Shown: positions 1 through 64,000 of the stretch, piece by piece
Layout: every line of letters starts with the position of its first letter
How positions within the stretch are numbered: the stretch's first letter is position 1
From: Deltaproteobacteria bacterium
GTDB taxonomy: Bacteria; Myxococcota_A; UBA9042; DTJE01
NCBI GenBank assembly: GCA_029547805.1
Contig: JAKPOP010000014.1
Coordinates: forward strand, 124,001 to 188,000
Length of the DNA stretch: 64,000 nucleotides
Direction of reading: 5' to 3'
Notes under the pieces: model-generated
Database searches by the model: none
What the model was told of the DNA's origin: nothing
What the model saw: only the letters and a program-made list of their open reading frames with translations
Position numbers and translations under genes: made by a program

Positions 1-2
1 GG

Positions 3-1409
3 CGAGGCGGGGCCTTCACGGCCGGCGCTGACGACCCCTCGGCGATCTGGTGGAATCCCGCGGCGCTGGCCCGCATGCGGGGGACCCGACTGATGTACAA
101 CCACACCCTCTCGGACCTGACCCTGTCGTTCGATCGCCTGGCGGCCCGCCGGTGCAAGGGAGGGCCCTCCCAGGACCCCTGCGACCCGGACCCGGCCTAC
201 AACAACGGTACCGGAGAGGTGACCTTCCCGACGATCCACCAGCAGGAGGGCTTCTTCCCGATGGGGATCAGCCTCGGCCTGACCAGCGATTTCGGGCTGA
301 AGGACTGGACCTTCGGCCTGGGACTCGCAGGGCCCTCGGCCTACGGCAAGGTCTCCTACCCGAACACCGCTCCGGCCTCGGGACAGACCGATCCGGCGGC
401 CTCGGCCTCCCGGTACTCCGTCACCGACCTGGACGCGATGCTGGCCTTCGTCTCCCTCTCGGCGGCCTACAAGTACCAGCAGTGGTTCGGGGTTGGCGTC
501 ACGCTGCAGTATGTGACGGTGCCCTGGGTGCGCTACACGGTCGACATCGTGGGTCCTGCGGCGGCGGTGAACCAGAACGACCCGGCCAGGAACCTCAATG
601 ACCTCCGGGTGGACCTGGACGTGGCCGACTGGGCCGGCGTGTCGGGCATTGCGGGCTTCTGGGTCCGGCCGCTGCCCCAGCTGGAACTGGCGATGGCGGC
701 CCGGGTCGCGCCGATTCCGGTCCGGGCGAAGGGGGACCTGACGATCTCGGGGACCCAGAACTCGATCTATGCCCGGTCGGCGCCGGTGAAGGTCCCGGGT
801 CGGCTCTCCTTCGACTACCCGGTGGACATCCGGACGGCCCTGCGGTTCGTCTGGCCCGACGGGGACCGGGAGGTCTTCGACGTCGAGCTGGACTATGTCT
901 GGGAGCAGTGGTCGGTCCAGGACGCCTTCCGGATCCGGTTCGACCAGCAGGAGGTCGAGGCCTTCGGGACCTCCCTGCTGCTGAAGTCCCTGGAGTTGCC
1001 CCGGAACCTCAAGGACACCCACAGCCTGCGCCTGGGAGGGACCTGGAATGCCCTGCCCCGACACCTCTGGGTCAGCCTCGGTGGCTGGTGGGAGACCGGG
1101 GCCCAGCCGAATGCCTACACGGCCATCGACCTGCCCTCCTGGGACCGGTTCGGGCTGGGCCTCGGGGTCCGGGGGGCCTGGCGGGGCCTGGAGGTGGGGA
1201 TCTCCTACGGCCACGTCTTCCAGGTGTCCCGGACCGTCAAGGCGGGGGAGGGGCGCGTTTACCAGCAGTTGCTGGACTTCGAGGGGAACGTCCGGAACGG
1301 CTATCCGGTCAACGAGGGGCGGTACCGGTCCTCTTTCGACGTGATCTCCCTGGGCCTGACGATCCTGTGGGAGGAACTGGTCCACGGCCGGCCGGTGGCC
1401 GGACGCTGA
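3..1409 (+). CDS. FadL/OmpP1-type outer-membrane transporter, 5' end missing
   Basis: This is an outer-membrane beta-barrel of the FadL/OmpP1/TodX (toluene_X) family, which moves hydrophobic compounds such as long-chain fatty acids or aromatics across the outer membrane. The reading frame is open from base 3, before the first ATG at 75, and encodes GGAFTAGADDPSAIWWNPA, the family's conserved N-terminal plug signature (small residues, DDPSA, NPA). The real start and signal peptide therefore lie outside the window. The rest alternates short amphipathic strands rich in Tyr, Trp and Gly. The last residues do not end in an aromatic, which is unusual for a barrel. It is followed after 67 bases by a forward run of secreted-protein genes and probably shares their transcript. 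The family is clear; the substrate is not. Confidence 0.85.
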   Translation, partial: RGGAFTAGADDPSAIWWNPAALARMRGTRLMYNHTLSDLTLSFDRLAARRCKGGPSQDPCDPDPAYNNGTGEVTFPTIHQQEGFFPMGISLGLTSDFGLKDWTFGLGLAGPSAYGKVSYPNTAPASGQTDPAASASRYSVTDLDAMLAFVSLSAAYKYQQWFGVGVTLQYVTVPWVRYTVDIVGPAAAVNQNDPARNLNDLRVDLDVADWAGVSGIAGFWVRPLPQLELAMAARVAPIPVRAKGDLTISGTQNSIYARSAPVKVPGRLSFDYPVDIRTALRFVWPDGDREVFDVELDYVWEQWSVQDAFRIRFDQQEVEAFGTSLLLKSLELPRNLKDTHSLRLGGTWNALPRHLWVSLGGWWETGAQPNAYTAIDLPSWDRFGLGLGVRGAWRGLEVGISYGHVFQVSRTVKAGEGRVYQQLLDFEGNVRNGYPVNEGRYRSSFDVISLGLTILWEELVHGRPVAGR

Positions 1410-1476
1410 GGGGGTTGCGGGACCCCGGGACTCCCGTATCCTTGGAGGGCGGTTCCCTTCGGCTGCAACAAGGAGG

Positions 1477-2307
1477 ATGGCGATGAGGTGGTTCCGCTGG
1501 GTGGCCTTCGGATGGCTGGCCTGCCAGGCGGGGGTGGCGCTGGCCCAGTCCGTCTCCTTCAAGGACCCGACGGGGGATGACGACGGTCCGGGGACCTACG
1601 TGTACCCGACCGATGCGGTCTATGCCCCCGGGTCCTTCGACCTCACGGGGTTCTCGGTCGAGGTGAAGGGGTCCGACGCGGTCTTCACGGTGGAGTTCCG
1701 GACGCGCATCGGGGACCCCTGGGACAGCAAGTCCTGGTCGCCGCCGGGGAACGGCTTCTCCCTGCAGTTCGTGCAGGTCTACATCGACCAGGACCACAAG
1801 TCCGGAAGCGGCTTTCGGGACGCCCTGCCGGGGATCAATGCCCGGTTCCGCCCCGAGTCGGCCTGGGAGAAGGTCGTGCTGATCAGCCCCCAGGGACGCC
1901 AGCGACTGGAGTCGGAGGTGGCCACCAAGGCCGGCCCCCTGAAGACGGGCGTGGTGATCCCGAAGTCGGTCCGGGTCCAGGGGCGGTCGCTGGTTGCAAC
2001 GGTGCCCTTGAAGGACCTCGGGGGCGCTCCGGCGGGATGGGGGTACGGGGTCCTGGTGCAGTCCAACGAGGGCTACCCCTCCGCGAAGGACCTGCTGACC
2101 CGGAAGGTGAACGAGATCGCCGGGGCCCACCGCTTCGGGGGCGGGTCCGACTGGGACTGCGACCCCCACGTGATCGACCTGCTGGTGGCCCCGGGAAAGG
2201 GCGGGGCCGACGAGGTGAAGACGCAGCACGAGGCGCTGAAGTACCAGTGCGACCCGGCGAACCCCGAGGGGAGCCCCCTGGTCGAGATCCCGATGATCTA
2301 CCCCTGA
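1477..2307 (+). CDS. secreted protein with glucodextranase DOMON-like domain
   Basis: A 276-residue secreted protein. Residues 1-23 form a signal peptide ending in ALA-Q. From about residue 25 the sequence (SVSFKDPTGDDDGPGTYVYP, later FSLQFVQVYIDQD and YGVLVQSNEGYPS) matches the DOMON-like C-terminal module of glucodextranase (Glucodextran_C family), a beta-sandwich that binds carbohydrate or a surface partner. Here it stands alone without the catalytic domain. The acidic DPTGDDDGPG stretch could bind calcium. The start ATG follows an AGGAGG-type ribosome site. The next gene, a large beta-barrel, begins 12 bases after the stop, so the two are probably co-expressed and may act together at the cell surface. 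Ligand and true function are unknown. Confidence 0.75.
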   Translation: MAMRWFRWVAFGWLACQAGVALAQSVSFKDPTGDDDGPGTYVYPTDAVYAPGSFDLTGFSVEVKGSDAVFTVEFRTRIGDPWDSKSWSPPGNGFSLQFVQVYIDQDHKSGSGFRDALPGINARFRPESAWEKVVLISPQGRQRLESEVATKAGPLKTGVVIPKSVRVQGRSLVATVPLKDLGGAPAGWGYGVLVQSNEGYPSAKDLLTRKVNEIAGAHRFGGGSDWDCDPHVIDLLVAPGKGGADEVKTQHEALKYQCDPANPEGSPLVEIPMIYP

Positions 2308-2319
2308 CGGGAGGCATCG

Positions 2320-4308
2320 ATGGCGTCGTTGCGACACCGGGCCCTGGAAGTCTGTTGCGCCGTGCTGCTGGTGGGGGGCGCCGGTCCCGCCCGGGCGGAC
2401 CTCGTGAACTTCGACCTGGCCGGGCGGATCTACACCAAGTACCTCTATCGGAACAACGACCGCCAGGGTCTGGTCTCCTACGGCAATCCCTTCTGGACCG
2501 ACAACATCAGCGGCGACAACGGCGTCGGCACCGAGTTCGAACTGAAGGTCTTCGGGCGTGTCAGCAAGTACGTGTCGGCGTACGCGAGGCTCCAGAGCCG
2601 CTTCGGGGAACTGTGGCAGGACTGGTGGGAGAACGGGGACCTGAACCCGACCGGGGCCAACACCTCCGGGGAGTCCCTGGGGATGAACCACGCCTCCTAC
2701 ATCAAGTTGCGGGGGACCTGGGTGCGGCTCCAGATCCCGACCCCCTCCTGGTGGACCCACACCCTGACCTGGGGATCCTCGGACCTGGGGATGTTCAACC
2801 CCTGGACCATCGGCAAGGTTCGCTACATCGACCGGGACAACGGCAAGGGCATCTTCCTCAACGGCATCGTGAAACAGGGGCTCGTGTCCTACGACCTGGC
2901 GATGATCGCGATGCCCAAGCTGTGGGTGGGCCCCTGGTGGTCCACGGGGATCGGGGACCCGATGCTGTCCAACCCCTTCTGGAGCCGGGACTGGGCCTAT
3001 GGAGCCAGACTGACCGTGGCTCCCGACTGGGGGTCCTTCACGCTGATCAGCACGCTGACCAACGATGTGGAGGTGGACCGGACGGACCCCGATGCCGTCG
3101 GGTCCGCCTATGCCACCTGCCAGGACGACCTGGGCAATCCCATCGTGGGGTGCCAGAAGGACCATGCGGTGGACACCTTCAGCCGTTTCTGGAACAGCGT
3201 CACGACGCTGGAGGTCCAGGCGGATCCGCTGTCCTGGCTGTCACTGAACGGCCTCGTGGTGCTGTCCATGCAGGGGATCGACCCGAAACTGACCGCCGAC
3301 GGGGTGCAGTTGAACCAGGGCGTTTCTCCGGTGGTCTTCCGGAGCACCTACGGGGATGCCTTCCGGAGCGCCGATGACTGGGCCTTCCGGCTCCGGGGGG
3401 AGTTCCAGACGGACTTCGGCCTGGGGGTGAAGGTCGAGTACTTCCACATCGGGCAGCACGTCAACGCCATCTTCGGCGCTCGGCGGGAGGCCGACGTGCT
3501 GCTGACCGAGGGGTTCATCGAGGGGGGACAGTTGCCCACGCTGAACCTGGCCAACGAGTTCATCGACTTTGACGAGGCCTTCGTGGAGTCCTGCATCGGG
3601 TGGCACGGGGCCACGGTGGTGCCGTCCTATGCGACGTCGTTCTCCGGGGGGTCGCTGGAGGTGACCGGCGAGGGGACCGTGCTGACCTACAACCAGAACG
3701 CCCAGAACCGGGACGTGGACCGGGTCTATCCGGACTTCCTGCACAGCGACGGCTTCACGGACACGGACCTCTACGACTACGCCAACACCACCGACCGGGG
3801 CCGGGACCCCCGGAGCGTCTTCCGGCGCAACCAGGACCGCCTCACGGGAATCGGCGTGCTGCAGGTCCGGACCACCTTCGACGCCTACAAGGGGGTCGAA
3901 CTGGCCCTGAAGGGGAAGTACCTCTGGGACCGGGACTGGCGGAGCCACCTGACCACGCAGGACGACTACCTGGGACAGCAGTTGCAGGTCCGGGCGCGGC
4001 TGGCCATGGGGCTGGCCGACGGGCTCCGGGGGGAGGTCGGGGTCCAGTACGACCACTGGTGGGAGAAGGGCCGGAAGGGGACCCTGCTGACCGACGAGGC
4101 CGGGCGCCGGGTCCTGTCGGTGATCGGCTACAACGACGACCGGACCCGGAAGTGGAAGGCCTTCCTGGGTCTGACCTACGAGTACGAGGGCCTGAAACTG
4201 GGCTACCGGCTGGAGTTCCTGGACAAGTACCAGTGGCGGAGGCCGGTGGACGAGAACCAGCACTGGCTGGTGGTCCGGTCCAAGGCAACGATGGAGGTGG
4301 CCTGGTGA
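2320..4308 (+). CDS. large outer-membrane beta-barrel protein, function unknown
   Basis: A 662-residue protein with a signal peptide ending near PARA-D (about residue 27). The body is a succession of amphipathic beta-strands with many Trp and Tyr, typical of a large outer-membrane barrel: FDLAGRIYTKYLYRN near the N-terminus, and long aromatic strands up to the C-terminal KATMEVAW, which ends in an aromatic residue like a barrel-assembly signal. I cannot place it in a named porin family; it has the general look of alginate-export or DUF-type barrels of Myxococcota and related groups. ATG 2320 has GAGG eight bases upstream. Its stop overlaps the start of the following lipoprotein gene, so the two are translationally coupled. 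It could export or import a substrate handled by the DOMON-like protein encoded just before it. Confidence 0.75.
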   Translation: MASLRHRALEVCCAVLLVGGAGPARADLVNFDLAGRIYTKYLYRNNDRQGLVSYGNPFWTDNISGDNGVGTEFELKVFGRVSKYVSAYARLQSRFGELWQDWWENGDLNPTGANTSGESLGMNHASYIKLRGTWVRLQIPTPSWWTHTLTWGSSDLGMFNPWTIGKVRYIDRDNGKGIFLNGIVKQGLVSYDLAMIAMPKLWVGPWWSTGIGDPMLSNPFWSRDWAYGARLTVAPDWGSFTLISTLTNDVEVDRTDPDAVGSAYATCQDDLGNPIVGCQKDHAVDTFSRFWNSVTTLEVQADPLSWLSLNGLVVLSMQGIDPKLTADGVQLNQGVSPVVFRSTYGDAFRSADDWAFRLRGEFQTDFGLGVKVEYFHIGQHVNAIFGARREADVLLTEGFIEGGQLPTLNLANEFIDFDEAFVESCIGWHGATVVPSYATSFSGGSLEVTGEGTVLTYNQNAQNRDVDRVYPDFLHSDGFTDTDLYDYANTTDRGRDPRSVFRRNQDRLTGIGVLQVRTTFDAYKGVELALKGKYLWDRDWRSHLTTQDDYLGQQLQVRARLAMGLADGLRGEVGVQYDHWWEKGRKGTLLTDEAGRRVLSVIGYNDDRTRKWKAFLGLTYEYEGLKLGYRLEFLDKYQWRRPVDENQHWLVVRSKATMEVAW

Positions 4309-5900
4309 AGGGGACGCAATGGGGAGGACCGGTGGGCGGCCTGCTGCTGCTGGCCGGGCTGACGGGCTGCCTCGACGGGACCATCGTGAACTGGGCGATG
4401 CAGGACCGGAGCCGGGAGTTGCCCCCGGTGGCCGACAACCTGGTGCTGGTCGCGATCTCCGGCGCACCGTCCGGGGCCCAGGTGAGGGTCTTCGCCGGCG
4501 GCGAGGCGATCGAGGGCGTCCGGGTCACCGAGCAGACCGCCGGGGCCTTCCGGCTGGCCTTCCCGGGGAACACGGCCTTCTCGGGCCTCCGGGTCGAGGC
4601 CCGCTGGGATGGGGGGCAGGCCTTCGGCGTGATCCCATCGGTGCCGCGGCAGCGGTCGGTGATCTGCCCGGAGCGGGTGGTGGCCTGCCTGACGGGGGAG
4701 GACTGCCGGTCCTATCACGATGCCCTGGCCCCGGAGTGCCGAGAGGCCCTGCCGCCGGCGGTGATGCCGCCGCTGGGGGACGTGGCGACCGCGGCCACGC
4801 TGACTCTGCTGGGAAAGGGGATCGATGCCGGCGGCGGCCTGGCGTCCTTCGCCTGCGTGCTGGGAGACCAGGTGGAGGAGTTCGTGGCCAGATTCCAGGG
4901 CAGCGACCCCGATGTGACGGCGTTCGTGGACCTGGTGCGGGGGTGGACCGCTCTGGCAGGTCGGGAGGGGAAATACCCCTTCGTGGGACCCTTGGGGCCT
5001 GGCGCTGGTGTGGAGGACCTGGCGGATGAGGCCTTCCTGCAGGCATTCGCGGCCCAGTTGCCGGCACCGCCGACAGGATGCGGCGGCGCCGAGCCGTCGG
5101 TGCCCCCGACGCCGGGGGACCAGCGGTGCGCCTTCGCGTCGCTGCTGCGGGCCGCGGCAGCCCGGGTGACGGTGCTGCCGCAGCCGGCGACGGATCGGGT
5201 CCGGGTGGTCTTCCAGGTGGACTTCCGGGCCGGGGCCAAGGATGGCAATTGCACGGTGGTGGACCGGTTCAAATGGGCCCGGGAGGGGAGCGGCAAGCGG
5301 GTGTACCTGACCGGCGGGATCCACAAGACGACGCCCATCTGCGGATCCGGGGCCACGGCGCCGTTCTGCCTGACCCAGCAGCAGGTGGACGAGGCCAACG
5401 CGGTGCTGGGCAACTGGGTGCCGAACCTGAGGGAGATGGTGGACGACGGGACCCAGGGGGACACGGTCCGGGGAGACGGAATCTGGACCTTCGTGGCGGA
5501 CCTGCCGGCGATTCCCCTGGAGGGGTCGCCCCACGGGATCGGGGTCCGGATCGGCTACAAGTTCACCTACGGCCTGCCGGGACAGGGGTGGACCGACAGC
5601 GAGGAGTGGCCCGGGAACCAGCGCCTGCTGGAACTGGTGGATGTCAACGGCGACGGGATCGTGGTGCGCCGGGACGTCTTCGGGGACGAGGCGACCAACA
5701 AGGACAAGGCCAACCAGTTGCTGCCGTCGAACGGCGGGTGCGGGGGCGTCAATCTCTGGGAGACCGACCCGGCCCCGGCGGCCTGTTCCCGCCATCTGCA
5801 CGACACCCGGGAGCGCCCGGTGGACCTGGACGGGGACTGCGTGGCCGACGGCTGGCCCCAGGCGGGGTCCGTCGCCCCAATCTTCCTGGGCTGCGACTGA
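4305..5900 (+). CDS. lipoprotein with calcium-binding-like DxDGD loops
   Basis: Starts at GTG 4305, overlapping the preceding stop as GTGA, and encodes about 531 residues. The N-terminus (LLLLAGLTGC) is a lipoprotein signal with the lipobox Cys near residue 22, so the protein is probably anchored to the outer membrane or displayed outside. The middle is low in recognisable motifs and has several Cys pairs. Near the C-terminus are DVNGDGIVVRRD and DLDGDCVADGW, which have the DxNxDG spacing of EF-hand or dockerin-like calcium loops. I do not recognise the family. Gene order (barrel then lipoprotein, coupled) suggests an accessory part of the barrel. It converges on the reverse gene that ends at 5928. 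Confidence 0.7.
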   Translation: MKGTQWGGPVGGLLLLAGLTGCLDGTIVNWAMQDRSRELPPVADNLVLVAISGAPSGAQVRVFAGGEAIEGVRVTEQTAGAFRLAFPGNTAFSGLRVEARWDGGQAFGVIPSVPRQRSVICPERVVACLTGEDCRSYHDALAPECREALPPAVMPPLGDVATAATLTLLGKGIDAGGGLASFACVLGDQVEEFVARFQGSDPDVTAFVDLVRGWTALAGREGKYPFVGPLGPGAGVEDLADEAFLQAFAAQLPAPPTGCGGAEPSVPPTPGDQRCAFASLLRAAAARVTVLPQPATDRVRVVFQVDFRAGAKDGNCTVVDRFKWAREGSGKRVYLTGGIHKTTPICGSGATAPFCLTQQQVDEANAVLGNWVPNLREMVDDGTQGDTVRGDGIWTFVADLPAIPLEGSPHGIGVRIGYKFTYGLPGQGWTDSEEWPGNQRLLELVDVNGDGIVVRRDVFGDEATNKDKANQLLPSNGGCGGVNLWETDPAPAACSRHLHDTRERPVDLDGDCVADGWPQAGSVAPIFLGCD

Positions 5901-5927
5901 GACCCATTGGACCAGATTCCCGGGACC

Positions 5928-6779
5928 CTACCCAGGGCGGCGGACCAGGTCCCTGAGGGCCGAGAGGCCCCGGAACCACAGGGCCGCCAGCCCCAGCAGC
6001 GTCAGGGCGAAGACCATCACCCCCAGCAGCACGCCGAGGCCCGGTCCCAGCAGGCCCAGCACCTGCGCCGTCGGGTCCAGGAAGAGGCCCAGCACCAGGT
6101 TCAGCAGCAGCAGGGCCACCACCAGCACCAGGAGGCCCTTCCAGGCACCCCGGAGGTCCGCGGTGCTCAGGTGCACGCCGGTGGAGATGCTGAAGGACAG
6201 GAACAGGAACAGCCAGAAGGTCCATCGACCGAGATGATCGGTCCGGAACAGCGACGACAGGGTGCCCAGGACCACCGCCAGGGCCTGGCTTCCGAGACCG
6301 AGCAGGATTCCCCAGAGACCCTGCCCCCGGGAGGGGTCGATCTGGGGCAGGGCCTCGAAGGAGGACGCCGGCAGCAGCATCCGGGCCAGGAGGTAGATCG
6401 CCGCCGGTCCCGACAGGAGGGGCCCCACGCCGATGAAGAAGTTGCCTGCCTGGGCCCAGGGGTTTCGCGGGTTGTAGGCGTGTTCCACGGACCCCTGCAC
6501 CGGCGCCGCCGGGTCCGTCGTGAAGGGCCGAAAGCGGGTGATGCGGTGGCCGAAGAGGGGACACGGCACGGCGTGGCCCAGTTCATGGACCAGGGTCCCA
6601 AGCATCGCGAACCCGTAGTGCCAGACCCGGATCCCCAGCACCCGGACCGCGTGGCGTCCGGTGAAGACCGCCAGGACATGCATGGCGAGGCCGATGCCCA
6701 GTGCCGGCCCCAGCAGCAGCACCAGCTGCACTCCGGTCCGACCCAGCACCGCCCACAGAAAAGACCCCAGGTTCTCCAT
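5928..6779 (-). CDS. integral membrane protein with HELGH motif, M50-like
   Basis: A 283-residue polytopic membrane protein with about six hydrophobic segments. In the second quarter is LVHELGHAVPCPLFGH, an HExxH zinc site inside a membrane segment as in M50 (site-2 protease/SpoIVFB) peptidases, with a later NPRNPWAQAGNFFIGVGPL region resembling the N-P-x-x-D/E/A area where M50 enzymes supply the third ligand. I do not see a clear NPDG motif, so it may be a degenerate or non-canonical member. ATG 6779 has GAGGAGG about seven bases upstream. It lies 25 bases after icmF on the same strand and may be read from the same transcript, although no functional link is obvious. An intramembrane metallopeptidase role is inferred from the motif only. 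Confidence 0.65.
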   Translation of the reverse strand: MENLGSFLWAVLGRTGVQLVLLLGPALGIGLAMHVLAVFTGRHAVRVLGIRVWHYGFAMLGTLVHELGHAVPCPLFGHRITRFRPFTTDPAAPVQGSVEHAYNPRNPWAQAGNFFIGVGPLLSGPAAIYLLARMLLPASSFEALPQIDPSRGQGLWGILLGLGSQALAVVLGTLSSLFRTDHLGRWTFWLFLFLSFSISTGVHLSTADLRGAWKGLLVLVVALLLLNLVLGLFLDPTAQVLGLLGPGLGVLLGVMVFALTLLGLAALWFRGLSALRDLVRRPG

Positions 6780-6804
6780 GGCGGATCCTCCTCGGCGGCC
6801 GGAG

Positions 6805-9800
6805 TCAGAGGTTGCGTCGGTACCGGCCGCCTGCCTGGTAGAGGGCGTGGGTCATCTGCCCCAGCGTGCAGCACCCGGCGGCCTCCAGCAAGGCCTCGAA
6901 GAGATTGCGGCCCGCCAGGGCATCCTGCCGGAGGCGGTCCAGCGCCGCGGCGGCCTCGGGGGCCCAGGCCTCCTGGAAGCGCCGCACCTGTTCCACCTGG
7001 GCCTGCTGCTCCCCCGGGGAGGCCCGGACCAGGGCCGGGACCTGGGAGACGGTCGCCTCCCGATGAGGGTCCAGGAAGGTGTTCACGCCGACGATGGGCA
7101 GGGCCCCCGAGTGCTTCTTCTCCTCGTATTCCAGGCTCTCGTCCTGGATGCGGTTGCGCTGGTAGCGGGTCTCCATGGCCCCCAGCACCCCGCCCCGCTC
7201 CGAGAGGCGGTCGAACTCCCGGAGCACCGCCTCCTCGACCTGATCCGTGAGCCATTCCACGAAGTCGGACCCCTGCCAGGGGTTCTCGTTGCGGCTCAGC
7301 CCGAACTCCTGCTGCAGGATGCGCTGGATGGCCAGGGCCCGGCGCACCGACTCCTCGGTGGGGGTGGTGACCGCCTCGTCGTAGGCGTTCGTGTGCAGGC
7401 TCTGGCAGTTGTCGAAGACGGCATAGAGGGCCTGCAGCGTGGTCCGGATGTCGTTGAAGGCCACCTCCTGGGCATGGAGCGATCGCCCGGAGGTCTGGAT
7501 GTGGTACTTCAACTGCTGGGCCCGCTCGCCGGCACCATAGAGGTCCCGGAGGGCCACGGCCCAGATCCGCCGGGCGACCCGACCGATCACCGCGTACTCC
7601 GCCTCCATGCCGTTGCTGAAGAAGAACGACAGGTTGGGGGCAAAGTCGTCCACGGCCATGCCCCGGGCCCGCCAGGCCTCCAGGTAGGTGAAGCCGTTGG
7701 CCAGCGTGAAGGCCAGTTGCGTGATGGGGTTCGCCCCGGCCTCGGCGATGTGGTAGCCGCTGATGCTGACGGAGTAGAAGTTCCGGACCTGTTCCCTCAG
7801 GAAGAAGTCCTGGATGTCGCCCATCAATCGCAGGGCGAAATCCGTCCGGAAGATGCAGGTGTTCTGGGCCTGGTCCTCCTTCAGGATGTCCGCCTGGATC
7901 GTGCCCCGGACCAGGCGCAGGACCCGGGACCGGACCTCGGCCAGTTCGGCCGGGTCCAGGAGGTCCTCGGCCCGGGTCCCCAGCAGGGCCAGGCCCGTCC
8001 CGTCGTGGCCTTCCGGCAGGTCTCCCCGATAGACCGGCGGGTCGTCGCCGAAGCGTCGTCTTGCGGCCTGGCGGGCCTCCTCCAGGCGTCCCCGATCCCG
8101 GAGCAGCCGCTCCACCGCCTGGTCGATGGCGGTGCGGAAGAAGAAGGCCAGCATCATCGGGGCCGGGCCGTTGATCGTCATCGAGACGCTGGTCGTCGGC
8201 GCCAGCAGGTCGAACCCCGAGTAGAGCCGCCGGGCATCGTCCGCCGTGGCGACGGAGACCCCCGAGTTGCCCACCTTGCCCAGGATGTCCGGTCGGGGGT
8301 CGGGGTCCTCTCCGTAGAGCGTCGGGCTGTCGAAGGCCGTGGACAGGCGCACCGCCGGCTGCCCCTGGCTCAGGAAGTGGAAGCGGCGGTTGGTTCGCTC
8401 CGGGAGTCCTTCCCCGGCGAACATCCGGGTGGGGTTCTCGTGGGTCCGCTTGAAGGGAAAGGCCCCTGCCGTGAAGGGGAAGCGGCCCGGGACGTTCACG
8501 AGACCCAGAAACCGCACCCGCTCGCCCCAGTCCCGCATTCGGGGCCAGATCACCTTCGGGACGACGGTGCCCGAGAGGGTCCGGGAGGTGGCCGGGACCC
8601 GGATTTCCTGGCCTCGGACCGAGTAGGTGACCTCGTCCTGGGCATGGCGTCGAGACTCGCGATCGAAGTCCTGGAGGGATTGCCGGAGGTCCGGCCGCAT
8701 CCGATCCAGGGCCTCCCGATAGCGCCGCCGGAGGTCCAGGACCGTCGGGTCCGCCGTGGCAACAGCCTCGTCGGGCCCGTCGGGGTCCAGACCGAGGTCC
8801 AACAGGGTCCGGCGGATGCCGTCGGCCCGGGCGGCCTCGGCGGCCTGGGCCTCGACGGTGGCACGCCAGAGGCGGCAGGTGGCCGCGATCTCCGAGAGAT
8901 AGCGCTCCCGTTCCGGCGGCACCCCGACCGGGACGAAGACCGGTTTTGGAGGAGGTGGCCCCGGAGACCACTCCCTCCCGGTCTTCTGCTGGAGGAGGTC
9001 GCAGAGGGCCCCGAAGAGGGCATCGACCCCATCGTCTCCGAACCGGCTCGCCTGGGTGGCGAAGACCGGCAGGGCCTCCTCCGGGAGGTCGAAGGCCTCC
9101 CGGTTGCGCCGGACCTGGCGGCGGACCTCCCGCAGGGCGTCCGCGGACCCCCGGTGGTCGGCCTTGTTCAGGGCCACCAGGTCCGCCAGGTCCAGCATGT
9201 CGATCTTTTCCAGTTGAGAGGGTGCCCCGAAATCGGGGGTCATCACGTAGAGCGAGAGGTCGCAGAGGTCCACCACCTCCGAGGACCCCTGGCCGATGCC
9301 GGCGGTCTCGAGCACCACCAGGTCATGGCCGGCGGCCTGGAGGACCCGGAGGAGGTCCGGCACCTCCTCGGCGGTGGCCAGGTGGGCCCGGCGCGTGGCC
9401 ACGGAACGGACGAAGACCCGGGGCAGGCTCGCAGAGGTGAATCGCAGGCGATCCCCCAGCAGGGCGCCCCCGGACCGGCGCCGGGAGGGGTCCACCGCCA
9501 GCACCGCGACCCTCCGGTCCGGGAAGTGGTGGCCCATCCGGATCAGCACCTCGTCCAGCAACGAGGACTTGCCGGCGCCCCCGGTGCCCGTGAGGCCCAG
9601 CACCGGGGGACGCGGTCCCGCCATTCCCTGGAGGAGTCCTCGCACGGTCTCCAGTCGGGGGTCCCTTGCCTCGTGGAGGTGCTCGATGCAGGAGAGCGCT
9701 CGAGCCACCGAGGCCGGGTCGTCGGACCGGGGAAAGGGGGGCATCGGGAGGTCCCGTCGGTCCACCAGGGGCTGACAACGTCCCAGGAGGTCCCGGATCA

Positions 9801-10209
9801 TCCCCTGGGGGCCCAGGCGGCGACCGTCCTCCACGGAGTAGACTGCCGTCACCCCTTGTCGCACCAGCTCCCGGGCCTCGGTCTCCGTGATCGTGCCCCC
9901 GCCGCCCGCGAAGACCTTCACATGGGGGGCTCCCAGGTCCCGGAGCCGGTCCACCAGGAACGGGAAGTACTCCATGTGTCCGCCCTGGTAGGACGAGACG
10001 GCCACTGCATCGGCGTCCTCCTGGAGGGCCGCCTCGGCCACCGCGTCGGCGGATCGGTCATGTCCCAGGTGGATCACCTCGGCGCCGGCGGACTGGAGCA
10101 GGCGCCGGACCATCTGGATCGCCGCGTCGTGGCCGTCGAAGAGGCTCGTCGCCGTGACCACCCGAACCGGCCGGGACAGGACTGGCAGGGGGGAAGTGGT
10201 GGATTCCAT
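6805..10209 (-). CDS. icmF: fused isobutyryl-CoA mutase (B12, GTPase chaperone and mutase domains)
   Basis: An adenosylcobalamin-dependent acyl-CoA mutase of the fused IcmF type, interconverting isobutyryl-CoA and butyryl-CoA or similar branched acyl-CoAs. Domain order matches the family: B12-binding domain (about 15-150, with DGHD at 25-28 providing the cobalt-ligating His), MeaB-like G-protein chaperone (about 190-460, P-loop GTGGAGKSS near 208-216, NKAD base-recognition motif), linker, then the TIM-barrel mutase (from about 570, with TSVSMTINGPAP). ERTNRRFHF and HIQTSGRSLHAQ carry the Phe and Gln positions that separate IcmF from methylmalonyl-CoA mutase. Length (1134 residues) is typical. 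Start choice: in-frame ATGs lie at 10221, 10218 and 10209. A TTGACG-17-CATGAT promoter whose -10 covers 10217-10222 places the RNA start at the 10209 ATG, so this mRNA is probably leaderless. Confidence 0.93.
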   Translation of the reverse strand: MESTTSPLPVLSRPVRVVTATSLFDGHDAAIQMVRRLLQSAGAEVIHLGHDRSADAVAEAALQEDADAVAVSSYQGGHMEYFPFLVDRLRDLGAPHVKVFAGGGGTITETEARELVRQGVTAVYSVEDGRRLGPQGMIRDLLGRCQPLVDRRDLPMPPFPRSDDPASVARALSCIEHLHEARDPRLETVRGLLQGMAGPRPPVLGLTGTGGAGKSSLLDEVLIRMGHHFPDRRVAVLAVDPSRRRSGGALLGDRLRFTSASLPRVFVRSVATRRAHLATAEEVPDLLRVLQAAGHDLVVLETAGIGQGSSEVVDLCDLSLYVMTPDFGAPSQLEKIDMLDLADLVALNKADHRGSADALREVRRQVRRNREAFDLPEEALPVFATQASRFGDDGVDALFGALCDLLQQKTGREWSPGPPPPKPVFVPVGVPPERERYLSEIAATCRLWRATVEAQAAEAARADGIRRTLLDLGLDPDGPDEAVATADPTVLDLRRRYREALDRMRPDLRQSLQDFDRESRRHAQDEVTYSVRGQEIRVPATSRTLSGTVVPKVIWPRMRDWGERVRFLGLVNVPGRFPFTAGAFPFKRTHENPTRMFAGEGLPERTNRRFHFLSQGQPAVRLSTAFDSPTLYGEDPDPRPDILGKVGNSGVSVATADDARRLYSGFDLLAPTTSVSMTINGPAPMMLAFFFRTAIDQAVERLLRDRGRLEEARQAARRRFGDDPPVYRGDLPEGHDGTGLALLGTRAEDLLDPAELAEVRSRVLRLVRGTIQADILKEDQAQNTCIFRTDFALRLMGDIQDFFLREQVRNFYSVSISGYHIAEAGANPITQLAFTLANGFTYLEAWRARGMAVDDFAPNLSFFFSNGMEAEYAVIGRVARRIWAVALRDLYGAGERAQQLKYHIQTSGRSLHAQEVAFNDIRTTLQALYAVFDNCQSLHTNAYDEAVTTPTEESVRRALAIQRILQQEFGLSRNENPWQGSDFVEWLTDQVEEAVLREFDRLSERGGVLGAMETRYQRNRIQDESLEYEEKKHSGALPIVGVNTFLDPHREATVSQVPALVRASPGEQQAQVEQVRRFQEAWAPEAAAALDRLRQDALAGRNLFEALLEAAGCCTLGQMTHALYQAGGRYRRNL

Positions 10210-10216
10210 GGGGGCC

Positions 10217-10245
10217 ATCATGCAAGAGACACCGCGGGCCGTCAA
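10217..10245 (-). promoter_or_regulatory. predicted icmF promoter, leaderless
   Basis: On the minus strand TTGACG (10245-10240), a 17-base spacer and CATGAT (10222-10217). The -35 contains the TGA stop codon of the upstream channel gene. The expected RNA start falls within a base or two of ATG 10209. Confidence 0.55.
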
Positions 10246-12890
10246 CCGCTCCGCGGATGCCGGACGCGTCCCCTGGGGAAGGCACCATCGACGGCTTCCA
10301 CGAGCGTCTTTTCGTCCTCGGCAAGGGCGATCAGCGAATCGCCGTCCTCGAGCAGGAACCGGGAGGGCGGGTTCAGGAGGACCTTTCCGGGCAAGGGGGA
10401 ACAGGGGGACTGGAGCAACCAGGCCCGGACGTCGGCAGCGGACTCGGTCGCGGCCGGCAGACAGTCGGGGTCGCCCGAAGGTCGGAAGATCCCGATCGGC
10501 ACGACCCCGGATCGCCGGCTGCCCCGAACGAGCGCCTCTCGGAGCGCGCGCCAGGTTCGGGACGCGGAGGAACGGGGGAGCAGGGCCGTCCAGATCTCCG
10601 CATTGCAGTTCTGGTACGACAGGAGATGGCTGATCACGGTCGAGAAGGACGGATCGAAGGCAGCCCGGGCCAGGAGGTGTTCCAGCAACAGCCGGGTGGG
10701 CGCCGAGACGAGCCAGTCGGTGTTTGGAATCAGCAGGTCGTTGGCATTCTCGGTGTCGGAGTCGATGACGGTCCAGGGGTGCCGGGATCCCCGGGAGCGG
10801 TGGTTCTCTTCGGACCCGGCCCGCGCCCGGACCCCCTCCTGCAGGGTCGCTTGCCGGGCACTCGGTTCGGCACCGGGAACCGATGCGAGCCGGATGGCCC
10901 GGACGACCCGGAGGGGGTGGAAGCCCTGTCCGGCGGGCTTGCCGTCGATCTCGGTTCGTTCGCCCAGCACGATCACCCGTCGGGAGGTCGCCGGGCACAG
11001 GAGCCGCAGGTCGGCCATGACCTCGGCGTCCAGGTCATGCAACAGGACTCCACGGATCCGCAGCAGTCGGTTCCTCAGGCGGACCGGCAGGTTCTTCGCA
11101 ACGATGTGAACGATCGGAAGCCGGAGGGGACCCGGACTTCGGAGGACCTCGACCAGGCGGAACAGGGCATCGTGGGCATTGATCACGATCACGTGCCCGG
11201 CGTATCGCTTGCGCCAGAGGGCGCGCCCGGTGGTGAAGAGCGCGGTGAGGCTCGCGGTGAACCAGGCCAGGATGCCGAGCCCGCCGAGCGTCGTCAGGAT
11301 CCCGATGAATCGCGACCAGGGACTCTTGAGGCGATCGGACTCGAAGTTCCCGGTGGCGAAGGAGGCCATGGACCAGAACGCGTCCATGACCTTCTGGATC
11401 GCCGGGTTGATCGGTTGCTCGATCTGCTGCACCGTGAACGCCGAGACCCACATCAAGGCCAGGACCGAGACGATTGGCCATGCGGGGTTCTCGAACTGGT
11501 TGCGCATGTTCCCGAGCAGGGGGTGGCGGCCTCGTTTCAGACGGTTTCGAAGCAGCCACACCGACATCAGGAAGACGGCCACGGAGACGAGCAGCAGGGA
11601 CGGGCGGCCCCAGGATCGGGCCAGTTCCTGTCGCAGCCGGATGCGGGCCGCCGGGTGGAGATCCATCCGGTCCTCGTCGCCGAAGTCCCTCCATTTCAGG
11701 CGGATGCTGGACGAGGAGACCCCGCTGCCGTCAGTCGAGTCCAGGTGTTCCAGGGCCTGGAGCACCTCTTCCACCTCCTGATCCGTGGGGGCATCGAGAT
11801 GGGCCGTATTGGTGACCAGCACGGTGTCCACGCAGATGGTCTGGACGGTCCTCGGCCCCATGCCCGGGTAGGTGCCCTTCGGGATCTCGCAGGGACGAAA
11901 GTAGGGATGCGCCTCGATCAGCCGGCGGACCACATCGTCGGGAAGGGACTGGATGGTGACCAGGCCCTCCCGGATCAGGCGGGCCACTTCCTGGTCTCCG
12001 GGGGAGATCGTCCGGATCATCGCCAGGAGATTCGATTCGGGGTTGCCGATTTCCTCGATGGCCTCCTTCCATGTTCCAGGAAACGCCACATCCGAGGCGA
12101 CCAGTCCGGCGGCGCCCAGGATCGTCCTGGCGGTCTCGTAGCTGCCGGACAGGGGAGTCCCGAAGAAGACCCGGTAGTTTCCAAGGGTCGAGAAGTCCTC
12201 GATGATCAACGGGCTGCGAACCAGCAGATGGACGCTCTCGTCTCCGACCCCCGCAACGACCTTCAGGTTCGCCTGGCTGGCGAGCCACGGGGAGATCCCG
12301 CACATCCAGAGGGACCGACGGATGTCCTGGTTCCGGATCCAGGTGGACAGGTCCACGAGTCGATCCTGCTGGGACAGGACGGTTTCCGGCGGGCAGAGGG
12401 ATGTCTTCCCCGGGTCGACTGGCCCGAACCATCCCCAGCATTGCTCCGGCAGACAGTCGCACCGTGTCTCCTGGTCGAGGCAGGGCCAGCTTCCCAGCGG
12501 GAGGACCGGAGACGTCGGTCGTTTCAGGAACGCCGACAGATGTTCTTGCAGGTCGTTGGCCGCCTCCGGGGAACCGGCAATCACCGCCTCGGAGGCGATG
12601 TCGTACTGGAGCAGGGCGAAGGCCACCTGACCATCGAGGAGCGACTCGATGTTCTGGCACGACCCGTCGCTGGCCACGATCCGCATGCGCACCGAGGCAT
12701 TGTTCGAGACCAGTCGTTGCCTCAGGGTCTCGGCGATGCCGTACATCCCGCCACCCGGTCGGCCTGCGCCGATCCGGCATTCCCGGGCTCCGGATCGCCC
12801 GGGCAGCAGGAGACAGAGGGACAGCAGCAAGGCACCGCAGGACTGGAATTCCCGGTGGAAGACCGTTGCCTGGGGAAGCGCCTTTCTCAT
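10242..12890 (-). CDS. TAXI solute-binding domain fused to CASTOR/POLLUX-like ion channel with RCK domain
   Basis: About 882 residues. Order: signal sequence (about 17-32); periplasmic TAXI-family (TRAP-type, NMT1-like) solute-binding domain (about 40-425), shown by GAGRPGGGMYGIAETL and NIESLLDGQVAFALLQYD; a Cys-rich insert at 137-166; transmembrane helices at about 430-447 and 470-488; pore helix and filter DAFWSMASFATGNF (about 503-516); inner helix about 526-552; then a cytoplasmic Rossmann-type RCK domain (HVIVINAHDALFRLVEVL onward) with a C-terminal RCK_C-like tail. The pore resembles CASTOR/POLLUX (DALWxxxxFVADSGN) rather than the potassium TVGYG filter. It ends 32 bases before the icmF start and overlaps its upstream partner as ATGA. 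The architecture implies a channel gated by an extracytoplasmic ligand, like GluR0 but with an unrelated sensor. Domains are convincing; ligand and ion are unknown. Confidence 0.85.
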   Translation of the reverse strand: MRKALPQATVFHREFQSCGALLLSLCLLLPGRSGARECRIGAGRPGGGMYGIAETLRQRLVSNNASVRMRIVASDGSCQNIESLLDGQVAFALLQYDIASEAVIAGSPEAANDLQEHLSAFLKRPTSPVLPLGSWPCLDQETRCDCLPEQCWGWFGPVDPGKTSLCPPETVLSQQDRLVDLSTWIRNQDIRRSLWMCGISPWLASQANLKVVAGVGDESVHLLVRSPLIIEDFSTLGNYRVFFGTPLSGSYETARTILGAAGLVASDVAFPGTWKEAIEEIGNPESNLLAMIRTISPGDQEVARLIREGLVTIQSLPDDVVRRLIEAHPYFRPCEIPKGTYPGMGPRTVQTICVDTVLVTNTAHLDAPTDQEVEEVLQALEHLDSTDGSGVSSSSIRLKWRDFGDEDRMDLHPAARIRLRQELARSWGRPSLLLVSVAVFLMSVWLLRNRLKRGRHPLLGNMRNQFENPAWPIVSVLALMWVSAFTVQQIEQPINPAIQKVMDAFWSMASFATGNFESDRLKSPWSRFIGILTTLGGLGILAWFTASLTALFTTGRALWRKRYAGHVIVINAHDALFRLVEVLRSPGPLRLPIVHIVAKNLPVRLRNRLLRIRGVLLHDLDAEVMADLRLLCPATSRRVIVLGERTEIDGKPAGQGFHPLRVVRAIRLASVPGAEPSARQATLQEGVRARAGSEENHRSRGSRHPWTVIDSDTENANDLLIPNTDWLVSAPTRLLLEHLLARAAFDPSFSTVISHLLSYQNCNAEIWTALLPRSSASRTWRALREALVRGSRRSGVVPIGIFRPSGDPDCLPAATESAADVRAWLLQSPCSPLPGKVLLNPPSRFLLEDGDSLIALAEDEKTLVEAVDGAFPRGRVRHPRSG

Positions 12891-13753
12891 GACTGCCTCG
12901 AACCGGCCCGCGAGGCCGCCTCGTCGAGTTCCTCCCAGGTGAACGTCCTGGGGGCCAGGATCACCAGGGAGGTGGCCGCCGCCAGTGGGAAGTCGTATCC
13001 CGGGGCCAGGAAGATTCCCGATTCCGCCGCAAGGGATGCCCCGCGGACCAGCCGCATCCAGAGGGACCGGGAGGCATCGGCCTGGGACTGCCGCACGCCC
13101 AGCAGGGAGATGGGGGTCCCATCCGGGAGTTCGTCCAGGCCGATCAATGCGTCGCCGAAGGTCCTGGAACGCAGCGTCTCCGGAACTGGCGCCTCCAGCA
13201 GCATCTCCTGTCCGGCGATGATCTCCTCGATGGCGCGGAAGGCGGCCACGTCCATCGAGGCCGATGCCAGGAGGGTCGCCCTCAGGGAGTCCTCGTGGAG
13301 GATGGTGCAGTCCGGGAAGGTCGAGAAGTCGGGTTGGGCATCGGGGTCCGCAATCACCACGACCAGGTGGGGGGAAGGCCGATTCTTCCGGCCGGCCCTC
13401 AGGCACGAGCAGATCCGCCGGGAATGGGAGTCCGGGTCGGGCAGGGACCGGTCCGGCAGCACCAGCAGGGAATGGGCCGATTCGGGGTGGATCGCTTCGA
13501 TCATGGCCTCGAGGGAGGGCCAGTCCTCCGGACACTGGAGATACTCCACGATGTCGTTCCACGCCGGGGACAGGGAGGAGGCGAAGTGCGTCCAGCAGGA
13601 GGGGTCGCCCTTGCCGACCAGGAGGATCCGGAGACACCGCGGAAGGGAGGCGGAGGGAATCGTCCCGGCATGCTCCAGGAGTGCCAGTGGAAGGTGTTTC
13701 CACCTGGGTTCCCACCCGAAGACGAGGATGCGGCGGGGGTCGTCGTTCGACAT
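12887..13753 (-). CDS. cytoplasmic RCK-type partner of the channel (CASTOR/POLLUX second RCK-like)
   Basis: A 288-residue soluble protein starting at ATG 13753. It begins RRILVFGWEPRWKHLPLALL, like the nucleotide-binding repeat that follows the pore in CASTOR/POLLUX proteins (LICGWxxxxxxML). Later come HSLLVLPDRSLPDPDSHSR and PSPHLVVVIADPDAQPD, the same pattern as the plant channels' ILILADESVxDSxxHSDSR stretch, and a C-terminal beta-rich RCK_C-like part ending VILAPRTFTWEEL. There is no signal peptide or membrane segment. Its stop overlaps the channel start as ATGA, so the two are coupled. In CASTOR/POLLUX both RCK units are in one chain; here the second seems to be encoded as a separate subunit, upstream of the pore gene. 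A gating-ring role is inferred. Confidence 0.72.
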   Translation of the reverse strand: MSNDDPRRILVFGWEPRWKHLPLALLEHAGTIPSASLPRCLRILLVGKGDPSCWTHFASSLSPAWNDIVEYLQCPEDWPSLEAMIEAIHPESAHSLLVLPDRSLPDPDSHSRRICSCLRAGRKNRPSPHLVVVIADPDAQPDFSTFPDCTILHEDSLRATLLASASMDVAAFRAIEEIIAGQEMLLEAPVPETLRSRTFGDALIGLDELPDGTPISLLGVRQSQADASRSLWMRLVRGASLAAESGIFLAPGYDFPLAAATSLVILAPRTFTWEELDEAASRAGSRQS

Positions 13754-13787
13754 CTGCGAGGGCCCTTCGTTGGACTGATCAGCGGAT

Positions 13788-13816
13788 GTTCTAGATGGAG
13801 TTCCCGATGGAGTCAA
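13788..13816 (-). promoter_or_regulatory. predicted sigma-70 promoter for the channel operon
   Basis: Minus strand TTGACT (13816-13811), 17-base spacer, TAGAAC (13793-13788). The RNA would start near 13781, leaving about 27 bases before ATG 13753. This rules out the earlier ATG at 13897. Confidence 0.6.
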
Positions 13817-13913
13817 CCGGGAATGATCCCGACCGCCCGGAGGGGAGGGACGCCGGGGCGTGGCGGCCCGATGGTCGGGAGCGAAGCGCTCGGTCATGCA
13901 GGGCCGGTCGATG

Positions 13914-13922
13914 TGGTATCGT
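13914..13922 (+). promoter_or_regulatory. possible extended -10 promoter for the nitrilase gene
   Basis: TGGTATCGT fits an extended -10 (TG-n-TATnnT) about 55 bases before ATG 13978. No good -35 is present. Confidence 0.35.
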
Positions 13923-13977
13923 CGATGCCCTGGGAACGGATCGGGTGTTTCGAGACCTCGGTCGGGAGAGATCGACG

Positions 13978-14772
13978 ATGCGGGTCGGCTTTCTCCAGAC
14001 GAGCCCCCGGCGGTTGCAACGGGAGGCGAACCTCCTGGAGGTGGATGGGTTGCTGGCGGGGGCGCCGGCAGCGGACCTCTGGGTCCTGCCGGAACTCTTC
14101 TCCTCGGGGTATCTCTTTCGGGACCGGGAAGAGGCGGAGGGGCTGGCCGAGGCGGTCCCGGAGGGGCCCACCACCGTCGCGCTGGTCTCCTGGGCCCGGC
14201 GCCACCGGTCGGCCCTGGTGGCCGGCGTGCTGGAGCGGGGTCCCTCGGGCCGCCTGTTCAACAGCGCGGTGGCGGTCGATGCCTCGGGTCTCCGGGGCCT
14301 CTATCGCAAGGTCCATCTCTTCGGGACCGAGAAGGGCTGGGCGACGCCCGGAGACCTGCCCTTCCCGGTGCTGGAACTCGCCGGGGCCCGGGTCGGGGTG
14401 ATGATCTGCTTCGACTGGAGGTTCCCCGAGGTCGCACGGACGCTGGCGCTGGCCGGGGCCCAGGTGATTGCCCATCCCTCGAACCTGGTCCTGCCCCATG
14501 CGCCGGAGGCGATGGTGACCCGGGCGCTGGAGAACCGGGTCTTCACGATCACGTGCGACCGGGTCGGGTCCGACGAGGCCGGTGGGCAAAGGGTGTCGTT
14601 CATCGGCCGCAGCCGTGTCGTCGGTCCCGACGGAGAGGTGATCGCCGAGGGACCCCCGGGGGACCCGGCGGTCGCGGTGGTCGAGATCGACCCGCGACGG
14701 GCCGACGACAAGAGGGTCGGGGAGGCCAACGACCTCTTCGGAGACCGGCGGCCGGACCGCTATCGCCTGTGA
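13978..14772 (+). CDS. carbon-nitrogen hydrolase (nitrilase superfamily amidase)
   Basis: A 264-residue cytoplasmic hydrolase of the nitrilase superfamily, which cleaves amide or carbamoyl C-N bonds through a Glu-Lys-Cys triad. The triad is visible: Glu39 in LPELFSSGY, Lys111 in YRKVHLF and Cys144 in MICFDWRFPE. The length is normal. The sequence is closest in feel to the omega-amidase/predicted amidohydrolase branch, but the substrate cannot be read from it. The reading frame is open back to 13795, but ATG 13978 is preceded by GGGAGAG and begins directly with the first beta-strand (MRVGFLQTSP), so it is preferred. It is transcribed away from the channel operon and converges on the gene ending at 14877. 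Confidence 0.88.
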   Translation: MRVGFLQTSPRRLQREANLLEVDGLLAGAPAADLWVLPELFSSGYLFRDREEAEGLAEAVPEGPTTVALVSWARRHRSALVAGVLERGPSGRLFNSAVAVDASGLRGLYRKVHLFGTEKGWATPGDLPFPVLELAGARVGVMICFDWRFPEVARTLALAGAQVIAHPSNLVLPHAPEAMVTRALENRVFTITCDRVGSDEAGGQRVSFIGRSRVVGPDGEVIAEGPPGDPAVAVVEIDPRRADDKRVGEANDLFGDRRPDRYRL

Positions 14773-14876
14773 CCGAGGACCCTCGCAACGGGGGCATGGC
14801 GCCGCGACCGGTGTCCGGCGTGCAGAGAGGGGTCGAGCCGTTCCTCCGGTGCAGGCGATTCGGGATCGAGAGGGAA

Positions 14877-15860
14877 TCAGAGGCGGTTTTCCGAGGCCTC
14901 GGGCAGCCGGGAGGGGGCGATCTCGGGCGCCGAGGCCGGAGGGCCCGGAGGCAGCCCTGCATCGCGTCGCGCCGCGTCCCGAAGGCGCCGGACCTCCTCC
15001 ATCTCGGGGGTCGTGGCCGGGGCCCGCTCGGGCGAAGGCGTTGCCTGGACGATGGGGGCCTCGGCCGTACCGGTGCCCTTCGGAGGCTCCGGGGTCCCGT
15101 ACCGGGCGGCCATGCGGTGGTAGAGGGCCCGGGCCTCGGGGGACCCCGATTGTTCCGCCAGGTCCCGCAGTTCTGCAAGGCGGGCCGCCTGGGCCGCCGG
15201 GAGGGTGGCGTAGTTCTGGGCCCCCCGCTGGAGGTCCTCGACGACCTGCAGCGCCCGCTCCATGGCCTCGGCCCGCTGCCGTGGCGGCACCTCCGAAGGG
15301 ACCTCGGCAGGCGCCTGGGAGGCCTCCGGGGACGGGGGGCCCGAGGCGTCCGGGGAGGCGGCCCGAGGCGGAGACCCGCCGGTGCGGTCGGCGGCCCGCT
15401 GGGCCTCCTGGGACAGGCGGTCATCGACCGTGGCCCGGCAGGCGGCAAACCCTCCGGTCGGGGGCACCAGGGTGCCGTCCTGGGCGATGGGCAGGCAGGC
15501 CTCCGGGGGGATCCGAAGGACATTGCAGCGGTCGAAGACGTAGGCACGGCACTCGGTATTGGGCACCGGCGCCGGGGGTGCCGAGGGGGTCCGGGGACCC
15601 GGCGGGAGGAGACGGGTCGGGGGTTCGGTTCCCGGGGAGGGATTCGCTCCGGGGGTCTCCACGACGGAGGATGCCGGCGGGGGGACTGGTTCCAGGACTT
15701 GCGGAGGCAGGGCCCGGTCGTGGCGCACCCAGTCGATCCACAGGGGCAGCGAGAGGGCCATCAGCAGGAAGACCACCGCCAAGGCGACGGTGGCCCGGTA
15801 CCGAGGTCCCCGGGGAGGTGCGGGCCTTCTTCCGGGTCTCTGGGACGGCGGCAGGCTCAC
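14877..15860 (-). CDS. single-pass membrane protein, Pro/Ala-rich, unknown
   Basis: A 327-residue protein with a short basic, Pro-rich cytoplasmic N-terminus, one transmembrane helix (about 26-46, ATVALAVVFLLMALSLPLW) and a long extracytoplasmic part. That part is rich in Pro, Ala and Glu, apart from a compact Cys-containing segment around 100-145 (TECRAYVFDRC, EACLPIAQDG, AACRATVDDRL) with four Cys that could pair. A charged, possibly helical region follows (ERALQVVEDLQ to RALYHRMAARYG). I do not recognise the family. ATG 15860 has GGAGGAAG upstream. It is divergent from the GT2 gene at 15906 and may share its promoter region. Real coding is supported by codon pattern and start context. Confidence 0.6.
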   Translation of the reverse strand: MSLPPSQRPGRRPAPPRGPRYRATVALAVVFLLMALSLPLWIDWVRHDRALPPQVLEPVPPPASSVVETPGANPSPGTEPPTRLLPPGPRTPSAPPAPVPNTECRAYVFDRCNVLRIPPEACLPIAQDGTLVPPTGGFAACRATVDDRLSQEAQRAADRTGGSPPRAASPDASGPPSPEASQAPAEVPSEVPPRQRAEAMERALQVVEDLQRGAQNYATLPAAQAARLAELRDLAEQSGSPEARALYHRMAARYGTPEPPKGTGTAEAPIVQATPSPERAPATTPEMEEVRRLRDAARRDAGLPPGPPASAPEIAPSRLPEASENRL

Positions 15861-15889
15861 GGGCGCGCTTCCTCCAGTCCAGGCCCCCT

Positions 15890-15898
15890 ATGATACCA
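15890..15898 (-). promoter_or_regulatory. possible extended -10 promoter in divergent region
   Basis: Minus strand TGGTATCAT upstream of ATG 15860. Read on the plus strand the same spot gives TATGAT (15889-15894), which could serve the GT2 gene at 15906. Confidence 0.35.
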
Positions 15899-15905
15899 TG
15901 CCTCC

Positions 15906-16898
15906 ATGAACGGACTGGACCTGTCGCTGGTCATCCCGGTCTTCAATGAGGAGCAGAGTCTTCGTCCCCTGCACCGGGAGATCCGGGCGGCCCTCGACCC
16001 GACGGGATGGTCCTACGAGGTGCTGTTCTGCGATGACGGCAGCCGGGACGGGAGCCTCGACGTCCTGAGGGCCCTGGCCAACGAGGACTCCCGGGTGAAG
16101 GTGCTCGTGATGGCCCGCAACTACGGGCAGACCGCGGCGCTGGATGCGGGGTTCCACCATGCCTCGGGGCGGGTGGTCGTCCCGTTGGACGCCGACCTCC
16201 AGAACGACCCCGCGGACATCCCGGACCTGGTCCGGCGGCTCCAGCGGGAGAACGTCGATGTCGTTTCGGGGTGGCGCCGCAGCCGCCAGGACCCCTTCTG
16301 GACCAAGACCCTGCCGAGCCGCATCGCGAACCGGCTGGTCTCCTGGGTGACCCGGGTGCCGCTGCACGACTATGGATGCACGATGAAGGCCTACCGGACG
16401 GAATTTCTCCGGGAGGTTCGCCTCTACGGGGAGATGCACCGCCTGATCCCGGCCTATGTCGTCTGGGCCGGCGGGCGAGTCGTGGAGCAGGAGGTGCATC
16501 ATCGCCCCCGGCAGTTCGGCCAGAGCAAATACAACCTCTCGAAGACCCTGCGGTTGCTGCTGGACCTGCTGACGGTCCGGTTTCTCCTGGGCTACACCTC
16601 CAAGCCCCTGTATTTCATCGGGAAGTATGGCGTCTGGACGCTCCTGCTCGGGATGCTGTGCTTTGCGTGGGTGCTGGTGAAGAAGGCCATCTGGGGCCAG
16701 CCCCTCTACACGGACCCCTTCTTCCCCGTCTCGATCTTCCTGTTGCTGGCCGGGGTCCAGATCCTGCTGTCGGGGCTGCTGGCGGAACTGACGATGCGGA
16801 CCTACTTCGAGAGCCAGGGGAAGACCCCCTGGCGACTCCGCGGGACCCTGAACCTCGCGACCCCGTCGGACTCGCCGGAGCGGGACCGGGAGTCCTGA
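15906..16898 (+). CDS. GT2 glycosyltransferase, undecaprenyl-phosphate sugar transferase type
   Basis: A 330-residue family-2 glycosyltransferase of the DPM1/ArnC/GtrB branch, which puts a sugar from a nucleotide donor onto undecaprenyl phosphate at the inner membrane. The catalytic domain (about 5-220) shows LVIPVFNEEQSL, the CDDGSRDGS nucleotide loop and the metal-binding PLDADLQNDPADIPDL (DxD-type). Two C-terminal transmembrane helices follow (about 242-262 and 277-297), as expected for GtrB/ArnC. The next gene, asparagine synthase, starts 18 bases after the stop and is probably in the same operon, an association common in cell-surface polysaccharide loci. The sugar donor is unknown. Confidence 0.88.
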   Translation: MNGLDLSLVIPVFNEEQSLRPLHREIRAALDPTGWSYEVLFCDDGSRDGSLDVLRALANEDSRVKVLVMARNYGQTAALDAGFHHASGRVVVPLDADLQNDPADIPDLVRRLQRENVDVVSGWRRSRQDPFWTKTLPSRIANRLVSWVTRVPLHDYGCTMKAYRTEFLREVRLYGEMHRLIPAYVVWAGGRVVEQEVHHRPRQFGQSKYNLSKTLRLLLDLLTVRFLLGYTSKPLYFIGKYGVWTLLLGMLCFAWVLVKKAIWGQPLYTDPFFPVSIFLLLAGVQILLSGLLAELTMRTYFESQGKTPWRLRGTLNLATPSDSPERDRES

Positions 16899-16916
16899 GG
16901 GACCGGGAGGCCTCCG

Positions 16917-18824
16917 ATGTGCGGCATCGCCGGTTTCGTGAATCCCGCGGGGCCCTCCCCTGCCGATCCGCGAATCCTCTCCCGGATGGTCCGATCCCTG
17001 GCCCACCGGGGCCCGGACGACGAGGGGACCTGGGCGGGAGAGGGGGCCTTCCTGGGTCACCGGCGCCTCTCGGTGATCGACCTGCAGGGGGGACACCAGC
17101 CGATGACCGGCGAGGATGGCCGGGTCGTGGTGGTCTTCAACGGGGAGATCTACAACCACCGGGTCCTCCGGGAGGACCTGGAACGCAAGGGACACACCTT
17201 CCGGACCCGGGCCGACACCGAGGTGCTGGTCCACGGCTGGGAGGAGGAGGGACACGCCTTCTGGCAGCGCCTCCAGGGGATGTTCGCTCTGGCGCTGTGG
17301 GACTCCCGGACCCGGACCCTGGTCCTGGTCCGGGACCGGATGGGCAAGAAGCCCCTCTACCATGGGGTCTTCGGTCGGGAGGTGGTCTTCGGTTCGGAAC
17401 TGCGGGCGATGATGGCCCATCCCGCCGTGCCCCGGGAGGTGGACCCGGAGGCCCTCTGGCGCCTGCTGGTGATGGAGTCCGTGCCGGCCCCTCGGTCGAT
17501 CCTCCGGGGGGTCCGGAAGGTGCTCCCCGGGGGCGTGGTGGAGTGGCAGGACGGCCAGGTCCGGGAGTGGCTCTGGTATTCCTTGAGGCCGAGCGTCGTG
17601 GGGGAGGCCGGGCCCCGGAGCGAGGGAGAGGCCGTCGCCCGGATCGAGGCGACGCTCCTGGAGGCCGTGGGGGACCGGCTGGAGGCGGAGGTGCCCCTGG
17701 GGGTGTTCCTGTCCGGGGGACTGGACTCGACGGCGGTTCTCTGGGCCCTGACGCGTCTGCGGGACCCCGGGACCGTGGACACCTATACGATCGGCTTCGA
17801 GGACCCCTCCTACGACGAGTCGGCCCCTGCCCGGGAGGTCGCCCGGTTCCTCGGGACACGCCATCACGAGGAGGTCCTGGGGCCTCGGGTCGCGACGGAC
17901 CTGGTGCGTCGTGTGGCGGACCTGGCCGACGAGCCCCTGGCAGACCCCTCCCTGGTCCCGACGCACCTCCTGTCCCGGTTCGCCCGGAGGTCCGTGACCG
18001 TCGCCCTGAGCGGCGACGGGGGCGACGAGTTGTTCTACGGCTATCCGACCTTCCTCGTGGACGCCCTGGCCCGGAGGGTGGTCCAGTGGGCCCCCCGGAG
18101 GTTGTGGCAGCAATGGTTGCCTCGGTGGGTCGATGGGCTCCCGGTGTCCGATCGGGACATGAGTCTGGACTTCCGTCTTCGGAGGTTGTTGCGGGGGCTT
18201 CCCTTCTCGGCGGCCCGCCGCCACTTCGCCTGGGTCGGGGGCTTCTTGCCCGGGGAGGCCTGGAGGGTCCTCTCGCCGGAGGTCCGATCGGCGGTGCCGG
18301 ACCCCGAGGGGAACCCCTTTCCCGAGGTGGACTTCTGGCATGAGACCTGCGGATCGGGGCAGGACCTGCGGACCATCGCCTGTCTCTATGCCCGTCTCTA
18401 CCTGGGAGACGGGGTCCTCACGAAGGTGGATCGGGCCTCGATGGCCGTGGGCCTGGAGGTTCGGAGTCCCCTCCTGGACACCCGGATGGTGGAACTGGCC
18501 TTCACGATGCCGCCGGAGTGGAGCCTGCGGGGAGGCACGACGAAGCGCCTGCTGCGGCGGTTGCTGGCCGGTCGGGTGCCCCGGTCGATCCTCCGGCGTC
18601 CCAAGAAGGGATTCGGGATCCCCCTGTCCCGGTGGCTCCGGGAGGACCTGCGTCCCCTCGTGGAGGAGCACCTGTCCGGGGACCGGTTGCGCCGGGAGGG
18701 GTTCTTCGACCCCGAGGCGGTCCGGGGGATCGTGGAGGCCCACCTGGCCGGACGGCGCAATCACCGGAAGGAGATCTACCCGTTGCTGGTGTTCCAGTTG
18801 TGGCTGTCTCGGCATCTGCTCTAG
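16917..18824 (+). CDS. asnB: asparagine synthase (glutamine-hydrolysing)
   Basis: A 635-residue AsnB-type amidotransferase. The ATG is followed at once by Cys2 (MCGIAGFVN), the nucleophile of the class-II glutaminase domain (about 2-200, with AHRGPDDEG and GHRRLSVIDL). The synthetase domain has the ATP pyrophosphatase P-loop FLSGGLDSTAVLWAL (near 260), SGDGGDELFYGYP and KVDRASMAVGLEVRSPLLD. It makes asparagine from aspartate, glutamine and ATP, or amidates a related acid; AsnB paralogues in polysaccharide clusters often act on a sugar acid or peptide. Its position straight after the GT2 gene leaves that option open. The stop TAG shares bases with the stop of the convergent map gene. Confidence 0.92.
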   Translation: MCGIAGFVNPAGPSPADPRILSRMVRSLAHRGPDDEGTWAGEGAFLGHRRLSVIDLQGGHQPMTGEDGRVVVVFNGEIYNHRVLREDLERKGHTFRTRADTEVLVHGWEEEGHAFWQRLQGMFALALWDSRTRTLVLVRDRMGKKPLYHGVFGREVVFGSELRAMMAHPAVPREVDPEALWRLLVMESVPAPRSILRGVRKVLPGGVVEWQDGQVREWLWYSLRPSVVGEAGPRSEGEAVARIEATLLEAVGDRLEAEVPLGVFLSGGLDSTAVLWALTRLRDPGTVDTYTIGFEDPSYDESAPAREVARFLGTRHHEEVLGPRVATDLVRRVADLADEPLADPSLVPTHLLSRFARRSVTVALSGDGGDELFYGYPTFLVDALARRVVQWAPRRLWQQWLPRWVDGLPVSDRDMSLDFRLRRLLRGLPFSAARRHFAWVGGFLPGEAWRVLSPEVRSAVPDPEGNPFPEVDFWHETCGSGQDLRTIACLYARLYLGDGVLTKVDRASMAVGLEVRSPLLDTRMVELAFTMPPEWSLRGGTTKRLLRRLLAGRVPRSILRRPKKGFGIPLSRWLREDLRPLVEEHLSGDRLRREGFFDPEAVRGIVEAHLAGRRNHRKEIYPLLVFQLWLSRHLL

Positions 18825-19669
18825 CGGCCGGGTGGGGTCGGGGGCGTCGAGCTCCCTGGCGGGACCGGGAAGGTCCCGACAGGCGCCTGGGTCGGCGGCA
18901 GGCGCCAGGGGGTCAGGACCTCGCAGCCGTCGGTGGTCACCAGCAACGTGTACTCGAAATGGGCGGCAGGTTTCCGGTCCCGGGTCACCACGGTCCAGCC
19001 GTCCTTCTGGACCCGGACCTCGGGGTTTCCCAGGGTGAACATCGGCTCGACGGCCAGCGTCATGCCGGGTCGGAGCACCGGTCCGGTCCCGGGGCTGCCG
19101 TAGTTCGGGATCGGCGGGTCCTCGTGGAGGGACCGGCCGACCCCGTGGCCGCAGAACTCCCGGACCACGCCGAGGCCCTCGGCCATCGCCCACTGCTGCA
19201 CGGCGAAGGAGACGTCCCCGAGGCGGGCCCCGGGGCGGGCCTTGGCGACGGCCTCTTCGAGGGACCGTCGGGTGGTCCGGACCAGACGGGAGATCTCGGG
19301 CGAGGGTTCTCCGGCGACCACCGAGAGGGCGGCGTCGGCAATCCATCCCTTCCAGGTGACTCCACAGTCGATGCTCACCAGGTCTCCATCCTGCAGGACC
19401 CGGGGACCGGGGATGCCGTGGATCACCTCCTCGTTGATGCTGATGCAGGTCGCCGCAGGATAGGGCGGGGCATGGGACACCATGCCCGGCTGGCCCCGGA
19501 AGGTGGGGGAGCAGTTGGCTTCGCGGATGCGGCGATCCGCCAGGGCCTCCAGTTCGCCGGTGGTGATGCCCGGGCGGACCTCCTGGGCCAGTTCGGTCAG
19601 GAGGTCCGCCAGGATCCTTCCCGCGACGCGCATCAAGGCGATCTCGGGTTCGGTCTTCAGGATGATCAT
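18821..19669 (-). CDS. map: methionine aminopeptidase, type I
   Basis: Removes the initiator Met from new proteins using two metal ions. The pita-bread fold is evident: VSIDCGVTWKGWIADAA with the metal Asp residues, GHGVGRSLHEDPPIPNYG with the metal His, LAVEPMFTLG with the metal Glu, and TLLVTTDGCEVLTPW with the last Glu. At 282 residues it is slightly longer than Escherichia coli Map because of a Pro-rich C-terminal tail. ATG 19669 is preceded by a GGGGAG ribosome site. A promoter of the TTGnnn-17-TAnnnT type lies upstream. The gene converges on asnB: CTAG at 18821-18824 supplies a stop codon to each strand. Confidence 0.95.
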   Translation of the reverse strand: MIILKTEPEIALMRVAGRILADLLTELAQEVRPGITTGELEALADRRIREANCSPTFRGQPGMVSHAPPYPAATCISINEEVIHGIPGPRVLQDGDLVSIDCGVTWKGWIADAALSVVAGEPSPEISRLVRTTRRSLEEAVAKARPGARLGDVSFAVQQWAMAEGLGVVREFCGHGVGRSLHEDPPIPNYGSPGTGPVLRPGMTLAVEPMFTLGNPEVRVQKDGWTVVTRDRKPAAHFEYTLLVTTDGCEVLTPWRLPPTQAPVGTFPVPPGSSTPPTPPGR

Positions 19670-19696
19670 CGAGGCTCCCCCGGGGTCTCGGCACAG

Positions 19697-19725
19697 ACAC
19701 TACTCCCAAGCCGCAGGCACGGCAA
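19697..19725 (-). promoter_or_regulatory. predicted map promoter
   Basis: Minus strand TTGCCG (19725-19720), 17-base spacer, TAGTGT (19702-19697). It follows the same spacing rule as the other promoters found here. Confidence 0.45.
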
Positions 19726-19835
19726 TGTCGGACCGCGTCGGGGCAGGGCCACGGCGGGTCGGAGAGGGTCGCGCTGCGGCGCTGCCCGCCACGGCGAGGA
19801 CCGGGACCGGCGGATCGGGAACCCGGCGTGGATCG

Positions 19836-20720
19836 TCAAGGGGAACTCGCGGGAGCGGTGAGCAGACGCCGGGCCTCCTCCCGGGCGGCCCGTTGCTCCG
19901 GTTCCCCGTCGGGATAGGCGTCGTCGGGGGACTCCAGGGCCGCTTCGAGGTCCTGTCGATACCGGTCCCGATCCCTCCGGGGCAGCCAGACGTTTCGGGC
20001 ACGACACAGGCGGTTCTCGGCCCATCGGGGAAACAGGCGCACGGCGGCATCGGCGTGCCGGGCCGCCAGGTCGTCGTCTCCCCCCATGATTCCAGGGGCC
20101 TGATGCAGGAAATCGGCCAGGGTCCGGTGGGGTCCCCCCTGGAAATACGTCTCGTCCAGCGAAAGGCACCGTTGCAGGAGGCGGTGGAAGCGCCGGGCAC
20201 CGGAGGCCTGTCGGAACAGGGAGAAGCCCGGGATCGTGTTGCCGTAGCAGAGGGTCGTCCAGAAGAGAATGCCCACGGCGCTCTTCTCGATGCGGTCCCG
20301 CAGGCGGTCGACGTCCTCGATGTCACGGACCGGCAGTCCCCCGGCGGCTCCGTGCCGGGCAAGGCCCTGGACCCCGTCGGCGACACAGCGGTGCCAGGCC
20401 TGCATCCGTCGTGGGGACTCCTCCGGGAGGACCCGGTCCCCCTGGAAGAATCTCAGACGAACCAGGCGTTCATGGACGATCCGGTCGGCGGGCTCGGACC
20501 GGACGGCGTCCTCGAGGGCCTCGAGGGCCCGTTCGAGGCCCCCGGGAGCCGACCGCTCCGCCCAGAGGCGTTCCAGGGCATTCCCTGCCCGCCGGGAAGG
20601 GCTCCGCCCCTCCTCCTCGCTTCGCCCGGTGCCATCGGGCCGATCGGCGCCGGCGGATGGTCCCGGAGCCGCGATCAGCAGCGCCATGATGACGAGGCAG
20701 CAGAGAATCCCGCGAGGCAT
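19836..20720 (-). CDS. TatT-like protein (TRAP transporter T-component family)
   Basis: A 294-residue secreted helical-repeat protein. Residues 1-24 form a signal peptide ending SAG-A. The C-terminal two thirds match the TatT family first described in the Treponema TatPT TRAP system: LFWTTLCYGNTI, GGPHRTLADFLHQAPGIMGGD and HADAAVRLFPRW follow the family pattern of a small residue-rich helix, a GGPHR turn and P-x-x-MGGD. TatT homologues are periplasmic TPR-like adaptors that bind a TRAP solute-binding protein. No TRAP permease is in the window, and the only TRAP-type binding domain is the one fused to the channel at 10242-12890. The stand-alone TatT families of Myxococcota and Acidobacteria are common and mostly uncharacterised. 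Confidence 0.7.
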   Translation of the reverse strand: MPRGILCCLVIMALLIAAPGPSAGADRPDGTGRSEEEGRSPSRRAGNALERLWAERSAPGGLERALEALEDAVRSEPADRIVHERLVRLRFFQGDRVLPEESPRRMQAWHRCVADGVQGLARHGAAGGLPVRDIEDVDRLRDRIEKSAVGILFWTTLCYGNTIPGFSLFRQASGARRFHRLLQRCLSLDETYFQGGPHRTLADFLHQAPGIMGGDDDLAARHADAAVRLFPRWAENRLCRARNVWLPRRDRDRYRQDLEAALESPDDAYPDGEPEQRAAREEARRLLTAPASSP

Positions 20721-20746
20721 CTCGGCCCCCGAGTCGATGCGCGACG

Positions 20747-20752
20747 ATTGTA
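20747..20752 (-). promoter_or_regulatory. possible -10 box of the TatT-like gene
   Basis: Minus strand TACAAT, five of six bases of the consensus, 26 bases before ATG 20720. No convincing -35. Confidence 0.3.
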
Positions 20753-20792
20753 GCGACCCGGGGAGGAGGGGGCCACGGTTCGGATTCCAGGG

Positions 20793-21815
20793 TCAGAACC
20801 AGCGGAAGATCCGCAGGGCGACCACCGATGCGATCCAGCCCCCGGCCGCCAGGGCGACCAGGGGACCGGCCACCGATCCCAGGCCTGCGCCCTCGTTGAT
20901 CACCGCCCGGAGGCCGTCGTTGAGGAGGGTCAGGGGCAGGACCCCGATGACCGGCTGCAGGAAGTCCGGAAAGCGGCTGGCGCTGAAGAAGACGCCCGAC
21001 AGGACGAACATCGGCAGCATGATCAGGTTCATCAGGCCGGCCACGGTCTCGGTGGACCGGGTCCGGGAGGCGGCCAGCAGCCCCAGGCCGCCAAAGGCCA
21101 TGGCCCCGGTGGCGGCCAGGAGGACCAGCGCGGCCCAGGACCCCTGGACCTCGAGGCCGAAGACGGCCATCGCAAAGGCCAGGATCACCGCCACCTCGGT
21201 CCCCAGGAACAGCAGGCGGGCCAGGAAGAACGACACCAGGAAGTCGCCCCGTCGCATCGGGGTGGCGGCCAGCCGTTTCAACAGTTTCCGCTTCCGGGCC
21301 TCGACCAGGGCATACCCGATGCCCCACATCGACCCCGACAGGATGTTCATGCCGATCAGGCCCGGGACCAGGAAGTCGATGTATCGGGCACCCGGGGCCT
21401 CGATGGGAGCGTCCTGGACCGGGAGCAGGGGTTCCGAGGAGGCCTCCCGCAGGTGCTGGAGGACCCGGCAACGGGTCGCCGGCGCCTCCGGGTCCCGGGG
21501 GTCGTAGGTGAGCACCAGGTCGCGGGTTCCCGAGACCGCCATCGTCACGCGGGCACCCAGGAACCGCCGCCGCGTCTCCTCCTCCGAAAGGGCCTCGACC
21601 CGGATGCCCGGGTCGGCTTGGAGGGCGTCGATGCGCCGTTGCTGGTCCGGCCCCGGCCAGACGGCGACGACCACCTGCTTCGGGTCCGGGTTCTGAAAGG
21701 CCATTCCCAGGGCGAGGGTCAGCAGGGTCGGAAAGCCGTAGGTCCAGAAGAGGGCCGACGGCTCCCGGAAGAACTCCCGCAGACGCGCGAGGATCAGTTG
21801 TCCAAGGGGATTCAT
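20793..21815 (-). CDS. ABC-2 type transporter permease
   Basis: A 340-residue inner-membrane permease of the ABC-2 exporter class. One N-terminal helix (about 22-42) is followed by a periplasmic domain of about 120 residues (starting QNPDPKQVVVAVWPG), then five membrane helices from about 165, with the typical DFLVPGLIGMNILSG entry and GVLPLTLLNDGLR near the end. This DrrB/YadH-like topology with a large first loop is usual for lipid, drug or heme exporters. Its start overlaps the stop of the ATPase gene as ATGA (21812-21815), so the pair is translationally coupled. No substrate can be inferred. Confidence 0.85.
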   Translation of the reverse strand: MNPLGQLILARLREFFREPSALFWTYGFPTLLTLALGMAFQNPDPKQVVVAVWPGPDQQRRIDALQADPGIRVEALSEEETRRRFLGARVTMAVSGTRDLVLTYDPRDPEAPATRCRVLQHLREASSEPLLPVQDAPIEAPGARYIDFLVPGLIGMNILSGSMWGIGYALVEARKRKLLKRLAATPMRRGDFLVSFFLARLLFLGTEVAVILAFAMAVFGLEVQGSWAALVLLAATGAMAFGGLGLLAASRTRSTETVAGLMNLIMLPMFVLSGVFFSASRFPDFLQPVIGVLPLTLLNDGLRAVINEGAGLGSVAGPLVALAAGGWIASVVALRIFRWF

Positions 21816-22735
21816 CCGTCGGCCTCCAGGGATCGCCCGGTCAGGCGCAGGAAGACGTCGTCGAGGGTCGCCCGGTGGATGTCCAGGGAGGCCAGGGCGG
21901 CCCCCTGGCGCTCCGCGTGTCGGATGAGTTCCGGGAGGACCTCGCTGCTGCGGTCCACCGTGAGGCGCGCCCCCCGGGGGCCTGGGAGGGCCTGATGGAC
22001 CCCGGGCACGACCGCAAATACGGCCGGGGGCAGGGGTGGATCGGTGGCCAGTTCCACCACCTCGCTGGCCCCCAGGGTGGCGACCAGTTCGGCGGGGGTC
22101 CCCTGGGCGATCACCCGGCCGTGGTCCAGGATCGCCACGCGTTGACAGAGGCGCTCGGCCTCCTCCATCGAGTGGGTGGTCAACACGCAGGTGTGTCCCC
22201 GGCGCAAGGCGTCCTCGACCACCTGCCAGAGGTCCCGGCGGGCGGTCGGGTCGAGACCGGTCGTGGGTTCGTCCAGGAACAGGATGTCCGGGTCGCCGAC
22301 CAGGGCCGTCGCCAGCGCCAGGCGTTGACGCTGGCCCCCCGACAGGCGCATCACCCAGGCGTCCCGCTTGTCCGTCAGCCCCACCTGGGCCAGGACCTCC
22401 TCGGGGTCCCTGCCCCGCCGATGAAAGGAACGAAACAGGCGGATCACCTCCAGACAGGTCAGCCGATCCGCGAGGGTCGTCTCCTGCAGGGCCACTCCCA
22501 GGCGCTCCCGGAGGTCCCCGTTGCCCTCGTCCCAGGTTCGTCCCAGGATGCGGACCTGGCCGGACGTCGGGGTCAGCAGGCCTTCGAGGATCTCCATGGT
22601 GGTCGTCTTGCCGGCCCCATTGGGTCCCAGGAGGCCGAAACACTCGCCGGGGGAGACCTCGAGGTCGATGCCGGCCACGGCGGTGACCGTTCCGTAGCGG
22701 TGCACCAGGCGGGAGACCTCGATGGCGGGGGTCAT
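21812..22735 (-). CDS. ABC transporter ATP-binding protein
   Basis: A 307-residue ATPase partner of the ABC-2 permease. Motifs in order: Walker A GPNGAGKTT, Q-loop ALQETTLADRLT, signature LSGGQRQRL, Walker B ILFLDEPTTGLDP, switch His in LTTHSMEEA, then a C-terminal extension ending THRATLDDVFLRLTGRSL as in DrrA/CcmA-like exporters. The frame extends to ATG 22774, but ATG 22735 is preceded by GGGAG at a suitable distance and leads straight into PAIEVSRLVHRYG, so it is preferred. Confidence 0.88.
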   Translation of the reverse strand: MTPAIEVSRLVHRYGTVTAVAGIDLEVSPGECFGLLGPNGAGKTTTMEILEGLLTPTSGQVRILGRTWDEGNGDLRERLGVALQETTLADRLTCLEVIRLFRSFHRRGRDPEEVLAQVGLTDKRDAWVMRLSGGQRQRLALATALVGDPDILFLDEPTTGLDPTARRDLWQVVEDALRRGHTCVLTTHSMEEAERLCQRVAILDHGRVIAQGTPAELVATLGASEVVELATDPPLPPAVFAVVPGVHQALPGPRGARLTVDRSSEVLPELIRHAERQGAALASLDIHRATLDDVFLRLTGRSLEADG

Positions 22736-23122
22736 GGACCACTCCCGGGGCGGGCCACCGGAGAGGATGGTCATGGAAGTTCGTCGGTGCCAGTGGGACC
22801 CGGAGAAGCCGGGGGAGGCCTCGGGGCAGGGCCCGGCGACGGGAGGTCGTCGTATCGTTCGGGCGGAGGCGCGGCGGGAACCGCGCGCGGTGCGACTGGC
22901 CCGACACGATCAGCACCAGGGTCCCGTTCCGGAGGTCCCCGGGGCCCTGGAAGGACCGTCGCGGGTCGGGACTCCGGGTCGGGGACAACGCGGGGAGGAG
23001 GACGGCGGAGACCTTCCCCTCTCACAGGGAGGAGGCCTTGGATTCTTTGGGGGTCCCTGCGGCCGGTTGCAAGACCCGGGGCCGAGGTGGTCCAGGTCAG
23101 GGAAGGGGACCGCCGGGGCAGG
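22736..23122. other. 387-base gap without a recognised gene
   Basis: Lies between two reverse-strand genes. Open frames here are low-complexity shadows rich in Pro, Arg and Gly. I see no RNA gene or terminator. It may hold the promoter of the ABC pair. Confidence 0.5.
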
Positions 23123-23949
23123 TCAAGGGGCTCGTTCCCACGGGAAGGGGATGACCTCGGGGAAGCGGGCCAGCAGGAGGGAGTCCCTGTCGGCGAGGTA
23201 GAGGCCGCCTTCCTGCTTGCGGTCATCGCCGATCCACTGGTGGAAGGGCGTCTGGTTCAGCAGGTTCAACAGGGCCAGCGTCTTGGTCTTCTTGGAAGGT
23301 TTCTCGGTGATCTCCCGGATGCTGTTCTGGAAGCGGGTCTCGGCCACCCAGGGGGCATGCTGGAGGTCCAGTTCCACGAAGCAGCACTGGCGGAAGACCT
23401 TGCCTGGGCGGCGCGTGGCATACCAGGCGTACTCGACCGGCGAGAGATTGCTGATGACCAGCAGTTCCAGCGGCGAGAGGACCATGTACATCCGGGGCTT
23501 CCGGGTGGCGGGTTCGGGCTGGCCGATCCGCCGGGCGATCTCCTGGGGCGGGAGGTTCTCCGGGCAATCTCCCGCGGGCAGGGCCATGACCTGGGCCAGG
23601 GGGTCCAAGGTCAGGACCTGCCCGCCGGTCTTCACCACGTGGACCTGCTGGATCGCCGAGAGGGGGTGCAGAGGAAGCCCGAGTTGGACAGGGCGGTCTT
23701 GGTCCGTTTTCCGGCGGCGATGGCCGCCAGGGCCGCCCGGGAGTCACCCTGGGCGTCCCGCCAGCCGCCCTCGTCCAGGTACCGGAAGTCCGGGGCGAGG
23801 TTGGCGATGCGAAGTTCCAGGAACAGCGACCGACCCTGGAAGTGCTTGCCGGAGCCGGGACTCAGGTGCGTTGCAAGACCTTCGATGCCCAGGCTCGTGG
23901 CCAGGACAGAACCCTGGGAAAGAATCAGGACCAGCTGGGGACTGCTCAT
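23123..23949 (-). pseudogene. unknown protein gene split by a -1 frameshift
   Basis: Two reverse reading frames join into one sensible protein of about 275 residues. The first starts at ATG 23949 with a perfect AGGAGG ribosome site (MSSPQLVLILSQGSVLATSL) and runs to a stop at 23632. From about 23675 the sequence makes sense only in the -1 frame (LHPLSAIQQVHVVKTGGQVL), which continues to 23123. Adding one C in the TTCCTCTGCAC stretch would restore a continuous GFLLHPLSAIQQ reading. The cause may be a sequencing error, a true mutation or programmed slippage; no slippery heptamer is apparent. I do not recognise the family. The C-terminal half (VLSPLELLVISNLSPVEYAWYA, FVELDLQHAPWVAETRF) looks like a structured cytoplasmic protein. 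A promoter precedes it. Confidence 0.65.
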
Positions 23950-23980
23950 CGATCCTCCTGGAAACGAGGTTCCTGCCCGA

Positions 23981-24008
23981 ATGCTAGGACGGCGGGAGAG
24001 TCCGTCAA
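23981..24008 (-). promoter_or_regulatory. predicted promoter of the frameshifted gene
   Basis: Minus strand TTGACG (24008-24003), 16-base spacer, TAGCAT (23986-23981), about 32 bases before ATG 23949. A small inverted repeat, TCCTGT-CAAA-ACAGGA at 24025-24040, lies just upstream and could be an operator. Confidence 0.5.
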
Positions 24009-24616
24009 CGGGAATCTGGTCCGATCCTGTCAAAACAGGACAGTCAGGGTCCTGATGGTGGAACCCACGGGGGAGACCGGCGTATTCCGGGAGGTCCTGG
24101 AACGAGGGAAGGGGTTGTCTCCTCGCCCGGCGCCGGGCACGGGTCGTGACGCACCCCCTTCCTCCCGCATGACCGGCGCCCCTCGGGTTGATCCCCTCCA
24201 GCGGCGCGCCCCTGCGCGCGGGCGACGATTCCGCAAGGACTGCAAGGCCCGTTCTTCTTGTGCGTGGAGGGGGAGGCCATGGGGGAATCGGAGGGTTCCT
24301 CGGGGGATCGCCGGAAGGATGGGTGCAGTGGCCGCCCGCGAGGCGGGAAGGGGATGCCAGGGCAGGGAATGCCCCGGAAGGATCCGCCTGGCAGGTCTGG
24401 CGAAGGGCCATGGGCAACGGGAGACGGGACCAGGGAAGGTCCGGACGGATGTCTCCTTGGAGCGGATGGGGCGTTCGGGATGCCGGGAACCTGGCAACGT
24501 CCGTTTCCAGGCATCCACACTCCGCCTGCCGTCGCCAGCCCGGGGAACTCGAGGGGAGTCCGGGCGGATTGAAACGCGCCGGGGGTTCTGGCAATCTTCG
24601 GCCGGCCGAGCCGAAG
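24009..24616. other. about 600-base region before parA, no recognised gene
   Basis: Open frames on both strands are rich in Arg, Gly and Pro and show no family features. In many bacteria rsmG precedes parA, but nothing like it is visible here. The parA promoter should lie in this stretch; a weak candidate is TTGAAA at 24569-24574 with a poor -10 seventeen bases later. Confidence 0.4.
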
Positions 24617-25429
24617 GTGTTTCACGTGAAACGGACGGACAGGCAGGAACCCGTTGTCATTGCCGTGGCCAACCAGAAGGGGGGCGTCGGCAAGACCACC
24701 ACGGCGGTGAATCTGGCGGCCTCCCTGGCGGTTCTGGAGGTTCCGACCTTGCTCGTGGACCTGGACCCCCAGGCGAACGCAGGGCTCGCCCTGGGACTGG
24801 ACCACCGGGAGGGACACCGGCAGGTCTACGAGGCCCTGTTGCAGGGGGTGCCGCTGGCCGACCTGGCGATGCCCACCGAGGTCCCGGGACTCCGGATCGT
24901 CCCGTCCCATCCGGATCTGGTCGCCGCCGAGGTGGACCTGGTGGAGGCCGATCGACCGGCATTGCGCCTCCGGGAGGCCCTGGCGGCCCGGGAGACCGGC
25001 GCCCGGATCGTGCTCGTGGATTGCCCGCCGGCACTGGGGTTCCTGACGCTGAACGCCCTGGCGGCGGCCCGGCACGTGCTGATCCCCGTCCAGAGCGAGT
25101 TCTATGCCCTGGAGGGCCTGACCCGACTGCTCCAGACCATCCGGCGTACCCGGGAGTCCTGGAACCCGGACCTCCGGCTGCTGGGCCTGGTGCTGACGCT
25201 GTTCGACAAGCGAAACCGCCTCTCCTTCGAGGTTGCGGACGAGGTGCAACGGAACTTCCCGACGGAGGTCTTCCAGACCCGGATCCCCCGGAATGTTCGC
25301 CTGGCAGAGAGTCCTTCCCACGGGAAGCCGGCCCTCTGGTTCGACGTCCAGTCCCCCGGGGCCCAGGCCTATCTGGCGCTGGCCGAGGAGGTCCTGGAAC
25401 GACTGGGCGGTCGTGCCCGATCGGAGTGA
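24617..25429 (+). CDS. parA: chromosome-partitioning ATPase ParA (Soj)
   Basis: A 270-residue deviant Walker-type ATPase that moves ParB-parS complexes over the nucleoid. The deviant P-loop is NQKGGVGKTTTAVNLA, followed by LLVDLDPQANAGLALGL and, later, VLVDCPPALGFLTLNAL. The start is uncertain. GTG 24617 gives VFHVKRTDRQEP, because the parS site overlaps the first codons; parA genes elsewhere also begin with this MFHVK sequence for that reason. GTG 24626 is an alternative with GAAGG seven bases upstream. The much longer upstream open frame is low-complexity and rejected. parB follows 71 bases downstream. Confidence 0.93.
   Translation: MFHVKRTDRQEPVVIAVANQKGGVGKTTTAVNLAASLAVLEVPTLLVDLDPQANAGLALGLDHREGHRQVYEALLQGVPLADLAMPTEVPGLRIVPSHPDLVAAEVDLVEADRPALRLREALAARETGARIVLVDCPPALGFLTLNALAAARHVLIPVQSEFYALEGLTRLLQTIRRTRESWNPDLRLLGLVLTLFDKRNRLSFEVADEVQRNFPTEVFQTRIPRNVRLAESPSHGKPALWFDVQSPGAQAYLALAEEVLERLGGRARSE
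24618..24633. other. parS: parS centromere site
   Basis: TGTTTCACGTGAAACG matches the bacterial consensus TGTTNCACGTGAAACA at all positions but the last. It overlaps the start of parA, so ParB bound here could also repress parA-parB. This is the only full match I found in the window. Confidence 0.9.
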
Positions 25430-25500
25430 GGAGAAACCCGGTCTCGAGTGCCGCCCGGGTGGGTCGATGCCGGGGTCGGAAGGGCACAGGAGGAAGCGAG

Positions 25501-26370
25501 ATGAAGGAACGACGTCCGGCTCTCGGGAAGGGCCTCTCCGCCCTGTTTCCATCGGTGGCGGCAGGGGAAGGCGTGTCGGGGATGGTGGATTGCCCCATCC
25601 ACCTGATCGACGCGGCGCCAGACCAGCCCCGGCACCGGTTCGATGAGAAGGCGATGGAGGAACTGGTCCGGTCGATTCGGGAGAGCGGGGTCATCCAACC
25701 CCTGCTGGTCTCCCGGGAGGGGGATCGCTACCGATTGATTGCGGGGGAGCGGCGCCTCCGGGCGGCCCGGATGGCCGGGCTGATCTCGGTGCCGGTGCTG
25801 ATTCGGCAGGCCGGGGTACAGGAGGCATTCCTGATGGCCCTGATCGAGAACCTGCAGCGGGAGGACCTGAGTCCCCTGGAGCAGGCCCGGGCCTACCAGC
25901 GACTCATGGAGGAGTACGGGTGGAGCCAGGAAGAGGTCGCTCGGCGGGTCGGCAAGGACCGATCGACGGTGGCCAATGCCCTTCGGTTGCTGCACGGCTC
26001 CGCCGCCCTGTCCCGGGCCCTCGAGGAGGGCCGGGTCTCGGAGGGGGTGGCCCGGGCGCTGCTGGGCCTTCCCGAGGCGGCACAGGAGACCCTCCTGGTG
26101 CGAGTGCTGGAGGAGGACCTCTCGGTTCGGCAGGTGGAGTCGCTGGTTCGGCGGATGCGACCCGAGGAGTCCCGTCGACGGCGGGTCCGGGGGTCGGCGC
26201 TGGACGACTATTTCCGGTCCTCCCGGGAGCGACTGGAGGCGTCCCTGGGAGTTCCCGTGACCATCTCCCATCGGGGGCACCGGGGCCAGGTGCGCCTCGA
26301 GTTTCGCAGCCTCCAGGAACTGCGCTCCCTGGTGACCAGAATGGCCCCAGAGAAGCAGGATCCCGGATGA
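25501..26370 (+). CDS. parB: chromosome-partitioning protein ParB (Spo0J)
   Basis: A 289-residue parS-binding CTP-dependent clamp protein. The N-terminus KERRPALGKGLSALFP contains the ParA-interacting stretch. The CTPase/ParB nuclease-like domain carries QPRHRFDEKAMEELVRSI, LIAGERRLRAARMAG and the ENLQREDL motif. The central helix-turn-helix (WSQEEVARRVGKDRSTVANALRL) binds parS, and a C-terminal dimerisation segment follows. ATG 25501 has AGGAGGAAG upstream. The longer frame back to 23842 is a shadow across parA. Confidence 0.95.
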   Translation: MKERRPALGKGLSALFPSVAAGEGVSGMVDCPIHLIDAAPDQPRHRFDEKAMEELVRSIRESGVIQPLLVSREGDRYRLIAGERRLRAARMAGLISVPVLIRQAGVQEAFLMALIENLQREDLSPLEQARAYQRLMEEYGWSQEEVARRVGKDRSTVANALRLLHGSAALSRALEEGRVSEGVARALLGLPEAAQETLLVRVLEEDLSVRQVESLVRRMRPEESRRRRVRGSALDDYFRSSRERLEASLGVPVTISHRGHRGQVRLEFRSLQELRSLVTRMAPEKQDPG

Positions 26371-26540
26371 CTCCTCCCAGGCGACCCGGTTGCGTCCCCG
26401 CGGGTTGCGACCTGTCCCCCCGATTTCGGACGAATCCCGGAACCGCTCGTCGATGACCCGGTCGCGGCGCGCCTTCTTCCCCGGGCACCGCTTCCGCGGC
26501 TCCCGGAGCCATCTTGCTCCCGGAGGCCTCCGGCCGTGGG

Positions 26541-27185
26541 TCAGGCCAGCCACAGCAGGACGAGCCAGCACAGCAGGAGTCCCAGGGAGCCCAGGCCCCA
26601 GCGCAGCGCCGGCCCGGCCCGCAGGGCGCCGGCGGGGGTCACGGCCCGGAAGGCCCCGGCCAGGGAGACGGCCACCCAGGCCAGAAAGACCCAGGAGGCC
26701 AGGAAGGCCGGCCAGGGACGCGGGAGGTCGTCCCGGAGCAGAAAGGCCAGGTGCCCCGCCTCGTCGAGGCCCGGGGATCCGTCGGGGAGGCGGTCCCGCC
26801 GGGCCATCTCCTGGGCAATGCGCCGATTCGCCTCCTCCAGGAGGTCCGGGTCGGGCACCCGCAGCCAGCGACTTCCCAGGATGGACCCCCGAAGGCTCTG
26901 CCAGGCCCGGAGGGCCAGGTCCGGGTCCCCTCGGGTCGATGCCTCCTCGGCGAGAGCCTGGAGGAGTTCCCGGGCCTCCCGGGAGACGCCGCCGATCGGC
27001 AACTGCCATCGGGCCGCCCGCCCGGCCATGTCCACGGCGGTCTGCAGCAATCCGGCCTCCCGGCAGGCCCGGGCGGCCTGGAGGTCCGCCACGCCGGAGG
27101 TCCGGACCCGCACCGCGACGGCCACCAGCAGCACGGCCCCCGTCCCGAGAGTCGCCGCCAGCACCCGGAGTCCCGTCGGGCTCAC
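26541..27185 (-). CDS. membrane protein of the ABC operon, unknown
   Basis: A 214-residue protein beginning at GTG 27185, which overlaps the preceding permease stop as GTGA. It has one N-terminal membrane helix (about 6-25), a charged helical region with repeated Ala/Leu (about 30-150, TPR-like in feel: ACREAGLLQTAVDMAGRAARW), and two C-terminal membrane helices (about 155-175 and 190-213). The family is not recognised. As the last gene of a six-gene coupled operon behind an ABC-2 ATPase and permease, it may be an accessory subunit of that transporter. Confidence 0.65.
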   Translation of the reverse strand: MSPTGLRVLAATLGTGAVLLVAVAVRVRTSGVADLQAARACREAGLLQTAVDMAGRAARWQLPIGGVSREARELLQALAEEASTRGDPDLALRAWQSLRGSILGSRWLRVPDPDLLEEANRRIAQEMARRDRLPDGSPGLDEAGHLAFLLRDDLPRPWPAFLASWVFLAWVAVSLAGAFRAVTPAGALRAGPALRWGLGSLGLLLCWLVLLWLA

Positions 27186-27991
27186 GTGAAGTCCCTCCGC
27201 TCGAAGACCAGGACCGCCAGGCTGAAGAAGAGCAGCACCCAGCCCAGGGCATATCCCCCTGCGGCGGCCACGTAGTCCCATCCGACCGGGATGCCCAGCA
27301 CCAGTTCCTTGCCGACATGGAAATGACCGAGGTCCGGCAGCAGGAAGACCGCCGCCCGGGCCAGGGCTCGAGCCGTGGGCTCCGTGACCAGGGCCCCCTT
27401 CCGGGCCGAGAGGTGATCCTGGAGCACGGTCAGGGAACTCCCGATCAGGTAGAAGCCCACGGTGAAGACGCCCGACATGAGCGGGGTGGCGAAGGCGCTG
27501 AAGAAGAGGGCCACCGAGGTCAGCACGGCGGCCTGCATCCAGACCAGCACGAGGGCCGGGGCCATGTCCCGATGAAGGGGAACTCCCTGGATTCGCAAGG
27601 CCACGAGCCAGGCCGCTGCCATCCCCACCAGGGCGATCGCCAGCACCCCGTAGAGGCCCAGCAGTTTGCCCGCCAGCACCTCGTAGCGCCGGATGGGCTT
27701 CGTCAGCACCACGTAGAAGGTCTTCCGATCCACCTCCTGGAAGACCAGGATGACCCCCATCGTCACCGCGATGACCACCAGCAGCAGCGCGATCGCGAAG
27801 AGGCCGAAGTCCGTCAGGACCCGGGCCTTCTGGTCCGAGATGGCCAGGTTCGCCAGGGCCAGGGACGCGACCACCAGTCCCATGGCCGCGATGCCCAGAC
27901 CCAGGAAGGCCCGATTTCGGGCGGCCTCCAGAAAGGTGTTTCGGGCGATGGCGTTCACCCGGCGAAACGGGCCTCCGATGCCCTCGATCAT
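27182..27991 (-). CDS. ABC-2 type permease (NosY/GldF-like)
   Basis: A 269-residue permease with six predicted membrane helices. The N-terminal amphipathic stretch AIARNTFLEAARNRAFLGL and VFQEVDRKTFYVVLTKPIRRYEVL after helix 2 are typical of the NosY/ABC-2 membrane-2 family. Its start overlaps the ATPase stop as ATGA (27988-27991), so it is the pore for the ATPase encoded just before it. The substrate is unknown. Confidence 0.85.
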   Translation of the reverse strand: MIEGIGGPFRRVNAIARNTFLEAARNRAFLGLGIAAMGLVVASLALANLAISDQKARVLTDFGLFAIALLLVVIAVTMGVILVFQEVDRKTFYVVLTKPIRRYEVLAGKLLGLYGVLAIALVGMAAAWLVALRIQGVPLHRDMAPALVLVWMQAAVLTSVALFFSAFATPLMSGVFTVGFYLIGSSLTVLQDHLSARKGALVTEPTARALARAAVFLLPDLGHFHVGKELVLGIPVGWDYVAAAGGYALGWVLLFFSLAVLVFERRDFT

Positions 27992-28935
27992 TCCCGTTCC
28001 TCCCGGGCCCCCACGGGGCCCTCCCCCGCCGTGGCCATGAAGAGGTCCTCCAGCGACACCTTCCGGTCACTGACCTGCAGCACCTCGAGCCCCGCCCCGA
28101 GCAGGCGTTTCAGGACCTCGCCGGTCTGTTCGCGATCCACCAGCAGTCGGTGCACGTCGGGGCCGATCCGCTGGGGCTCCCCGGCGCCCGGAAGGGCCTC
28201 CATCTCCCGGGGCCAGGGCCCCGAGACCACCACCTCCCGCCGGTCGCCCCGGGACAACAGGGCGTCGAGGTCCCCGAAGTGGCGGACCTCGCCCCGGTGC
28301 AGGATGAGCACCCGGTCGCAGAGGCGCTCGATGTCCGCCAGGATGTGGCTCGAGAAGAAGATGGTCTTCCCCTGGTCCTTCAACGAGACGATCAGGTCCG
28401 CGACCTCCTTGCGCCCCACCGGGTCCAGGCCCGACATCGGCTCATCCAGCAGGACCAGTTCCGGGTCGTTCAGGAGGGCCTGGGCGATGCCCACCCGCTG
28501 GAGCATTCCCTTGCTGAACTTCCGGAGTCGGCGGTCGCGGGCGTGCTGGAGCCCCACCCGTTCCAGCAGGGCGTCGATCCGACGCCGTCGCTCCCCGGCG
28601 GAGAGGCCGAAGATGCGTCCGAAGACGTCCAGCAACTCCCGCGGGGTCAGGTAGTCGTAGAAATAGGGCTGCTCGGGGAGGTAGCCGACCCGGGCCATCA
28701 CCGACAGGGCGCCGGGGTCTCCCCCGAGGACCCGGACGCGGCCCGCCGAGGGACGAATCAGGCCCACCAGCACCTTCAGCGTCGTGGTCTTTCCGGCCCC
28801 GTTGGGCCCCAGGAAGCCGAAGACCTCGCCCCGGCGCACCGAAAAGGTCGCCTCCCGGACCGCGACGACCTTCCGTTGCACGAAGGGGGTCCGGAAGGTC
28901 TTCTGGAGTCCCTCGACCTGGATCACTTCCTCCAT
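27988..28935 (-). CDS. ABC transporter ATP-binding protein
   Basis: A 315-residue ATPase. Motifs: Walker A GPNGAGKTTTLKVL, Q-loop YLPEQPYFYDYLT, a signature that reads FSKGMLQRVGIAQAL (SKGM in place of SGGQ, common in NosF/CcmA-like exporters), Walker B LVLLDEPMSGLDP, and switch His FFSSHILAD. A C-terminal domain of about 90 residues follows. Its start lies 13 bases inside the end of the aminotransferase gene, so translation is coupled. The set resembles NosF-NosY or Gld-type systems. Confidence 0.88.
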   Translation of the reverse strand: MEEVIQVEGLQKTFRTPFVQRKVVAVREATFSVRRGEVFGFLGPNGAGKTTTLKVLVGLIRPSAGRVRVLGGDPGALSVMARVGYLPEQPYFYDYLTPRELLDVFGRIFGLSAGERRRRIDALLERVGLQHARDRRLRKFSKGMLQRVGIAQALLNDPELVLLDEPMSGLDPVGRKEVADLIVSLKDQGKTIFFSSHILADIERLCDRVLILHRGEVRHFGDLDALLSRGDRREVVVSGPWPREMEALPGAGEPQRIGPDVHRLLVDREQTGEVLKRLLGAGLEVLQVSDRKVSLEDLFMATAGEGPVGAREERE

Positions 28936-30080
28936 CGATCTGCCTCCGTCGGGGGAGTCGCCGGTCCCATCGCCTCGGCCAGGTGACGGACGACCTGCCG
29001 GACCTGGAAGGGGGCCATCTCGACGTAGAGGGGCAGTGCCAGGGCCTGGCGGGCCAGGGCCTCGGCCGTCGGGCAGGGGGCCGCCTCCGGGAACCGCCGG
29101 TGCCAGAAGGTCTGCAGCGTCAGGGCATGGGCGGCGACCCCGGCCTCCACGCCCTGCTCCGCCAGTCTCCGACGGACCTCCGCCGCCGATCGGTCCAGGC
29201 GCACCACGAGGGTCTGCCAGGTCTGTCCGGGCCGGTCGTACCCGCCGACCCAGCCCACCCCCGACACCTCCCGGAGGGCCTCGCGGTAGACCCTGGCCAG
29301 CATGCCTCGGGCCCGGATGCCGTCCTCGACCCGGGTCCACTGCACCCGGGCCACCGCCGCCGCCAGTTCCGAGAGGCGGAAGTTCAGCCCCTCCTCCCCG
29401 AAGGCGTCCTCGGTTCCGGTGGGCGTCCGACCGTAGTCCCGCATCGACCGGACCCGACGAACCACCTCCGGGTGTCGGGAGGTCACGGCGCCGCCTTCCC
29501 CGGCCACGAGATTCTTCCGGGGATGCAGCGAGAAGACGCCCACGTCGCCGACGGTCCCCGAGGGGGCGCCTCCCGGCGTCCTGCCCCCGATGGAGCAGGC
29601 GGCATCCTCGATCAGGGGAACGCCCTGGGACCCGCAGACCCGGGCGATCTCCTCGATGTCCGCGGGGATCCCGAAGGCGTGGGCCACCACCACCGCCGCA
29701 GGTCTCCGGGCCCGGATCTCCCGGTCGAGGGCCTCGGGGGAGGGAGCCAGGGTGTTCTCCTCCACGTCGACCGGGATGGGGAAGGCCCCGATCCAGAGGG
29801 CCGCCTGGGCCCCCGCCGGAAAGGTGAAGGCGGGTACCAGGACCTGGTCCCCGGGGCCCACGCCGAGGGCCTTCAGGGCCAGGAGCAGCGCTGCACCCCC
29901 GCTGGACACGGCGACCACCTCGGCCCCGTCCAGCCTCCCCCGGGTCTCTTCCTCGAAGGACTGCACCTCCGGGCCCTGGGTCAGGCGCCTCGAGGACAGT
30001 ACCCGGCGCAGGGCCTCCCACTCCTCGGCCCCGAGGTAGGGGCGCGCCAGGGGGATCCTCCGATCGTCGTCCACCGTCAC
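28923..30080 (-). CDS. DegT/DnrJ/EryC1 family PLP sugar aminotransferase
   Basis: A 385-residue PLP enzyme that transaminates a keto-sugar nucleotide. It shows IPLARPYLGAEEWEAL at the N-terminus, VAVSSGGAALLLALKALGV (cofactor phosphate site), PLIEDAACSIGG (Asp contacting the PLP pyridine nitrogen) and FSLHPRKNLVAGEGG (Schiff-base Lys). Start GTG 30080 overlaps the epimerase stop as GTGA; GTG 30074 is an alternative, and there is no ATG. It pairs with the epimerase upstream, which suggests an amino-sugar made for a surface glycan or lipid, perhaps exported by the ABC genes downstream. Confidence 0.88.
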   Translation of the reverse strand: MTVDDDRRIPLARPYLGAEEWEALRRVLSSRRLTQGPEVQSFEEETRGRLDGAEVVAVSSGGAALLLALKALGVGPGDQVLVPAFTFPAGAQAALWIGAFPIPVDVEENTLAPSPEALDREIRARRPAAVVVAHAFGIPADIEEIARVCGSQGVPLIEDAACSIGGRTPGGAPSGTVGDVGVFSLHPRKNLVAGEGGAVTSRHPEVVRRVRSMRDYGRTPTGTEDAFGEEGLNFRLSELAAAVARVQWTRVEDGIRARGMLARVYREALREVSGVGWVGGYDRPGQTWQTLVVRLDRSAAEVRRRLAEQGVEAGVAAHALTLQTFWHRRFPEAAPCPTAEALARQALALPLYVEMAPFQVRQVVRHLAEAMGPATPPTEADRWRK

Positions 30081-31033
30081 TTCCTCCGCTCCCGGTACCA
30101 CGCGATGGTCCGGGTCAGCCCCTCCTCCAGGTCCACCCGGGGCTCGTAGCCCAGCAGCCGCCGGGCCTTGCCGATGTCGGGGATCCGGAGCTCGACGTCC
30201 ACGTAGGGCCAGTCCACGAGCCGGACCTCGCTGCTGGACCCGGTGAGGCGCACCACCTCCCGGGCCAGGTTGAAGATCGTCAGGGTGCTCCGGGGGTTGC
30301 CGATGTTGAATGCCTCGCCCACCGCCTCGGGAACCTCCAGGACCCGAAGGATGCCGTCCACGATGTCGTCGATGTAGCACCAGGACCGGATCTGGGCCCC
30401 GTCGTTGTGAACGATCAGGGGATCGCCGGCCAGGGCCCGGACGATGAAGTGGTGCACGGCTCCCTCTCCGACCTGTCGGGGGCCGTAGATGTTGAAGGGG
30501 CGGATCGAGCAGGCCGGGAACCCGTACTGCCGGTGGTAGGACAGGGCCAGGTGCTCCGTGGCGAGTTTGCTCACGGCGTAGGTCCACCGGGCCTCCCCCA
30601 CGGCCCCCAGTTCGTGGTGGTCCCCCTCGGTGACCTTGTAGGCATATCGGCCGAAGACCTCGCTGGTGCTGAAGTCCACGAACCGCCGGCAGATGCCCGA
30701 CTCGTAGGCGGCCCGCAGGACGTTGCGGGTTCCCATCAGGGCCACCTCCATCGTCCGGACCGGCATCCGCATCACCGTGTCCACCCCGGCGATGGCGGCC
30801 ATGTGGACCACCTCGGTGCATCCGGACGCCGCCTCTCGGACCACCGCCTCGTCCAGCACGTCCCCCTGGATCAGTCGCACGGCCGGGTGTCCCGGGAGGG
30901 GGGTCTCGGCCAGGGCGTTCCGATGGAGGTTGTCCAGCAGCACCACCTCGCAGTCACACTGCTTCACCAGTCGCAGGGCCAACGAGGTCCCGATGAATCC
31001 CGCACCGCCGGTCACCAGCACCTTGCGGCCCAT
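30077..31033 (-). CDS. NAD-dependent sugar epimerase/dehydratase (extended SDR)
   Basis: A 318-residue nucleotide-sugar-modifying SDR. The NAD site VTGGAGFIGTSLALRL is at the N-terminus. Next come DFSTSEVFGRYAY (catalytic Ser/Thr region), the active-site Tyr and Lys in WTYAVSKLATEHL, and RPFNIYGPRQVGEGAV. This pattern is that of UDP-glucose/GDP-mannose 4,6-dehydratase or epimerase relatives. Two ATGs stand in tandem at 31036 and 31033; AGGAGGA ends one base before the first, so 31033 is the better-spaced start. The stop of the preceding gene overlaps. Confidence 0.88.
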   Translation of the reverse strand: MGRKVLVTGGAGFIGTSLALRLVKQCDCEVVLLDNLHRNALAETPLPGHPAVRLIQGDVLDEAVVREAASGCTEVVHMAAIAGVDTVMRMPVRTMEVALMGTRNVLRAAYESGICRRFVDFSTSEVFGRYAYKVTEGDHHELGAVGEARWTYAVSKLATEHLALSYHRQYGFPACSIRPFNIYGPRQVGEGAVHHFIVRALAGDPLIVHNDGAQIRSWCYIDDIVDGILRVLEVPEAVGEAFNIGNPRSTLTIFNLAREVVRLTGSSSEVRLVDWPYVDVELRIPDIGKARRLLGYEPRVDLEEGLTRTIAWYRERRK

Positions 31034-32031
31034 CATTCCTCCTCGGGGGATGGCCCCTGCATGTAGCCTGTCGCCAGTCGCAAGGTCATGCGTCCCTGGT
31101 CGTCGATCAGCGAGAAGAGGGGAGTGGGCAAGAAGGGCCATCGCTCCTTCCGACGATGCTCCTCCTGATCCAGGCCCTCGGCCAGGGCCGAGGAGAGGTG
31201 GCGGATCCGCCGGAGCAGCAGGGTTCGCTGCTCGGGGGTCGCCTCATAGTACTTCTGGAGCGCCAGGGTGATCCCCAGCGTTCCCCGGCCCTGGTTGTCA
31301 AAGATCTCGGCGACGAAGTTCGGGTCGATGGGGGCTCCGGGGATCCCCGCGGCGATCACGAAGTGGTCCCGGGCCTTCAGGCGACTGAGGGCCTTCTCCT
31401 CCTCCGACAGGCCCGTCAACTCGAAGTTGAGGTTGTAGCCGAGGTCCATGTGGAGACGCCAGTCCCGGGGGAAGCGTTCGATTCCCTCTTCCAGGAAGCG
31501 GTTGCTGTGGGCAATGACCTCCCGGTCCACGCTCTGACCCAGTTTCACCACCTGGGCGGCCCAGAGATAGACCCGGGGATTGTCGGGGTCCAGGGCCGTG
31601 ATGCTGTTCACGTAGGCGTCGAGCCACTCGAACCGCCGGTCCCCGAAGAAGTGCGACAGGAAGTAGGCATGGGCCCGGACGAACAGCAGGTCCGCCAGGG
31701 CACTGGGGTTTCCCAGGGAGAAGATCGCCAGCACCACCGGCGGTGGCAGGTAGAGAGTCTCGGCGGCGAGGCTGGACCCCAGGGCCCGGTGATGGGACCA
31801 CTCTTCCTCGGTGGCGAGGCCCTCGCCGATCCGCTGCCACAGCACCGGGTCCCGGACGGGGTTCATCGACGCGTAGCGGACGGCCACCAGTCCTGCCCGG
31901 GTCCCCAGGAACCCGACGGCGGCCAGGAGCAGGAAGGCCATGGTCGTCAGGGCGGCCCTCCGGGACCGCACCAGGGGGGCCAGTCCTCGCAGCAGGGGGC
32001 TCCGTTCCGTGATGGGTGCCTTCGGGGCCAT
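31033..32031 (-). CDS. membrane-anchored TPR-like protein, unknown
   Basis: A 332-residue protein with one N-terminal transmembrane helix (about 26-45) and an extracytoplasmic domain of helical repeats: NSITALDPDNPRVYLWAAQVV and GIERFPRDWRLHMDLGYNL have the spacing of TPR units. The C-terminus is DEGxx-poor and acidic. ATG 32031 follows GGGAG. It is the first gene of the six-gene operon that continues with epimerase, aminotransferase and ABC exporter. Similar 'hypothetical' TPR proteins are frequent in Myxococcota-type genomes. I do not infer a specific function. Confidence 0.65.
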   Translation of the reverse strand: MAPKAPITERSPLLRGLAPLVRSRRAALTTMAFLLLAAVGFLGTRAGLVAVRYASMNPVRDPVLWQRIGEGLATEEEWSHHRALGSSLAAETLYLPPPVVLAIFSLGNPSALADLLFVRAHAYFLSHFFGDRRFEWLDAYVNSITALDPDNPRVYLWAAQVVKLGQSVDREVIAHSNRFLEEGIERFPRDWRLHMDLGYNLNFELTGLSEEEKALSRLKARDHFVIAAGIPGAPIDPNFVAEIFDNQGRGTLGITLALQKYYEATPEQRTLLLRRIRHLSSALAEGLDQEEHRRKERWPFLPTPLFSLIDDQGRMTLRLATGYMQGPSPEEE

Positions 32032-32074
32032 CTTGCCGCTCCCTGGGTCTCCCCGGCCTCCGCCGGGGTCCCGA

Positions 32075-32083
32075 TGGTATCAT
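32075..32083 (+). promoter_or_regulatory. possible extended -10 promoter
   Basis: TGGTATCAT, about 30 bases before ATG 32113, is identical to the box at 15890-15898. No clear -35. Confidence 0.4.
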
Positions 32084-32112
32084 GACCGCAGTCCTGGTTG
32101 CCGGACGCCGTG

Positions 32113-33948
32113 ATGGAGCGCCCCCCTGCCCCCCGATGGAGCCGCCTGGCGGCCGTGGTCGCCGTGGGGATCGGCGGCCTCGCCGCCTGCTTCCCCTCGG
32201 CGGACCCGGACCTCTGGTTCCATCTGGCCCTGGGGCGCCAGATGGTCCAGCAGGGGATGCCGGCGGTGGAGGGGATCTGCGTCCTCTCCCAGGGGACTCC
32301 CTTCACGAACCACGAGTGGCTCTGGGACCTGGCGGCCTACGGGGCCTGGCAGGCCGGCGGACTGCCGGCCATCCTGGCCGGGCGGGTCCTCTCGGCGGCC
32401 CTCCTGTTCGGTCTCTGCTGGGCCCTTGCCCTTCGCCTGGGGGCCCGGCCGCTGGTGGCCCTGTGGACCCTGGTGCTGGCGGTGCCGGTCGTGCGGCCCT
32501 GGCTCGGGGATCGGCCCCACGTGCTGGCCTATGCCCTGGCGGCCGCCGTGGCCCTGGTCGTGCTGGACCGAAGGCCTCCCGGGCCCCGGCGCCTGGTGGC
32601 CCTGGGTCTGCTGACGGCCCTCTGGGCCAACGTCCACGGGTCCTTCCCGCTGGCCGTGGTGCTGGTGGCCCTTCCCTGGACCCGCCGGGAGACCTGGCGG
32701 GACCCGGTGGCCCGGAGACGCTGGGCGGCCGCCCTGGGGCTGGTGGTGATCGCGACGCTGTGCAATCCCTGGGGACCGGCGATCTACCGCACGGTCGCCC
32801 ACCACCAGGGGAAGGTCTATCGACTGCTCAGCGAGTGGGCCCCCTGGAACTTCGCCGAGGACCCGGCCCGGGACCTGGCGCTGGTGGTGCTGGTGGGCGG
32901 TGCGGCGGCGGGCTTCCTGGCCCGGACCCGCCGGCGGGCACTGGAGGAGGTGCTGCTGCTGGGGGTCTTCCTGGTCCCGTTCTGGCGGGCCGAGAAGTTC
33001 GCCCCGGGGCTGCTGGTGGGGGCCGTGCCGGTGCTGGCGGCCCACCTCTCCCTGCGGGCCTGGAACGTGCCGGTCCGGGTCCTCGGAGCGGCCGTGGCGG
33101 TGCTTCTCGGGGTCCTGGCCCGGCCGGGGGCCGTGCTGGACCTGTCGCTGGACCTTCAGGAGATGCCTCGGGAGGCCCTCGCCGATGCCCGGCAGTCGGG
33201 GATCCGGGGCCCGGTGTTCCATCCCTTCAATGTGGGGGGATACGTGGCCTTTTTCGGGTTTCCGGACATCCGGCCCCTGATCGATGGCCGGATCTACATC
33301 CACGGGGAGCAGGGCCTGGCGGCCTACTTCGGGGCCCTGGGTTCCGGGGAGCGCCTCCGGGAGATGATCGGGGCCCTCGGCATCCAGGGCGTCCTGGTGG
33401 ACCGCCAGGACGCCTCCTTCCAGGGCATGGTGGGGCGCCTGGACGGGGACCCGGAGTTCGGGCTGGCCTGGCTGGATGACCGCTTTGCCTGGTTCCGCCC
33501 GGTCGCGCAGGTGGCGCGGCCTTTCCGGGTCCTCCGGGCCGGGACGGACCCCCGCTTTCTGCTGGAACTGCCCGAGGACCAGGTCCCCCTGGCCCGGGCC
33601 GAGGCGGATCGGGTCTCGAGGACCGGCCGCGGCGAGGAGACCCGGGCCCTGGTGGAGGGGTTGCTGGACCTCCGGGAGGCCCGGATCGGATGGAGCCCCG
33701 AGACGGCCTTCCGCTCGGAGGTCCTCCGGGATCGGAGCCGGGAGGCGGCCGAAAGGCTTGCCGTGCTGGCTCGACGGCGTCCGGACGTGCCGATGTTCGG
33801 CTACTTCCGGGGCCTGGCCCTGGTGGGGGCCGGCGAGTGCGAGGAGGCCCGGAGGGTCCTGGTCCAGGCCCGGGCCTTCCCCGATGCCCGCCACCTGCTG
33901 GAACTGCTGGACCGACAGGGATGTCCCGCCGGGGGCGCGGGACGTTGA
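32113..33948 (+). CDS. polytopic membrane protein with C-terminal soluble domain
   Basis: About 611 residues from ATG 32113 (TTG 32098 and GTG 32110 are upstream alternatives). The first 340 residues hold about ten membrane helices, with PSADPDLWFHLALGRQMVQQG and TPFTNHEWLWDL after the first helix; this acidic first loop, and NVHGSFPLAVVLV later, recall GT-C type lipid-linked glycosyltransferases and related 'hypothetical' proteins. The rest is soluble, with VFHPFNVGGYVAFFGFPDIRPLIDGR, a stretch often seen in this family, and a helical tail. Function is unknown; a role in envelope glycosylation is plausible. The kinase-like gene follows 11 bases later. Confidence 0.72.
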   Translation: MERPPAPRWSRLAAVVAVGIGGLAACFPSADPDLWFHLALGRQMVQQGMPAVEGICVLSQGTPFTNHEWLWDLAAYGAWQAGGLPAILAGRVLSAALLFGLCWALALRLGARPLVALWTLVLAVPVVRPWLGDRPHVLAYALAAAVALVVLDRRPPGPRRLVALGLLTALWANVHGSFPLAVVLVALPWTRRETWRDPVARRRWAAALGLVVIATLCNPWGPAIYRTVAHHQGKVYRLLSEWAPWNFAEDPARDLALVVLVGGAAAGFLARTRRRALEEVLLLGVFLVPFWRAEKFAPGLLVGAVPVLAAHLSLRAWNVPVRVLGAAVAVLLGVLARPGAVLDLSLDLQEMPREALADARQSGIRGPVFHPFNVGGYVAFFGFPDIRPLIDGRIYIHGEQGLAAYFGALGSGERLREMIGALGIQGVLVDRQDASFQGMVGRLDGDPEFGLAWLDDRFAWFRPVAQVARPFRVLRAGTDPRFLLELPEDQVPLARAEADRVSRTGRGEETRALVEGLLDLREARIGWSPETAFRSEVLRDRSREAAERLAVLARRRPDVPMFGYFRGLALVGAGECEEARRVLVQARAFPDARHLLELLDRQGCPAGGAGR

Positions 33949-33959
33949 GGGAGGTGCCG

Positions 33960-34997
33960 ATGGAACGGGCCCTGCTGGCGGTGGACGGAGGCAACACGAA
34001 GACCATCGCGGTGCTGGTGGGGGAGGAGGGGGTCTTGCTGGGCCACGCCCGCACCGGGTCCTCCAACTGGCAGACCCTGGGCGAGGAGGGGGCCCGGCGG
34101 GCCCTGGGGGAGGTCCTGGGACCCCTGCTGGCCGAGGCGGACCGCCAGGGACGGCGGATCGGTGCGGCGGCCCTGGGGCTCACGGGTTGCGACCGGCCTC
34201 GGGACCAGGAGGTGCTTCGGGGCATCGTGGGGGGCCTGTTGCCGCGGGGACCCGGGGGGGCGGACCACCCGGAGGCCTCGTTCGTGGTGTTGAACGATGC
34301 CTTCCTGGTCCTGCGGGCCGGTACGGCCGACGACGTCGGGGTTGCGGTCTCCTCGGGGACCGGGGGCAACTGCGTCGCCCGGGGGCCCGACGGCCGGCGC
34401 CTCCAGGTGGGGGGGCTGACGACCGAACTGGGGGACGGGGGCGGCGCCGGGGACATCGCCCTGCGGGGGCTCCAGGCCGTGGGCCTGGCCCGGGACGGCC
34501 GGGGATGGCAGACGGTGCTGACGGACCTGCTGCTGGAGGTGGCGGGCCTGGAACGGGTCGAGGACCTGATGGACTTCGCGATTCCGGGCCCCGGGGGCCG
34601 GGACCCGGCGGAGGACCTCCCCCGGATCGCGGACCTGGCGCCCCTGGTCTTCGAGGCGGCACGGCAGGGGGACCCGGTGTGCCGACGCATCCTCGAGGAC
34701 GTGGGCCAGTCCCTGGGGCGCCAGGCGATCATCGCGGCCCACCACTTCTTTCGGCGGGAGGATGCCTTCCCCCTGGTGCTGGGGGGATCGGTGATCCGGC
34801 GCGGCGTCGTCGAGGACCTGTCCCGGGCGGTGGTGCTGGAGACCCGGACCCTCTTCCCGAACGTGCGCCCCGTCATGCTGTCCCACGAGCCCATCCTGGG
34901 GGCGGTGCTGCTGGCCCGGGACCTGCTGGACCCGCCGGTGCCCTGGGCGGCCGACCTGGTCGAGTCCCTGGGCCGGGACCTCGATGCCCTGCTGTGA
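33960..34997 (+). CDS. BadF/BadG/BcrA/BcrD-type ATPase, N-acetylglucosamine-kinase-like
   Basis: A 345-residue ASKHA-fold ATPase. The phosphate-1 loop is LAVDGGNTKTIAVLV, the phosphate-2 loop is VAVSSGTGGNCVARG, and the adenosine motif is VLGGSVIRRG. The pattern LTTELGDGGGAGDIALRGL (usually GGxGxxLGDEGSG) places it with eukaryotic-type GlcNAc kinases, not with the Fe-S dehydratase activators, whose CxxxC-type cluster ligands are missing. It is likely to phosphorylate an amino sugar in the cytoplasm, for example in wall recycling. It probably forms an operon with the preceding membrane protein. Confidence 0.82.
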   Translation: MERALLAVDGGNTKTIAVLVGEEGVLLGHARTGSSNWQTLGEEGARRALGEVLGPLLAEADRQGRRIGAAALGLTGCDRPRDQEVLRGIVGGLLPRGPGGADHPEASFVVLNDAFLVLRAGTADDVGVAVSSGTGGNCVARGPDGRRLQVGGLTTELGDGGGAGDIALRGLQAVGLARDGRGWQTVLTDLLLEVAGLERVEDLMDFAIPGPGGRDPAEDLPRIADLAPLVFEAARQGDPVCRRILEDVGQSLGRQAIIAAHHFFRREDAFPLVLGGSVIRRGVVEDLSRAVVLETRTLFPNVRPVMLSHEPILGAVLLARDLLDPPVPWAADLVESLGRDLDALL

Positions 34998-35021
34998 GGA
35001 GCCTCCTCGGCGGGGCCCGGG

Positions 35022-35975
35022 TCATGGGGCCGGGGGACCGGCCCACACCTGGACCCGGACGTGGCGGTCGGTCGTGGCCCCTGGTGGCAGCATCACGATG
35101 CCGACCTTCTGGTCGAAGGGCTCCTGGACCACATGGTCGTCCATGCCCTGCCAGGGCTCGATGCAGGCAAAGGGGGCCCCGGCATCGGACCACAGGCCCA
35201 GGTGGGGCATGTCGGGGAAGGCCACTTCGATGCCCATCGCCCCGTCGGGATCCTGGATCGCGACGACGCGCCGATCCGGCGGCACCGCCGAGAAGTCCAG
35301 CATGCAGGTGCGGTCCCACTCCTCCTCGGCCAGGACCAGACGCCCCCCCGGGAGCGGCCACCGGGTGCCGTCCAGAAAGCACCGGTCGTCGTTGCCGAGG
35401 CGCCAGACCTCCTCCGGCACCGTCAGCCGGCAGTCGGCCTTGGTCCCGGCGCCCGGCCGGAGGGGCAGCCGGAATCCCGGGTGCCAGCCCACCTGGAAGG
35501 GCATGGGTCGCGTGTCGTGGTTGGTGACCGACAGGACGACCTCCAGGGAGCGACCCTCCAGGCGATAGGCGACCTGGAACCGGAACCGCCAGGGGTACAT
35601 GGCCAGCGTCTCGGGGTCCCAGTCCCGGCGATAGACCAGCCGCCCCTGGTCCACCGCCACCTCGGCCAGGTCCATCGGGAGTCGCCGGAGGAACCCGTGA
35701 AGACCCGGGAAGCGGACCTCTTCGCCGGTGGTGCAGCGGGACTGGTTGTCGTGGAGGCCTCCGACCGCCGGGAACAGGATCGGGGCATGGCTCTTCCAGA
35801 AGCGGGGCGGGTCCGCCAGGTCCCCGTCGCGCCACAGCAGGCCCAGGACCTCTCCCTCGGGGTTTCGCCATCGCAACGAGACGACCTCGGCCCCCCGGCG
35901 ACGGACCGAGATTCCCATCTCCTGGGTCCCCAGGACGTCCAGATCCTGACCTTCGTCATGGTGCCAGCAATTCAT
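35022..35975 (-). CDS. aldose 1-epimerase-like protein (galactose mutarotase fold)
   Basis: A 317-residue beta-sandwich of the aldose-1-epimerase superfamily, which interconverts sugar anomers or binds sugars. Features: an N-terminal GISVRRRGAEVVSLRW, a SHAPILFPAVGGL segment equivalent to the substrate-loop Arg/Phe region, LHGFLRR with the catalytic His, and QVGWHPGFRLPL with the second His; CIEPWQGMDD near the C-terminus supplies the conserved Glu. This matches the LACX-like subgroup. ATG 35975 has GGGAGG upstream. Its promoter is divergent from that of the thioredoxin-like gene. Confidence 0.85.
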   Translation of the reverse strand: MNCWHHDEGQDLDVLGTQEMGISVRRRGAEVVSLRWRNPEGEVLGLLWRDGDLADPPRFWKSHAPILFPAVGGLHDNQSRCTTGEEVRFPGLHGFLRRLPMDLAEVAVDQGRLVYRRDWDPETLAMYPWRFRFQVAYRLEGRSLEVVLSVTNHDTRPMPFQVGWHPGFRLPLRPGAGTKADCRLTVPEEVWRLGNDDRCFLDGTRWPLPGGRLVLAEEEWDRTCMLDFSAVPPDRRVVAIQDPDGAMGIEVAFPDMPHLGLWSDAGAPFACIEPWQGMDDHVVQEPFDQKVGIVMLPPGATTDRHVRVQVWAGPPAP

Positions 35976-36011
35976 CGTGCCTCCCGGTCTGCGCGAGGGT
36001 CCTGGCGTGCA

Positions 36012-36039
36012 ACGATACTTCCCTGGCGGGTCTTGTCGA
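36012..36039 (-). promoter_or_regulatory. predicted promoter of the aldose-epimerase gene
   Basis: Minus strand TCGACA (36039-36034), 16-base spacer, TATCGT (36017-36012), about 37 bases upstream of ATG 35975. Confidence 0.45.
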
Positions 36040-36046
36040 GGCCTCG

Positions 36047-36075
36047 TTGACAGGGGGCCGACCCTCTTGCAGATT
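36047..36075 (+). promoter_or_regulatory. predicted promoter of the thioredoxin-fold gene
   Basis: TTGACA (36047-36052), 17-base spacer, CAGATT (36070-36075), 30 bases before ATG 36105. The -35 is perfect and the -10 is weak. Confidence 0.45.
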
Positions 36076-36104
36076 CTTGCACGACACGAACCGGAGGAAC
36101 GACG

Positions 36105-36662
36105 ATGGCCTTGCTGGAATCGAGTCCGAGTCCCCTGGGGACCCCCCTCCCGGATCACCGGCTGGTTCAACCCGAGGGGGGAACGGTGGATCTCGGCTCC
36201 CTGGTCGGGGATCGGGGACTGCTGCTGGCGGTGACCTGCAATCACTGCCCCTATGCCCGGGCCGTGTGGCCTCGGCTGGTGCGCCTGGCCCGGGAGTTCC
36301 GGCCTCGGGGCATCCCCACGGTCGCCGTGAATCCCAACCTGCATCCCGACTACCCGGAGGACTCCCTGGAGGGGATGGTCCGGGCCCGCGAGACCTGGGG
36401 GATCGACTTCCCCTATCTGGCCGATTCGGACCAGTCCCTGGCCAGGACCCTCGGGGCGGTCTGCACCCCCGAGTTCTTCCTCTACGATGCCCGCCGCCGC
36501 CTGGTCTATCACGGGCGCCTGGACGATTCCTGGCAGGACGAGTCCCGGGTGACCCGCCAGGACCTCCGGGAGGCCATGGAGGCCCTGGTCGATGGGCGAC
36601 CGGTGTCGGCCGAACAGTTCCCATCGATGGGCTGCAGCATCAAGTGGATCGAGGAGGCGTGA
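36105..36662 (+). CDS. thioredoxin-fold (AhpC/TSA-like) protein
   Basis: A 185-residue cytoplasmic protein of the peroxiredoxin/TlpA-like class. LLLAVTCNHCPYARAVW carries a CxxC pair (Cys45 and Cys48) at the thioredoxin active-site position, followed by PTVAVNPN and, later, the cis-Pro region AVCTPEFFLYDARRRLVYHG. The SFNxxHPDYPEDS-like segment and total length fit the widespread 'thioredoxin family protein' subgroup with a CNHCPY motif, probably a reductant-dependent peroxidase or oxidoreductase. ATG 36105 follows GGAGGAACGACG. Its 3' end overlaps the convergent symporter gene by 23 bases. Confidence 0.88.
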   Translation: MALLESSPSPLGTPLPDHRLVQPEGGTVDLGSLVGDRGLLLAVTCNHCPYARAVWPRLVRLAREFRPRGIPTVAVNPNLHPDYPEDSLEGMVRARETWGIDFPYLADSDQSLARTLGAVCTPEFFLYDARRRLVYHGRLDDSWQDESRVTRQDLREAMEALVDGRPVSAEQFPSMGCSIKWIEEA

Positions 36663-38115
36663 TCAGGGATCCCTCCCCGGCTGCCAGATCGGCCCTGGGC
36701 CCCCCCTGGGGATCCAGGTCCGGTCCCTGGACCGGCCTCCGGGACGACCGGCCACGGCCGAGAAAGAACGCCGCTCCAACGACCAGCCCGAGGTAGATGG
36801 GTTCGATGCCCAAGAGGTAGGTCCCGTCGTCGCCCAGGTATCGGGAGGCCAGCCAGGAGGTCGTGACGACCAGGACCGTGGCCATCTGGAGAAGCGTCCT
36901 TCGGGGGGGGAGGCGGAGTCGCGGCCAGAAGGCCCCCAGGACCGGGAACAGCAGCGTGGCGGTGCTGATCGTGCCCATGTGGTGCCACAGGCGGACGACG
37001 GACCGCGACGCCAGGGCGATGACCAGCGAGGCGACTGCGATCGCCACGAGGGCCCAGCGGGTGGCCGTGGCCTCCCGGTCCCGAAAGCGGTCCAGGCGGC
37101 CCAGGAGGTCGCGACCGAGGGTCGAGGCGGCGACGAAGAGATAGCCCTCCACGGTGGACATCACCGTGGCCAGCAGCGCGACCAGGAAGACCCCCATCAG
37201 ACCGGGTGGCAGCACCGCTCGTGCCAGTTGGGGATAGGCCTCGGCCGAGGGGATGTCCCCGAGGTCCACCAGGGCCCGGGCATAGAGGCCCGTGAACGTG
37301 GTCATCAGGTCGAACAGGACCCAGAAGGCGATGGACCACGCGATGCCACGCCGGGCCACGGCGGGGCTTCTGGCGGCGAAGCAGTGCTGGTAGAAGGTCG
37401 GTTCCACCAGGGTCGAGGACGCGACGAAATACCAGAGGAGGATGGACTGGGCCGGGAGCCCGCCATGCCAGGTCCAGTGACCCGGCGGCACCGAGGCCTG
37501 CAGGAAGGACAGGCCCCCGCGGGTCCCGACCAGGATTCCGAGGACCAGCGCGAACCCCCCATACATGCAGGCGAACTGCAGGAACCCGGTGCGGATGATC
37601 GTCCGGAACCCCCCTCGCCAGACATAGAGGACCGAGAACAGGGTCATCAGCGAGGCCGAGACCTCCAGGGATCCGCCGAAGACCTCCCGGGTCAGCACGC
37701 CGAGCTCCAGCAGGTAGGCCGCCGGGAGGGACGTGACGGTCACCACGATGGAGGCCAGGAGGCCCGGCCCGGGGCCGTGGACCGCCCGGACCCGGTCCGG
37801 CAGGGTCAGTGCCCGCGACTGGCAGGCCCGACCGGCCAGAAAGACGGCGAAGAGGGCCGCGTAGAGGTAGTACGGGACCCCAAAGACGAGCCAGTTCGAG
37901 ATCCCATGGTCGTAGGCGTACTCCCCGACGCCCAGGACGCCACCGTAGAAGGTGGAGACCGTGGTGGCCACGAAGGCCGGCAGGGTCAGGCGCCGTCCGG
38001 CCAGCAGGTAATGGCCCCGGGCGGGGCTCCCGGTGGCCTCGGGCCTCCGCAGGAATCCGAGGCCCAGGGTGACCCCCAGGTAGAGGACCACGATGGCGAC
38101 GTCCAGGGCGGCCAT
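36640..38115 (-). CDS. sodium:solute symporter (SSS family), third gene of the TPP-riboswitch operon
   Basis: A 491-residue inner-membrane transporter with about 13 helices and the SSS (SSF) fold: an N-terminal VLYLGVTLGLGFL, HYLLAGRRLTLPAFVATTVSTFYGG (helix 1 sodium-site region) and GVFLVALLATVMSTVEGYLFVAASTLGRDLL, the family signature around the conserved Ser/Thr pair. SSS proteins carry sugars, amino acids, pantothenate and other vitamins with sodium. It lies 19 bases after a lipoprotein gene, which in turn follows an outer-membrane barrel gene led by a TPP riboswitch. Import of thiamin or a thiamin precursor is therefore the best guess. SSS-type thiamin transporter candidates under THI elements have been proposed before from comparative genomics (ThiV); direct homology is not tested here. 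Confidence 0.85.
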   Translation of the reverse strand: MAALDVAIVVLYLGVTLGLGFLRRPEATGSPARGHYLLAGRRLTLPAFVATTVSTFYGGVLGVGEYAYDHGISNWLVFGVPYYLYAALFAVFLAGRACQSRALTLPDRVRAVHGPGPGLLASIVVTVTSLPAAYLLELGVLTREVFGGSLEVSASLMTLFSVLYVWRGGFRTIIRTGFLQFACMYGGFALVLGILVGTRGGLSFLQASVPPGHWTWHGGLPAQSILLWYFVASSTLVEPTFYQHCFAARSPAVARRGIAWSIAFWVLFDLMTTFTGLYARALVDLGDIPSAEAYPQLARAVLPPGLMGVFLVALLATVMSTVEGYLFVAASTLGRDLLGRLDRFRDREATATRWALVAIAVASLVIALASRSVVRLWHHMGTISTATLLFPVLGAFWPRLRLPPRRTLLQMATVLVVTTSWLASRYLGDDGTYLLGIEPIYLGLVVGAAFFLGRGRSSRRPVQGPDLDPQGGPRADLAAGEGSLITPPRST

Positions 38116-38134
38116 GGGGACCTGCCTTCTGCCG

Positions 38135-39469
38135 TCAGAGGGGCAGGATCAGGCTGAGGGAGGACTCCTGTTCATTGGCGACCACCACGACGCCCCCATC
38201 GGAGGTCGCCGAGATGCCCTCGGGCCGGACCGTGCTGCCGTTCTCGTCCGCCGCGCCTCGCTCCTCCCGACCGACGGCGATGGCCTGCACGAAGGTCGGG
38301 GCCCCCGGGTCCGAGAGGTCATAGACGGCCACGGCGCCGGCATGTCGCAGCGTGAAGGCCCCATGGACCCGGCCCCCCCGGACGAAACACGCCACCGAGT
38401 CGGGGCTGAACAGGGGGGACCCCTCGTCGATCACTCGAGGGAGATCGGCCGGGATGTCCCGGGGAGAGATCTCGGTGGTCGATCGAATCGTGCCGGCGCC
38501 GTCCAGGATCGAGAAGGTGTCGTTCCACTCGCCGGCCACCACGAAGAACTCGCTTCCGTCGGGTCCCACGCAGCGCGCCACGCCGTCGGGCCAGGGGAGG
38601 GCCCCCAGGGCATTGGCAGGCAGGGGCACGATCCGCAGGTCGTCGGAGGAGGGGGCCGCCTTCGCCGCGACCTCCGAGACGCGGAACAGGGCGACCTCGT
38701 GGGAGTCCTGCAAGGTCGCCACGACCAGGTCATGGTCCTTCGCAAAGACGATGCTCTCCGGTTCCCGGGGCCCGGTGCCTCCGTCCCTCATCGGGATGCG
38801 GACCTGTTCCTGGGCCGAGGTGGGCCCGGCAGGCAGACTCAGGATGCTGATGGAGGGGATGGCCCCCGGCACCTCGCACTTGCCCCAGGCCTCGGGGCCG
38901 TCCCGCTCGTTGGCCACGGCCACCAGCCGGTCGTCATCGGAGATGGCCACGGCGTCGGGCATCGGCCCCACCTCCACCTCGGCCAGGATGGTCCCGAAGG
39001 ACTCCGAGTCGGTGATGTCGAAGAAGACGGCCATGCCGCCGCAGCGCACCTGTTGTCCGTCGCCGTTCACCTCCAGGATCGTCCGGGTGGCGACGGCCCA
39101 GGTGCCGTCCGAGGACACGTCCAGGTTTGTCATCTCGCTCTCGGTGGGGTCCGCCGGGTAGAAGGCCTTCTCCCGGGCCCATGCCAGTCTTCCGTTCGCG
39201 ATGCGAAACAGCGTCGCCTTGCGGGCCTTCGAGGACAGGAGCACCGCCCCCTGGCCTCCGGGCAGCACCCGGACCGCCTCGGCATTGTCGGCCTTGCCCA
39301 TCTGGTAGGTGTCCGCCAGATGCCCGGTCCATCGCGTGTCCCCGGTCGTCCCGTCGTGGGAGTCCTCGCAGCCCGTGGCCACCGCACCCAGGAGCCCTCC
39401 GATGACCAGGAGGCCTCCCATCCCGATCCCCCGTCGGTCCCGCACTCTTGCCTGAAGCCTGCTCGCCAT
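38135..39469 (-). CDS. lipoprotein, beta-propeller-like, in the TPP-riboswitch operon
   Basis: A 444-residue protein with a lipoprotein signal (GAVATGC, lipobox Cys at about 34). The rest has repeated beta-propeller-type blades: LDVSSDGTWAVATRTI, AVAISDDDRLVAVANERD, ESIVFAKDHDLVVATLQD, SPDSVACFVRGGRVHGAF and ISATSDGGVVVVANEQES. This resembles the choice-of-anchor-I/SMP-30-like propellers of Myxococcota-type genomes. It is probably in the periplasm or on the outer-membrane surface. ATG 39469 has a strong AAGGAGGTG site. It sits between the barrel and symporter genes, with 15 and 19 bases between genes, so it may be the ligand-binding or linking part of the uptake system. Confidence 0.78.
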   Translation of the reverse strand: MASRLQARVRDRRGIGMGGLLVIGGLLGAVATGCEDSHDGTTGDTRWTGHLADTYQMGKADNAEAVRVLPGGQGAVLLSSKARKATLFRIANGRLAWAREKAFYPADPTESEMTNLDVSSDGTWAVATRTILEVNGDGQQVRCGGMAVFFDITDSESFGTILAEVEVGPMPDAVAISDDDRLVAVANERDGPEAWGKCEVPGAIPSISILSLPAGPTSAQEQVRIPMRDGGTGPREPESIVFAKDHDLVVATLQDSHEVALFRVSEVAAKAAPSSDDLRIVPLPANALGALPWPDGVARCVGPDGSEFFVVAGEWNDTFSILDGAGTIRSTTEISPRDIPADLPRVIDEGSPLFSPDSVACFVRGGRVHGAFTLRHAGAVAVYDLSDPGAPTFVQAIAVGREERGAADENGSTVRPEGISATSDGGVVVVANEQESSLSLILPL

Positions 39470-39484
39470 GAAACACCTCCTTGT

Positions 39485-40765
39485 CTAGAAACGGACCTCG
39501 GCCTGAACGACCAGTTCGTTGTTCCGGACCGGCTGGTCGGCGATCCCCAGGGCCGGCACGCCGTTCTTCTCCCAGAGGAACGTGTACTCGACCCGCAGCC
39601 GCAACAGGTCCCGGTACACCTCCGTGATCACCGCCAGGGTCAGCACGTCCCAGTCCCAGGAAGGGGCGTTGGCCACCGCCGGGGAACGGAGGGCCGTCTC
39701 CCCGTCGATGGGGTCCGCGCTTCCCAGGACCCGGTAGGCCTCGTAGCGGACCAGCGGTTCGATGGTCGGGATCCAGGGGGTCTGCCGCAGGACCGGGATG
39801 GCCCAGGACACCTGGCCGTAGGCCCCCCAGCGGGTCAGGAGGTCCTCCTGGAACACGATGGCCTCGGCCCAGGCGTGGACCCCGTAATCCTCGTAGCCCA
39901 CCCGGCCGCCGTACCAGCGAAAGCGCCCGTAGGATTCCTGCGACGGGTCATGGCCCGGAAGCCGGCGATAGTTCATGAGTCCGGAACGGAGCACGTCGGT
40001 GCCGCCCTGGGCGGCCAGGCGTCCCCAGAAGGCGAAGGCCTCGGCGAAGGCCCCCCAGACCACGAGGCGCAGGCGGCCGCCCCCGACGGGGCCGTTTCCC
40101 GAAAACGGCCGCGCGGGACCGTATGCCAGCACCGACAGGGTGCTGGGCTGATTGCGGGAGTCCTGGACGCTGACCAGGTCCAGGGGCCGCATCATCGCCA
40201 GGGAGGCCCCCAGTTCGAAGGCCACTCGCCTGGCCACGTCGAAGGTCGCTTCGTAGGCCAGGTGGGCCTCCGAGTCTCGCCAGGCGATCATGCCCACCAG
40301 GGGATACCGCTCGGACCGCCGGTAGACCTTCACGATGGGCGGCGCCCAGCCGGCCTCGACGTGGTGTCCCCACCAGGAGGGTCCCCGGGAACGCCAGTCG
40401 ATCCAGACGGCGTTCACCATGGCCCGGGAGAGCGTGAAGGCCACCTCGGTGTTCAGTTCCAGGGTCTCTCCCACGCCCAGCCGGAAGGCCAGGGCGAAGG
40501 AGTCGATCTCGACGAAGGGGCTCCGGGTTCCGAGGGTCTTCGTGTCCGACGGGGAGTCATATCCCGGGCCGCCCTGGCCCTGGAGGTCGTGCAGTTCCAG
40601 TCTCACGGCCCCCTTGAAGGCCAGGCGGAACAGGCCCGATCGCAACTCGAAGCGCGGCGGGGCCATGGAGTCGGCGAACTCGTCCCGATCGGGCCGGGCC
40701 ACCGCCGGAGTCGATGGCAGCAGCCACGCGGCGCAGAGGACCAGGGCCGTGATCGAACGGGACAT
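39485..40765 (-). CDS. outer-membrane beta-barrel protein under TPP riboswitch control
   Basis: A 426-residue barrel. The signal peptide ends at about residue 24 (PAVA-R). Amphipathic strands follow, such as GVRLELHDLQG-type segments, FALAFRLGVGETLELNTEVAF and a C-terminal NELVVQAEVRF that ends in Phe, the usual barrel-assembly signal. No TonB box or plug domain is seen, so it is porin-like, unlike the TonB receptors that import thiamin in Bacteroidetes. Start ATG 40765 is preferred over GTG 40771 because the GGGGAGG ribosome site ends six bases before it. That site lies in a hairpin just downstream of a TPP aptamer. It is the first gene of a barrel-lipoprotein-symporter operon. Confidence 0.8.
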   Translation of the reverse strand: MSRSITALVLCAAWLLPSTPAVARPDRDEFADSMAPPRFELRSGLFRLAFKGAVRLELHDLQGQGGPGYDSPSDTKTLGTRSPFVEIDSFALAFRLGVGETLELNTEVAFTLSRAMVNAVWIDWRSRGPSWWGHHVEAGWAPPIVKVYRRSERYPLVGMIAWRDSEAHLAYEATFDVARRVAFELGASLAMMRPLDLVSVQDSRNQPSTLSVLAYGPARPFSGNGPVGGGRLRLVVWGAFAEAFAFWGRLAAQGGTDVLRSGLMNYRRLPGHDPSQESYGRFRWYGGRVGYEDYGVHAWAEAIVFQEDLLTRWGAYGQVSWAIPVLRQTPWIPTIEPLVRYEAYRVLGSADPIDGETALRSPAVANAPSWDWDVLTLAVITEVYRDLLRLRVEYTFLWEKNGVPALGIADQPVRNNELVVQAEVRF

Positions 40766-40770
40766 CGTCA

Positions 40771-40790
40771 CCTCCCCGGCGCAGGGGAAG
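40771..40790 (-). promoter_or_regulatory. ribosome-site-sequestering hairpin (riboswitch expression platform)
   Basis: Minus strand CTTCCCC, loop TGCGCC, GGGGAGG. The seven-pair stem (one G-U) buries the ribosome site of ATG 40765. A second CTTCCCC lies slightly upstream. This points to control at translation initiation. Confidence 0.6.
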
Positions 40791-40829
40791 CGCCCGATTC
40801 CGTCCTGGAGGGGAAGCGGCGAGGCGCCT

Positions 40830-40911
40830 GTCGATCCCTACGCCGGTATTACCCGGATCAGGTGTTGCGGGTCTGTTCTCAGATCGCCGGTCTGGCGACC
40901 ACCCCGTCAAC
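40830..40911 (-). promoter_or_regulatory. TPP riboswitch (THI element)
   Basis: Minus strand aptamer with all conserved blocks in order: a P1 strand GTTGA, GGGGTG, CTGAGA, ACCCGCAACACCTGATC, GGGTAATACC, GGCGTAGGGA and the closing P1 strand TCGAC, which pairs with GTTGA. These match the thiamin-pyrophosphate riboswitch consensus almost base for base. It lies about 65 bases upstream of ATG 40765, so TPP should repress the barrel-lipoprotein-symporter operon. Confidence 0.95.
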
Positions 40912-40921
40912 AAGCGCCAAC

Positions 40922-40950
40922 AGTTTACGACCGTCGATGGGACGAGGCAA
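40922..40950 (-). promoter_or_regulatory. predicted promoter of the TPP-riboswitch operon
   Basis: Minus strand TTGCCT (40950-40945), 17-base spacer, TAAACT (40927-40922). The RNA start falls near 40915, just before the 5' edge of the aptamer. Confidence 0.6.
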
Positions 40951-41382
40951 CCCCACGAGGGAGATCTGGAGGCCCGAGGCCACCGATCCGGCTCCTTGGC
41001 GGGGGTGGCACCCTGGGCACGCTCAACGGGTCCGGGCCATGGTTTCTCGATGGAGGAGAAGGGCCCCGACTCCCATCGCGTCTACGAGCCGCCGCCGGTG
41101 CTGGTGACGGTCCACGCCGGGCCCTTCGGGTGCCTCCCGGAGGGGAACGCCCCGATGCAGCCCAGGGGCGCCTCCATCGAGGCCCGATGGGACCCATCGG
41201 CGGCCATCCCGGACGGCGGCGTCCGGACCTCGAGGAAGATGAACCGCCCCAAGGACCAGCCCCGATGTTTTGTCATCTGTCCCCGAGTTCCTTGGAACCA
41301 GAGCGAAGAAAACGGGTTCCGTCGGCGCACGTTCCTGGTTCGTGTTCGAGAAAATCGGGCGGGTCACGGCGACCCCGTGGGG
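40951..41382. other. about 430-base region without a recognised gene
   Basis: Lies between the riboswitch promoter and the end of the M29-like gene, both on the minus strand. Short open frames exist on both strands but show no family features. A GACCC-CACG-GGGTC hairpin at 41371-41384 sits at the stop of the M29-like gene and could help terminate its transcript, although no T-run follows. Confidence 0.4.
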
Positions 41383-42510
41383 TCATGTCACGTAGCGCCC
41401 GTCTCGCATCAGAGGAAGCGTGTCGCCGTTGGCCAGGACCAGGTCCACGACCGGCACCTGGATGCGGGGCTGCAGGGAAGGCAGATAGACCCGATCGATG
41501 TGCACCACCGCTTCGGGGTTTCTGAAATCCCTGGGCCCCACCTGCCCCCCGAAGTGGTCGCTGCGTCCGAACGCGACATGCAGGCCCAGTTTCTCGTCCA
41601 GCAGGACCTTCCCGATGGGCTCGATGCCCATCTCGGCCAGGACTCCGAGTCCCAGTTCCGCCAGGTTGCCACAGGCCGGCTCCCGGGACAGGGCGTCCCG
41701 TTCCCGCGAGGCCACGGGGCCGTCCCCCTCGACGGAGACGGCCCGGTTTCCCTCCACCCGGTAGCGCACCACCTCCCCGTCCAGTTCCACCGGGAGGACC
41801 CCCTCGCTTCGGGAGGGTTCCTCTTCCCCTTCGTAAGGCACGATGTATGCCTCCCCCGACGGGAGGTTTCCCACCTGCCCCGGCTCCCGAAGCAGGCCGC
41901 TGCTGCGATGGGCCTTGCGGAATCGCAGGTCCAGCCGGAGGTCCGACGCCTCCCGGCCGTCCACCAGGAAATGGAGTCGGGCCTCGGTGGCCTCGTCCAG
42001 CAACCGGGCCAGCCGCTCCACCCGCCGGTGCACCTCCTCCAGGTCCAGGCGCAGGGCGGGCACCATCGCTTCCGTGAATCCCGGCAACGTGGCCCCCCGG
42101 AACCCGATTCGGGCCGCCAGCCGTTTCAAGGGAGCCGTGGCCGAGAAGCGGGTGGGGGCCAGCACCAGGGGCCGGGAAGCCAGGAGGTCCCAAAGGGGTC
42201 TGGTCGCCTCCGGGTCCAGTTCCCCGGCGGAACCGGGCATCCGTCGGGGGTCCAGGAGCCACGCAACCTCCGGAAGGTCGGCATTGTTGCGTCGGGCGTT
42301 CCGAATCCCGAAGATCCGGGCCTGGAAACGCCCTCCCTCCAGGGAGGCCACCCACCCAGCGGCCAGTTGTCGGAGCCCCTGCCAGGTCGGGGTGTCAGGG
42401 ACCGCCTCGTCCGGCAGGTCCACCAGCACCAGCACCGCTCCTTCCTCGGGGGACGGAAGGAAGACCCGTTGCAACAGCGCCTCCAGTTCGACACGGCTCA
42501 GGTTCTCCAC
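41383..42510 (-). CDS. M29-like aminopeptidase (thermophilic metalloprotease family)
   Basis: A 375-residue protein of the M29/aminopeptidase T relatives (COG2309-type), which remove N-terminal residues using two metals. The C-terminal half has the characteristic pattern: LPSGEAYIVPYEGEEE (metal Glu region), CGNLAELGLGVLAEM, GKVLLDEKLGLHVAFGRSDHFGG (metal Glu and His residues) and AVVHIDRVYL. The N-terminal half is a Rossmann-like domain. It lies 63 bases downstream of the large lipoprotein gene on the same strand. The normal M29 length is about 400 residues. The true substrate may not be a peptide, as many members are uncharacterised. Confidence 0.78.
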   Translation of the reverse strand: MENLSRVELEALLQRVFLPSPEEGAVLVLVDLPDEAVPDTPTWQGLRQLAAGWVASLEGGRFQARIFGIRNARRNNADLPEVAWLLDPRRMPGSAGELDPEATRPLWDLLASRPLVLAPTRFSATAPLKRLAARIGFRGATLPGFTEAMVPALRLDLEEVHRRVERLARLLDEATEARLHFLVDGREASDLRLDLRFRKAHRSSGLLREPGQVGNLPSGEAYIVPYEGEEEPSRSEGVLPVELDGEVVRYRVEGNRAVSVEGDGPVASRERDALSREPACGNLAELGLGVLAEMGIEPIGKVLLDEKLGLHVAFGRSDHFGGQVGPRDFRNPEAVVHIDRVYLPSLQPRIQVPVVDLVLANGDTLPLMRDGRYVT

Positions 42511-42573
42511 GTAAACCTCCCAGTCGGGGCCGTGGGATGAGCGGAAACCCGGGATATCGGGGGGCGCCCCGGG

Positions 42574-45459
42574 TCAGGGGCCCGTCCGGCAGGAGACCTG
42601 GTAGTCCCAGGCGGTGCCCGGCTCGCCGCCGATGACCCGGACCGTGAAGAAATCGGTCCGTCCCTTCACGAACAGACCCGAGACGCTCCCGCCTCCGGGG
42701 CCCGCGATCCCCCCGGGGTAGCGAGGGTTGCCCTCGTAGGAGGAATCGCCACGCCACCCCGTCGAGAGGACCAGGAGGCCGTCGGGATACTCGGCCAGGA
42801 ACATGTCCGGGATCGAGTAGGCATCGAACTGGAGGTCGAACACCGCCCCCTTGGGAATCATCGAGATGTCCCAGGTGTCCACGGTCCCCGAGGAGCCCCC
42901 GGACCCGGCGGCCTGCCAGGTGTTGCAGATGGTCAGGTCGTACTCCCGCTCCGGGACCTCGCCGATGACCACCATCGCAGTGCCGTCGGCCAGGTTCTGT
43001 CCGTCGGCCTGGGCCACGGCATAGACCCCGAAGGACCCCTCGGCGGCGAAGCGGTGGTAGATCGTCGTCCCGGCCTGGCCCGCCTGGACCGGCAGGACCT
43101 GCTGGCCCGAGGCGGTCTCGGACCCGTCCCCGAAGTTCCAGGACAGGGTCACGGCGCTCTGGCCCGCCGGGATCCCCACCACATCGATCTGGAACGGGTA
43201 CTCGCTTTCGGGGTCCCCGGAGAGGAAGGATGGCACGATGGTCAACTGGGTCCCGACCGTCACCGAGGCCCGGGCATCGGCCATCTGTTCCCCCGTGTCG
43301 GGCCGGATCACCTGGGCCGTCACGATGTAGGACCCCGGTGCGGTCCAGGCGTGGTCGATGGAGGTCCCCGCCTTTCCACCTGCCACGGCCTGGTCCTCTT
43401 CTCCGGTGGTCCCATCCCCAAAATCCCAGACAAAGCGGACCGTTGCCACCTCCGAGGGGATCCGGGTCGCCTGGAGGGTGAAGGGGTAGGTCTGTCCGAC
43501 CTGTCCGCCCTCGATCCGGGTCGGATCGATGGTCAGCGAGGTGTCCACGATCACCTCGACCTCGGGCATCTTGTCCGGGTCCCCCATTCCGTAGGGCAGC
43601 CCGACGACACCAAAGAAGTCGTCATAGACGCGAACGTTGAGGGCGTAGCGGCCGTCGTCCCCCTCCTTGGGCTTCCACTCCTGCTGGGCGATGCCGTCTT
43701 GGGGCATCGTGGTCTCGATCAGGGTCCGCATCGGGGGGGTCGGGTTGGCCTCGGTCGGTTCCGGGAAGGCCACGAAGACCGTCCGCAGGCCCCCGGCCCC
43801 GATGGCGTCGGCCCGCAACTGAACCACCTCGTCCACCGTGACCTTCCGGGGACTCGCCCGGAGCCTCGGTTTCGGGGAGTTCTTGAGCACCCGCTTGTAC
43901 TGGAACAGCACCACGTCGATGCTTCCCATCGAGGGCAGACCCAGGCGACGCAGCAGGCGGTTCACCGGGTCCAGCGTCTCCATGAGCGGCGAGAGGTCCG
44001 CCACGACCCCCGCATAGACGTTCCACTCGGGTCCCTTGTAGGACCGATCCGTCGGGTCGAAGGGGAGCGCCAGGGCCAGGTCCAGGCCCCCGAAGATCTT
44101 CAGGCTCACGGTCTTCGCCGCCAGGAGCTCCCAGTGGGCCAGGGTGATCGACTTGGCCAGGATGGCCCGGAAGAAGGGCTCCAGGGAGACCTTGAACTCG
44201 TTCTTCATCGCGCCGCTCGCTCCCCCCAGCGTGACGCCCTCGCCGGTGTCCTGGCGATCTCGGATGGGGTAGAAGCCCTGGCCCGCGTCGTAGCCAAAGC
44301 CGATCTTCACCTCGACCCCCTTGTCCACCTTGGGGCCGTTCAGTTTCAACTCCCCGGCGGCATAGGAGACCTTCAGTTCGAAGCCAAACTCGGGCTTCAC
44401 GCTGGGGGCGATCCCCACCGGGCCCAGCAGCGGGACGAAGGCGAAGGGGATCGTTGCCACCTCCTGGGAGCACTCCAGTTTGCCGGTCAGCCCCCCGGTC
44501 AGGGAGACCTCGCCGAGGGTCCCCACGATGGCCGCCTGGCCCCGGAGGTAGAACTCGAACTTCTCGACCGTGCTGGAGACCCAGCCTCTTGTGATCCGGA
44601 TCTCGACCACGGGCCAGAGCTCGAAGCGCTGCTCCAGCGAGAAGCCCGAGATCCCGACCTGGACCGTGCTGCCCTCGGTCTTGCACGTGAGGCCCGAGAG
44701 GGACAGCGGCGACCGGATCTCGCCATCTGCCGCCGCCGGCGTCTCCTCGGGAGCCTCTCGGGACCAGTCCCGGGAGGTCCGGGTCACCCGGACGCCATCG
44801 TCGTCCAGCACCCCCTCGAAAATGACTGGCCCGCCCTCCGCCACCACCGAGAGTTCCTCGAAGACCTCGGTCAGGCTCGCGGGGACCGTTTCGTAGGTCC
44901 CGCGACTGCTGCCCTCGTCCACCACGTCCACCACGCGGTCCAGCAACCCCCCGGTCCAGCCCCCGAACAGCACCGAGCCGACCCCGACGGCCTCGGTGGC
45001 CCCGGTCTTCCGCAGGGTGACCCAGGCCCGTTCCCGGTTCTCCGGGTCCGGGTAGGCGATGCCTTCGAGGGCGTCCCGGGGGACCACTACGGCGCCGGCG
45101 GCCATCTCGGCGATGGCCACGACCACGACCGTGGGCGGCAGGGTCCCGGCCTTCACGGTGATCGTGGCCGACCCCAGGTCTCCGGTCATCGCCGTGACGA
45201 GCCCCGAGTCGTCCACCGTTGCCACCTCGGGGGCGCTGGACTCGAAGGACAGGGCGACACCGTCCAGCACCCGACCGTTCCGGTCATGGACCTTCGCCTG
45301 GATCCGGGCCGTCTCGCCCGCCTCCCGGAACACCAGGAATCCCTCGGAGACGATCTCGATGTAGCCTTCGTCCGGTGGTGACGACGACCCGCAGCCCCCA
45401 AGAGTCGACAAGGCCCCAAGAGCCAGCACCACATGGACCCAGAAGGATCGGCCGGACAT
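42574..45459 (-). CDS. large lipoprotein with Ig-like (BIG2) and PKD domains
   Basis: About 961 residues. The lipobox is STLGGC near residue 22. Residues 40-130 form a BIG2-type Ig domain (VALSFESSAPEVATVDDSGLV then GSATITVKAG). The large middle (about 150-560) is beta-rich with no recognised family, including a Cys-containing stretch LTCKTEGSTVQVGISG. Two PKD-like domains follow (VRFVWDFGDGTTGEED and VTLSWNFGDGSETASG), then a unique C-terminal domain (YDLTICNTWQAAGSGG to YQVSCRTGP) with a likely disulfide. ATG 45459 is preferred over ATG 45486, which has no ribosome site. It is likely to be exposed at the cell surface, with a role in adhesion or binding; this is an inference from domain type. 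Confidence 0.8.
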   Translation of the reverse strand: MSGRSFWVHVVLALGALSTLGGCGSSSPPDEGYIEIVSEGFLVFREAGETARIQAKVHDRNGRVLDGVALSFESSAPEVATVDDSGLVTAMTGDLGSATITVKAGTLPPTVVVVAIAEMAAGAVVVPRDALEGIAYPDPENRERAWVTLRKTGATEAVGVGSVLFGGWTGGLLDRVVDVVDEGSSRGTYETVPASLTEVFEELSVVAEGGPVIFEGVLDDDGVRVTRTSRDWSREAPEETPAAADGEIRSPLSLSGLTCKTEGSTVQVGISGFSLEQRFELWPVVEIRITRGWVSSTVEKFEFYLRGQAAIVGTLGEVSLTGGLTGKLECSQEVATIPFAFVPLLGPVGIAPSVKPEFGFELKVSYAAGELKLNGPKVDKGVEVKIGFGYDAGQGFYPIRDRQDTGEGVTLGGASGAMKNEFKVSLEPFFRAILAKSITLAHWELLAAKTVSLKIFGGLDLALALPFDPTDRSYKGPEWNVYAGVVADLSPLMETLDPVNRLLRRLGLPSMGSIDVVLFQYKRVLKNSPKPRLRASPRKVTVDEVVQLRADAIGAGGLRTVFVAFPEPTEANPTPPMRTLIETTMPQDGIAQQEWKPKEGDDGRYALNVRVYDDFFGVVGLPYGMGDPDKMPEVEVIVDTSLTIDPTRIEGGQVGQTYPFTLQATRIPSEVATVRFVWDFGDGTTGEEDQAVAGGKAGTSIDHAWTAPGSYIVTAQVIRPDTGEQMADARASVTVGTQLTIVPSFLSGDPESEYPFQIDVVGIPAGQSAVTLSWNFGDGSETASGQQVLPVQAGQAGTTIYHRFAAEGSFGVYAVAQADGQNLADGTAMVVIGEVPEREYDLTICNTWQAAGSGGSSGTVDTWDISMIPKGAVFDLQFDAYSIPDMFLAEYPDGLLVLSTGWRGDSSYEGNPRYPGGIAGPGGGSVSGLFVKGRTDFFTVRVIGGEPGTAWDYQVSCRTGP

Positions 45460-45514
45460 CGCAGCCCCCGGTGATGGAGACCCCATTGGACACGGTTTTT
45501 AGCCGGATCGCAAG

Positions 45515-47047
45515 TCAGGACACGAAGAGTTTGTTGGTCTCGAAACTGGGCACGGAGGTCAGGTTCACCCCGAGGCGTCGCAGGGCCTTCTCGTCGCCGG
45601 GGCCGGGAATGTGCGTGAGGTGGACCTCGCAGCCTCGCAATCTCGGCAGTTGCTCCATCGCCAGACCCGCCGCCGGGTTCGTGGTGGCGCTGATGGACAG
45701 GGCGATCAGGGTCTCGTCGAGGCTCAGGCTCGGGAAGTCCCCACCAAAGACCTGTCGCTTCAGGCTTCCGATGGACTCCATCACGCTGGGGCTCAGGAGG
45801 TCCAGGCGGTCCGGCAGGCCGGCCAGGCGTTTCGCTGCATTGAGCACCAGGGCCGACGCGGCGTGCATCACCGGGGAGTTGCGGCCGGTGACCAGCGTCC
45901 CGTCCGGGAGCTGGATGGCCGCGCCCACAAAGACCCCCCGGTGGCCCTTGACCCCGGCGACCTGGGCCTCGTCGGCGGTCCGGTGGGCCTCCCGGACCAC
46001 GGCCCGGTCCTCGGGGTCGATGTCGTGTTCCTGCAGGAGCCGTTCGAGGCGCTGGACCGCCTCCTGGCTGCCGTTGCCGTTGGCGTGGTCGCAGGCGTAG
46101 CGGTAGTAGCGCCGCCGGATCTCCTCCCGGGCCGCCGTCCGGGCCGCATCGTCATCGATGATGGCGAACCCGGCCCGGTTGACCCCCATGTCCGTGGGCG
46201 ACTGGTAGAGCGACCGGTCCCCGCTGATCCGCTCGAGGATGCGCCGGAGCAGCGGGAAGGCCTCCACGTCCCGGTTGTAGTTCACCGCCGTGACCCCGTA
46301 GGCCTCCAGGTGGAAGGGGTCGATCACGTTGACGTCTCCCAGGTCCGCGGTGGCGGCCTCATAGGCCACGTTGACCGGGTGCCGGAGGGGGAGGTTCCAG
46401 ATGGGGAACGTCTCGAACTTGGCGTAGCCGGCCCGGTTCCCGCGACGATGCTCGTGGTAGACCTGGGACAGGCAGGTGCCCAGTTTGCCGCTGTTGGGTC
46501 CCGGAGCTGTCACCACCACCAGGGGTCGCTCGGTGGCGATCCAGGGATTGGCGCCGTAGCCGGCGTCGCTGACGGTCCGGTCCACATTGGCAGCGTAGTC
46601 GGCGATCGGGCGGTGGGTGTAGACCGGAACGCCACGTCGTTCCAGGCGCTCCCGGAAGGCGATGGCCGCCGGCTGGTCCTGGAAGCGGGTGATCACCACC
46701 GCCCGGACCAGCAGTTCCCACTCTCGGAGGTCGTCGATCAACTTGAAGGCGTCCGAGTCGTAGGTGATGCCGAAGTCCGCCCGGACCTTGCGTCGTTCGA
46801 TGTCCCCGGCGTGGATGCAGATCAGGATCTCGGCCTGGTCCCGGATCTTCTGGAGCATCCGCATTTTGACGTTGGGGTCGAAGCCCGGGAGCACCCGGGC
46901 GGCGTGGTAGTCGAAGAGGAGCTTGCCGCCGAACTCCAGGTAGAGTTTGTCGAACCGGGAGACTCGTTGCAGGATCGCCTCGGTCTGCTCTGCCAGGTAG
47001 CGGTCGTTGTCGAAGGCCCTGGGTCCGTGGACCACGGTCCGGTACAT
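45515..47047 (-). CDS. DUF1846 family protein
   Basis: A 510-residue cytoplasmic protein whose whole length matches the DUF1846 family, a conserved family of unknown function with a Rossmann-like nucleotide-binding N-terminal region. Recognisable stretches: KLYLEFGGKLLFDYHAARVLPGF, ILICIHAGDIERRKVRADFGI, RPLVVVTAPGPNSGKLGTCLSQVYHEHRRG (a phosphate-binding-like loop) and GVKGHRGVFVGAAIQLPDG. Start ATG 47047 has GGAAGG upstream; the frame extends to 47104, but the promoter at 47076-47104 overlaps that part. It borders the accessory region downstream. Confidence 0.88.
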   Translation of the reverse strand: MYRTVVHGPRAFDNDRYLAEQTEAILQRVSRFDKLYLEFGGKLLFDYHAARVLPGFDPNVKMRMLQKIRDQAEILICIHAGDIERRKVRADFGITYDSDAFKLIDDLREWELLVRAVVITRFQDQPAAIAFRERLERRGVPVYTHRPIADYAANVDRTVSDAGYGANPWIATERPLVVVTAPGPNSGKLGTCLSQVYHEHRRGNRAGYAKFETFPIWNLPLRHPVNVAYEAATADLGDVNVIDPFHLEAYGVTAVNYNRDVEAFPLLRRILERISGDRSLYQSPTDMGVNRAGFAIIDDDAARTAAREEIRRRYYRYACDHANGNGSQEAVQRLERLLQEHDIDPEDRAVVREAHRTADEAQVAGVKGHRGVFVGAAIQLPDGTLVTGRNSPVMHAASALVLNAAKRLAGLPDRLDLLSPSVMESIGSLKRQVFGGDFPSLSLDETLIALSISATTNPAAGLAMEQLPRLRGCEVHLTHIPGPGDEKALRRLGVNLTSVPSFETNKLFVS

Positions 47048-47075
47048 GGGGAGAATCCTTCCTTCGGCCCGATGC

Positions 47076-47104
47076 CTTCTATGCCGAACGGGGCGGCATT
47101 TCAA
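47076..47104 (-). promoter_or_regulatory. predicted promoter of the DUF1846 gene
   Basis: Minus strand TTGAAA (47104-47099), 17-base spacer, TAGAAG (47081-47076), 28 bases before ATG 47047. Confidence 0.55.
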
Positions 47105-48104
47105 GCCCGGGTGGGAGCGACTTCAAGGCCTCGAGCCTGCCGTTGCCGGGATGGGCCGCGCCTGGTCCATATGGAAACGGCCCGTACCTCGAATGCCGTC
47201 CGATGACTTTATCGAAAAATTCAAGGGTTCCGTTGCAACTGGGCGAACTGATGCCCTGGATTGCCGCCCGGGTCTCCACTCCCTCTCTGCCGTGCATCGC
47301 GGCCAACATGGAGCCCGATGGTTCGATGGCGCGGCACGTACGCCGGGAAAAGGCGGCTCGGTTGCGGTGGTTGCCTCCCGCAGTGCACCATGCAGCGTTT
47401 TTTCCCGTGTGGGGCCTAGATGGTGCCTGCGTTGTCCTGGAGAAGGACCCCGAAGAAGGGATGGGCCTGGCCCGGAGACTGGCGGCACTGGTCATTGAGG
47501 CCCGATCGGTTGCTCTGTTCTTCGTGCCTGGACCGGGCAAGCCTGTGATCCTGTCTCTGGACGGGCCTGGGGATCTCCTCCAACGGAAACCTGCGGCCGG
47601 GGATCACTCGATGGGGTGCCCTGATTGCCGAGCCAATTGCACAACCGTCTCCGGAAGCGATGATCCTCGGTTTTCATGGGGACGAAAGCCTTGGGGTGTC
47701 ACGGTTCGTTTCCTGCTCCGGCTGGCGAACCCCGTGCCGGGGGCAGTCCATCGGCCGAGCGATCTGCGGCTGTCGCTGCTCGATAACCATCGTCCTCCAG
47801 GGATCCGTCCTCCCTATCTTCATGCGGTCGAGCGGCTGGTGGGGGTTGCCCTAGGCCGAGCATTTGGGCGCGACCCGGACATTGTCCTTCGGGGAGCTGC
47901 GGAGGATTCCCCCAAGGAGCCTGTTCGTGTGGCACGCCGAAGACGGACGTTTAACGGGAAGAGAATGCCCCTCCGAGGGAACGTGAGGGACAGATCCCGC
48001 TGGGCCTGGTGGCTTCGACCCATGCCGCCGAAGAGGTGCTCTCTCCCTTTTTCTCTCTTCGCTATCGACCAGTTGGAGTTTTTCGAGGACCTGGGGTTTC
48101 CGGT

Positions 48105-48120
48105 AGTGTGCATGCACACT
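48105..48120. repeat. 16-base perfect palindrome
   Basis: AGTGTGCATGCACACT reads the same on both strands. It could be an operator relic or chance. Confidence 0.5.
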
Positions 48121-48333
48121 GTCGAGGCGGTAGACAGGGAAACCAGTCGTCCCCAGGAGGAATCAGCAGGCTCCCTTCGCCGGTCGTTACCGCCGGTTCC
48201 TTTGGACGAGGTGAGCATTGGTGACTACTCCCTACCGGCGACACCGACCTTCCTGGAAGGGGTCTACCCGGTCGTTCTGGGGGTTCCGGTTCTCTGGCTC
48301 ATTGACAATGCTCCGGCGTGCGCTCTGGAACTG

Positions 48334-48354
48334 GGACGTGCCACAGGCACGTCC
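48334..48354. repeat. perfect hairpin, 9-bp stem
   Basis: GGACGTGCC-ACA-GGCACGTCC. It lies 18 bases from a second hairpin, as in REP-type paired elements. Confidence 0.6.
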
Positions 48355-48372
48355 TCCCCTGCACTTCGTGTC

Positions 48373-48409
48373 GGGAGCCGGGGCCCCGCCTCCGGGGCAC
48401 CCGGCTCCC
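48373..48409. repeat. large double hairpin
   Basis: A 10-bp outer stem GGGAGCCGGG/CCCGGCTCCC and a 6-bp inner stem GCCCCG-CCTC-CGGGGC, with one bulged A. There is no T-run on either side, so it is more like a REP element than a terminator. Confidence 0.6.
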
Positions 48410-48529
48410 TCTCCAATGCCTTGCCCTGCTCGTTGTTCCTGTCCCATCTCTTTGGACCTCCTTCCGGGGGCTTCTTACCCCAGTTCCGTGTCCAAGGAAA
48501 TCGGGTGCAGGTCAAGATTTGTCCATGTA

Positions 48530-49205
48530 CAGGACATGGAACACCGGAAGGTGGAAGGTGACGTTACTCGGGAAGAGTTGCGGGCCTATTGCATGACGGG
48601 ACGCACGGGAGTCGACTGCATCGAGACCGGGGGGCCGGAGCCAGGGCGGGGTCGTGCCGGCGTGGTGTTGAACAAAATGCTGCAGGTGGTCGAGCAAACT
48701 CTGGGGTTCCTGCCCCAGAATGGCATCGTAATGAACGACGTGCTGGGAGACGTGGTCGGCGGAGGGTTCGCGATCCCGATGCGTGGGGGCCGGTTCTGCG
48801 AAATCCACATCATCGCGGGGTTCGATGTCGCTTCGACCTGCGCGGCCAATCACATTGTCAGAGCCGTGAGCAACAACGGCAGGACGGGGGCGCGACTTAA
48901 GGGGATTGTGGTCCATCGCGCCATCCCCGAAACAGGACTTTCCCTGCCCAGTCTTGAACGACTGGCGGCGCGGCTTGGCACCCGGGTCGTCGGTGTGCTT
49001 TCGAAAGACCCCCTGCTGATGCGTGCCTTGCCCTGGGTGCGACGGTTCTCGAGGGGTTTCCCGAGAGTCTCCGATGGCCCAGGCCTACCGGGCTCTGAGG
49101 GGCCGGATTGAGGCCGTGCGCCCCACTGATCTGGCCGCGCCGAGTCCCCTGACAAACGAGGAACTGTTTGCGTTCCTGTGCGACGAAGGGGCCTACGGCC
49201 AGCCT
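48530..49205 (+). pseudogene. remnant of a NifH/BchL-like Fe protein, cysteine ligands lost
   Basis: The frame that includes 48218-49111 contains unmistakable Fe-protein sequence: CIETGGPEPGRGRAG (NifH CVESGGPEPGVGCAG), MNDVLGDVVGGGFAIPMRGG (NifH YDVLGDVVCGGFAMPIR) and ERLAARLGTRVVGVLSKDPL. Both Fe-S cysteines are replaced, by Arg (CGT, 48653-48655) and Gly (GGC, 48758-48760), each one base away from a Cys codon. The C-terminal part (AQAYRALRGRIEAV to LTNEELFAFL, about 49075-49190) is in another frame, so a frameshift lies near 49050-49075. The N-terminal P-loop region is not visible upstream. It is therefore judged a decayed gene of the nitrogenase/protochlorophyllide-reductase Fe-protein family. 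No partner subunit gene is recognised nearby. Confidence 0.8.
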
Positions 49206-49278
49206 TCGAGCGACCCTGGGGGCGCCTCGATTCTGGAGTCCGGGCCTTGTGGACGGTTTGCGTCTTCTGCGGTGGCGG

Positions 49279-50358
49279 TCAATGGGCGAGGGAACGAAGG
49301 AGGCTTGAAACCGCTCGGGTTCTTTTCAACCAGGGCAACAGGTCCAGTCCATCCATTCCGATGGCCTCCCAACAGAAACAGGAACGCTGTTTGGATTCCA
49401 TCGCTTGCCGGACTTGTTGTGCGGTCGGGCCTCGCCAGAGGTTCTCCATCTCCTCTTCGGCGAGGTTCCCCAGCACTGATTCGGGCCGTCCATAGCATGC
49501 CAGTACCGTCCCATCCGGCATCAGCACCGCCGAGAGTGATGGAACCACGAGGCATCGAAAGTCTGTCGCCGCGGCCACCGGGTGTTCCAGGACCGACGGC
49601 AGCAGGGCGTAGTAGCGCCGCCGATACTCGGGCCATTGATTCCCAAGGGCTTTCAAGACACGCCGCAGTCGTGGCAGGTCCTCTGCTCGGAGCAGGACCC
49701 CATGGTCCCGGACTGGGTGAATGGAGTTGTTCATCGCCGCCTGGAGCACGACCCGATCGGCCCGTTGCCGCCAGCGGGCCACGATCGCAGGGATGTCCTC
49801 GAGGTTGTCGCGATGCAGGGTGACACGGATGATCAGCTGGGGATGCCGACCCTTCCGATGATGCAATCTTTCGACGGACGCCTCGATCTCTTGGAGCAGT
49901 CCTGGCCGGTTTCGAAAAGTGTCGTGGTCCTGTGGCCGAAGTCCGTCCACGCTCACGACCAAGAGGTCCAGCGAGGCCTGGACCAGTTCGTCCAAGTGCT
50001 CGGCAAGCCCTGCTCCCGAGGTTCCCAGGCTCACGAATTTGTCGGACCGTTTCAACAGAAGAAGAACATCCGGCAACTCCCGGAGCAGCAGAGGCTCGCC
50101 CCCAATCAACGATACCCAGCGAACACCCGATCTGGCCACTCGTCTTGCTAGTTCCAGGGGGTCCCGGCGCGGGCCGGACCGGGGCTTCATGTCACAATGG
50201 CGACAACGCAAGGGGCACTGTTCGACCACCGCCCATGTCAGTGCCAGAGGATGGCGCAACCAGCGGGTTCCCAGGAAGAGGTCGAATCCCCCATGGACGA
50301 GGGGAAGGCCCAGTCTCCGCAGGTCCCGAATGTCCAGTGTCCCACCCGCGATTCTCAT
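49279..50358 (-). CDS. radical SAM protein with SPASM/twitch-like C-terminus
   Basis: A 359-residue radical-SAM enzyme. The cluster motif CPLRCRHC (Cys48, 52, 55) binds the 4Fe-4S that cleaves SAM. LIGGEPLLLRELP is the GGE motif near 85. The C-terminal region has RCLVVPSLSAVLMPDGTVLACYG, a VLGNLAEEEMENLWRG stretch and CFCW, the layout of SPASM/twitch domains that bind an extra cluster. Such enzymes modify peptides, sugars or lipids. Its start overlaps the end of the PLP-enzyme gene as ATGA, so the two are coupled and probably act in one pathway. Confidence 0.85.
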   Translation of the reverse strand: MRIAGGTLDIRDLRRLGLPLVHGGFDLFLGTRWLRHPLALTWAVVEQCPLRCRHCDMKPRSGPRRDPLELARRVARSGVRWVSLIGGEPLLLRELPDVLLLLKRSDKFVSLGTSGAGLAEHLDELVQASLDLLVVSVDGLRPQDHDTFRNRPGLLQEIEASVERLHHRKGRHPQLIIRVTLHRDNLEDIPAIVARWRQRADRVVLQAAMNNSIHPVRDHGVLLRAEDLPRLRRVLKALGNQWPEYRRRYYALLPSVLEHPVAAATDFRCLVVPSLSAVLMPDGTVLACYGRPESVLGNLAEEEMENLWRGPTAQQVRQAMESKQRSCFCWEAIGMDGLDLLPWLKRTRAVSSLLRSLAH

Positions 50359-51614
50359 GGACTTCTATCTACCGAGGCCACTGCATGGACAACCCGTTCG
50401 AGGTCCTGGTCAGACATGCAGGAATGCAGAGGCAGATAGAGCATGTCGTCGCAATAGGACTCGGCGTTGGGACAAAAAACCCGGAACTCCTGGAAGGCCG
50501 GTTCCCGGGAGACGCAGGGCAGATTGGTCGGCACGGCATCCACTCCGAGTTGCGCCAGGCGGACCGCGGCGGCCGTTCGGTTGCGCGGCCACCATGGAAG
50601 GCGCCAGAAGCCCGGGTTCGCCCCGGGGGGCACTTTCGGGAGGCCCACGACGCCAGCGTCTTGCAAAGATCGGAGCAGGCGGTTGCCCAGGTCTCGTCGC
50701 CGATTCAACCGCTGATCGAGGTCCTTCAGGAGGTGTAGCGCGATGGCCGCCTGGACGCCCGAGTATCGACGAAACATGCCCTCCGGAAACGACTCCCGCC
50801 GCGCGATGGTGTCATCGTAGTTCTTCCAGGGGCCGAAGGCCCCGATCTGGGCCCTGCGAACCGCCGAGGGCCTGGTTCGTTCCAGCCTCCGAATCGCGGG
50901 ATGCACCAGATGACCAAACAGGAGAGGCTCAGTGGCCACTTTCAGGATGCTGTCCCGGATCCACCAGCCCAGCAATGTGGACCAACGCTCCGTGGCCCAC
51001 GAGTCCGAGACTCGTCGAAGCGTGCGTGCGATGCGTGGATCCCGAACCAGGGCCAGGCCGCCATGGAACGAGCACAGGGGCTTCAGGGTGGTGAGGCTGC
51101 AGACCGATCCGTCTCCGAATGTGCCGAGAGGCGAGCCGTTCCAGAATGCCCCATGAGCCTGGGAGAAGTCCTCGATCAGGAACAACCCTCGGGCTCGCGC
51201 GAAGGATGCGATGTGGTCCATGTCCGCCGGAAACCCCGCGAGATGGGTGACCAGGATGCCGCAGGTGCGGGCGTTCGTCGCGGCGGACATTGCCTCAAGG
51301 TCCATCGAGCAGGATCGGAGCCCAAGGTCCACGAATACCGGCCGGAGCCCGGCCAGCAGGATGGCGTTGACCACATCCGGGATCGTGACCGGCGTGAGGA
51401 GGACCTCCATTCCTGGGCGGATCTCCATCGCCAGGAGCATCTCGTAGACCCCGATGCGGGCATGAGGCATCGCAACTGCGTAGAGACCGGGATATCGAGC
51501 CTCCATTGCGGACTCGAATCTCGAGACGACCTCCCGGTCCGGCGGCTTCCCAAGCAGATAGCCCAGCGACCGAAGTGGCCGGAAATCGACCTCTGCCCGA
51601 GGGACGACCCTCAT
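50355..51614 (-). CDS. DegT/DnrJ-like PLP-dependent aminotransferase
   Basis: About 419 residues, starting at ATG 51614 (ATG 51659 is an alternative). It has the fold markers of the DegT family in less conserved form: AMPHARIGVYEMLLAM (cofactor phosphate region), TPVTIPDVVNAILLAGLRPVFVD, FLIEDFSQAHGAFW (Asp and the QAHG motif) and VCSLTTLKPLCSFHGG, where the Lys is the probable Schiff-base residue. The extended C-terminal half contains aromatic-rich GFWRLPWWPRNRT. It may act on a non-sugar ketone. It is coupled to the radical-SAM gene downstream and divergent from the UbiA gene. Confidence 0.8.
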   Translation of the reverse strand: MRVVPRAEVDFRPLRSLGYLLGKPPDREVVSRFESAMEARYPGLYAVAMPHARIGVYEMLLAMEIRPGMEVLLTPVTIPDVVNAILLAGLRPVFVDLGLRSCSMDLEAMSAATNARTCGILVTHLAGFPADMDHIASFARARGLFLIEDFSQAHGAFWNGSPLGTFGDGSVCSLTTLKPLCSFHGGLALVRDPRIARTLRRVSDSWATERWSTLLGWWIRDSILKVATEPLLFGHLVHPAIRRLERTRPSAVRRAQIGAFGPWKNYDDTIARRESFPEGMFRRYSGVQAAIALHLLKDLDQRLNRRRDLGNRLLRSLQDAGVVGLPKVPPGANPGFWRLPWWPRNRTAAAVRLAQLGVDAVPTNLPCVSREPAFQEFRVFCPNAESYCDDMLYLPLHSCMSDQDLERVVHAVASVDRSP

Positions 51615-51747
51615 CGTGCCCGCCAACGTTCCTCCTTCCCAGCGGATGGGACCTTCCATCGGACCTGGGAACAACACCTGCCAGGATCTCATTGTTCCAC
51701 GGTTCGGTGCTCTTTTCCAGCAACTCCAGGGAGAACGCCAATGTCGA

Positions 51748-51776
51748 TTGCGCTGGGACCCGGAGGAACCTAGAAT
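51748..51776 (+). promoter_or_regulatory. predicted promoter of the UbiA-radical SAM pair
   Basis: TTGCGC (51748-51753), 17-base spacer, TAGAAT (51771-51776), about 31 bases before ATG 51807. Confidence 0.55.
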
Positions 51777-51806
51777 CCAGCCGTCCCGAGAGAGCGAGGA
51801 AGGTCC

Positions 51807-52685
51807 TTGGGGGATGTCGTTGGGTTCGGCGGTTCTGTTCCCGGCAGACCGTCCCATCCGGTCGTGCTGGGGCTTCGGGCCATGCGCGTCCACCACTGGT
51901 GGTATTTTGCACTGTTGCCAATGGCGGCCTTTCCCAGGCTGCTGCGGTGGCCACCGGAACTGGATTCGGAAACGGCGATTCGCTTGCCGCTGGCCATCGG
52001 GGTCGCCCTGACCGCCCTGGCCCATGCCTACCTGGTCAATGCCGTTTCGGACCGGCAGATGGATCGCAATCCCCGGAAGAACGCCCTTCCCCCCGAAGGA
52101 CCTTTGCCGGTTTTCGTGCCCTGGCTTGCGGTCATTCTGGCGACCAGTTCCGTCGGGATGGCGACGATGCTGGGCCCCTTGGCGCTCTCGGCGGCCCTCA
52201 TCAGCATCGTTGCCGGGACGATCTACAGCCTGCCTCCGCGCCTCAAGAGTCTTCCGTTCCTGGGGCTGGTCGGAAACGCCCTGATCTTTTTTCCTCTTCT
52301 GTTTCTGGGATTTCAGCACATCGAACAGATCACGCCGGAGATCCAGGCGATGGGCGTGGTGTTCCTGACCTTGTTGACCCAGAACCAGTTGGTGCATGAA
52401 CTGGCGGATCGGGAAGAGGACGCGGCCCGAGGGGACCGTACCACCGGGAGAACGCTGGGGACCTGGGGCACCGCCGGGGCCCTCGTCGTCCTGGGAGGGA
52501 GTGGGCTGGTCGCGGTTGCCAGGGTTCTGCCAGGGCAAGACCGGTCCTGGGCGGCCTTCTGTGGTCTCGGGTGCTCGACGCTGCTCTGTTGCGCCCTGCT
52601 GGGGCATCCCTCGCTTGCAAGGCGCCTCCACCGTGTCCTGGCCCTGGTCGTCGGGGCCTTGCTGTTCGCGCAGGCGTCGGGATGA
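51807..52685 (+). CDS. UbiA family prenyltransferase
   Basis: A 292-residue membrane prenyltransferase with about nine helices. It carries the first Asp-rich motif NAVSDRQMDRNPRKN (NxxxDxxxD) and a second, HELADREEDAARGD, both of which bind magnesium-diphosphate. The family attaches polyprenyl chains to aromatic rings, sugars or glycerol phosphates. LGLRAMRVHHWWYFALLP is the usual N-terminal segment, so the longer start at 51807 is kept rather than the ATG at 51882, which would cut into it. Its stop overlaps the next radical-SAM gene as ATGA. Confidence 0.85.
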   Translation: MGDVVGFGGSVPGRPSHPVVLGLRAMRVHHWWYFALLPMAAFPRLLRWPPELDSETAIRLPLAIGVALTALAHAYLVNAVSDRQMDRNPRKNALPPEGPLPVFVPWLAVILATSSVGMATMLGPLALSAALISIVAGTIYSLPPRLKSLPFLGLVGNALIFFPLLFLGFQHIEQITPEIQAMGVVFLTLLTQNQLVHELADREEDAARGDRTTGRTLGTWGTAGALVVLGGSGLVAVARVLPGQDRSWAAFCGLGCSTLLCCALLGHPSLARRLHRVLALVVGALLFAQASG

Positions 52686-53677
52686 GGAAACCTCCGATCC
52701 AGGCATGGAAGGCTCTATGGCAGTGGATTCGCTATCGTCGCGTTCCCCTCTCGGTGACTTTCGTGCTGACCAACCGATGCAATCAGACCTGCTCCTACTG
52801 CGACATCCGGACGGACCGGTCCATGGAGATGTCCACCGATGCATGGATCGCCGCGCTGCAGGAATTTCACTCCCTCGGGCTTGTCCGGGCCTCCTTCAGC
52901 GGGGGCGAGGTGTTGCTGCGCGCCGACCTCTCCCGGATTCTTTCGGAGGCGCGGTCTCTCGGGATGACGACCTCGATCAACACGAACGGCTCGCTGCTGG
53001 CAGATCGGTGGCCCGAGATCGCCCCATGGCTCGACATGCTCGTGCTTTCGCTGGACGGTCCTCGGGAGGTCCACGATGCACGATGTGGGAGGCGCGGTTC
53101 CTTTGACCGGGTGCTGGAGGCGATTCGGCTGGCGCGTCGGTCCGGGGTACCGGTGGCCACCATCTTCGTTGCGGACCGGGACAATCTGGCTACCTTGCCG
53201 TTCGTGATGGAAATGGGGGCGCGCGAGGGATTCTTCGTCTACGTGCAGCCTCGCCACGCCTCCTGTTTCTCTGTGGACCAGGGGCTTGGGGATCTCGATT
53301 CGGATTTCCTGCAGCACCTTGGGCACATGTTGGAGCGGGCTCGGCGCCTGGGCCTTCCGATCGGAGCCTCGAGGTCCTTTGTGGCCACGCTCTTGGACCC
53401 AGAACAGGTTCCGTCGTGCCGTGCCTGCGCCGCGGGCAACTTCTTCGCGACCGTGCTGCCGGACGGCGAGTTGATCCCGTGCCATCTGACCCGTCGGGAG
53501 CATCCGCGAGACCTGGTGGCGCAGGGGGGGGTCGAGAAGGCCTGGAGGAGCCTGGCCCATCCGTGGACCGGGCGCGGGTGCCTCATTGCGCCTTATCAGG
53601 AGTTGAACAGGATGTTTCATCTGGACCCCGAGGCGATTCGCAGTGCCCTGATGCGGCTGGCTGGACGGCGCAGGTGA
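52682..53677 (+). CDS. radical SAM protein coupled to UbiA
   Basis: A 331-residue radical-SAM enzyme: CNQTCSYC (Cys33, 37, 40), SFSGGEVLLRADL (GGE motif), SINTNGSLL and LVLSLDGPREVHDARCG, the classical TIM-barrel strand motifs. CRACAAGNFFATVLPDGELIPCHL in the C-terminus suggests a truncated SPASM-like site with extra Cys. The first bases overlap the UbiA stop, so the two are made together. The product could alter the prenylated compound. I cannot name a specific family such as PqqE or HpnH. Confidence 0.85.
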   Translation: MRKPPIQAWKALWQWIRYRRVPLSVTFVLTNRCNQTCSYCDIRTDRSMEMSTDAWIAALQEFHSLGLVRASFSGGEVLLRADLSRILSEARSLGMTTSINTNGSLLADRWPEIAPWLDMLVLSLDGPREVHDARCGRRGSFDRVLEAIRLARRSGVPVATIFVADRDNLATLPFVMEMGAREGFFVYVQPRHASCFSVDQGLGDLDSDFLQHLGHMLERARRLGLPIGASRSFVATLLDPEQVPSCRACAAGNFFATVLPDGELIPCHLTRREHPRDLVAQGGVEKAWRSLAHPWTGRGCLIAPYQELNRMFHLDPEAIRSALMRLAGRRR

Positions 53678-53687
53678 TCTGGAGGAA

Positions 53688-53716
53688 CCGGGAGATCCGC
53701 CCGCTGGTCCTCCCGG
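53688..53716. terminator. possible hairpin between convergent genes
   Basis: CCGGGAG and CTCCCGG are separated by a 15-base loop, between the ends of two convergent radical-SAM genes. No T-run, so it is weak evidence. Confidence 0.25.
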
Positions 53717-53788
53717 AAAAGGTCAGAACCGGGACGCCAGTTTTTCAGGAAGGGGGGTCCAGGCGCCTCGATCGCATGCAGAGGGGTC

Positions 53789-55411
53789 CTAGAGTTCTGC
53801 GGACGTTCCGATACGGTCCGGTCCTCCGGACCCGTTGACTGTCTGTGAGGGCGCCGGGGCGTTCGCGTCCTCCCCGAACAGCGGACCTGGGACCGTCAGG
53901 TAATCCTTCCGAGGTAGCAAGGCTTGCAGCATCGTGCGGCCGTAGATTCGTCCGTAGATCTTCCAGTCCAGACTGCCCCGAAGGGCGGAGCACCCGACGT
54001 CCATCAGGAAGGGGATGGCCCGGGCCACGGGCACGGGCAGCCTCCGGAAGGCTCCCCGGGGCAGGATCCTGCGCAACCGATCGCCCAGTAGCGGCAGGCT
54101 CTTCAGGATGGTTTCGTAGTACAGGTAGTCCTGCAGCATTGCGCCTTCAATGCCCGCACCCTCCACCAGTTCCGGGGTGTAGTACGAGGTCACCTCGCCA
54201 CGAGCAATGCATTCCGCCTCCTCCTCAGAGACCCGTCCCTCCTGGACGGCGTCCAACAGCATCTTCGTTCCGGGAAGGTAGCGAAACCAGAAAGTGGCGA
54301 TGCGCTCGGGTCCGATGCGGGCGAAGTAACGGATTGCCTCGTCAAGGGTTTCGAGGGGTTCCTCGGGAATCGCCAGAATCTGGTCCATCCGCACCCGAAT
54401 GCCGGCGCTCTTCAAAGCCCATGCACTGGCCGCGATTCGTTCCTGGTGCTGCCATCCGCGATCCATGCGTCTCAGACTCTGAGTGTCGAGCGACTGCACC
54501 CCCAGAATCACCATCTCGCAGCCGGCGTTTCGGAGGCTGCGGGCCATCTGGTCGTCCACCCGTGTCGGTACTGTCTGGCACGAAAACGGGATACCGATCT
54601 CGTTTCGGTATTGCGGCAGAAACTCGAGCATCCAGCGTCGATTCGTGAGAAAGACGTCATCGAAGAATTCGACCCATTTTGGCGCGTAGCGTTGCTTCGC
54701 CAGACGCAACTCCTTGAGCACGTGGCCTGGCGATCGCATCCTGAGGCGTCGAGAGGGGCTCGTCGTCAGGTCGTGCCAGAAACTATTGAAGCAGAAGGCA
54801 CAATGCATTGGGCAACCGCGGCCTGCCATGACCCCATAATTGAGGGAGAGGTCGATCGCGTCTTCATACAGCCCCTTGTCGGGGAAAGGCAGGTCGTCCA
54901 GGTTTCCGACAGCTCGCGCGGGGGCGCCAGGAAGCGGTTCGCCATTCGGCCCCCGGGTCCAGAAGCCGGGCACCAGGCGTGTCGGCCGCCCGTCGGCCAG
55001 CGCGATCAACAGTTCCTCGAAGGCGAGTTCTCCTTCCCCGACGCAGCCGGCGTCCACGGAAGGCTCCGATAGCATCGTACGAGGCACCGCGGATGCGTGG
55101 GGACCCCCGAAGAGGATCATCGGTGTCGGGCCCAGCGTCTCTCGCACCTTCCGGGCCGTGGACAGCGCCCATCGACAAGAGGGGGCGGTGGGTGAGAAGA
55201 GCACGACGTCGGGTTGCCAGGCCGCCAGTGCCCCCAGGAACCCGACCCGGGAGGTTCGATTTCCAAGCAAGTCCGTGTCGAGGTAGTTCCGATCTCCGAA
55301 GGCCGCCGGGCTGAAGGCCAGGCGCACCTCGTGGCCTCGACGCCGTGCGACGGCGCTGAGAATCTCGAAACCCATCTTTTCGAGACCCTCCGAGACAAAG
55401 GCTAGGCGCAT
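53789..55411 (-). CDS. cobalamin-binding-domain radical SAM protein
   Basis: A 540-residue class-B-like radical-SAM enzyme. The N-terminal B12-binding-type Rossmann domain (about 1-145) shows FVSEGLEKMGFEILSAVARR, QPDVVLFSPTAPSCRWA, MILFGGPHASAVP and CVGEGELAFEELL. The radical-SAM core has GRGCPMHCAFC (Cys200, 204, 207) and LGVQSLDTQSLRRMDRG. The usual DxHxxG His of B12-ligating proteins is absent, as in other members of this class. Relatives methylate hopanoids or form rings in tetraether lipids, among many other jobs. ATG 55411 follows a good promoter. It is transcribed toward the UbiA-radical SAM pair. Confidence 0.85.
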   Translation of the reverse strand: MRLAFVSEGLEKMGFEILSAVARRRGHEVRLAFSPAAFGDRNYLDTDLLGNRTSRVGFLGALAAWQPDVVLFSPTAPSCRWALSTARKVRETLGPTPMILFGGPHASAVPRTMLSEPSVDAGCVGEGELAFEELLIALADGRPTRLVPGFWTRGPNGEPLPGAPARAVGNLDDLPFPDKGLYEDAIDLSLNYGVMAGRGCPMHCAFCFNSFWHDLTTSPSRRLRMRSPGHVLKELRLAKQRYAPKWVEFFDDVFLTNRRWMLEFLPQYRNEIGIPFSCQTVPTRVDDQMARSLRNAGCEMVILGVQSLDTQSLRRMDRGWQHQERIAASAWALKSAGIRVRMDQILAIPEEPLETLDEAIRYFARIGPERIATFWFRYLPGTKMLLDAVQEGRVSEEEAECIARGEVTSYYTPELVEGAGIEGAMLQDYLYYETILKSLPLLGDRLRRILPRGAFRRLPVPVARAIPFLMDVGCSALRGSLDWKIYGRIYGRTMLQALLPRKDYLTVPGPLFGEDANAPAPSQTVNGSGGPDRIGTSAEL

Positions 55412-55439
55412 GATCGTCTCACGACTGTTCTCTAGGGTA

Positions 55440-55468
55440 AGTAAATGAATTTGTCGACGTTCTGTCAA
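55440..55468 (-). promoter_or_regulatory. predicted promoter of the B12 radical SAM gene
   Basis: Minus strand TTGACA (55468-55463, perfect -35), 17-base spacer, TTTACT (55445-55440), 29 bases before ATG 55411. Confidence 0.6.
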
Positions 55469-55546
55469 GATCGCTGGCGACTGACCTTGTTGTGATGAGC
55501 TGGAACCACGGGTCCGGCCCCCGCTACCGAACTCGGTGATTCGTGG

Positions 55547-55575
55547 TTGCTGCGATCGTCTGCCGGTGCTAGAAA
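55547..55575 (+). promoter_or_regulatory. predicted promoter of the membrane protein gene at 55591
   Basis: TTGCTG (55547-55552), 17-base spacer, TAGAAA (55570-55575). The RNA would start only about nine bases before GTG 55591. Confidence 0.5.
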
Positions 55576-55590
55576 GAGCAGGACGTTGAG

Positions 55591-57330
55591 GTGCTGGTAG
55601 CCGTGGAATGGGTGGCTGGGATCGTGTTGGTTGCCATTGTTGTCTGGTTCGCCATCCGACTGGTGCGGACCACCGTTCGGGACCTGTCCGAAGGACCTTT
55701 CCCTTCGGGGCGGCGAGCGGCATTGATGGCCCTGGCGCTGATGGGCGTTCTGGTACCGGTGCGCCACCTGTTGGTGCCGATCTCGTTTTCTCACAGCAAC
55801 TACTTTGGCCCTCAACTTCTGGATGCCGTTTTGGGGTACGGAGGGCTTCGAATCCGGGAGTACGGCCCCCTTGGTTTCCTGTTCTACCGAGTACCTGCGA
55901 CTCTGGGACGCGACCCCCTCGAGGCATTGGCATTGACCAATGGGCTCCTCTCCGCTCTGGCGTCTTTCGCCCTATCGGCCGCGCTTGCACTGGGCACTAG
56001 GAGGCCCGCGGTGCTGCCGTGGGGGATGGCGCTCTCACTGCTGCACCCGATGGTGGCCCGCCTGTCCCTTTCGGAGGATGCCATTCTTCTGAACCTGTTC
56101 CTGTGCTTCTTTGCATTTCACCAGACGGTTCGTTTCTTGATGCGGCAGGACCGGACATCGGGGATGCTGGCGCTGTCTGCCGCGATTCTGGCCCTGTGGA
56201 CCCGCCAGATCGGCTTCCCCTGGCTCCTGGCAACCTTTCTGGTCCTGCCTCTGGTGACCAGGAAGGCCTCCCGGTGCATGGCGTTGGCCCTCTCGGGCAC
56301 CTTCCTGTTGCTGCTGGCGGTTCGCGTGTTCGAGGACCTCGGGACCGACGATCGTGTGAGTTATGAACTCCTGGCTGGATTTCTGAAGGCCCCCTCGTGG
56401 TGTCTTGCCGCTCTGGTTCGCCATCCACTGGTCGATCCCGCGGCTGCCGCGGTCCTGCTGCCGCTGCTTGTGGTCGGTGTCGCGGCGATTCGCCGAAGTC
56501 CCGTGGCAGGTCTCTTTCTGGCTGCCTTCCTGGTTGCCTTCCTGGCCACGGCTGTTGCAGGCCTGGACAATATCGGGGATGGAATCGGCTTTCGTTCGCC
56601 AGCCCTGTTTGCCGGAATCGCCCTGGGAGGGGCAGGTCTTGACGCGTTCATGCGCTGGATGCCAAGAGGAACCTGGGGCCGGTCGGGTCTCCGGTGGCTA
56701 CTGAGTATGGGGGCACTGGCCAACGGACTGATTCTTCCTGCCTCGGAATGGGCATTTCGGGTCTCTCCAGAGACTCGGGAATACCGTTATCTCGAGGCCG
56801 TGATTCCCTTTCTGGGCGACTTCTACGCCCTAAGGACCTTTCGGTCCTGGCGATATTCGCCGGACCTCGTGCCACCCCAGCACCTGTTTCGACGGTCGGG
56901 CCGCGAGGTGGAGGTCCTGGACATCCGAGAAGCGACCGGTCATCGCAGAAACCTGGTGTTGCTGGGACTCTATTGCGATGTCAGGTCCGTTGCGGAGTTG
57001 TACTACCAGAGTCAGTGCGCCTGCGGACTCCTTCCTCGGGACGAGGACCCGGACGCGATGGCCGTCCAACAACGCCTTCCGTTGGACGAGTTTCTGGCGG
57101 AATCTGCCCAGGGACGCTTGCCAATCGGAATCGAACGTCCGACGGACGAGCGGGCGATCTGCAAGTTGATTCGTCGGTTCGGCCATCCGGTGAGTCCCTC
57201 CTGGGTGCTTCCTCCAGGACCGGATGACGTTCCATTCGGAGTGTGGACCGGCAAGGACGTGACGCTGGAGATCGTCGAGATCGACGACGAGGACTTGGCG
57301 ATGCTGCGCTCCGTCTGCATGGAACAATGA
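55591..57330 (+). CDS. polytopic membrane protein, GT-C glycosyltransferase-like
   Basis: A 579-residue protein starting at GTG 55591. The first 380 residues hold about eleven membrane helices, with YFGPQLLDAVLGYGGLRIREYGPLGF after the second helix, a loop that recalls the ArnT/PMT (GT-C) family, although no DxD or ExD pair is certain. The last 190 residues are soluble and contain a Cys-rich stretch (YCDVRSVAELYYQSQCACGLL). The family is not identified. In an island with UbiA and radical-SAM enzymes, a polyprenyl-linked substrate is plausible but unproven. Confidence 0.7.
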   Translation: MLVAVEWVAGIVLVAIVVWFAIRLVRTTVRDLSEGPFPSGRRAALMALALMGVLVPVRHLLVPISFSHSNYFGPQLLDAVLGYGGLRIREYGPLGFLFYRVPATLGRDPLEALALTNGLLSALASFALSAALALGTRRPAVLPWGMALSLLHPMVARLSLSEDAILLNLFLCFFAFHQTVRFLMRQDRTSGMLALSAAILALWTRQIGFPWLLATFLVLPLVTRKASRCMALALSGTFLLLLAVRVFEDLGTDDRVSYELLAGFLKAPSWCLAALVRHPLVDPAAAAVLLPLLVVGVAAIRRSPVAGLFLAAFLVAFLATAVAGLDNIGDGIGFRSPALFAGIALGGAGLDAFMRWMPRGTWGRSGLRWLLSMGALANGLILPASEWAFRVSPETREYRYLEAVIPFLGDFYALRTFRSWRYSPDLVPPQHLFRRSGREVEVLDIREATGHRRNLVLLGLYCDVRSVAELYYQSQCACGLLPRDEDPDAMAVQQRLPLDEFLAESAQGRLPIGIERPTDERAICKLIRRFGHPVSPSWVLPPGPDDVPFGVWTGKDVTLEIVEIDDEDLAMLRSVCMEQ

Positions 57331-57347
57331 CGCCTCGTCGTTTTTTT
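57329..57347 (+). terminator. weak intrinsic terminator
   Basis: A 4-bp GACG-CCT-CGTC hairpin followed by G and seven T residues, directly after the stop at 57330. Confidence 0.35.
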
Positions 57348-57382
57348 ATTGGGGGTTTTCACTGCTCTTGGGCCGTCGCGGC

Positions 57383-57411
57383 TTGACCAGAGCCCAGGGG
57401 TCTTCTATGGT
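57383..57411 (+). promoter_or_regulatory. predicted promoter of the Tes-like radical SAM gene
   Basis: TTGACC (57383-57388), 17-base spacer, TATGGT (57406-57411). The RNA start near 57418 excludes the ATG at 57349. Confidence 0.6.
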
Positions 57412-57444
57412 GGTCAGGGTCGCCCAATGGGAGGCTCGCGGGCA

Positions 57445-58794
57445 ATGGGGGCAGTCATCGAATCGCCCTCCCCTCAGGTTCCCGGCAAGGTCCTTCGCCG
57501 GACCGAGTCCCTCTGCCCAACCTGTGGTCGGGTTTGCCAGGCTCGCGTGGTGCAGCGCGACAGGGCGGTCTTCCTGCAACGAACCTGTCCTCTGGACGGC
57601 GCTACCGAGGTTCGACTGAGCCGGGACGCGGATTGGTATCACTCCCTCTCGGCCACGCTGCACGACACGCGTTCTCCCAGGCTGATCCACTCTCCCCTGC
57701 GAGTCGAAGACCCGGTTCGCGGCGTCTTCGTGGACGTGACCTCCCGGTGCAATCTGCATTGTCCGAACTGCCTCTCCAATGTGCAACCCGGGGTTCCGGA
57801 GCAGGCACCGACTCTTCCGGCACTGCTGGAGTCCTTGAGGGCCATGCATCCGGCTCGACCGGTGGTCTATCTGGGGGGAGGCGAGCCCACCATTCGCCCC
57901 GATCTGCCAGAGTGGATCCGGGTGCTGCGGGCGCAAGGCCATGCGGTCAAGCTGCTCACGAACGGACTTCGGCTGGCGGATATCGACTACTGCAGGGCCT
58001 TGCAGCAGGCAGGGGTCACCTGGGTCTGTCTGCAGTTCGATTCCCTCGAGGAGGGGCATCTGGCGCGGATTCGGGGGCGACGGGGGTTGTCAAGAGCCAG
58101 GCAGGACGCGTTGAGGAACCTCTCGACGCTTGGGATGAACGTGGACCTGGCCTGCATGATCGACCGGGAGACCAACTTCCATTCCCTGGGCGATCTGGTA
58201 CGACTGGGACTCTCGACACCGGGCGTCCGGCATGTCTCCCTGATGCCCTCTCGACGGATCGGAAGGGGACGACTGACCGATTCCGAATCCTTTTTGGAGG
58301 ACATTGATCTGGTGGAGGCACTTGAGGATCAGACCGACGGCGCCGTAACTCGACAGGATTGGTTGTGGTTCCAGCGGATCACCTCAGCGATCTACCGATT
58401 GACCGGACGCGCGGACTGGAAGCCTCGGCGGTGCTTTCTGGCCCTTCCCCTCGTGGGGGAGGCCCGGAGGTTCGCTCCCTGGACCCGGCCCTGGAAGTTC
58501 GCCTTCGACACCCAGGACGTTGAGGCCGTTCTCCGGACGGCCCTGCACCGGGGTCCTGTCGAGGAGGCAAGGTGGAGCGAGAGGACACTCTTGCTCTCCA
58601 TCGAGAGTTTCTGGGAGCCAGAGAACATCGATTTGCTTGAGGCCTCCCGGTGCAACCGCTACTACCTCGTGGACGGGACGCTGCGACAGGCCTGCATCTA
58701 CAACGTGCTGAACCGACCGGTTCGGGAATGGCCGGGCGTTGCTCAATCGAGCGGCTCGCCTCGTCGCATGTCCGAGGAAATCCAGACACCCTAG
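57445..58794 (+). CDS. radical SAM protein of the tetraether-lipid-synthase (Tes)/COG1964 type
   Basis: About 449 residues from ATG 57445, which has GGGAGG upstream; ATG 57427 is possible. The N-terminus has the metal-binding layout LCPTCGRVCQARVVQRD then LQRTCPLDGATEV and DADWYHSL, the conserved opening of COG1964 proteins. The radical-SAM core follows: DVTSRCNLHCPNC (Cys102, 106, 109), YLGGGEPTIRPDLPEWI, LLTNGLRLADIDYCRAL and WVCLQFDSLEEGHL. The C-terminus has SIESFWEPENIDLLEASRCNRYY and LRQACIYNVL, matching the family's final conserved region. The characterised archaeal member Tes joins lipid tails to make tetraethers. Whether this protein couples lipids is not shown; the family contains other activities. 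Confidence 0.83.
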   Translation: MGAVIESPSPQVPGKVLRRTESLCPTCGRVCQARVVQRDRAVFLQRTCPLDGATEVRLSRDADWYHSLSATLHDTRSPRLIHSPLRVEDPVRGVFVDVTSRCNLHCPNCLSNVQPGVPEQAPTLPALLESLRAMHPARPVVYLGGGEPTIRPDLPEWIRVLRAQGHAVKLLTNGLRLADIDYCRALQQAGVTWVCLQFDSLEEGHLARIRGRRGLSRARQDALRNLSTLGMNVDLACMIDRETNFHSLGDLVRLGLSTPGVRHVSLMPSRRIGRGRLTDSESFLEDIDLVEALEDQTDGAVTRQDWLWFQRITSAIYRLTGRADWKPRRCFLALPLVGEARRFAPWTRPWKFAFDTQDVEAVLRTALHRGPVEEARWSERTLLLSIESFWEPENIDLLEASRCNRYYLVDGTLRQACIYNVLNRPVREWPGVAQSSGSPRRMSEEIQTP

Positions 58795-59618
58795 CGCGGA
58801 GCGACGGGCACGAAGACCTCGAAGTCCGGTTCCTTGCCCTGTTTCAGAAGGGAGAACCAGTCCTCGTCGGAATAATAGAGATACAGGGGGGAAACCGGCA
58901 CAAGCCCCCGGGATCGGGCCTCTCGGACCCGATCGTCCAGGACACGGTTTCGCTGGTCCGTGGGGATCCCCCGGGGGGTTCGGATGACCCGAAGGGTCGG
59001 CTGTTGCCGGAGCACCAACGGGGGCTTCACCGCGGTATCAGGAAGCACGGGAATCAAGGCTTCGGCGAGGACCTCGAGAGAATCACGATTCGGTTGTTCC
59101 AGCACCCGGACGTCGGGAAAGCGAAGCATCGGGTGAGCCAGGGTGGGCAGGCGTTGCTTCTCCGCCTCGATGATCAGGTCCCGGAGGCGGTCCAGGTTCG
59201 TGGTGCCTGGAGCGGATCTCGGTTTCTCGATCGTGGCATACGAGAACCCGGCCACTTCGGCAGGATCCTCGGTTCCCAACGGCGCCCCCAGTTTCTGGGA
59301 CTGGAGTCGGAACAAGGCCCACTGCTTTGGGGAGAGGCCGAGGTCTTCCCGAGTCACATGAGTCATCCAATGGCGGGGTGCCACCGGGGCGAACAGGGCA
59401 TTGGGGGATTCGGTGGGCAGAGGTGCTGGCCGTGCTTCATTGGCCGAGGGAGGGGGTGTTGAAGGCGTCTCTGCCTTCGGTTCCGATGCCTGGACCACCT
59501 TTCCGGGATCCGGAGAATGCTTTCTCCCAGTTCGGTTCCAGAGGACCCAGATCAGACCGGCTCCAACCAGCGATGGAACAATGACCAGGACAGCCACTAT
59601 CAAGCTTTTTTGCCGCAA
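58791..59618 (-). CDS. single-pass membrane protein, unknown
   Basis: About 275 residues. Start TTG 59618 is preferred over TTG 59636 because GGAGG lies seven bases before it. One N-terminal transmembrane helix (about 5-27, SLIVAVLVIVPSLVGAG) is followed by a Pro-rich extracytoplasmic linker and a compact domain (MTHVTREDLGLSPKQWALF to the C-terminus), with no recognised family. It overlaps the end of the Tes-like gene by four bases in convergent orientation. Confidence 0.6.
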   Translation of the reverse strand: MRQKSLIVAVLVIVPSLVGAGLIWVLWNRTGRKHSPDPGKVVQASEPKAETPSTPPPSANEARPAPLPTESPNALFAPVAPRHWMTHVTREDLGLSPKQWALFRLQSQKLGAPLGTEDPAEVAGFSYATIEKPRSAPGTTNLDRLRDLIIEAEKQRLPTLAHPMLRFPDVRVLEQPNRDSLEVLAEALIPVLPDTAVKPPLVLRQQPTLRVIRTPRGIPTDQRNRVLDDRVREARSRGLVPVSPLYLYYSDEDWFSLLKQGKEPDFEVFVPVAPR

Positions 59619-59648
59619 GTCCGGACCTCCGTTCAAGAGCCTTCGGAA

Positions 59649-59657
59649 ATCCTAACA
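59649..59657 (-). promoter_or_regulatory. possible extended -10 promoter
   Basis: Minus strand TGTTAGGAT, about 30 bases before TTG 59618. It fits TG-n-TAnnAT, with no clear -35. Confidence 0.35.
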
Positions 59658-60788
59658 CGCCTCGTTCTTTCTGGGCCCGAAGGAGCATCTCCTGCAAACA
59701 GGAGAGGGACTTCGCCCCGCCAACAGACCGGATTTCAGGTTCCTGGCCATCTCCCCGGAGAGCAGGTTGGTCAACGGATGCTCCAGCAAATTCCCCAAGG
59801 CGTCCTGGGGATGCACCATCCTCTGGCACGGAAAGACGAACCCGCGCGAATCGACCCGGACCTTGTACCACGGGGCCGTCCAGACGACGGGCCACTGGTT
59901 TTTCAGGAGTTCCTCGTCCTGGACATCCCATCTCCCATCAGCAGGACCGCCTGTTCCTTCGGGAGAGAAGGACGCGGAGGCTCTGGAAGAATCACCATGA
60001 CGTTGCGTCGCTTCTCCTCGATCTTCAATCTGGTCAGGGCGATTCGAAGCACCTCTCCTTCCATGCCCCGGAACCGCACGATGCGGCTCCGAACGGCCGG
60101 CCGACCCACCACGAGTTGGGAAAGATGCATGCGGAAGATGCCCAGAACGGCGATCTTCCGAAGAGTGGTATCCAGAAACGGCAACGTTATCGACGTGATG
60201 AGAGCCTGAACACCCACCTGGAGCCGATTCCACCGCGCGTGTCGCAGGAAGGGGACCAGGTTCTTTCGGGGTCTTGGCCAGGTGGACAGAGGCCGAAGTC
60301 AGGCGTAGATCATCTGGGACCGTCGTGTCGATGGACAGGAGCAGGGTGTCGAGGCCCGCTGCCGCCAACGTCTCTCGGAATTCCGGAGTCAACTGACTCC
60401 CGGAGGTCAACAGGCAGGGTTCGGGTCGTGATGCCTGCCGGTACCGTTTGGATCGCAAGGTCCGAATGTGGCGAGGCAGGTCGGGGTCCATCAATGGTTC
60501 GTGTCGGCAGCCGAAAGAGATGTCGTGGGCCAAGGGCTGCACTTCACGCGAGACGGCCTGCGACCACTCATCTCCCGCACAGTGCTGGCTGCGATGGCCT
60601 GTGGGATGGCGAATACGGCATCGCAGGTGACAACTCTTCGTGGGGTCCAGCAGCACCGACCCGCGGCCACGGCCTGGGTCCATCCAGAGGTATCGGGTCA
60701 GGGAGGCTAGACCCGATCCCGCGCGGCGGAGCCTGGCGATTTCGATACGCAGGGGAAGGAGCCGATCAGAAGAGGGAATCGTACGCAT
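59652..60788 (-). pseudogene. degenerate radical SAM/SPASM gene with two frameshifts
   Basis: The outer parts of a radical-SAM/SPASM protein lie in one frame, and the middle in another. The start (ATG 60788) encodes DPTKSCHLRCRIRHP, a CX3CX2C motif whose third Cys is Arg (CGC for TGC), then FGCRHEPLMDPDLPRHI and LDTLLLSIDTTVPDDL. From about 60260 to 59935 the sensible reading is in the second frame (NLVPFLRHARWNRLQVGVQ, then ITLPFLDTTLRKIAVLGIF). The last part returns to the first frame (APWYKVRVDSRGFVFPCQ, VCRRCSFGPRKNEAC), typical of SPASM. Two compensating indels and the lost cluster ligand mark it as inactive. A good promoter remains, with the RNA start at the ATG. Confidence 0.8.
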
Positions 60789-60796
60789 CGACGGGA

Positions 60797-60825
60797 ACTT
60801 TATTGGATGGCGGATCCCCGGTCAA
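60797..60825 (-). promoter_or_regulatory. predicted promoter of the radical SAM pseudogene
   Basis: Minus strand TTGACC (60825-60820), 17-base spacer, TAAAGT (60802-60797). The RNA start falls at or next to ATG 60788, so the message would be leaderless. Confidence 0.55.
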
Positions 60826-60933
60826 GCATTACCTGGACCAGCCTGATCCAGGTGGCATTGAAAGGGTCTCTTCGGTCCACTGGACCGGTGGAACACGATG
60901 GCCAGGCCCACGAGGCGCTCCGGGAAGTTCCGT

Positions 60934-62349
60934 TCAAGCCCGGGTGGGCCGGTGGTCCATCGCGAAATAGGTCCGGGTCCGCTCCACCACCTCGGGGGAG
61001 AGGATCAGGAGGGCGATCAGGTTGGGGACCGCCATGAGCGTCAGCACCGCGTCCACGAACTTCCAGACCATCTCCTTGGCCCAGACGGCCCCGATGAAGA
61101 CGAAGAGGCAGTAGAGGTAGCGGTAGGGGACCACGAAACGACGCCCGAGCAGGTAGCCGACGGCCCGGTCCCCGTAGTAGGACCAGGAGATGGCCGTGGT
61201 GAAGGAGAAGAGCAGCAGGGAGACCGAGACGACCACGCCTCCGACCTGGAGTCCCAGGACCGTCAGGTCCAGGCCCGTCTCGAAGGCCTGGTAGGACATC
61301 GCGGCGCCCATCTTTCCCGAGGACCAGGCCCCGGTGAGCAGCAGCACCATGCCGGTCATCGTGCAGATGATCAGGGTGTCCACGAGGGGCTCCAGAAGGG
61401 CCACGAGCCCCTCCCGCACCGGGTACTCGGTCCGGGCGGCCGCATGGGCGATGGGGGCCGATCCCTGTCCGGCCTCGTTGCTGAAGAGTCCCCGGGCGAT
61501 GCCATAGCGGGCCGTCAGCAGGAACGTGGACCCCAGGAACCCGCCCGTTGCGGCGGTGCCCGTGAAGGCCCCCTCGAAGACCAGTCGGAACATCGTCGGC
61601 AACCGGTCGTATTCGAAGGCGATCACGGCCAGGCAGGCCGTCACGTAGAACAGTGCCATGAACGGGACCAGTCGCTCGGCCACCGAGGCGATCCGGCGGA
61701 TGCCGCCCAGGATCACGGCCCCCACGAGTCCCGCCAGCACGAGCCCCGAGAGCCAGGTGGGGATTCGCAGGCCATCCCTGAGGTCGAAGGCGTGGATTGC
61801 GTCGGCCATGGAGTTGCTCTGAGCCATGTTGCCGGTCCCGAGGCTGCACAGGACGGTGCCGACGGCAAAGAGGATCGCCAGGGGCTTCGCCATGGGGCCC
61901 AGGACCCGGGAGGCGGCCCGCTCGATGTAGTACATGGGACCGCCACTGACGCTGCCGTCGGGGTGGACCTCCCGGTACTGCTGGGCCAGCGTGCACTCGG
62001 CATACTTGGTGGCCATTCCGAAGAAGCCGGTCATCCAGAGCCAGAAGAGGGATCCGGGTCCGCCGTAGTAGATCGCCAGGGCCACGCCGGCGATGTTGCC
62101 GGTGCCCACCGTGGCCGAGAGGGCCGTGCAGAGGGCCTGGAAGTGGCTCACGTCGCCGTGGTCCCCGGGGCGGTCGTAGCGGCCCATCACGAGGTCCTTC
62201 GCGTGTCGCAGGCCCCAGACCTGGATGAGCCGGAGTCGGATCGTGAACCAGATCCCCACCGGGAGCAGCAGCGCCATCAGCGCGTAGGTGCCCACGTAGG
62301 TGTTGTAGGCGTCCAGGACCCGTCCGATCGCCTGGCTGACGTCGTTCAT
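60934..62349 (-). CDS. sodium:alanine/glycine symporter (AGCS family)
   Basis: A 471-residue inner-membrane symporter with about eleven helices. Family landmarks: ALSATVGTGNIAGVALAIYYGGPGSLFWLW, KYAECTLAQQYRE, GSVSGGPMYYIER, GTGNMAQSNSMADAI and FSNEAGQGSAPIAHAAA. AGCS proteins import alanine or glycine with sodium. It starts one base after the stop of the NSS symporter gene, so the two are co-transcribed. The length is normal and no odd residues are seen. Confidence 0.93.
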   Translation of the reverse strand: MNDVSQAIGRVLDAYNTYVGTYALMALLLPVGIWFTIRLRLIQVWGLRHAKDLVMGRYDRPGDHGDVSHFQALCTALSATVGTGNIAGVALAIYYGGPGSLFWLWMTGFFGMATKYAECTLAQQYREVHPDGSVSGGPMYYIERAASRVLGPMAKPLAILFAVGTVLCSLGTGNMAQSNSMADAIHAFDLRDGLRIPTWLSGLVLAGLVGAVILGGIRRIASVAERLVPFMALFYVTACLAVIAFEYDRLPTMFRLVFEGAFTGTAATGGFLGSTFLLTARYGIARGLFSNEAGQGSAPIAHAAARTEYPVREGLVALLEPLVDTLIICTMTGMVLLLTGAWSSGKMGAAMSYQAFETGLDLTVLGLQVGGVVVSVSLLLFSFTTAISWSYYGDRAVGYLLGRRFVVPYRYLYCLFVFIGAVWAKEMVWKFVDAVLTLMAVPNLIALLILSPEVVERTRTYFAMDHRPTRA

Positions 62350-62350
62350 G

Positions 62351-63724
62351 CTAACTGAGGTCCCTCCCGGTGAGGACCAGGATCAACAGCCCCAGGATGG
62401 CCAGGGGGGCCACGACCCGGAGCGCCCATCGAAAGAGGACGAAGGCCGGGCTCCCCTCCCGGATTCCCAGTTCGCTGGCCACCGCCGCCGCCGGGAGATG
62501 CCAGCCGACGAAGAGGGCCGTGCCCAGGCCCCCGAGGGGCAGCATCCAGTTGGCGGCCAGGTGGTCCAGCGTCGCCAGCAGGCCCTCCTTGCCGGCGAAG
62601 ACCCGGAGGGACGAGAGGGCCGGGACGGCCCCGAGGGACAGGGCGCAGGCCACGGACCCCACCCAGATCACCGAGGCCGAGAGGATCGTGGCCCGGCCCC
62701 GGGGGAGGTTCCGGCGATCCACCAGATAGGAGGTCGCCACCTCCCCGAGGCTGATCGTCGAGGTCAGGGCCGCGAAGGCCACCAGCACGTAGAAGAGGGG
62801 GGCCAGGATCGTCCCGCCGGGCATCTGCGTGTAGAAGAGTTCCGGCAGGGTCACGAAGAGCATCGCCACGGTGGACCCGGAGACCCGGTCAGGCAGGCCC
62901 GGGATGCTGTGGAGCAGCGAGAACATCACCATCGCGGCGATCAGCGCCACCGCCGTGTCCAGCCCCACGACCCAGGCGGCGGTCCGGCCGATCCGCTCCT
63001 GGGGAGACAGGTAGGACCCGTAGGCCACCATGGCCCCGAGTCCCAGGGAGAGGCTGAAGAAGGCCTGTCCCACCCCCAGCAGCACGCCCTGGGGCGGCAG
63101 GTCCTGGAACCGGGGCTCCAGCAGGTGCCGCAGGCCCTCGCCGGCCCCCGGGAGTCGCAATGCCGTGACCAGCAGGTAGAGGAGGATGGCGAACAGCACC
63201 GGCATCATCACCTTGGAGGCCCGCTCGATGCCGGCGCCCACGCCCCGGTACACCACGAAGGCCGTCAGGAAGGAGAACACCGTGGTCAGCAGCACCTGCT
63301 GGGGGCCGTCGGCCAGGAAGGCCGGGAAGCGGGCACCGGCATCGGGGGGATAGCCGCCGAAGGACCACTCCAGGCACAACACGAAGGACCGGATCGACCA
63401 GCCGGCGATCACGGTGTAGTAGGCCAGGATCACGACCCCCGCCAGGACCCCCAGGACCCCCAGCCATGACCACGCCGGCCCGCCCAGGGCGGCAAAGGCC
63501 GGCACTGCGCTGGCCTGGGCCCGGCGTCCCACGAGGATCTCGGCCATCATGAGCGGCAGCCCCAGCACCACCACGGCGCCCAGGTAGGTGGCCACGAAGG
63601 CCCCGCCGCCGTTCTCCCAGCAGAGATAGGGGAACTTCCAGAGATTGCCGAGCCCCACCGCGGACCCGGCCGCGGCCAGGATGAAGCCGGCCTGGGACCC
63701 CCAGGTCCCGCGATGTCCTCCCAT
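62351..63724 (-). CDS. sodium-dependent transporter (NSS/SNF family, LeuT-like)
   Basis: A 457-residue LeuT-fold symporter. The N-terminal helix GSQAGFILAAAGSAVGLGNLWKFPYLCWENGGGAF is the family hallmark (unwound helix 1 with the GNLWRFPY-type motif). LGVGQAFFSLSLGLGAMVAYGSY is helix 6 with the substrate and sodium ligands. There are 12 predicted helices, or possibly 11 as in many bacterial members. It carries an amino acid or related amine with sodium. ATG 63724 begins 126 bases from the divergent gene at 63851, and the AGCS symporter is directly downstream. Confidence 0.93.
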   Translation of the reverse strand: MGGHRGTWGSQAGFILAAAGSAVGLGNLWKFPYLCWENGGGAFVATYLGAVVVLGLPLMMAEILVGRRAQASAVPAFAALGGPAWSWLGVLGVLAGVVILAYYTVIAGWSIRSFVLCLEWSFGGYPPDAGARFPAFLADGPQQVLLTTVFSFLTAFVVYRGVGAGIERASKVMMPVLFAILLYLLVTALRLPGAGEGLRHLLEPRFQDLPPQGVLLGVGQAFFSLSLGLGAMVAYGSYLSPQERIGRTAAWVVGLDTAVALIAAMVMFSLLHSIPGLPDRVSGSTVAMLFVTLPELFYTQMPGGTILAPLFYVLVAFAALTSTISLGEVATSYLVDRRNLPRGRATILSASVIWVGSVACALSLGAVPALSSLRVFAGKEGLLATLDHLAANWMLPLGGLGTALFVGWHLPAAAVASELGIREGSPAFVLFRWALRVVAPLAILGLLILVLTGRDLS

Positions 63725-63850
63725 CGGGCCCCCCGACTTCCGGGTCGCCCAAGGCTACCACGAGGCCCGGGTCCCGATGAAGGACTCCTGCCGGGAAATG
63801 TGCCAGAATCGCAGGGAACGGGGAACGGCGGGACTTCGAAGGAGCGGACG

Positions 63851-64000
63851 ATGCACCGACGAACCCTTGCAGTGTGGGCCTTCTGGGCCTTCCTGGCGCC
63901 GGTCACGGCCCGGGCCGGGGAGCGGGTGGGGGTCGTCGTGGAGGGGCCGCCGGAACAGGTCGGGTCCCTCCGGGACCTGCTGCGGGCCGAGGTGGAGAAC
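63851..64000 (+). CDS. start of a secreted protein gene, cut off by the window end
   Basis: Fifty codons from ATG 63851, which has GGAGCG upstream. The first 22 residues are a signal peptide (TLAVWAFWAFLAPVTARA-G) and the mature part begins GERVGVVVEGPPEQVG with a following amphipathic helix. The first strand and helix could be those of a periplasmic binding-type or similar alpha/beta domain, but too little is present to assign a family. Confidence 0.7.
   Translation, partial: MHRRTLAVWAFWAFLAPVTARAGERVGVVVEGPPEQVGSLRDLLRAEVEN

Follow-up and report, generated by a model that had tools for sequence, protein, structure and literature searches.

The window analysed here, a 64,000-nucleotide stretch of DNA, contains at positions 57445..58794 (+ strand) an intact open reading frame (ORF) of 449 amino acids, whose product, TesL, was identified as a Tes-fold radical SAM enzyme from its sequence, Pfam matches, a PDB search and a predicted structure. 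The ATG at 57445 has a GGGAGG sequence a short way on its 5′ side; a longer version of the ORF could begin at the TTG at 57349. TesL matches two Pfam families, Radical_SAM (PF04055, 4e-19) and Zn_ribbon_HMPTM (PF23545, 5.4e-12). Its motifs comprise CPTC (residues 24-27) and C48, the CX3CX2C of the radical SAM (RS) cluster (C102, C106 and C109), GGEPTIRPDLPE, LQFDSLEEG and, near the C-terminus, C403 and C417. C24, C27 and C48 make up a zinc-ribbon or rubredoxin-like arrangement with D51 in the fourth position. A sequence-only reading of this DNA had reported the ORF and most of these motifs (CxxC with a later Cys, the radical SAM core, QFDSLEEG and a C-terminal Cys), and all of them are present. 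In the PDB sequence search 7TOL came first at 9e-38, well ahead of an entry at 1.3e-9. No other Tes-like gene was found in the source genome: among 22 matches, TesL is followed by a generic radical SAM hit at 59 bits.

The tesL gene lies in an island of about 13.8 kb with low GC3, values in the island genes being 0.70-0.80 as opposed to 0.91-0.93 in the two flanking genes. In a genome of the same genus (G001), both flanking genes (proteins 95% and 93% identical) adjoin each other at a distance of about 110 bases, whereas 13.8 kb separate them in the window. DNA similarity between the window and G001 ends at 47048 and starts again at 60934, and no TesL match was found in G001. The island is bounded by an exact 16-bp direct repeat, TTCAAGCCCGGGTGGG, with the left copy at 47100..47115 (+) and the right copy at 60933..60948 (+), where the AgcS transporter gene has its 3′ end. 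Sixteen shared bases were found in none of 2975 random pairs of same-size stretches within the window. As the AgcS gene ends with the right copy of the repeat, the island looks as if it had been inserted at that gene's 3′ end. No integrase was recognised among those island ORFs that were scanned, which make up part of the total, and no RNA element reached the gathering score between 46800 and 61300. An assembly artefact is conceivable; we favour a real unit because the island genes recur together elsewhere.

From left to right, the island opens with a decayed remnant of a NifH/frxC-family Fe-protein gene (48218..49255, +). The match (PF00142, 6.7e-27) covers profile positions 69-216 of 271; the frame is broken, the P-loop part is unmatched and both cluster-ligand Cys positions are replaced. 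Three near full-length NifH-family matches (240-272 bits) exist elsewhere in the source genome. The remnant is followed by the gene for rSAM_B, a radical SAM/SPASM protein (49279..50358, -) 39% identical to its counterpart in an uncultured bacterium, R4_Bin_Bin_91 (CALHXW010000314.1; here G028), and by that for a DegT/DnrJ-family PLP aminotransferase (50355..51611, -; a longer called ORF is over-extended), whose K188, in the numbering of the aligned segment, is invariant in three homologues. Next come a UbiA-family prenyltransferase gene (51807..52685, +), the Asp-rich motifs of which (D82/D86 and D201/D205) are conserved in G028, and the gene for rSAM_A (52571..53677, +; start uncertain), a radical SAM protein with a C-terminal Cys-rich, SPASM/twitch-like part, 42-47% identical to homologues in G028 and G038. 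All four of these genes, those for DegT, UbiA, rSAM_A and rSAM_B, are intact and conserved. A B12-binding radical SAM protein (53789..55417, -) is HpnJ-like at a low score, 106.3 bits against a cut-off of 577.6. Between it and TesL is the gene for a polytopic membrane protein of 579 amino acids (55591..57330, +) with no Pfam hit, a probable GT-C/PMT_2 relative. A PMT_2 protein from G028 also matches two homologues of it from other genomes, so that this protein is likely of the GT-C type; an attempt at assignment by structure gave no usable model (pLDDT 37.9). To the right of TesL are P281 (58791..59636, -), a protein of 281 amino acids with one N-terminal membrane helix and no Pfam family, and, at the island's right end, the gene for rSAM_C (59652..60788, -), a radical SAM/SPASM gene (SPASM PF13186, 8.5e-7) in which the frame is broken.

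Homologues of five island genes are found within 6 kb in G028, a distant genome, at 43% identity for TesL, 39% for both DegT and rSAM_B, 35% for UbiA and 46% for rSAM_A. The TesL, DegT and rSAM_B genes overlap there on one strand, and additional radical SAM genes as well as the one for the PMT_2 membrane protein belong to the cluster. The G028 stretches compared contain no NifH-like match. Upstream of the G028 cluster (L025, 4339-6285 and 6681-8060) lie two PapB-like radical SAM genes with 43% mutual identity. When rSAM_A homologues were sought in 377 genomes, a UbiA gene turned out to lie close by in 11 of the 14 contexts examined (11 fetched, plus G038, G028 and the window), the contexts without it being two contigs of less than 4 kb and one genome, G059. 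Another cluster, in G372 (L178, 2359-13269), includes DegT (39-41%), rSAM_B (37-46%), two rSAM_A-like genes, UbiA and PMT_2, and adjoins genes for a Trp_halogenase (3.4e-107), a Cupin_8 protein and an FGE-sulfatase-domain protein. Of all these genes, the one for the putative tryptophan halogenase points most clearly to specialised-metabolite clusters. TesL was not detected in the 15-kb stretch of G372; as TesL is thus not in every such cluster, the link between TesL and UbiA rests on two genomes (G000 and G028). Two of the remaining TesL relatives also have radical SAM genes around them: in G011 the gene stands amid DegT, several B12-binding radical SAM genes and an rSAM_B-like gene, and in G376 amid three B12-binding radical SAM genes and an NAD epimerase gene. 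None of the cluster partners accompanies the relative in G052, which belongs to the same five-row group in the tree described below. A comparison of the 111 small island ORFs with the G028 and G372 stretches turned up no convincing RiPP precursor, the hits being either weak or antisense shadows of known genes.

The structure of TesL was predicted with AlphaFold2 from a folding alignment (A2) of 63 of the 78 family ORFs, giving a model with pLDDT 86.5 and pTM 0.89. Aligned with VIA-align to Mj0619 (Tes, or GDGT-MAS; 7TOL/7TOM, NF045702), the model superimposes on 7TOL over 401 residues at 2.8 Å, with Z 38.5 and 26% identity; the next unrelated entry, MoaA, has Z 20.9. Both Tes entries are on top of the Foldseek results as well, and the other entries in the list of structure matches come in through the radical SAM core. 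The tetraether-synthase architecture that had been read from the sequence is thereby borne out. With PF23545, PF04055 and the Tes fold together, TesL belongs to the Tes-fold superfamily, and it has in common with Tes a zinc-ribbon or rubredoxin-like N-terminal domain, CX3CX2C, GGEPT, two C-terminal Cys and the Tyr459 position.

The metal sites of Mj0619 are described in the accessible text of PMC9433317. They comprise, besides the RS cluster, a rubredoxin site (C9, C12, C33 and H36), a cluster named [Fe4S4]N (C73, C77, C80 and a His) and a cluster named [Fe4S4]C with a labile Met439; Tyr459 is close to the substrate, and the intermediate observed contains a C-S bond from the substrate to [Fe4S4]C. 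These sites were compared across 79 rows, namely Mj0619 and 78 related ORFs from fetched loci (112 family ORFs were found and 34 duplicates dropped). In Mj0619 numbering, TesL retains C9, C12, C33, the three RS Cys, C455, C470 and Tyr459, the last three corresponding to its C403, C417 and Y407. At the H36 position TesL has an Asp next to the three rubredoxin Cys it has kept. The CPLDG sequence that the earlier reading had singled out here is real, the position being His in 73 rows, Cys in 4 and Asp in 2; it is not common to the G028 homologue (42-43% identity), which retains the His. TesL has, in the alignment, none of the [Fe4S4]N ligands (C73, C77, C80 and H83). Loss of these ligands is a weak discriminator, as they are likewise missing from 16/16 bacterial Tes homologues. 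In the phylum sampled, these 16 rows (L082-L097) are the bacterial homologues closest to archaeal Tes; they keep Met439, Tyr459 and the cap, and with the [Fe4S4]N ligands absent from all 16, the published architecture of four metal centres is not universal among them.

At the C-terminal site, TesL has Ile at C438 and, like the G028 homologue, Glu at Met439. The Cys ligands of this cluster in Tes were derived in the present work from conservation and not from PMC9433317. C330 of TesL lies one column off C338, where the automatic alignment places an Arg, and fits if one hairpin residue is deleted; it may be the third ligand. A C-terminal auxiliary cluster held by C330, C403 and C417 is therefore best regarded as probable in TesL.

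Twelve core positions, those that PMC9433317 in its accessible text names around 5′-dAH, methionine, water or the closing loop, were also compared. Five are kept in TesL (N108, G145, D199, R210 and R275) and seven are changed (F106, Y195, V236, T238, Q268, S271 and T273). In the 16 bacterial Tes homologues, 10 of the 12 are unchanged; Asp replaces N108 and Lys replaces R210 in 16/16, and a single row has Ser for T273. Another difference concerns the stretch from the hairpin to the last strand, which we call the cap and which was matched to the description in the available part of PMC9433317 by reading of the sequence; in Tes this stretch is expected to contribute the amphipathic helices that belong to the second lipid pocket. 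The cap measures 75 residues in Mj0619, 74-78 in 16/16 bacterial Tes homologues, 61-80 in 36 TrsS-like rows and 68-69 in the 21 rows of a sister clade, as against 32 in TesL and its G028 homologue and 35 in G011, G376 and G052. All that the TesL model shows in this stretch is one low-confidence helix (356-367). The lost cap points to some substrate other than a pair of bilayer phytanyl chains. Hence the earlier statement that the protein keeps every conserved block of its family, to which that reading gave the label COG1964, is wrong: the [Fe4S4]N ligands are gone, Met439 and C438 are replaced and the cap has 32 residues in place of 75.

Family profiles gave low scores. Against NF045702, the NCBIfam equivalog for Tes, TesL scores 143.9 bits (127.9 bits in the genome search) with a cut-off of 450. 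None of 282 genomes of the phylum passes this cut-off, which also shuts out the 16 bacterial Tes homologues, the best of them reaching 365 bits. The highest NCBIfam score of TesL, 150.5 bits, is with NF045646 (TrsS), whose cut-off of 490 is passed by none of 235 genomes of the phylum. The phylum samples were even draws of 235 to 377 genomes rather than complete sets, and contigs were scanned for relatives with two narrow peptide patterns, blind to distant members. Plasmid-borne relatives number 7 in 72,556 records, all below 33% identity.

In a tree of the 79 rows, TesL pairs with the G028 homologue (100/100), then with G011, G376 and G052 (98/79), and this five-row group joins the 21-row sister clade (100/98). 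A different clade (99/85) unites Mj0619 with the 16 bacterial Tes homologues, and the TrsS-like rows are its neighbours. Forcing TesL and its G028 homologue into the Tes clade was rejected (AU p 0.0127). In a second tree, restricted to the core, from which 16 near-identical rows were left out and to which four named rows (haloarchaeal, mycobacterial and Persicobacter) were added, the TesL clade is still separate (96), and the deeper order, at 85, is different: the bacterial Tes rows do not group with Mj0619 and are nearer to the TesL clade than Mj0619 is. Separation of the TesL clade, itself sparsely sampled, from Tes is well supported; its deep position is not, because long branches are present and only one archaeal Tes is included. 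The sequence-only reading had named two outcomes that would speak against a lipid role, and the findings lean that way for both: clade placement sets TesL apart from Mj0619 and the 16 sampled bacterial Tes homologues, and, as to the hydrophobic tunnel, the segment expected to form the second lipid pocket is much shortened. On account of the score below 450, the separate clade, the AU value and the short cap, Tes orthology of TesL was rejected; so was TrsS membership, with 150.5 against 490 bits and a place outside the TrsS-like clade in both trees.

We give about even chances to the reading that TesL, with its Tes fold, is a tailoring enzyme in a mobile biosynthetic cluster rich in radical SAM proteins, the core of which makes and modifies a specialised molecule. 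This interpretation starts from what is seen of TesL: fold, clade, RS Cys, loss of the N-cluster ligands, short cap, conserved neighbourhood and island borders. That core would consist of prenyl transfer by UbiA, transamination by DegT, rSAM_A and rSAM_B, and the GT-C-like membrane enzyme. SAM bound at the CX3CX2C cluster of TesL would be cleaved to a 5′-deoxyadenosyl radical, which would abstract a hydrogen from an unactivated carbon of a cluster intermediate. The substrate radical might then be held or quenched at the auxiliary [4Fe-4S] cluster (C330, C403 and C417) next to Y407, in the manner of [Fe4S4]C in Tes, and the outcome would be a C-C (or C-S) bond. Functionalisation of an unactivated carbon of the cluster's molecule through the RS cluster is the most likely activity, in keeping with the fold and with the conservation of the RS, C403, C417 and Y407 positions; the presence of the auxiliary cluster and the subsequent bond formation are presumed by analogy with Tes. 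An isoprenoid-bearing substrate is plausible, given the UbiA in the cluster, and TesL may act on the prenylated product, with the chain that UbiA has added. A more specific proposal, which we put forward as doubtful, is that a branch of the Tes fold was recruited from lipid coupling to natural products, losing the cap and keeping the RS and C-terminal auxiliary clusters, and that it joins two unactivated carbons, by intramolecular ring closure or by a cross-link, in a prenylated and aminated intermediate supplied by UbiA and DegT; the fourth rubredoxin ligand would have become Asp along the way.

The auxiliary cluster could also serve as sulfur donor or radical trap in sulfur insertion or thioether formation, in place of C-C coupling. 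A C-S bond from substrate to [Fe4S4]C has been seen in Tes (PMC9433317, accessible text), and Glu in place of the labile Met439, in TesL as in its G028 homologue, points to a different coordination sphere. We nevertheless hold this chemistry to be unlikely: no sulfur-metabolism gene was recognised among the island genes scanned, and the C-terminal cluster is itself only probable.

TesL could be non-functional, since the island is partly decayed, with a NifH remnant and a broken rSAM_C gene, and the H36 to Asp change, absent from the G028 homologue, might be taken as a sign of the same process. Set against this are the intact frame for 449 amino acids, the full set of RS Cys, C403, C417 and Y407, a plausible start and ribosome site, and the intact, conserved state of the neighbouring DegT, UbiA, rSAM_A and rSAM_B genes, so that a decaying enzyme in a degenerating island seems improbable.

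The sequence-only reading had suggested synthesis of tetraethers or membrane-spanning lipids. The common fold, the RS cluster and the equivalents of C455, C470 and Y459 are what such a synthase would have; N108 and R210 are kept by TesL even though the 16 bacterial homologues differ from Mj0619 there, and the neighbouring UbiA could handle isoprenoid chains. Bacterial Tes homologues have moreover been proposed by Zeng et al. for brGDGTs (PMC8941075, in the part available). For TesL itself a lipid role must be judged very unlikely, and lipid coupling is not supported. The protein forms a separate clade and scores far below the Tes cut-off, its cap is reduced from 75 to 32 residues, and it differs from Mj0619 at F106, Y195, V236, T238, Q268, S271 and M439, where 16/16 same-phylum bacterial homologues match, and at T273, where 15/16 do; unlike TesL, these homologues retain the cap and the majority of the Tes active-site residues. 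Its gene belongs to a sporadic mobile island of biosynthetic type, with no match in the same-genus genome and no recognisable lipid operon. Least probable of all is that TesL is a TrsS-type protein, a radical SAM partner of a methyltransferase that also occurs in haloarchaea: TrsS gives the highest NCBIfam score and related radical SAM genes adjoin a methyltransferase gene in Haloarcula, Salinirubellus and Mycolicibacterium, but the score is far under the cut-off, both trees place TesL outside the TrsS-like clade, all four [Fe4S4]N ligand positions kept in the 36 TrsS-like rows are lost in TesL, and Pfam, in those island genes that were scanned, revealed no class I methyltransferase.

The methyltransferase next to TrsS is presumably the protein that goes by the name TrsM. 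Tes-like radical SAM genes beside a methyltransferase gene were observed on plasmids of Mycolicibacterium, Salinirubellus and Haloarcula (L126, L127 and L129). Haloarchaea are reported, in the available portion of PMC8941075, to make archaeol only. The name TrsS and the GMGT enzyme are treated in PMC13188914 and PMC11186832, as far as their accessible text goes.

The closest counterpart of TesL is its G028 homologue, which has the same short cap, C-terminal Cys and DegT, rSAM_B, UbiA and rSAM_A neighbours; it differs in the His at the fourth rubredoxin position and in the two PapB-like radical SAM proteins of its cluster. The 21-row sister clade shares with TesL the lack of a full [Fe4S4]N set and the larger clade, but has the longer cap and, in the contexts compared, none of the cluster partners except in G059, where a B12-binding radical SAM gene and a DegT gene are near. 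In at least one of its members (L072, 8518-10410) the Tes-like radical SAM part is preceded, in the same protein, by a fused hemerythrin domain at the N-terminus (PF01814 1.1e-17, PF23545 5.5e-14).

Radical SAM enzymes of the Tes superfamily were already known, and the TesL group is a cap-less, cluster-associated variant of them. Within the literature searched, on the island gene set and on COG1964 with radical SAM, no account of such a group was found, which is weak evidence of absence. Bacterial homologues of the lipid type are discussed in the available portions of PMC8941075 and PMC11868695, where genome surveys take bacterial Tes-like genes as possible evidence of membrane-spanning lipids. 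Membership of the Tes fold alone is not enough for such a conclusion. Cap length, Met439 and several active-site residues, kept in 16/16 rows of the lipid-type group, separate that group from the other clades and so offer a way to filter candidates. Should TesL indeed work in a biosynthetic cluster, Csp3-Csp3 type radical chemistry would extend from lipids to specialised metabolites.
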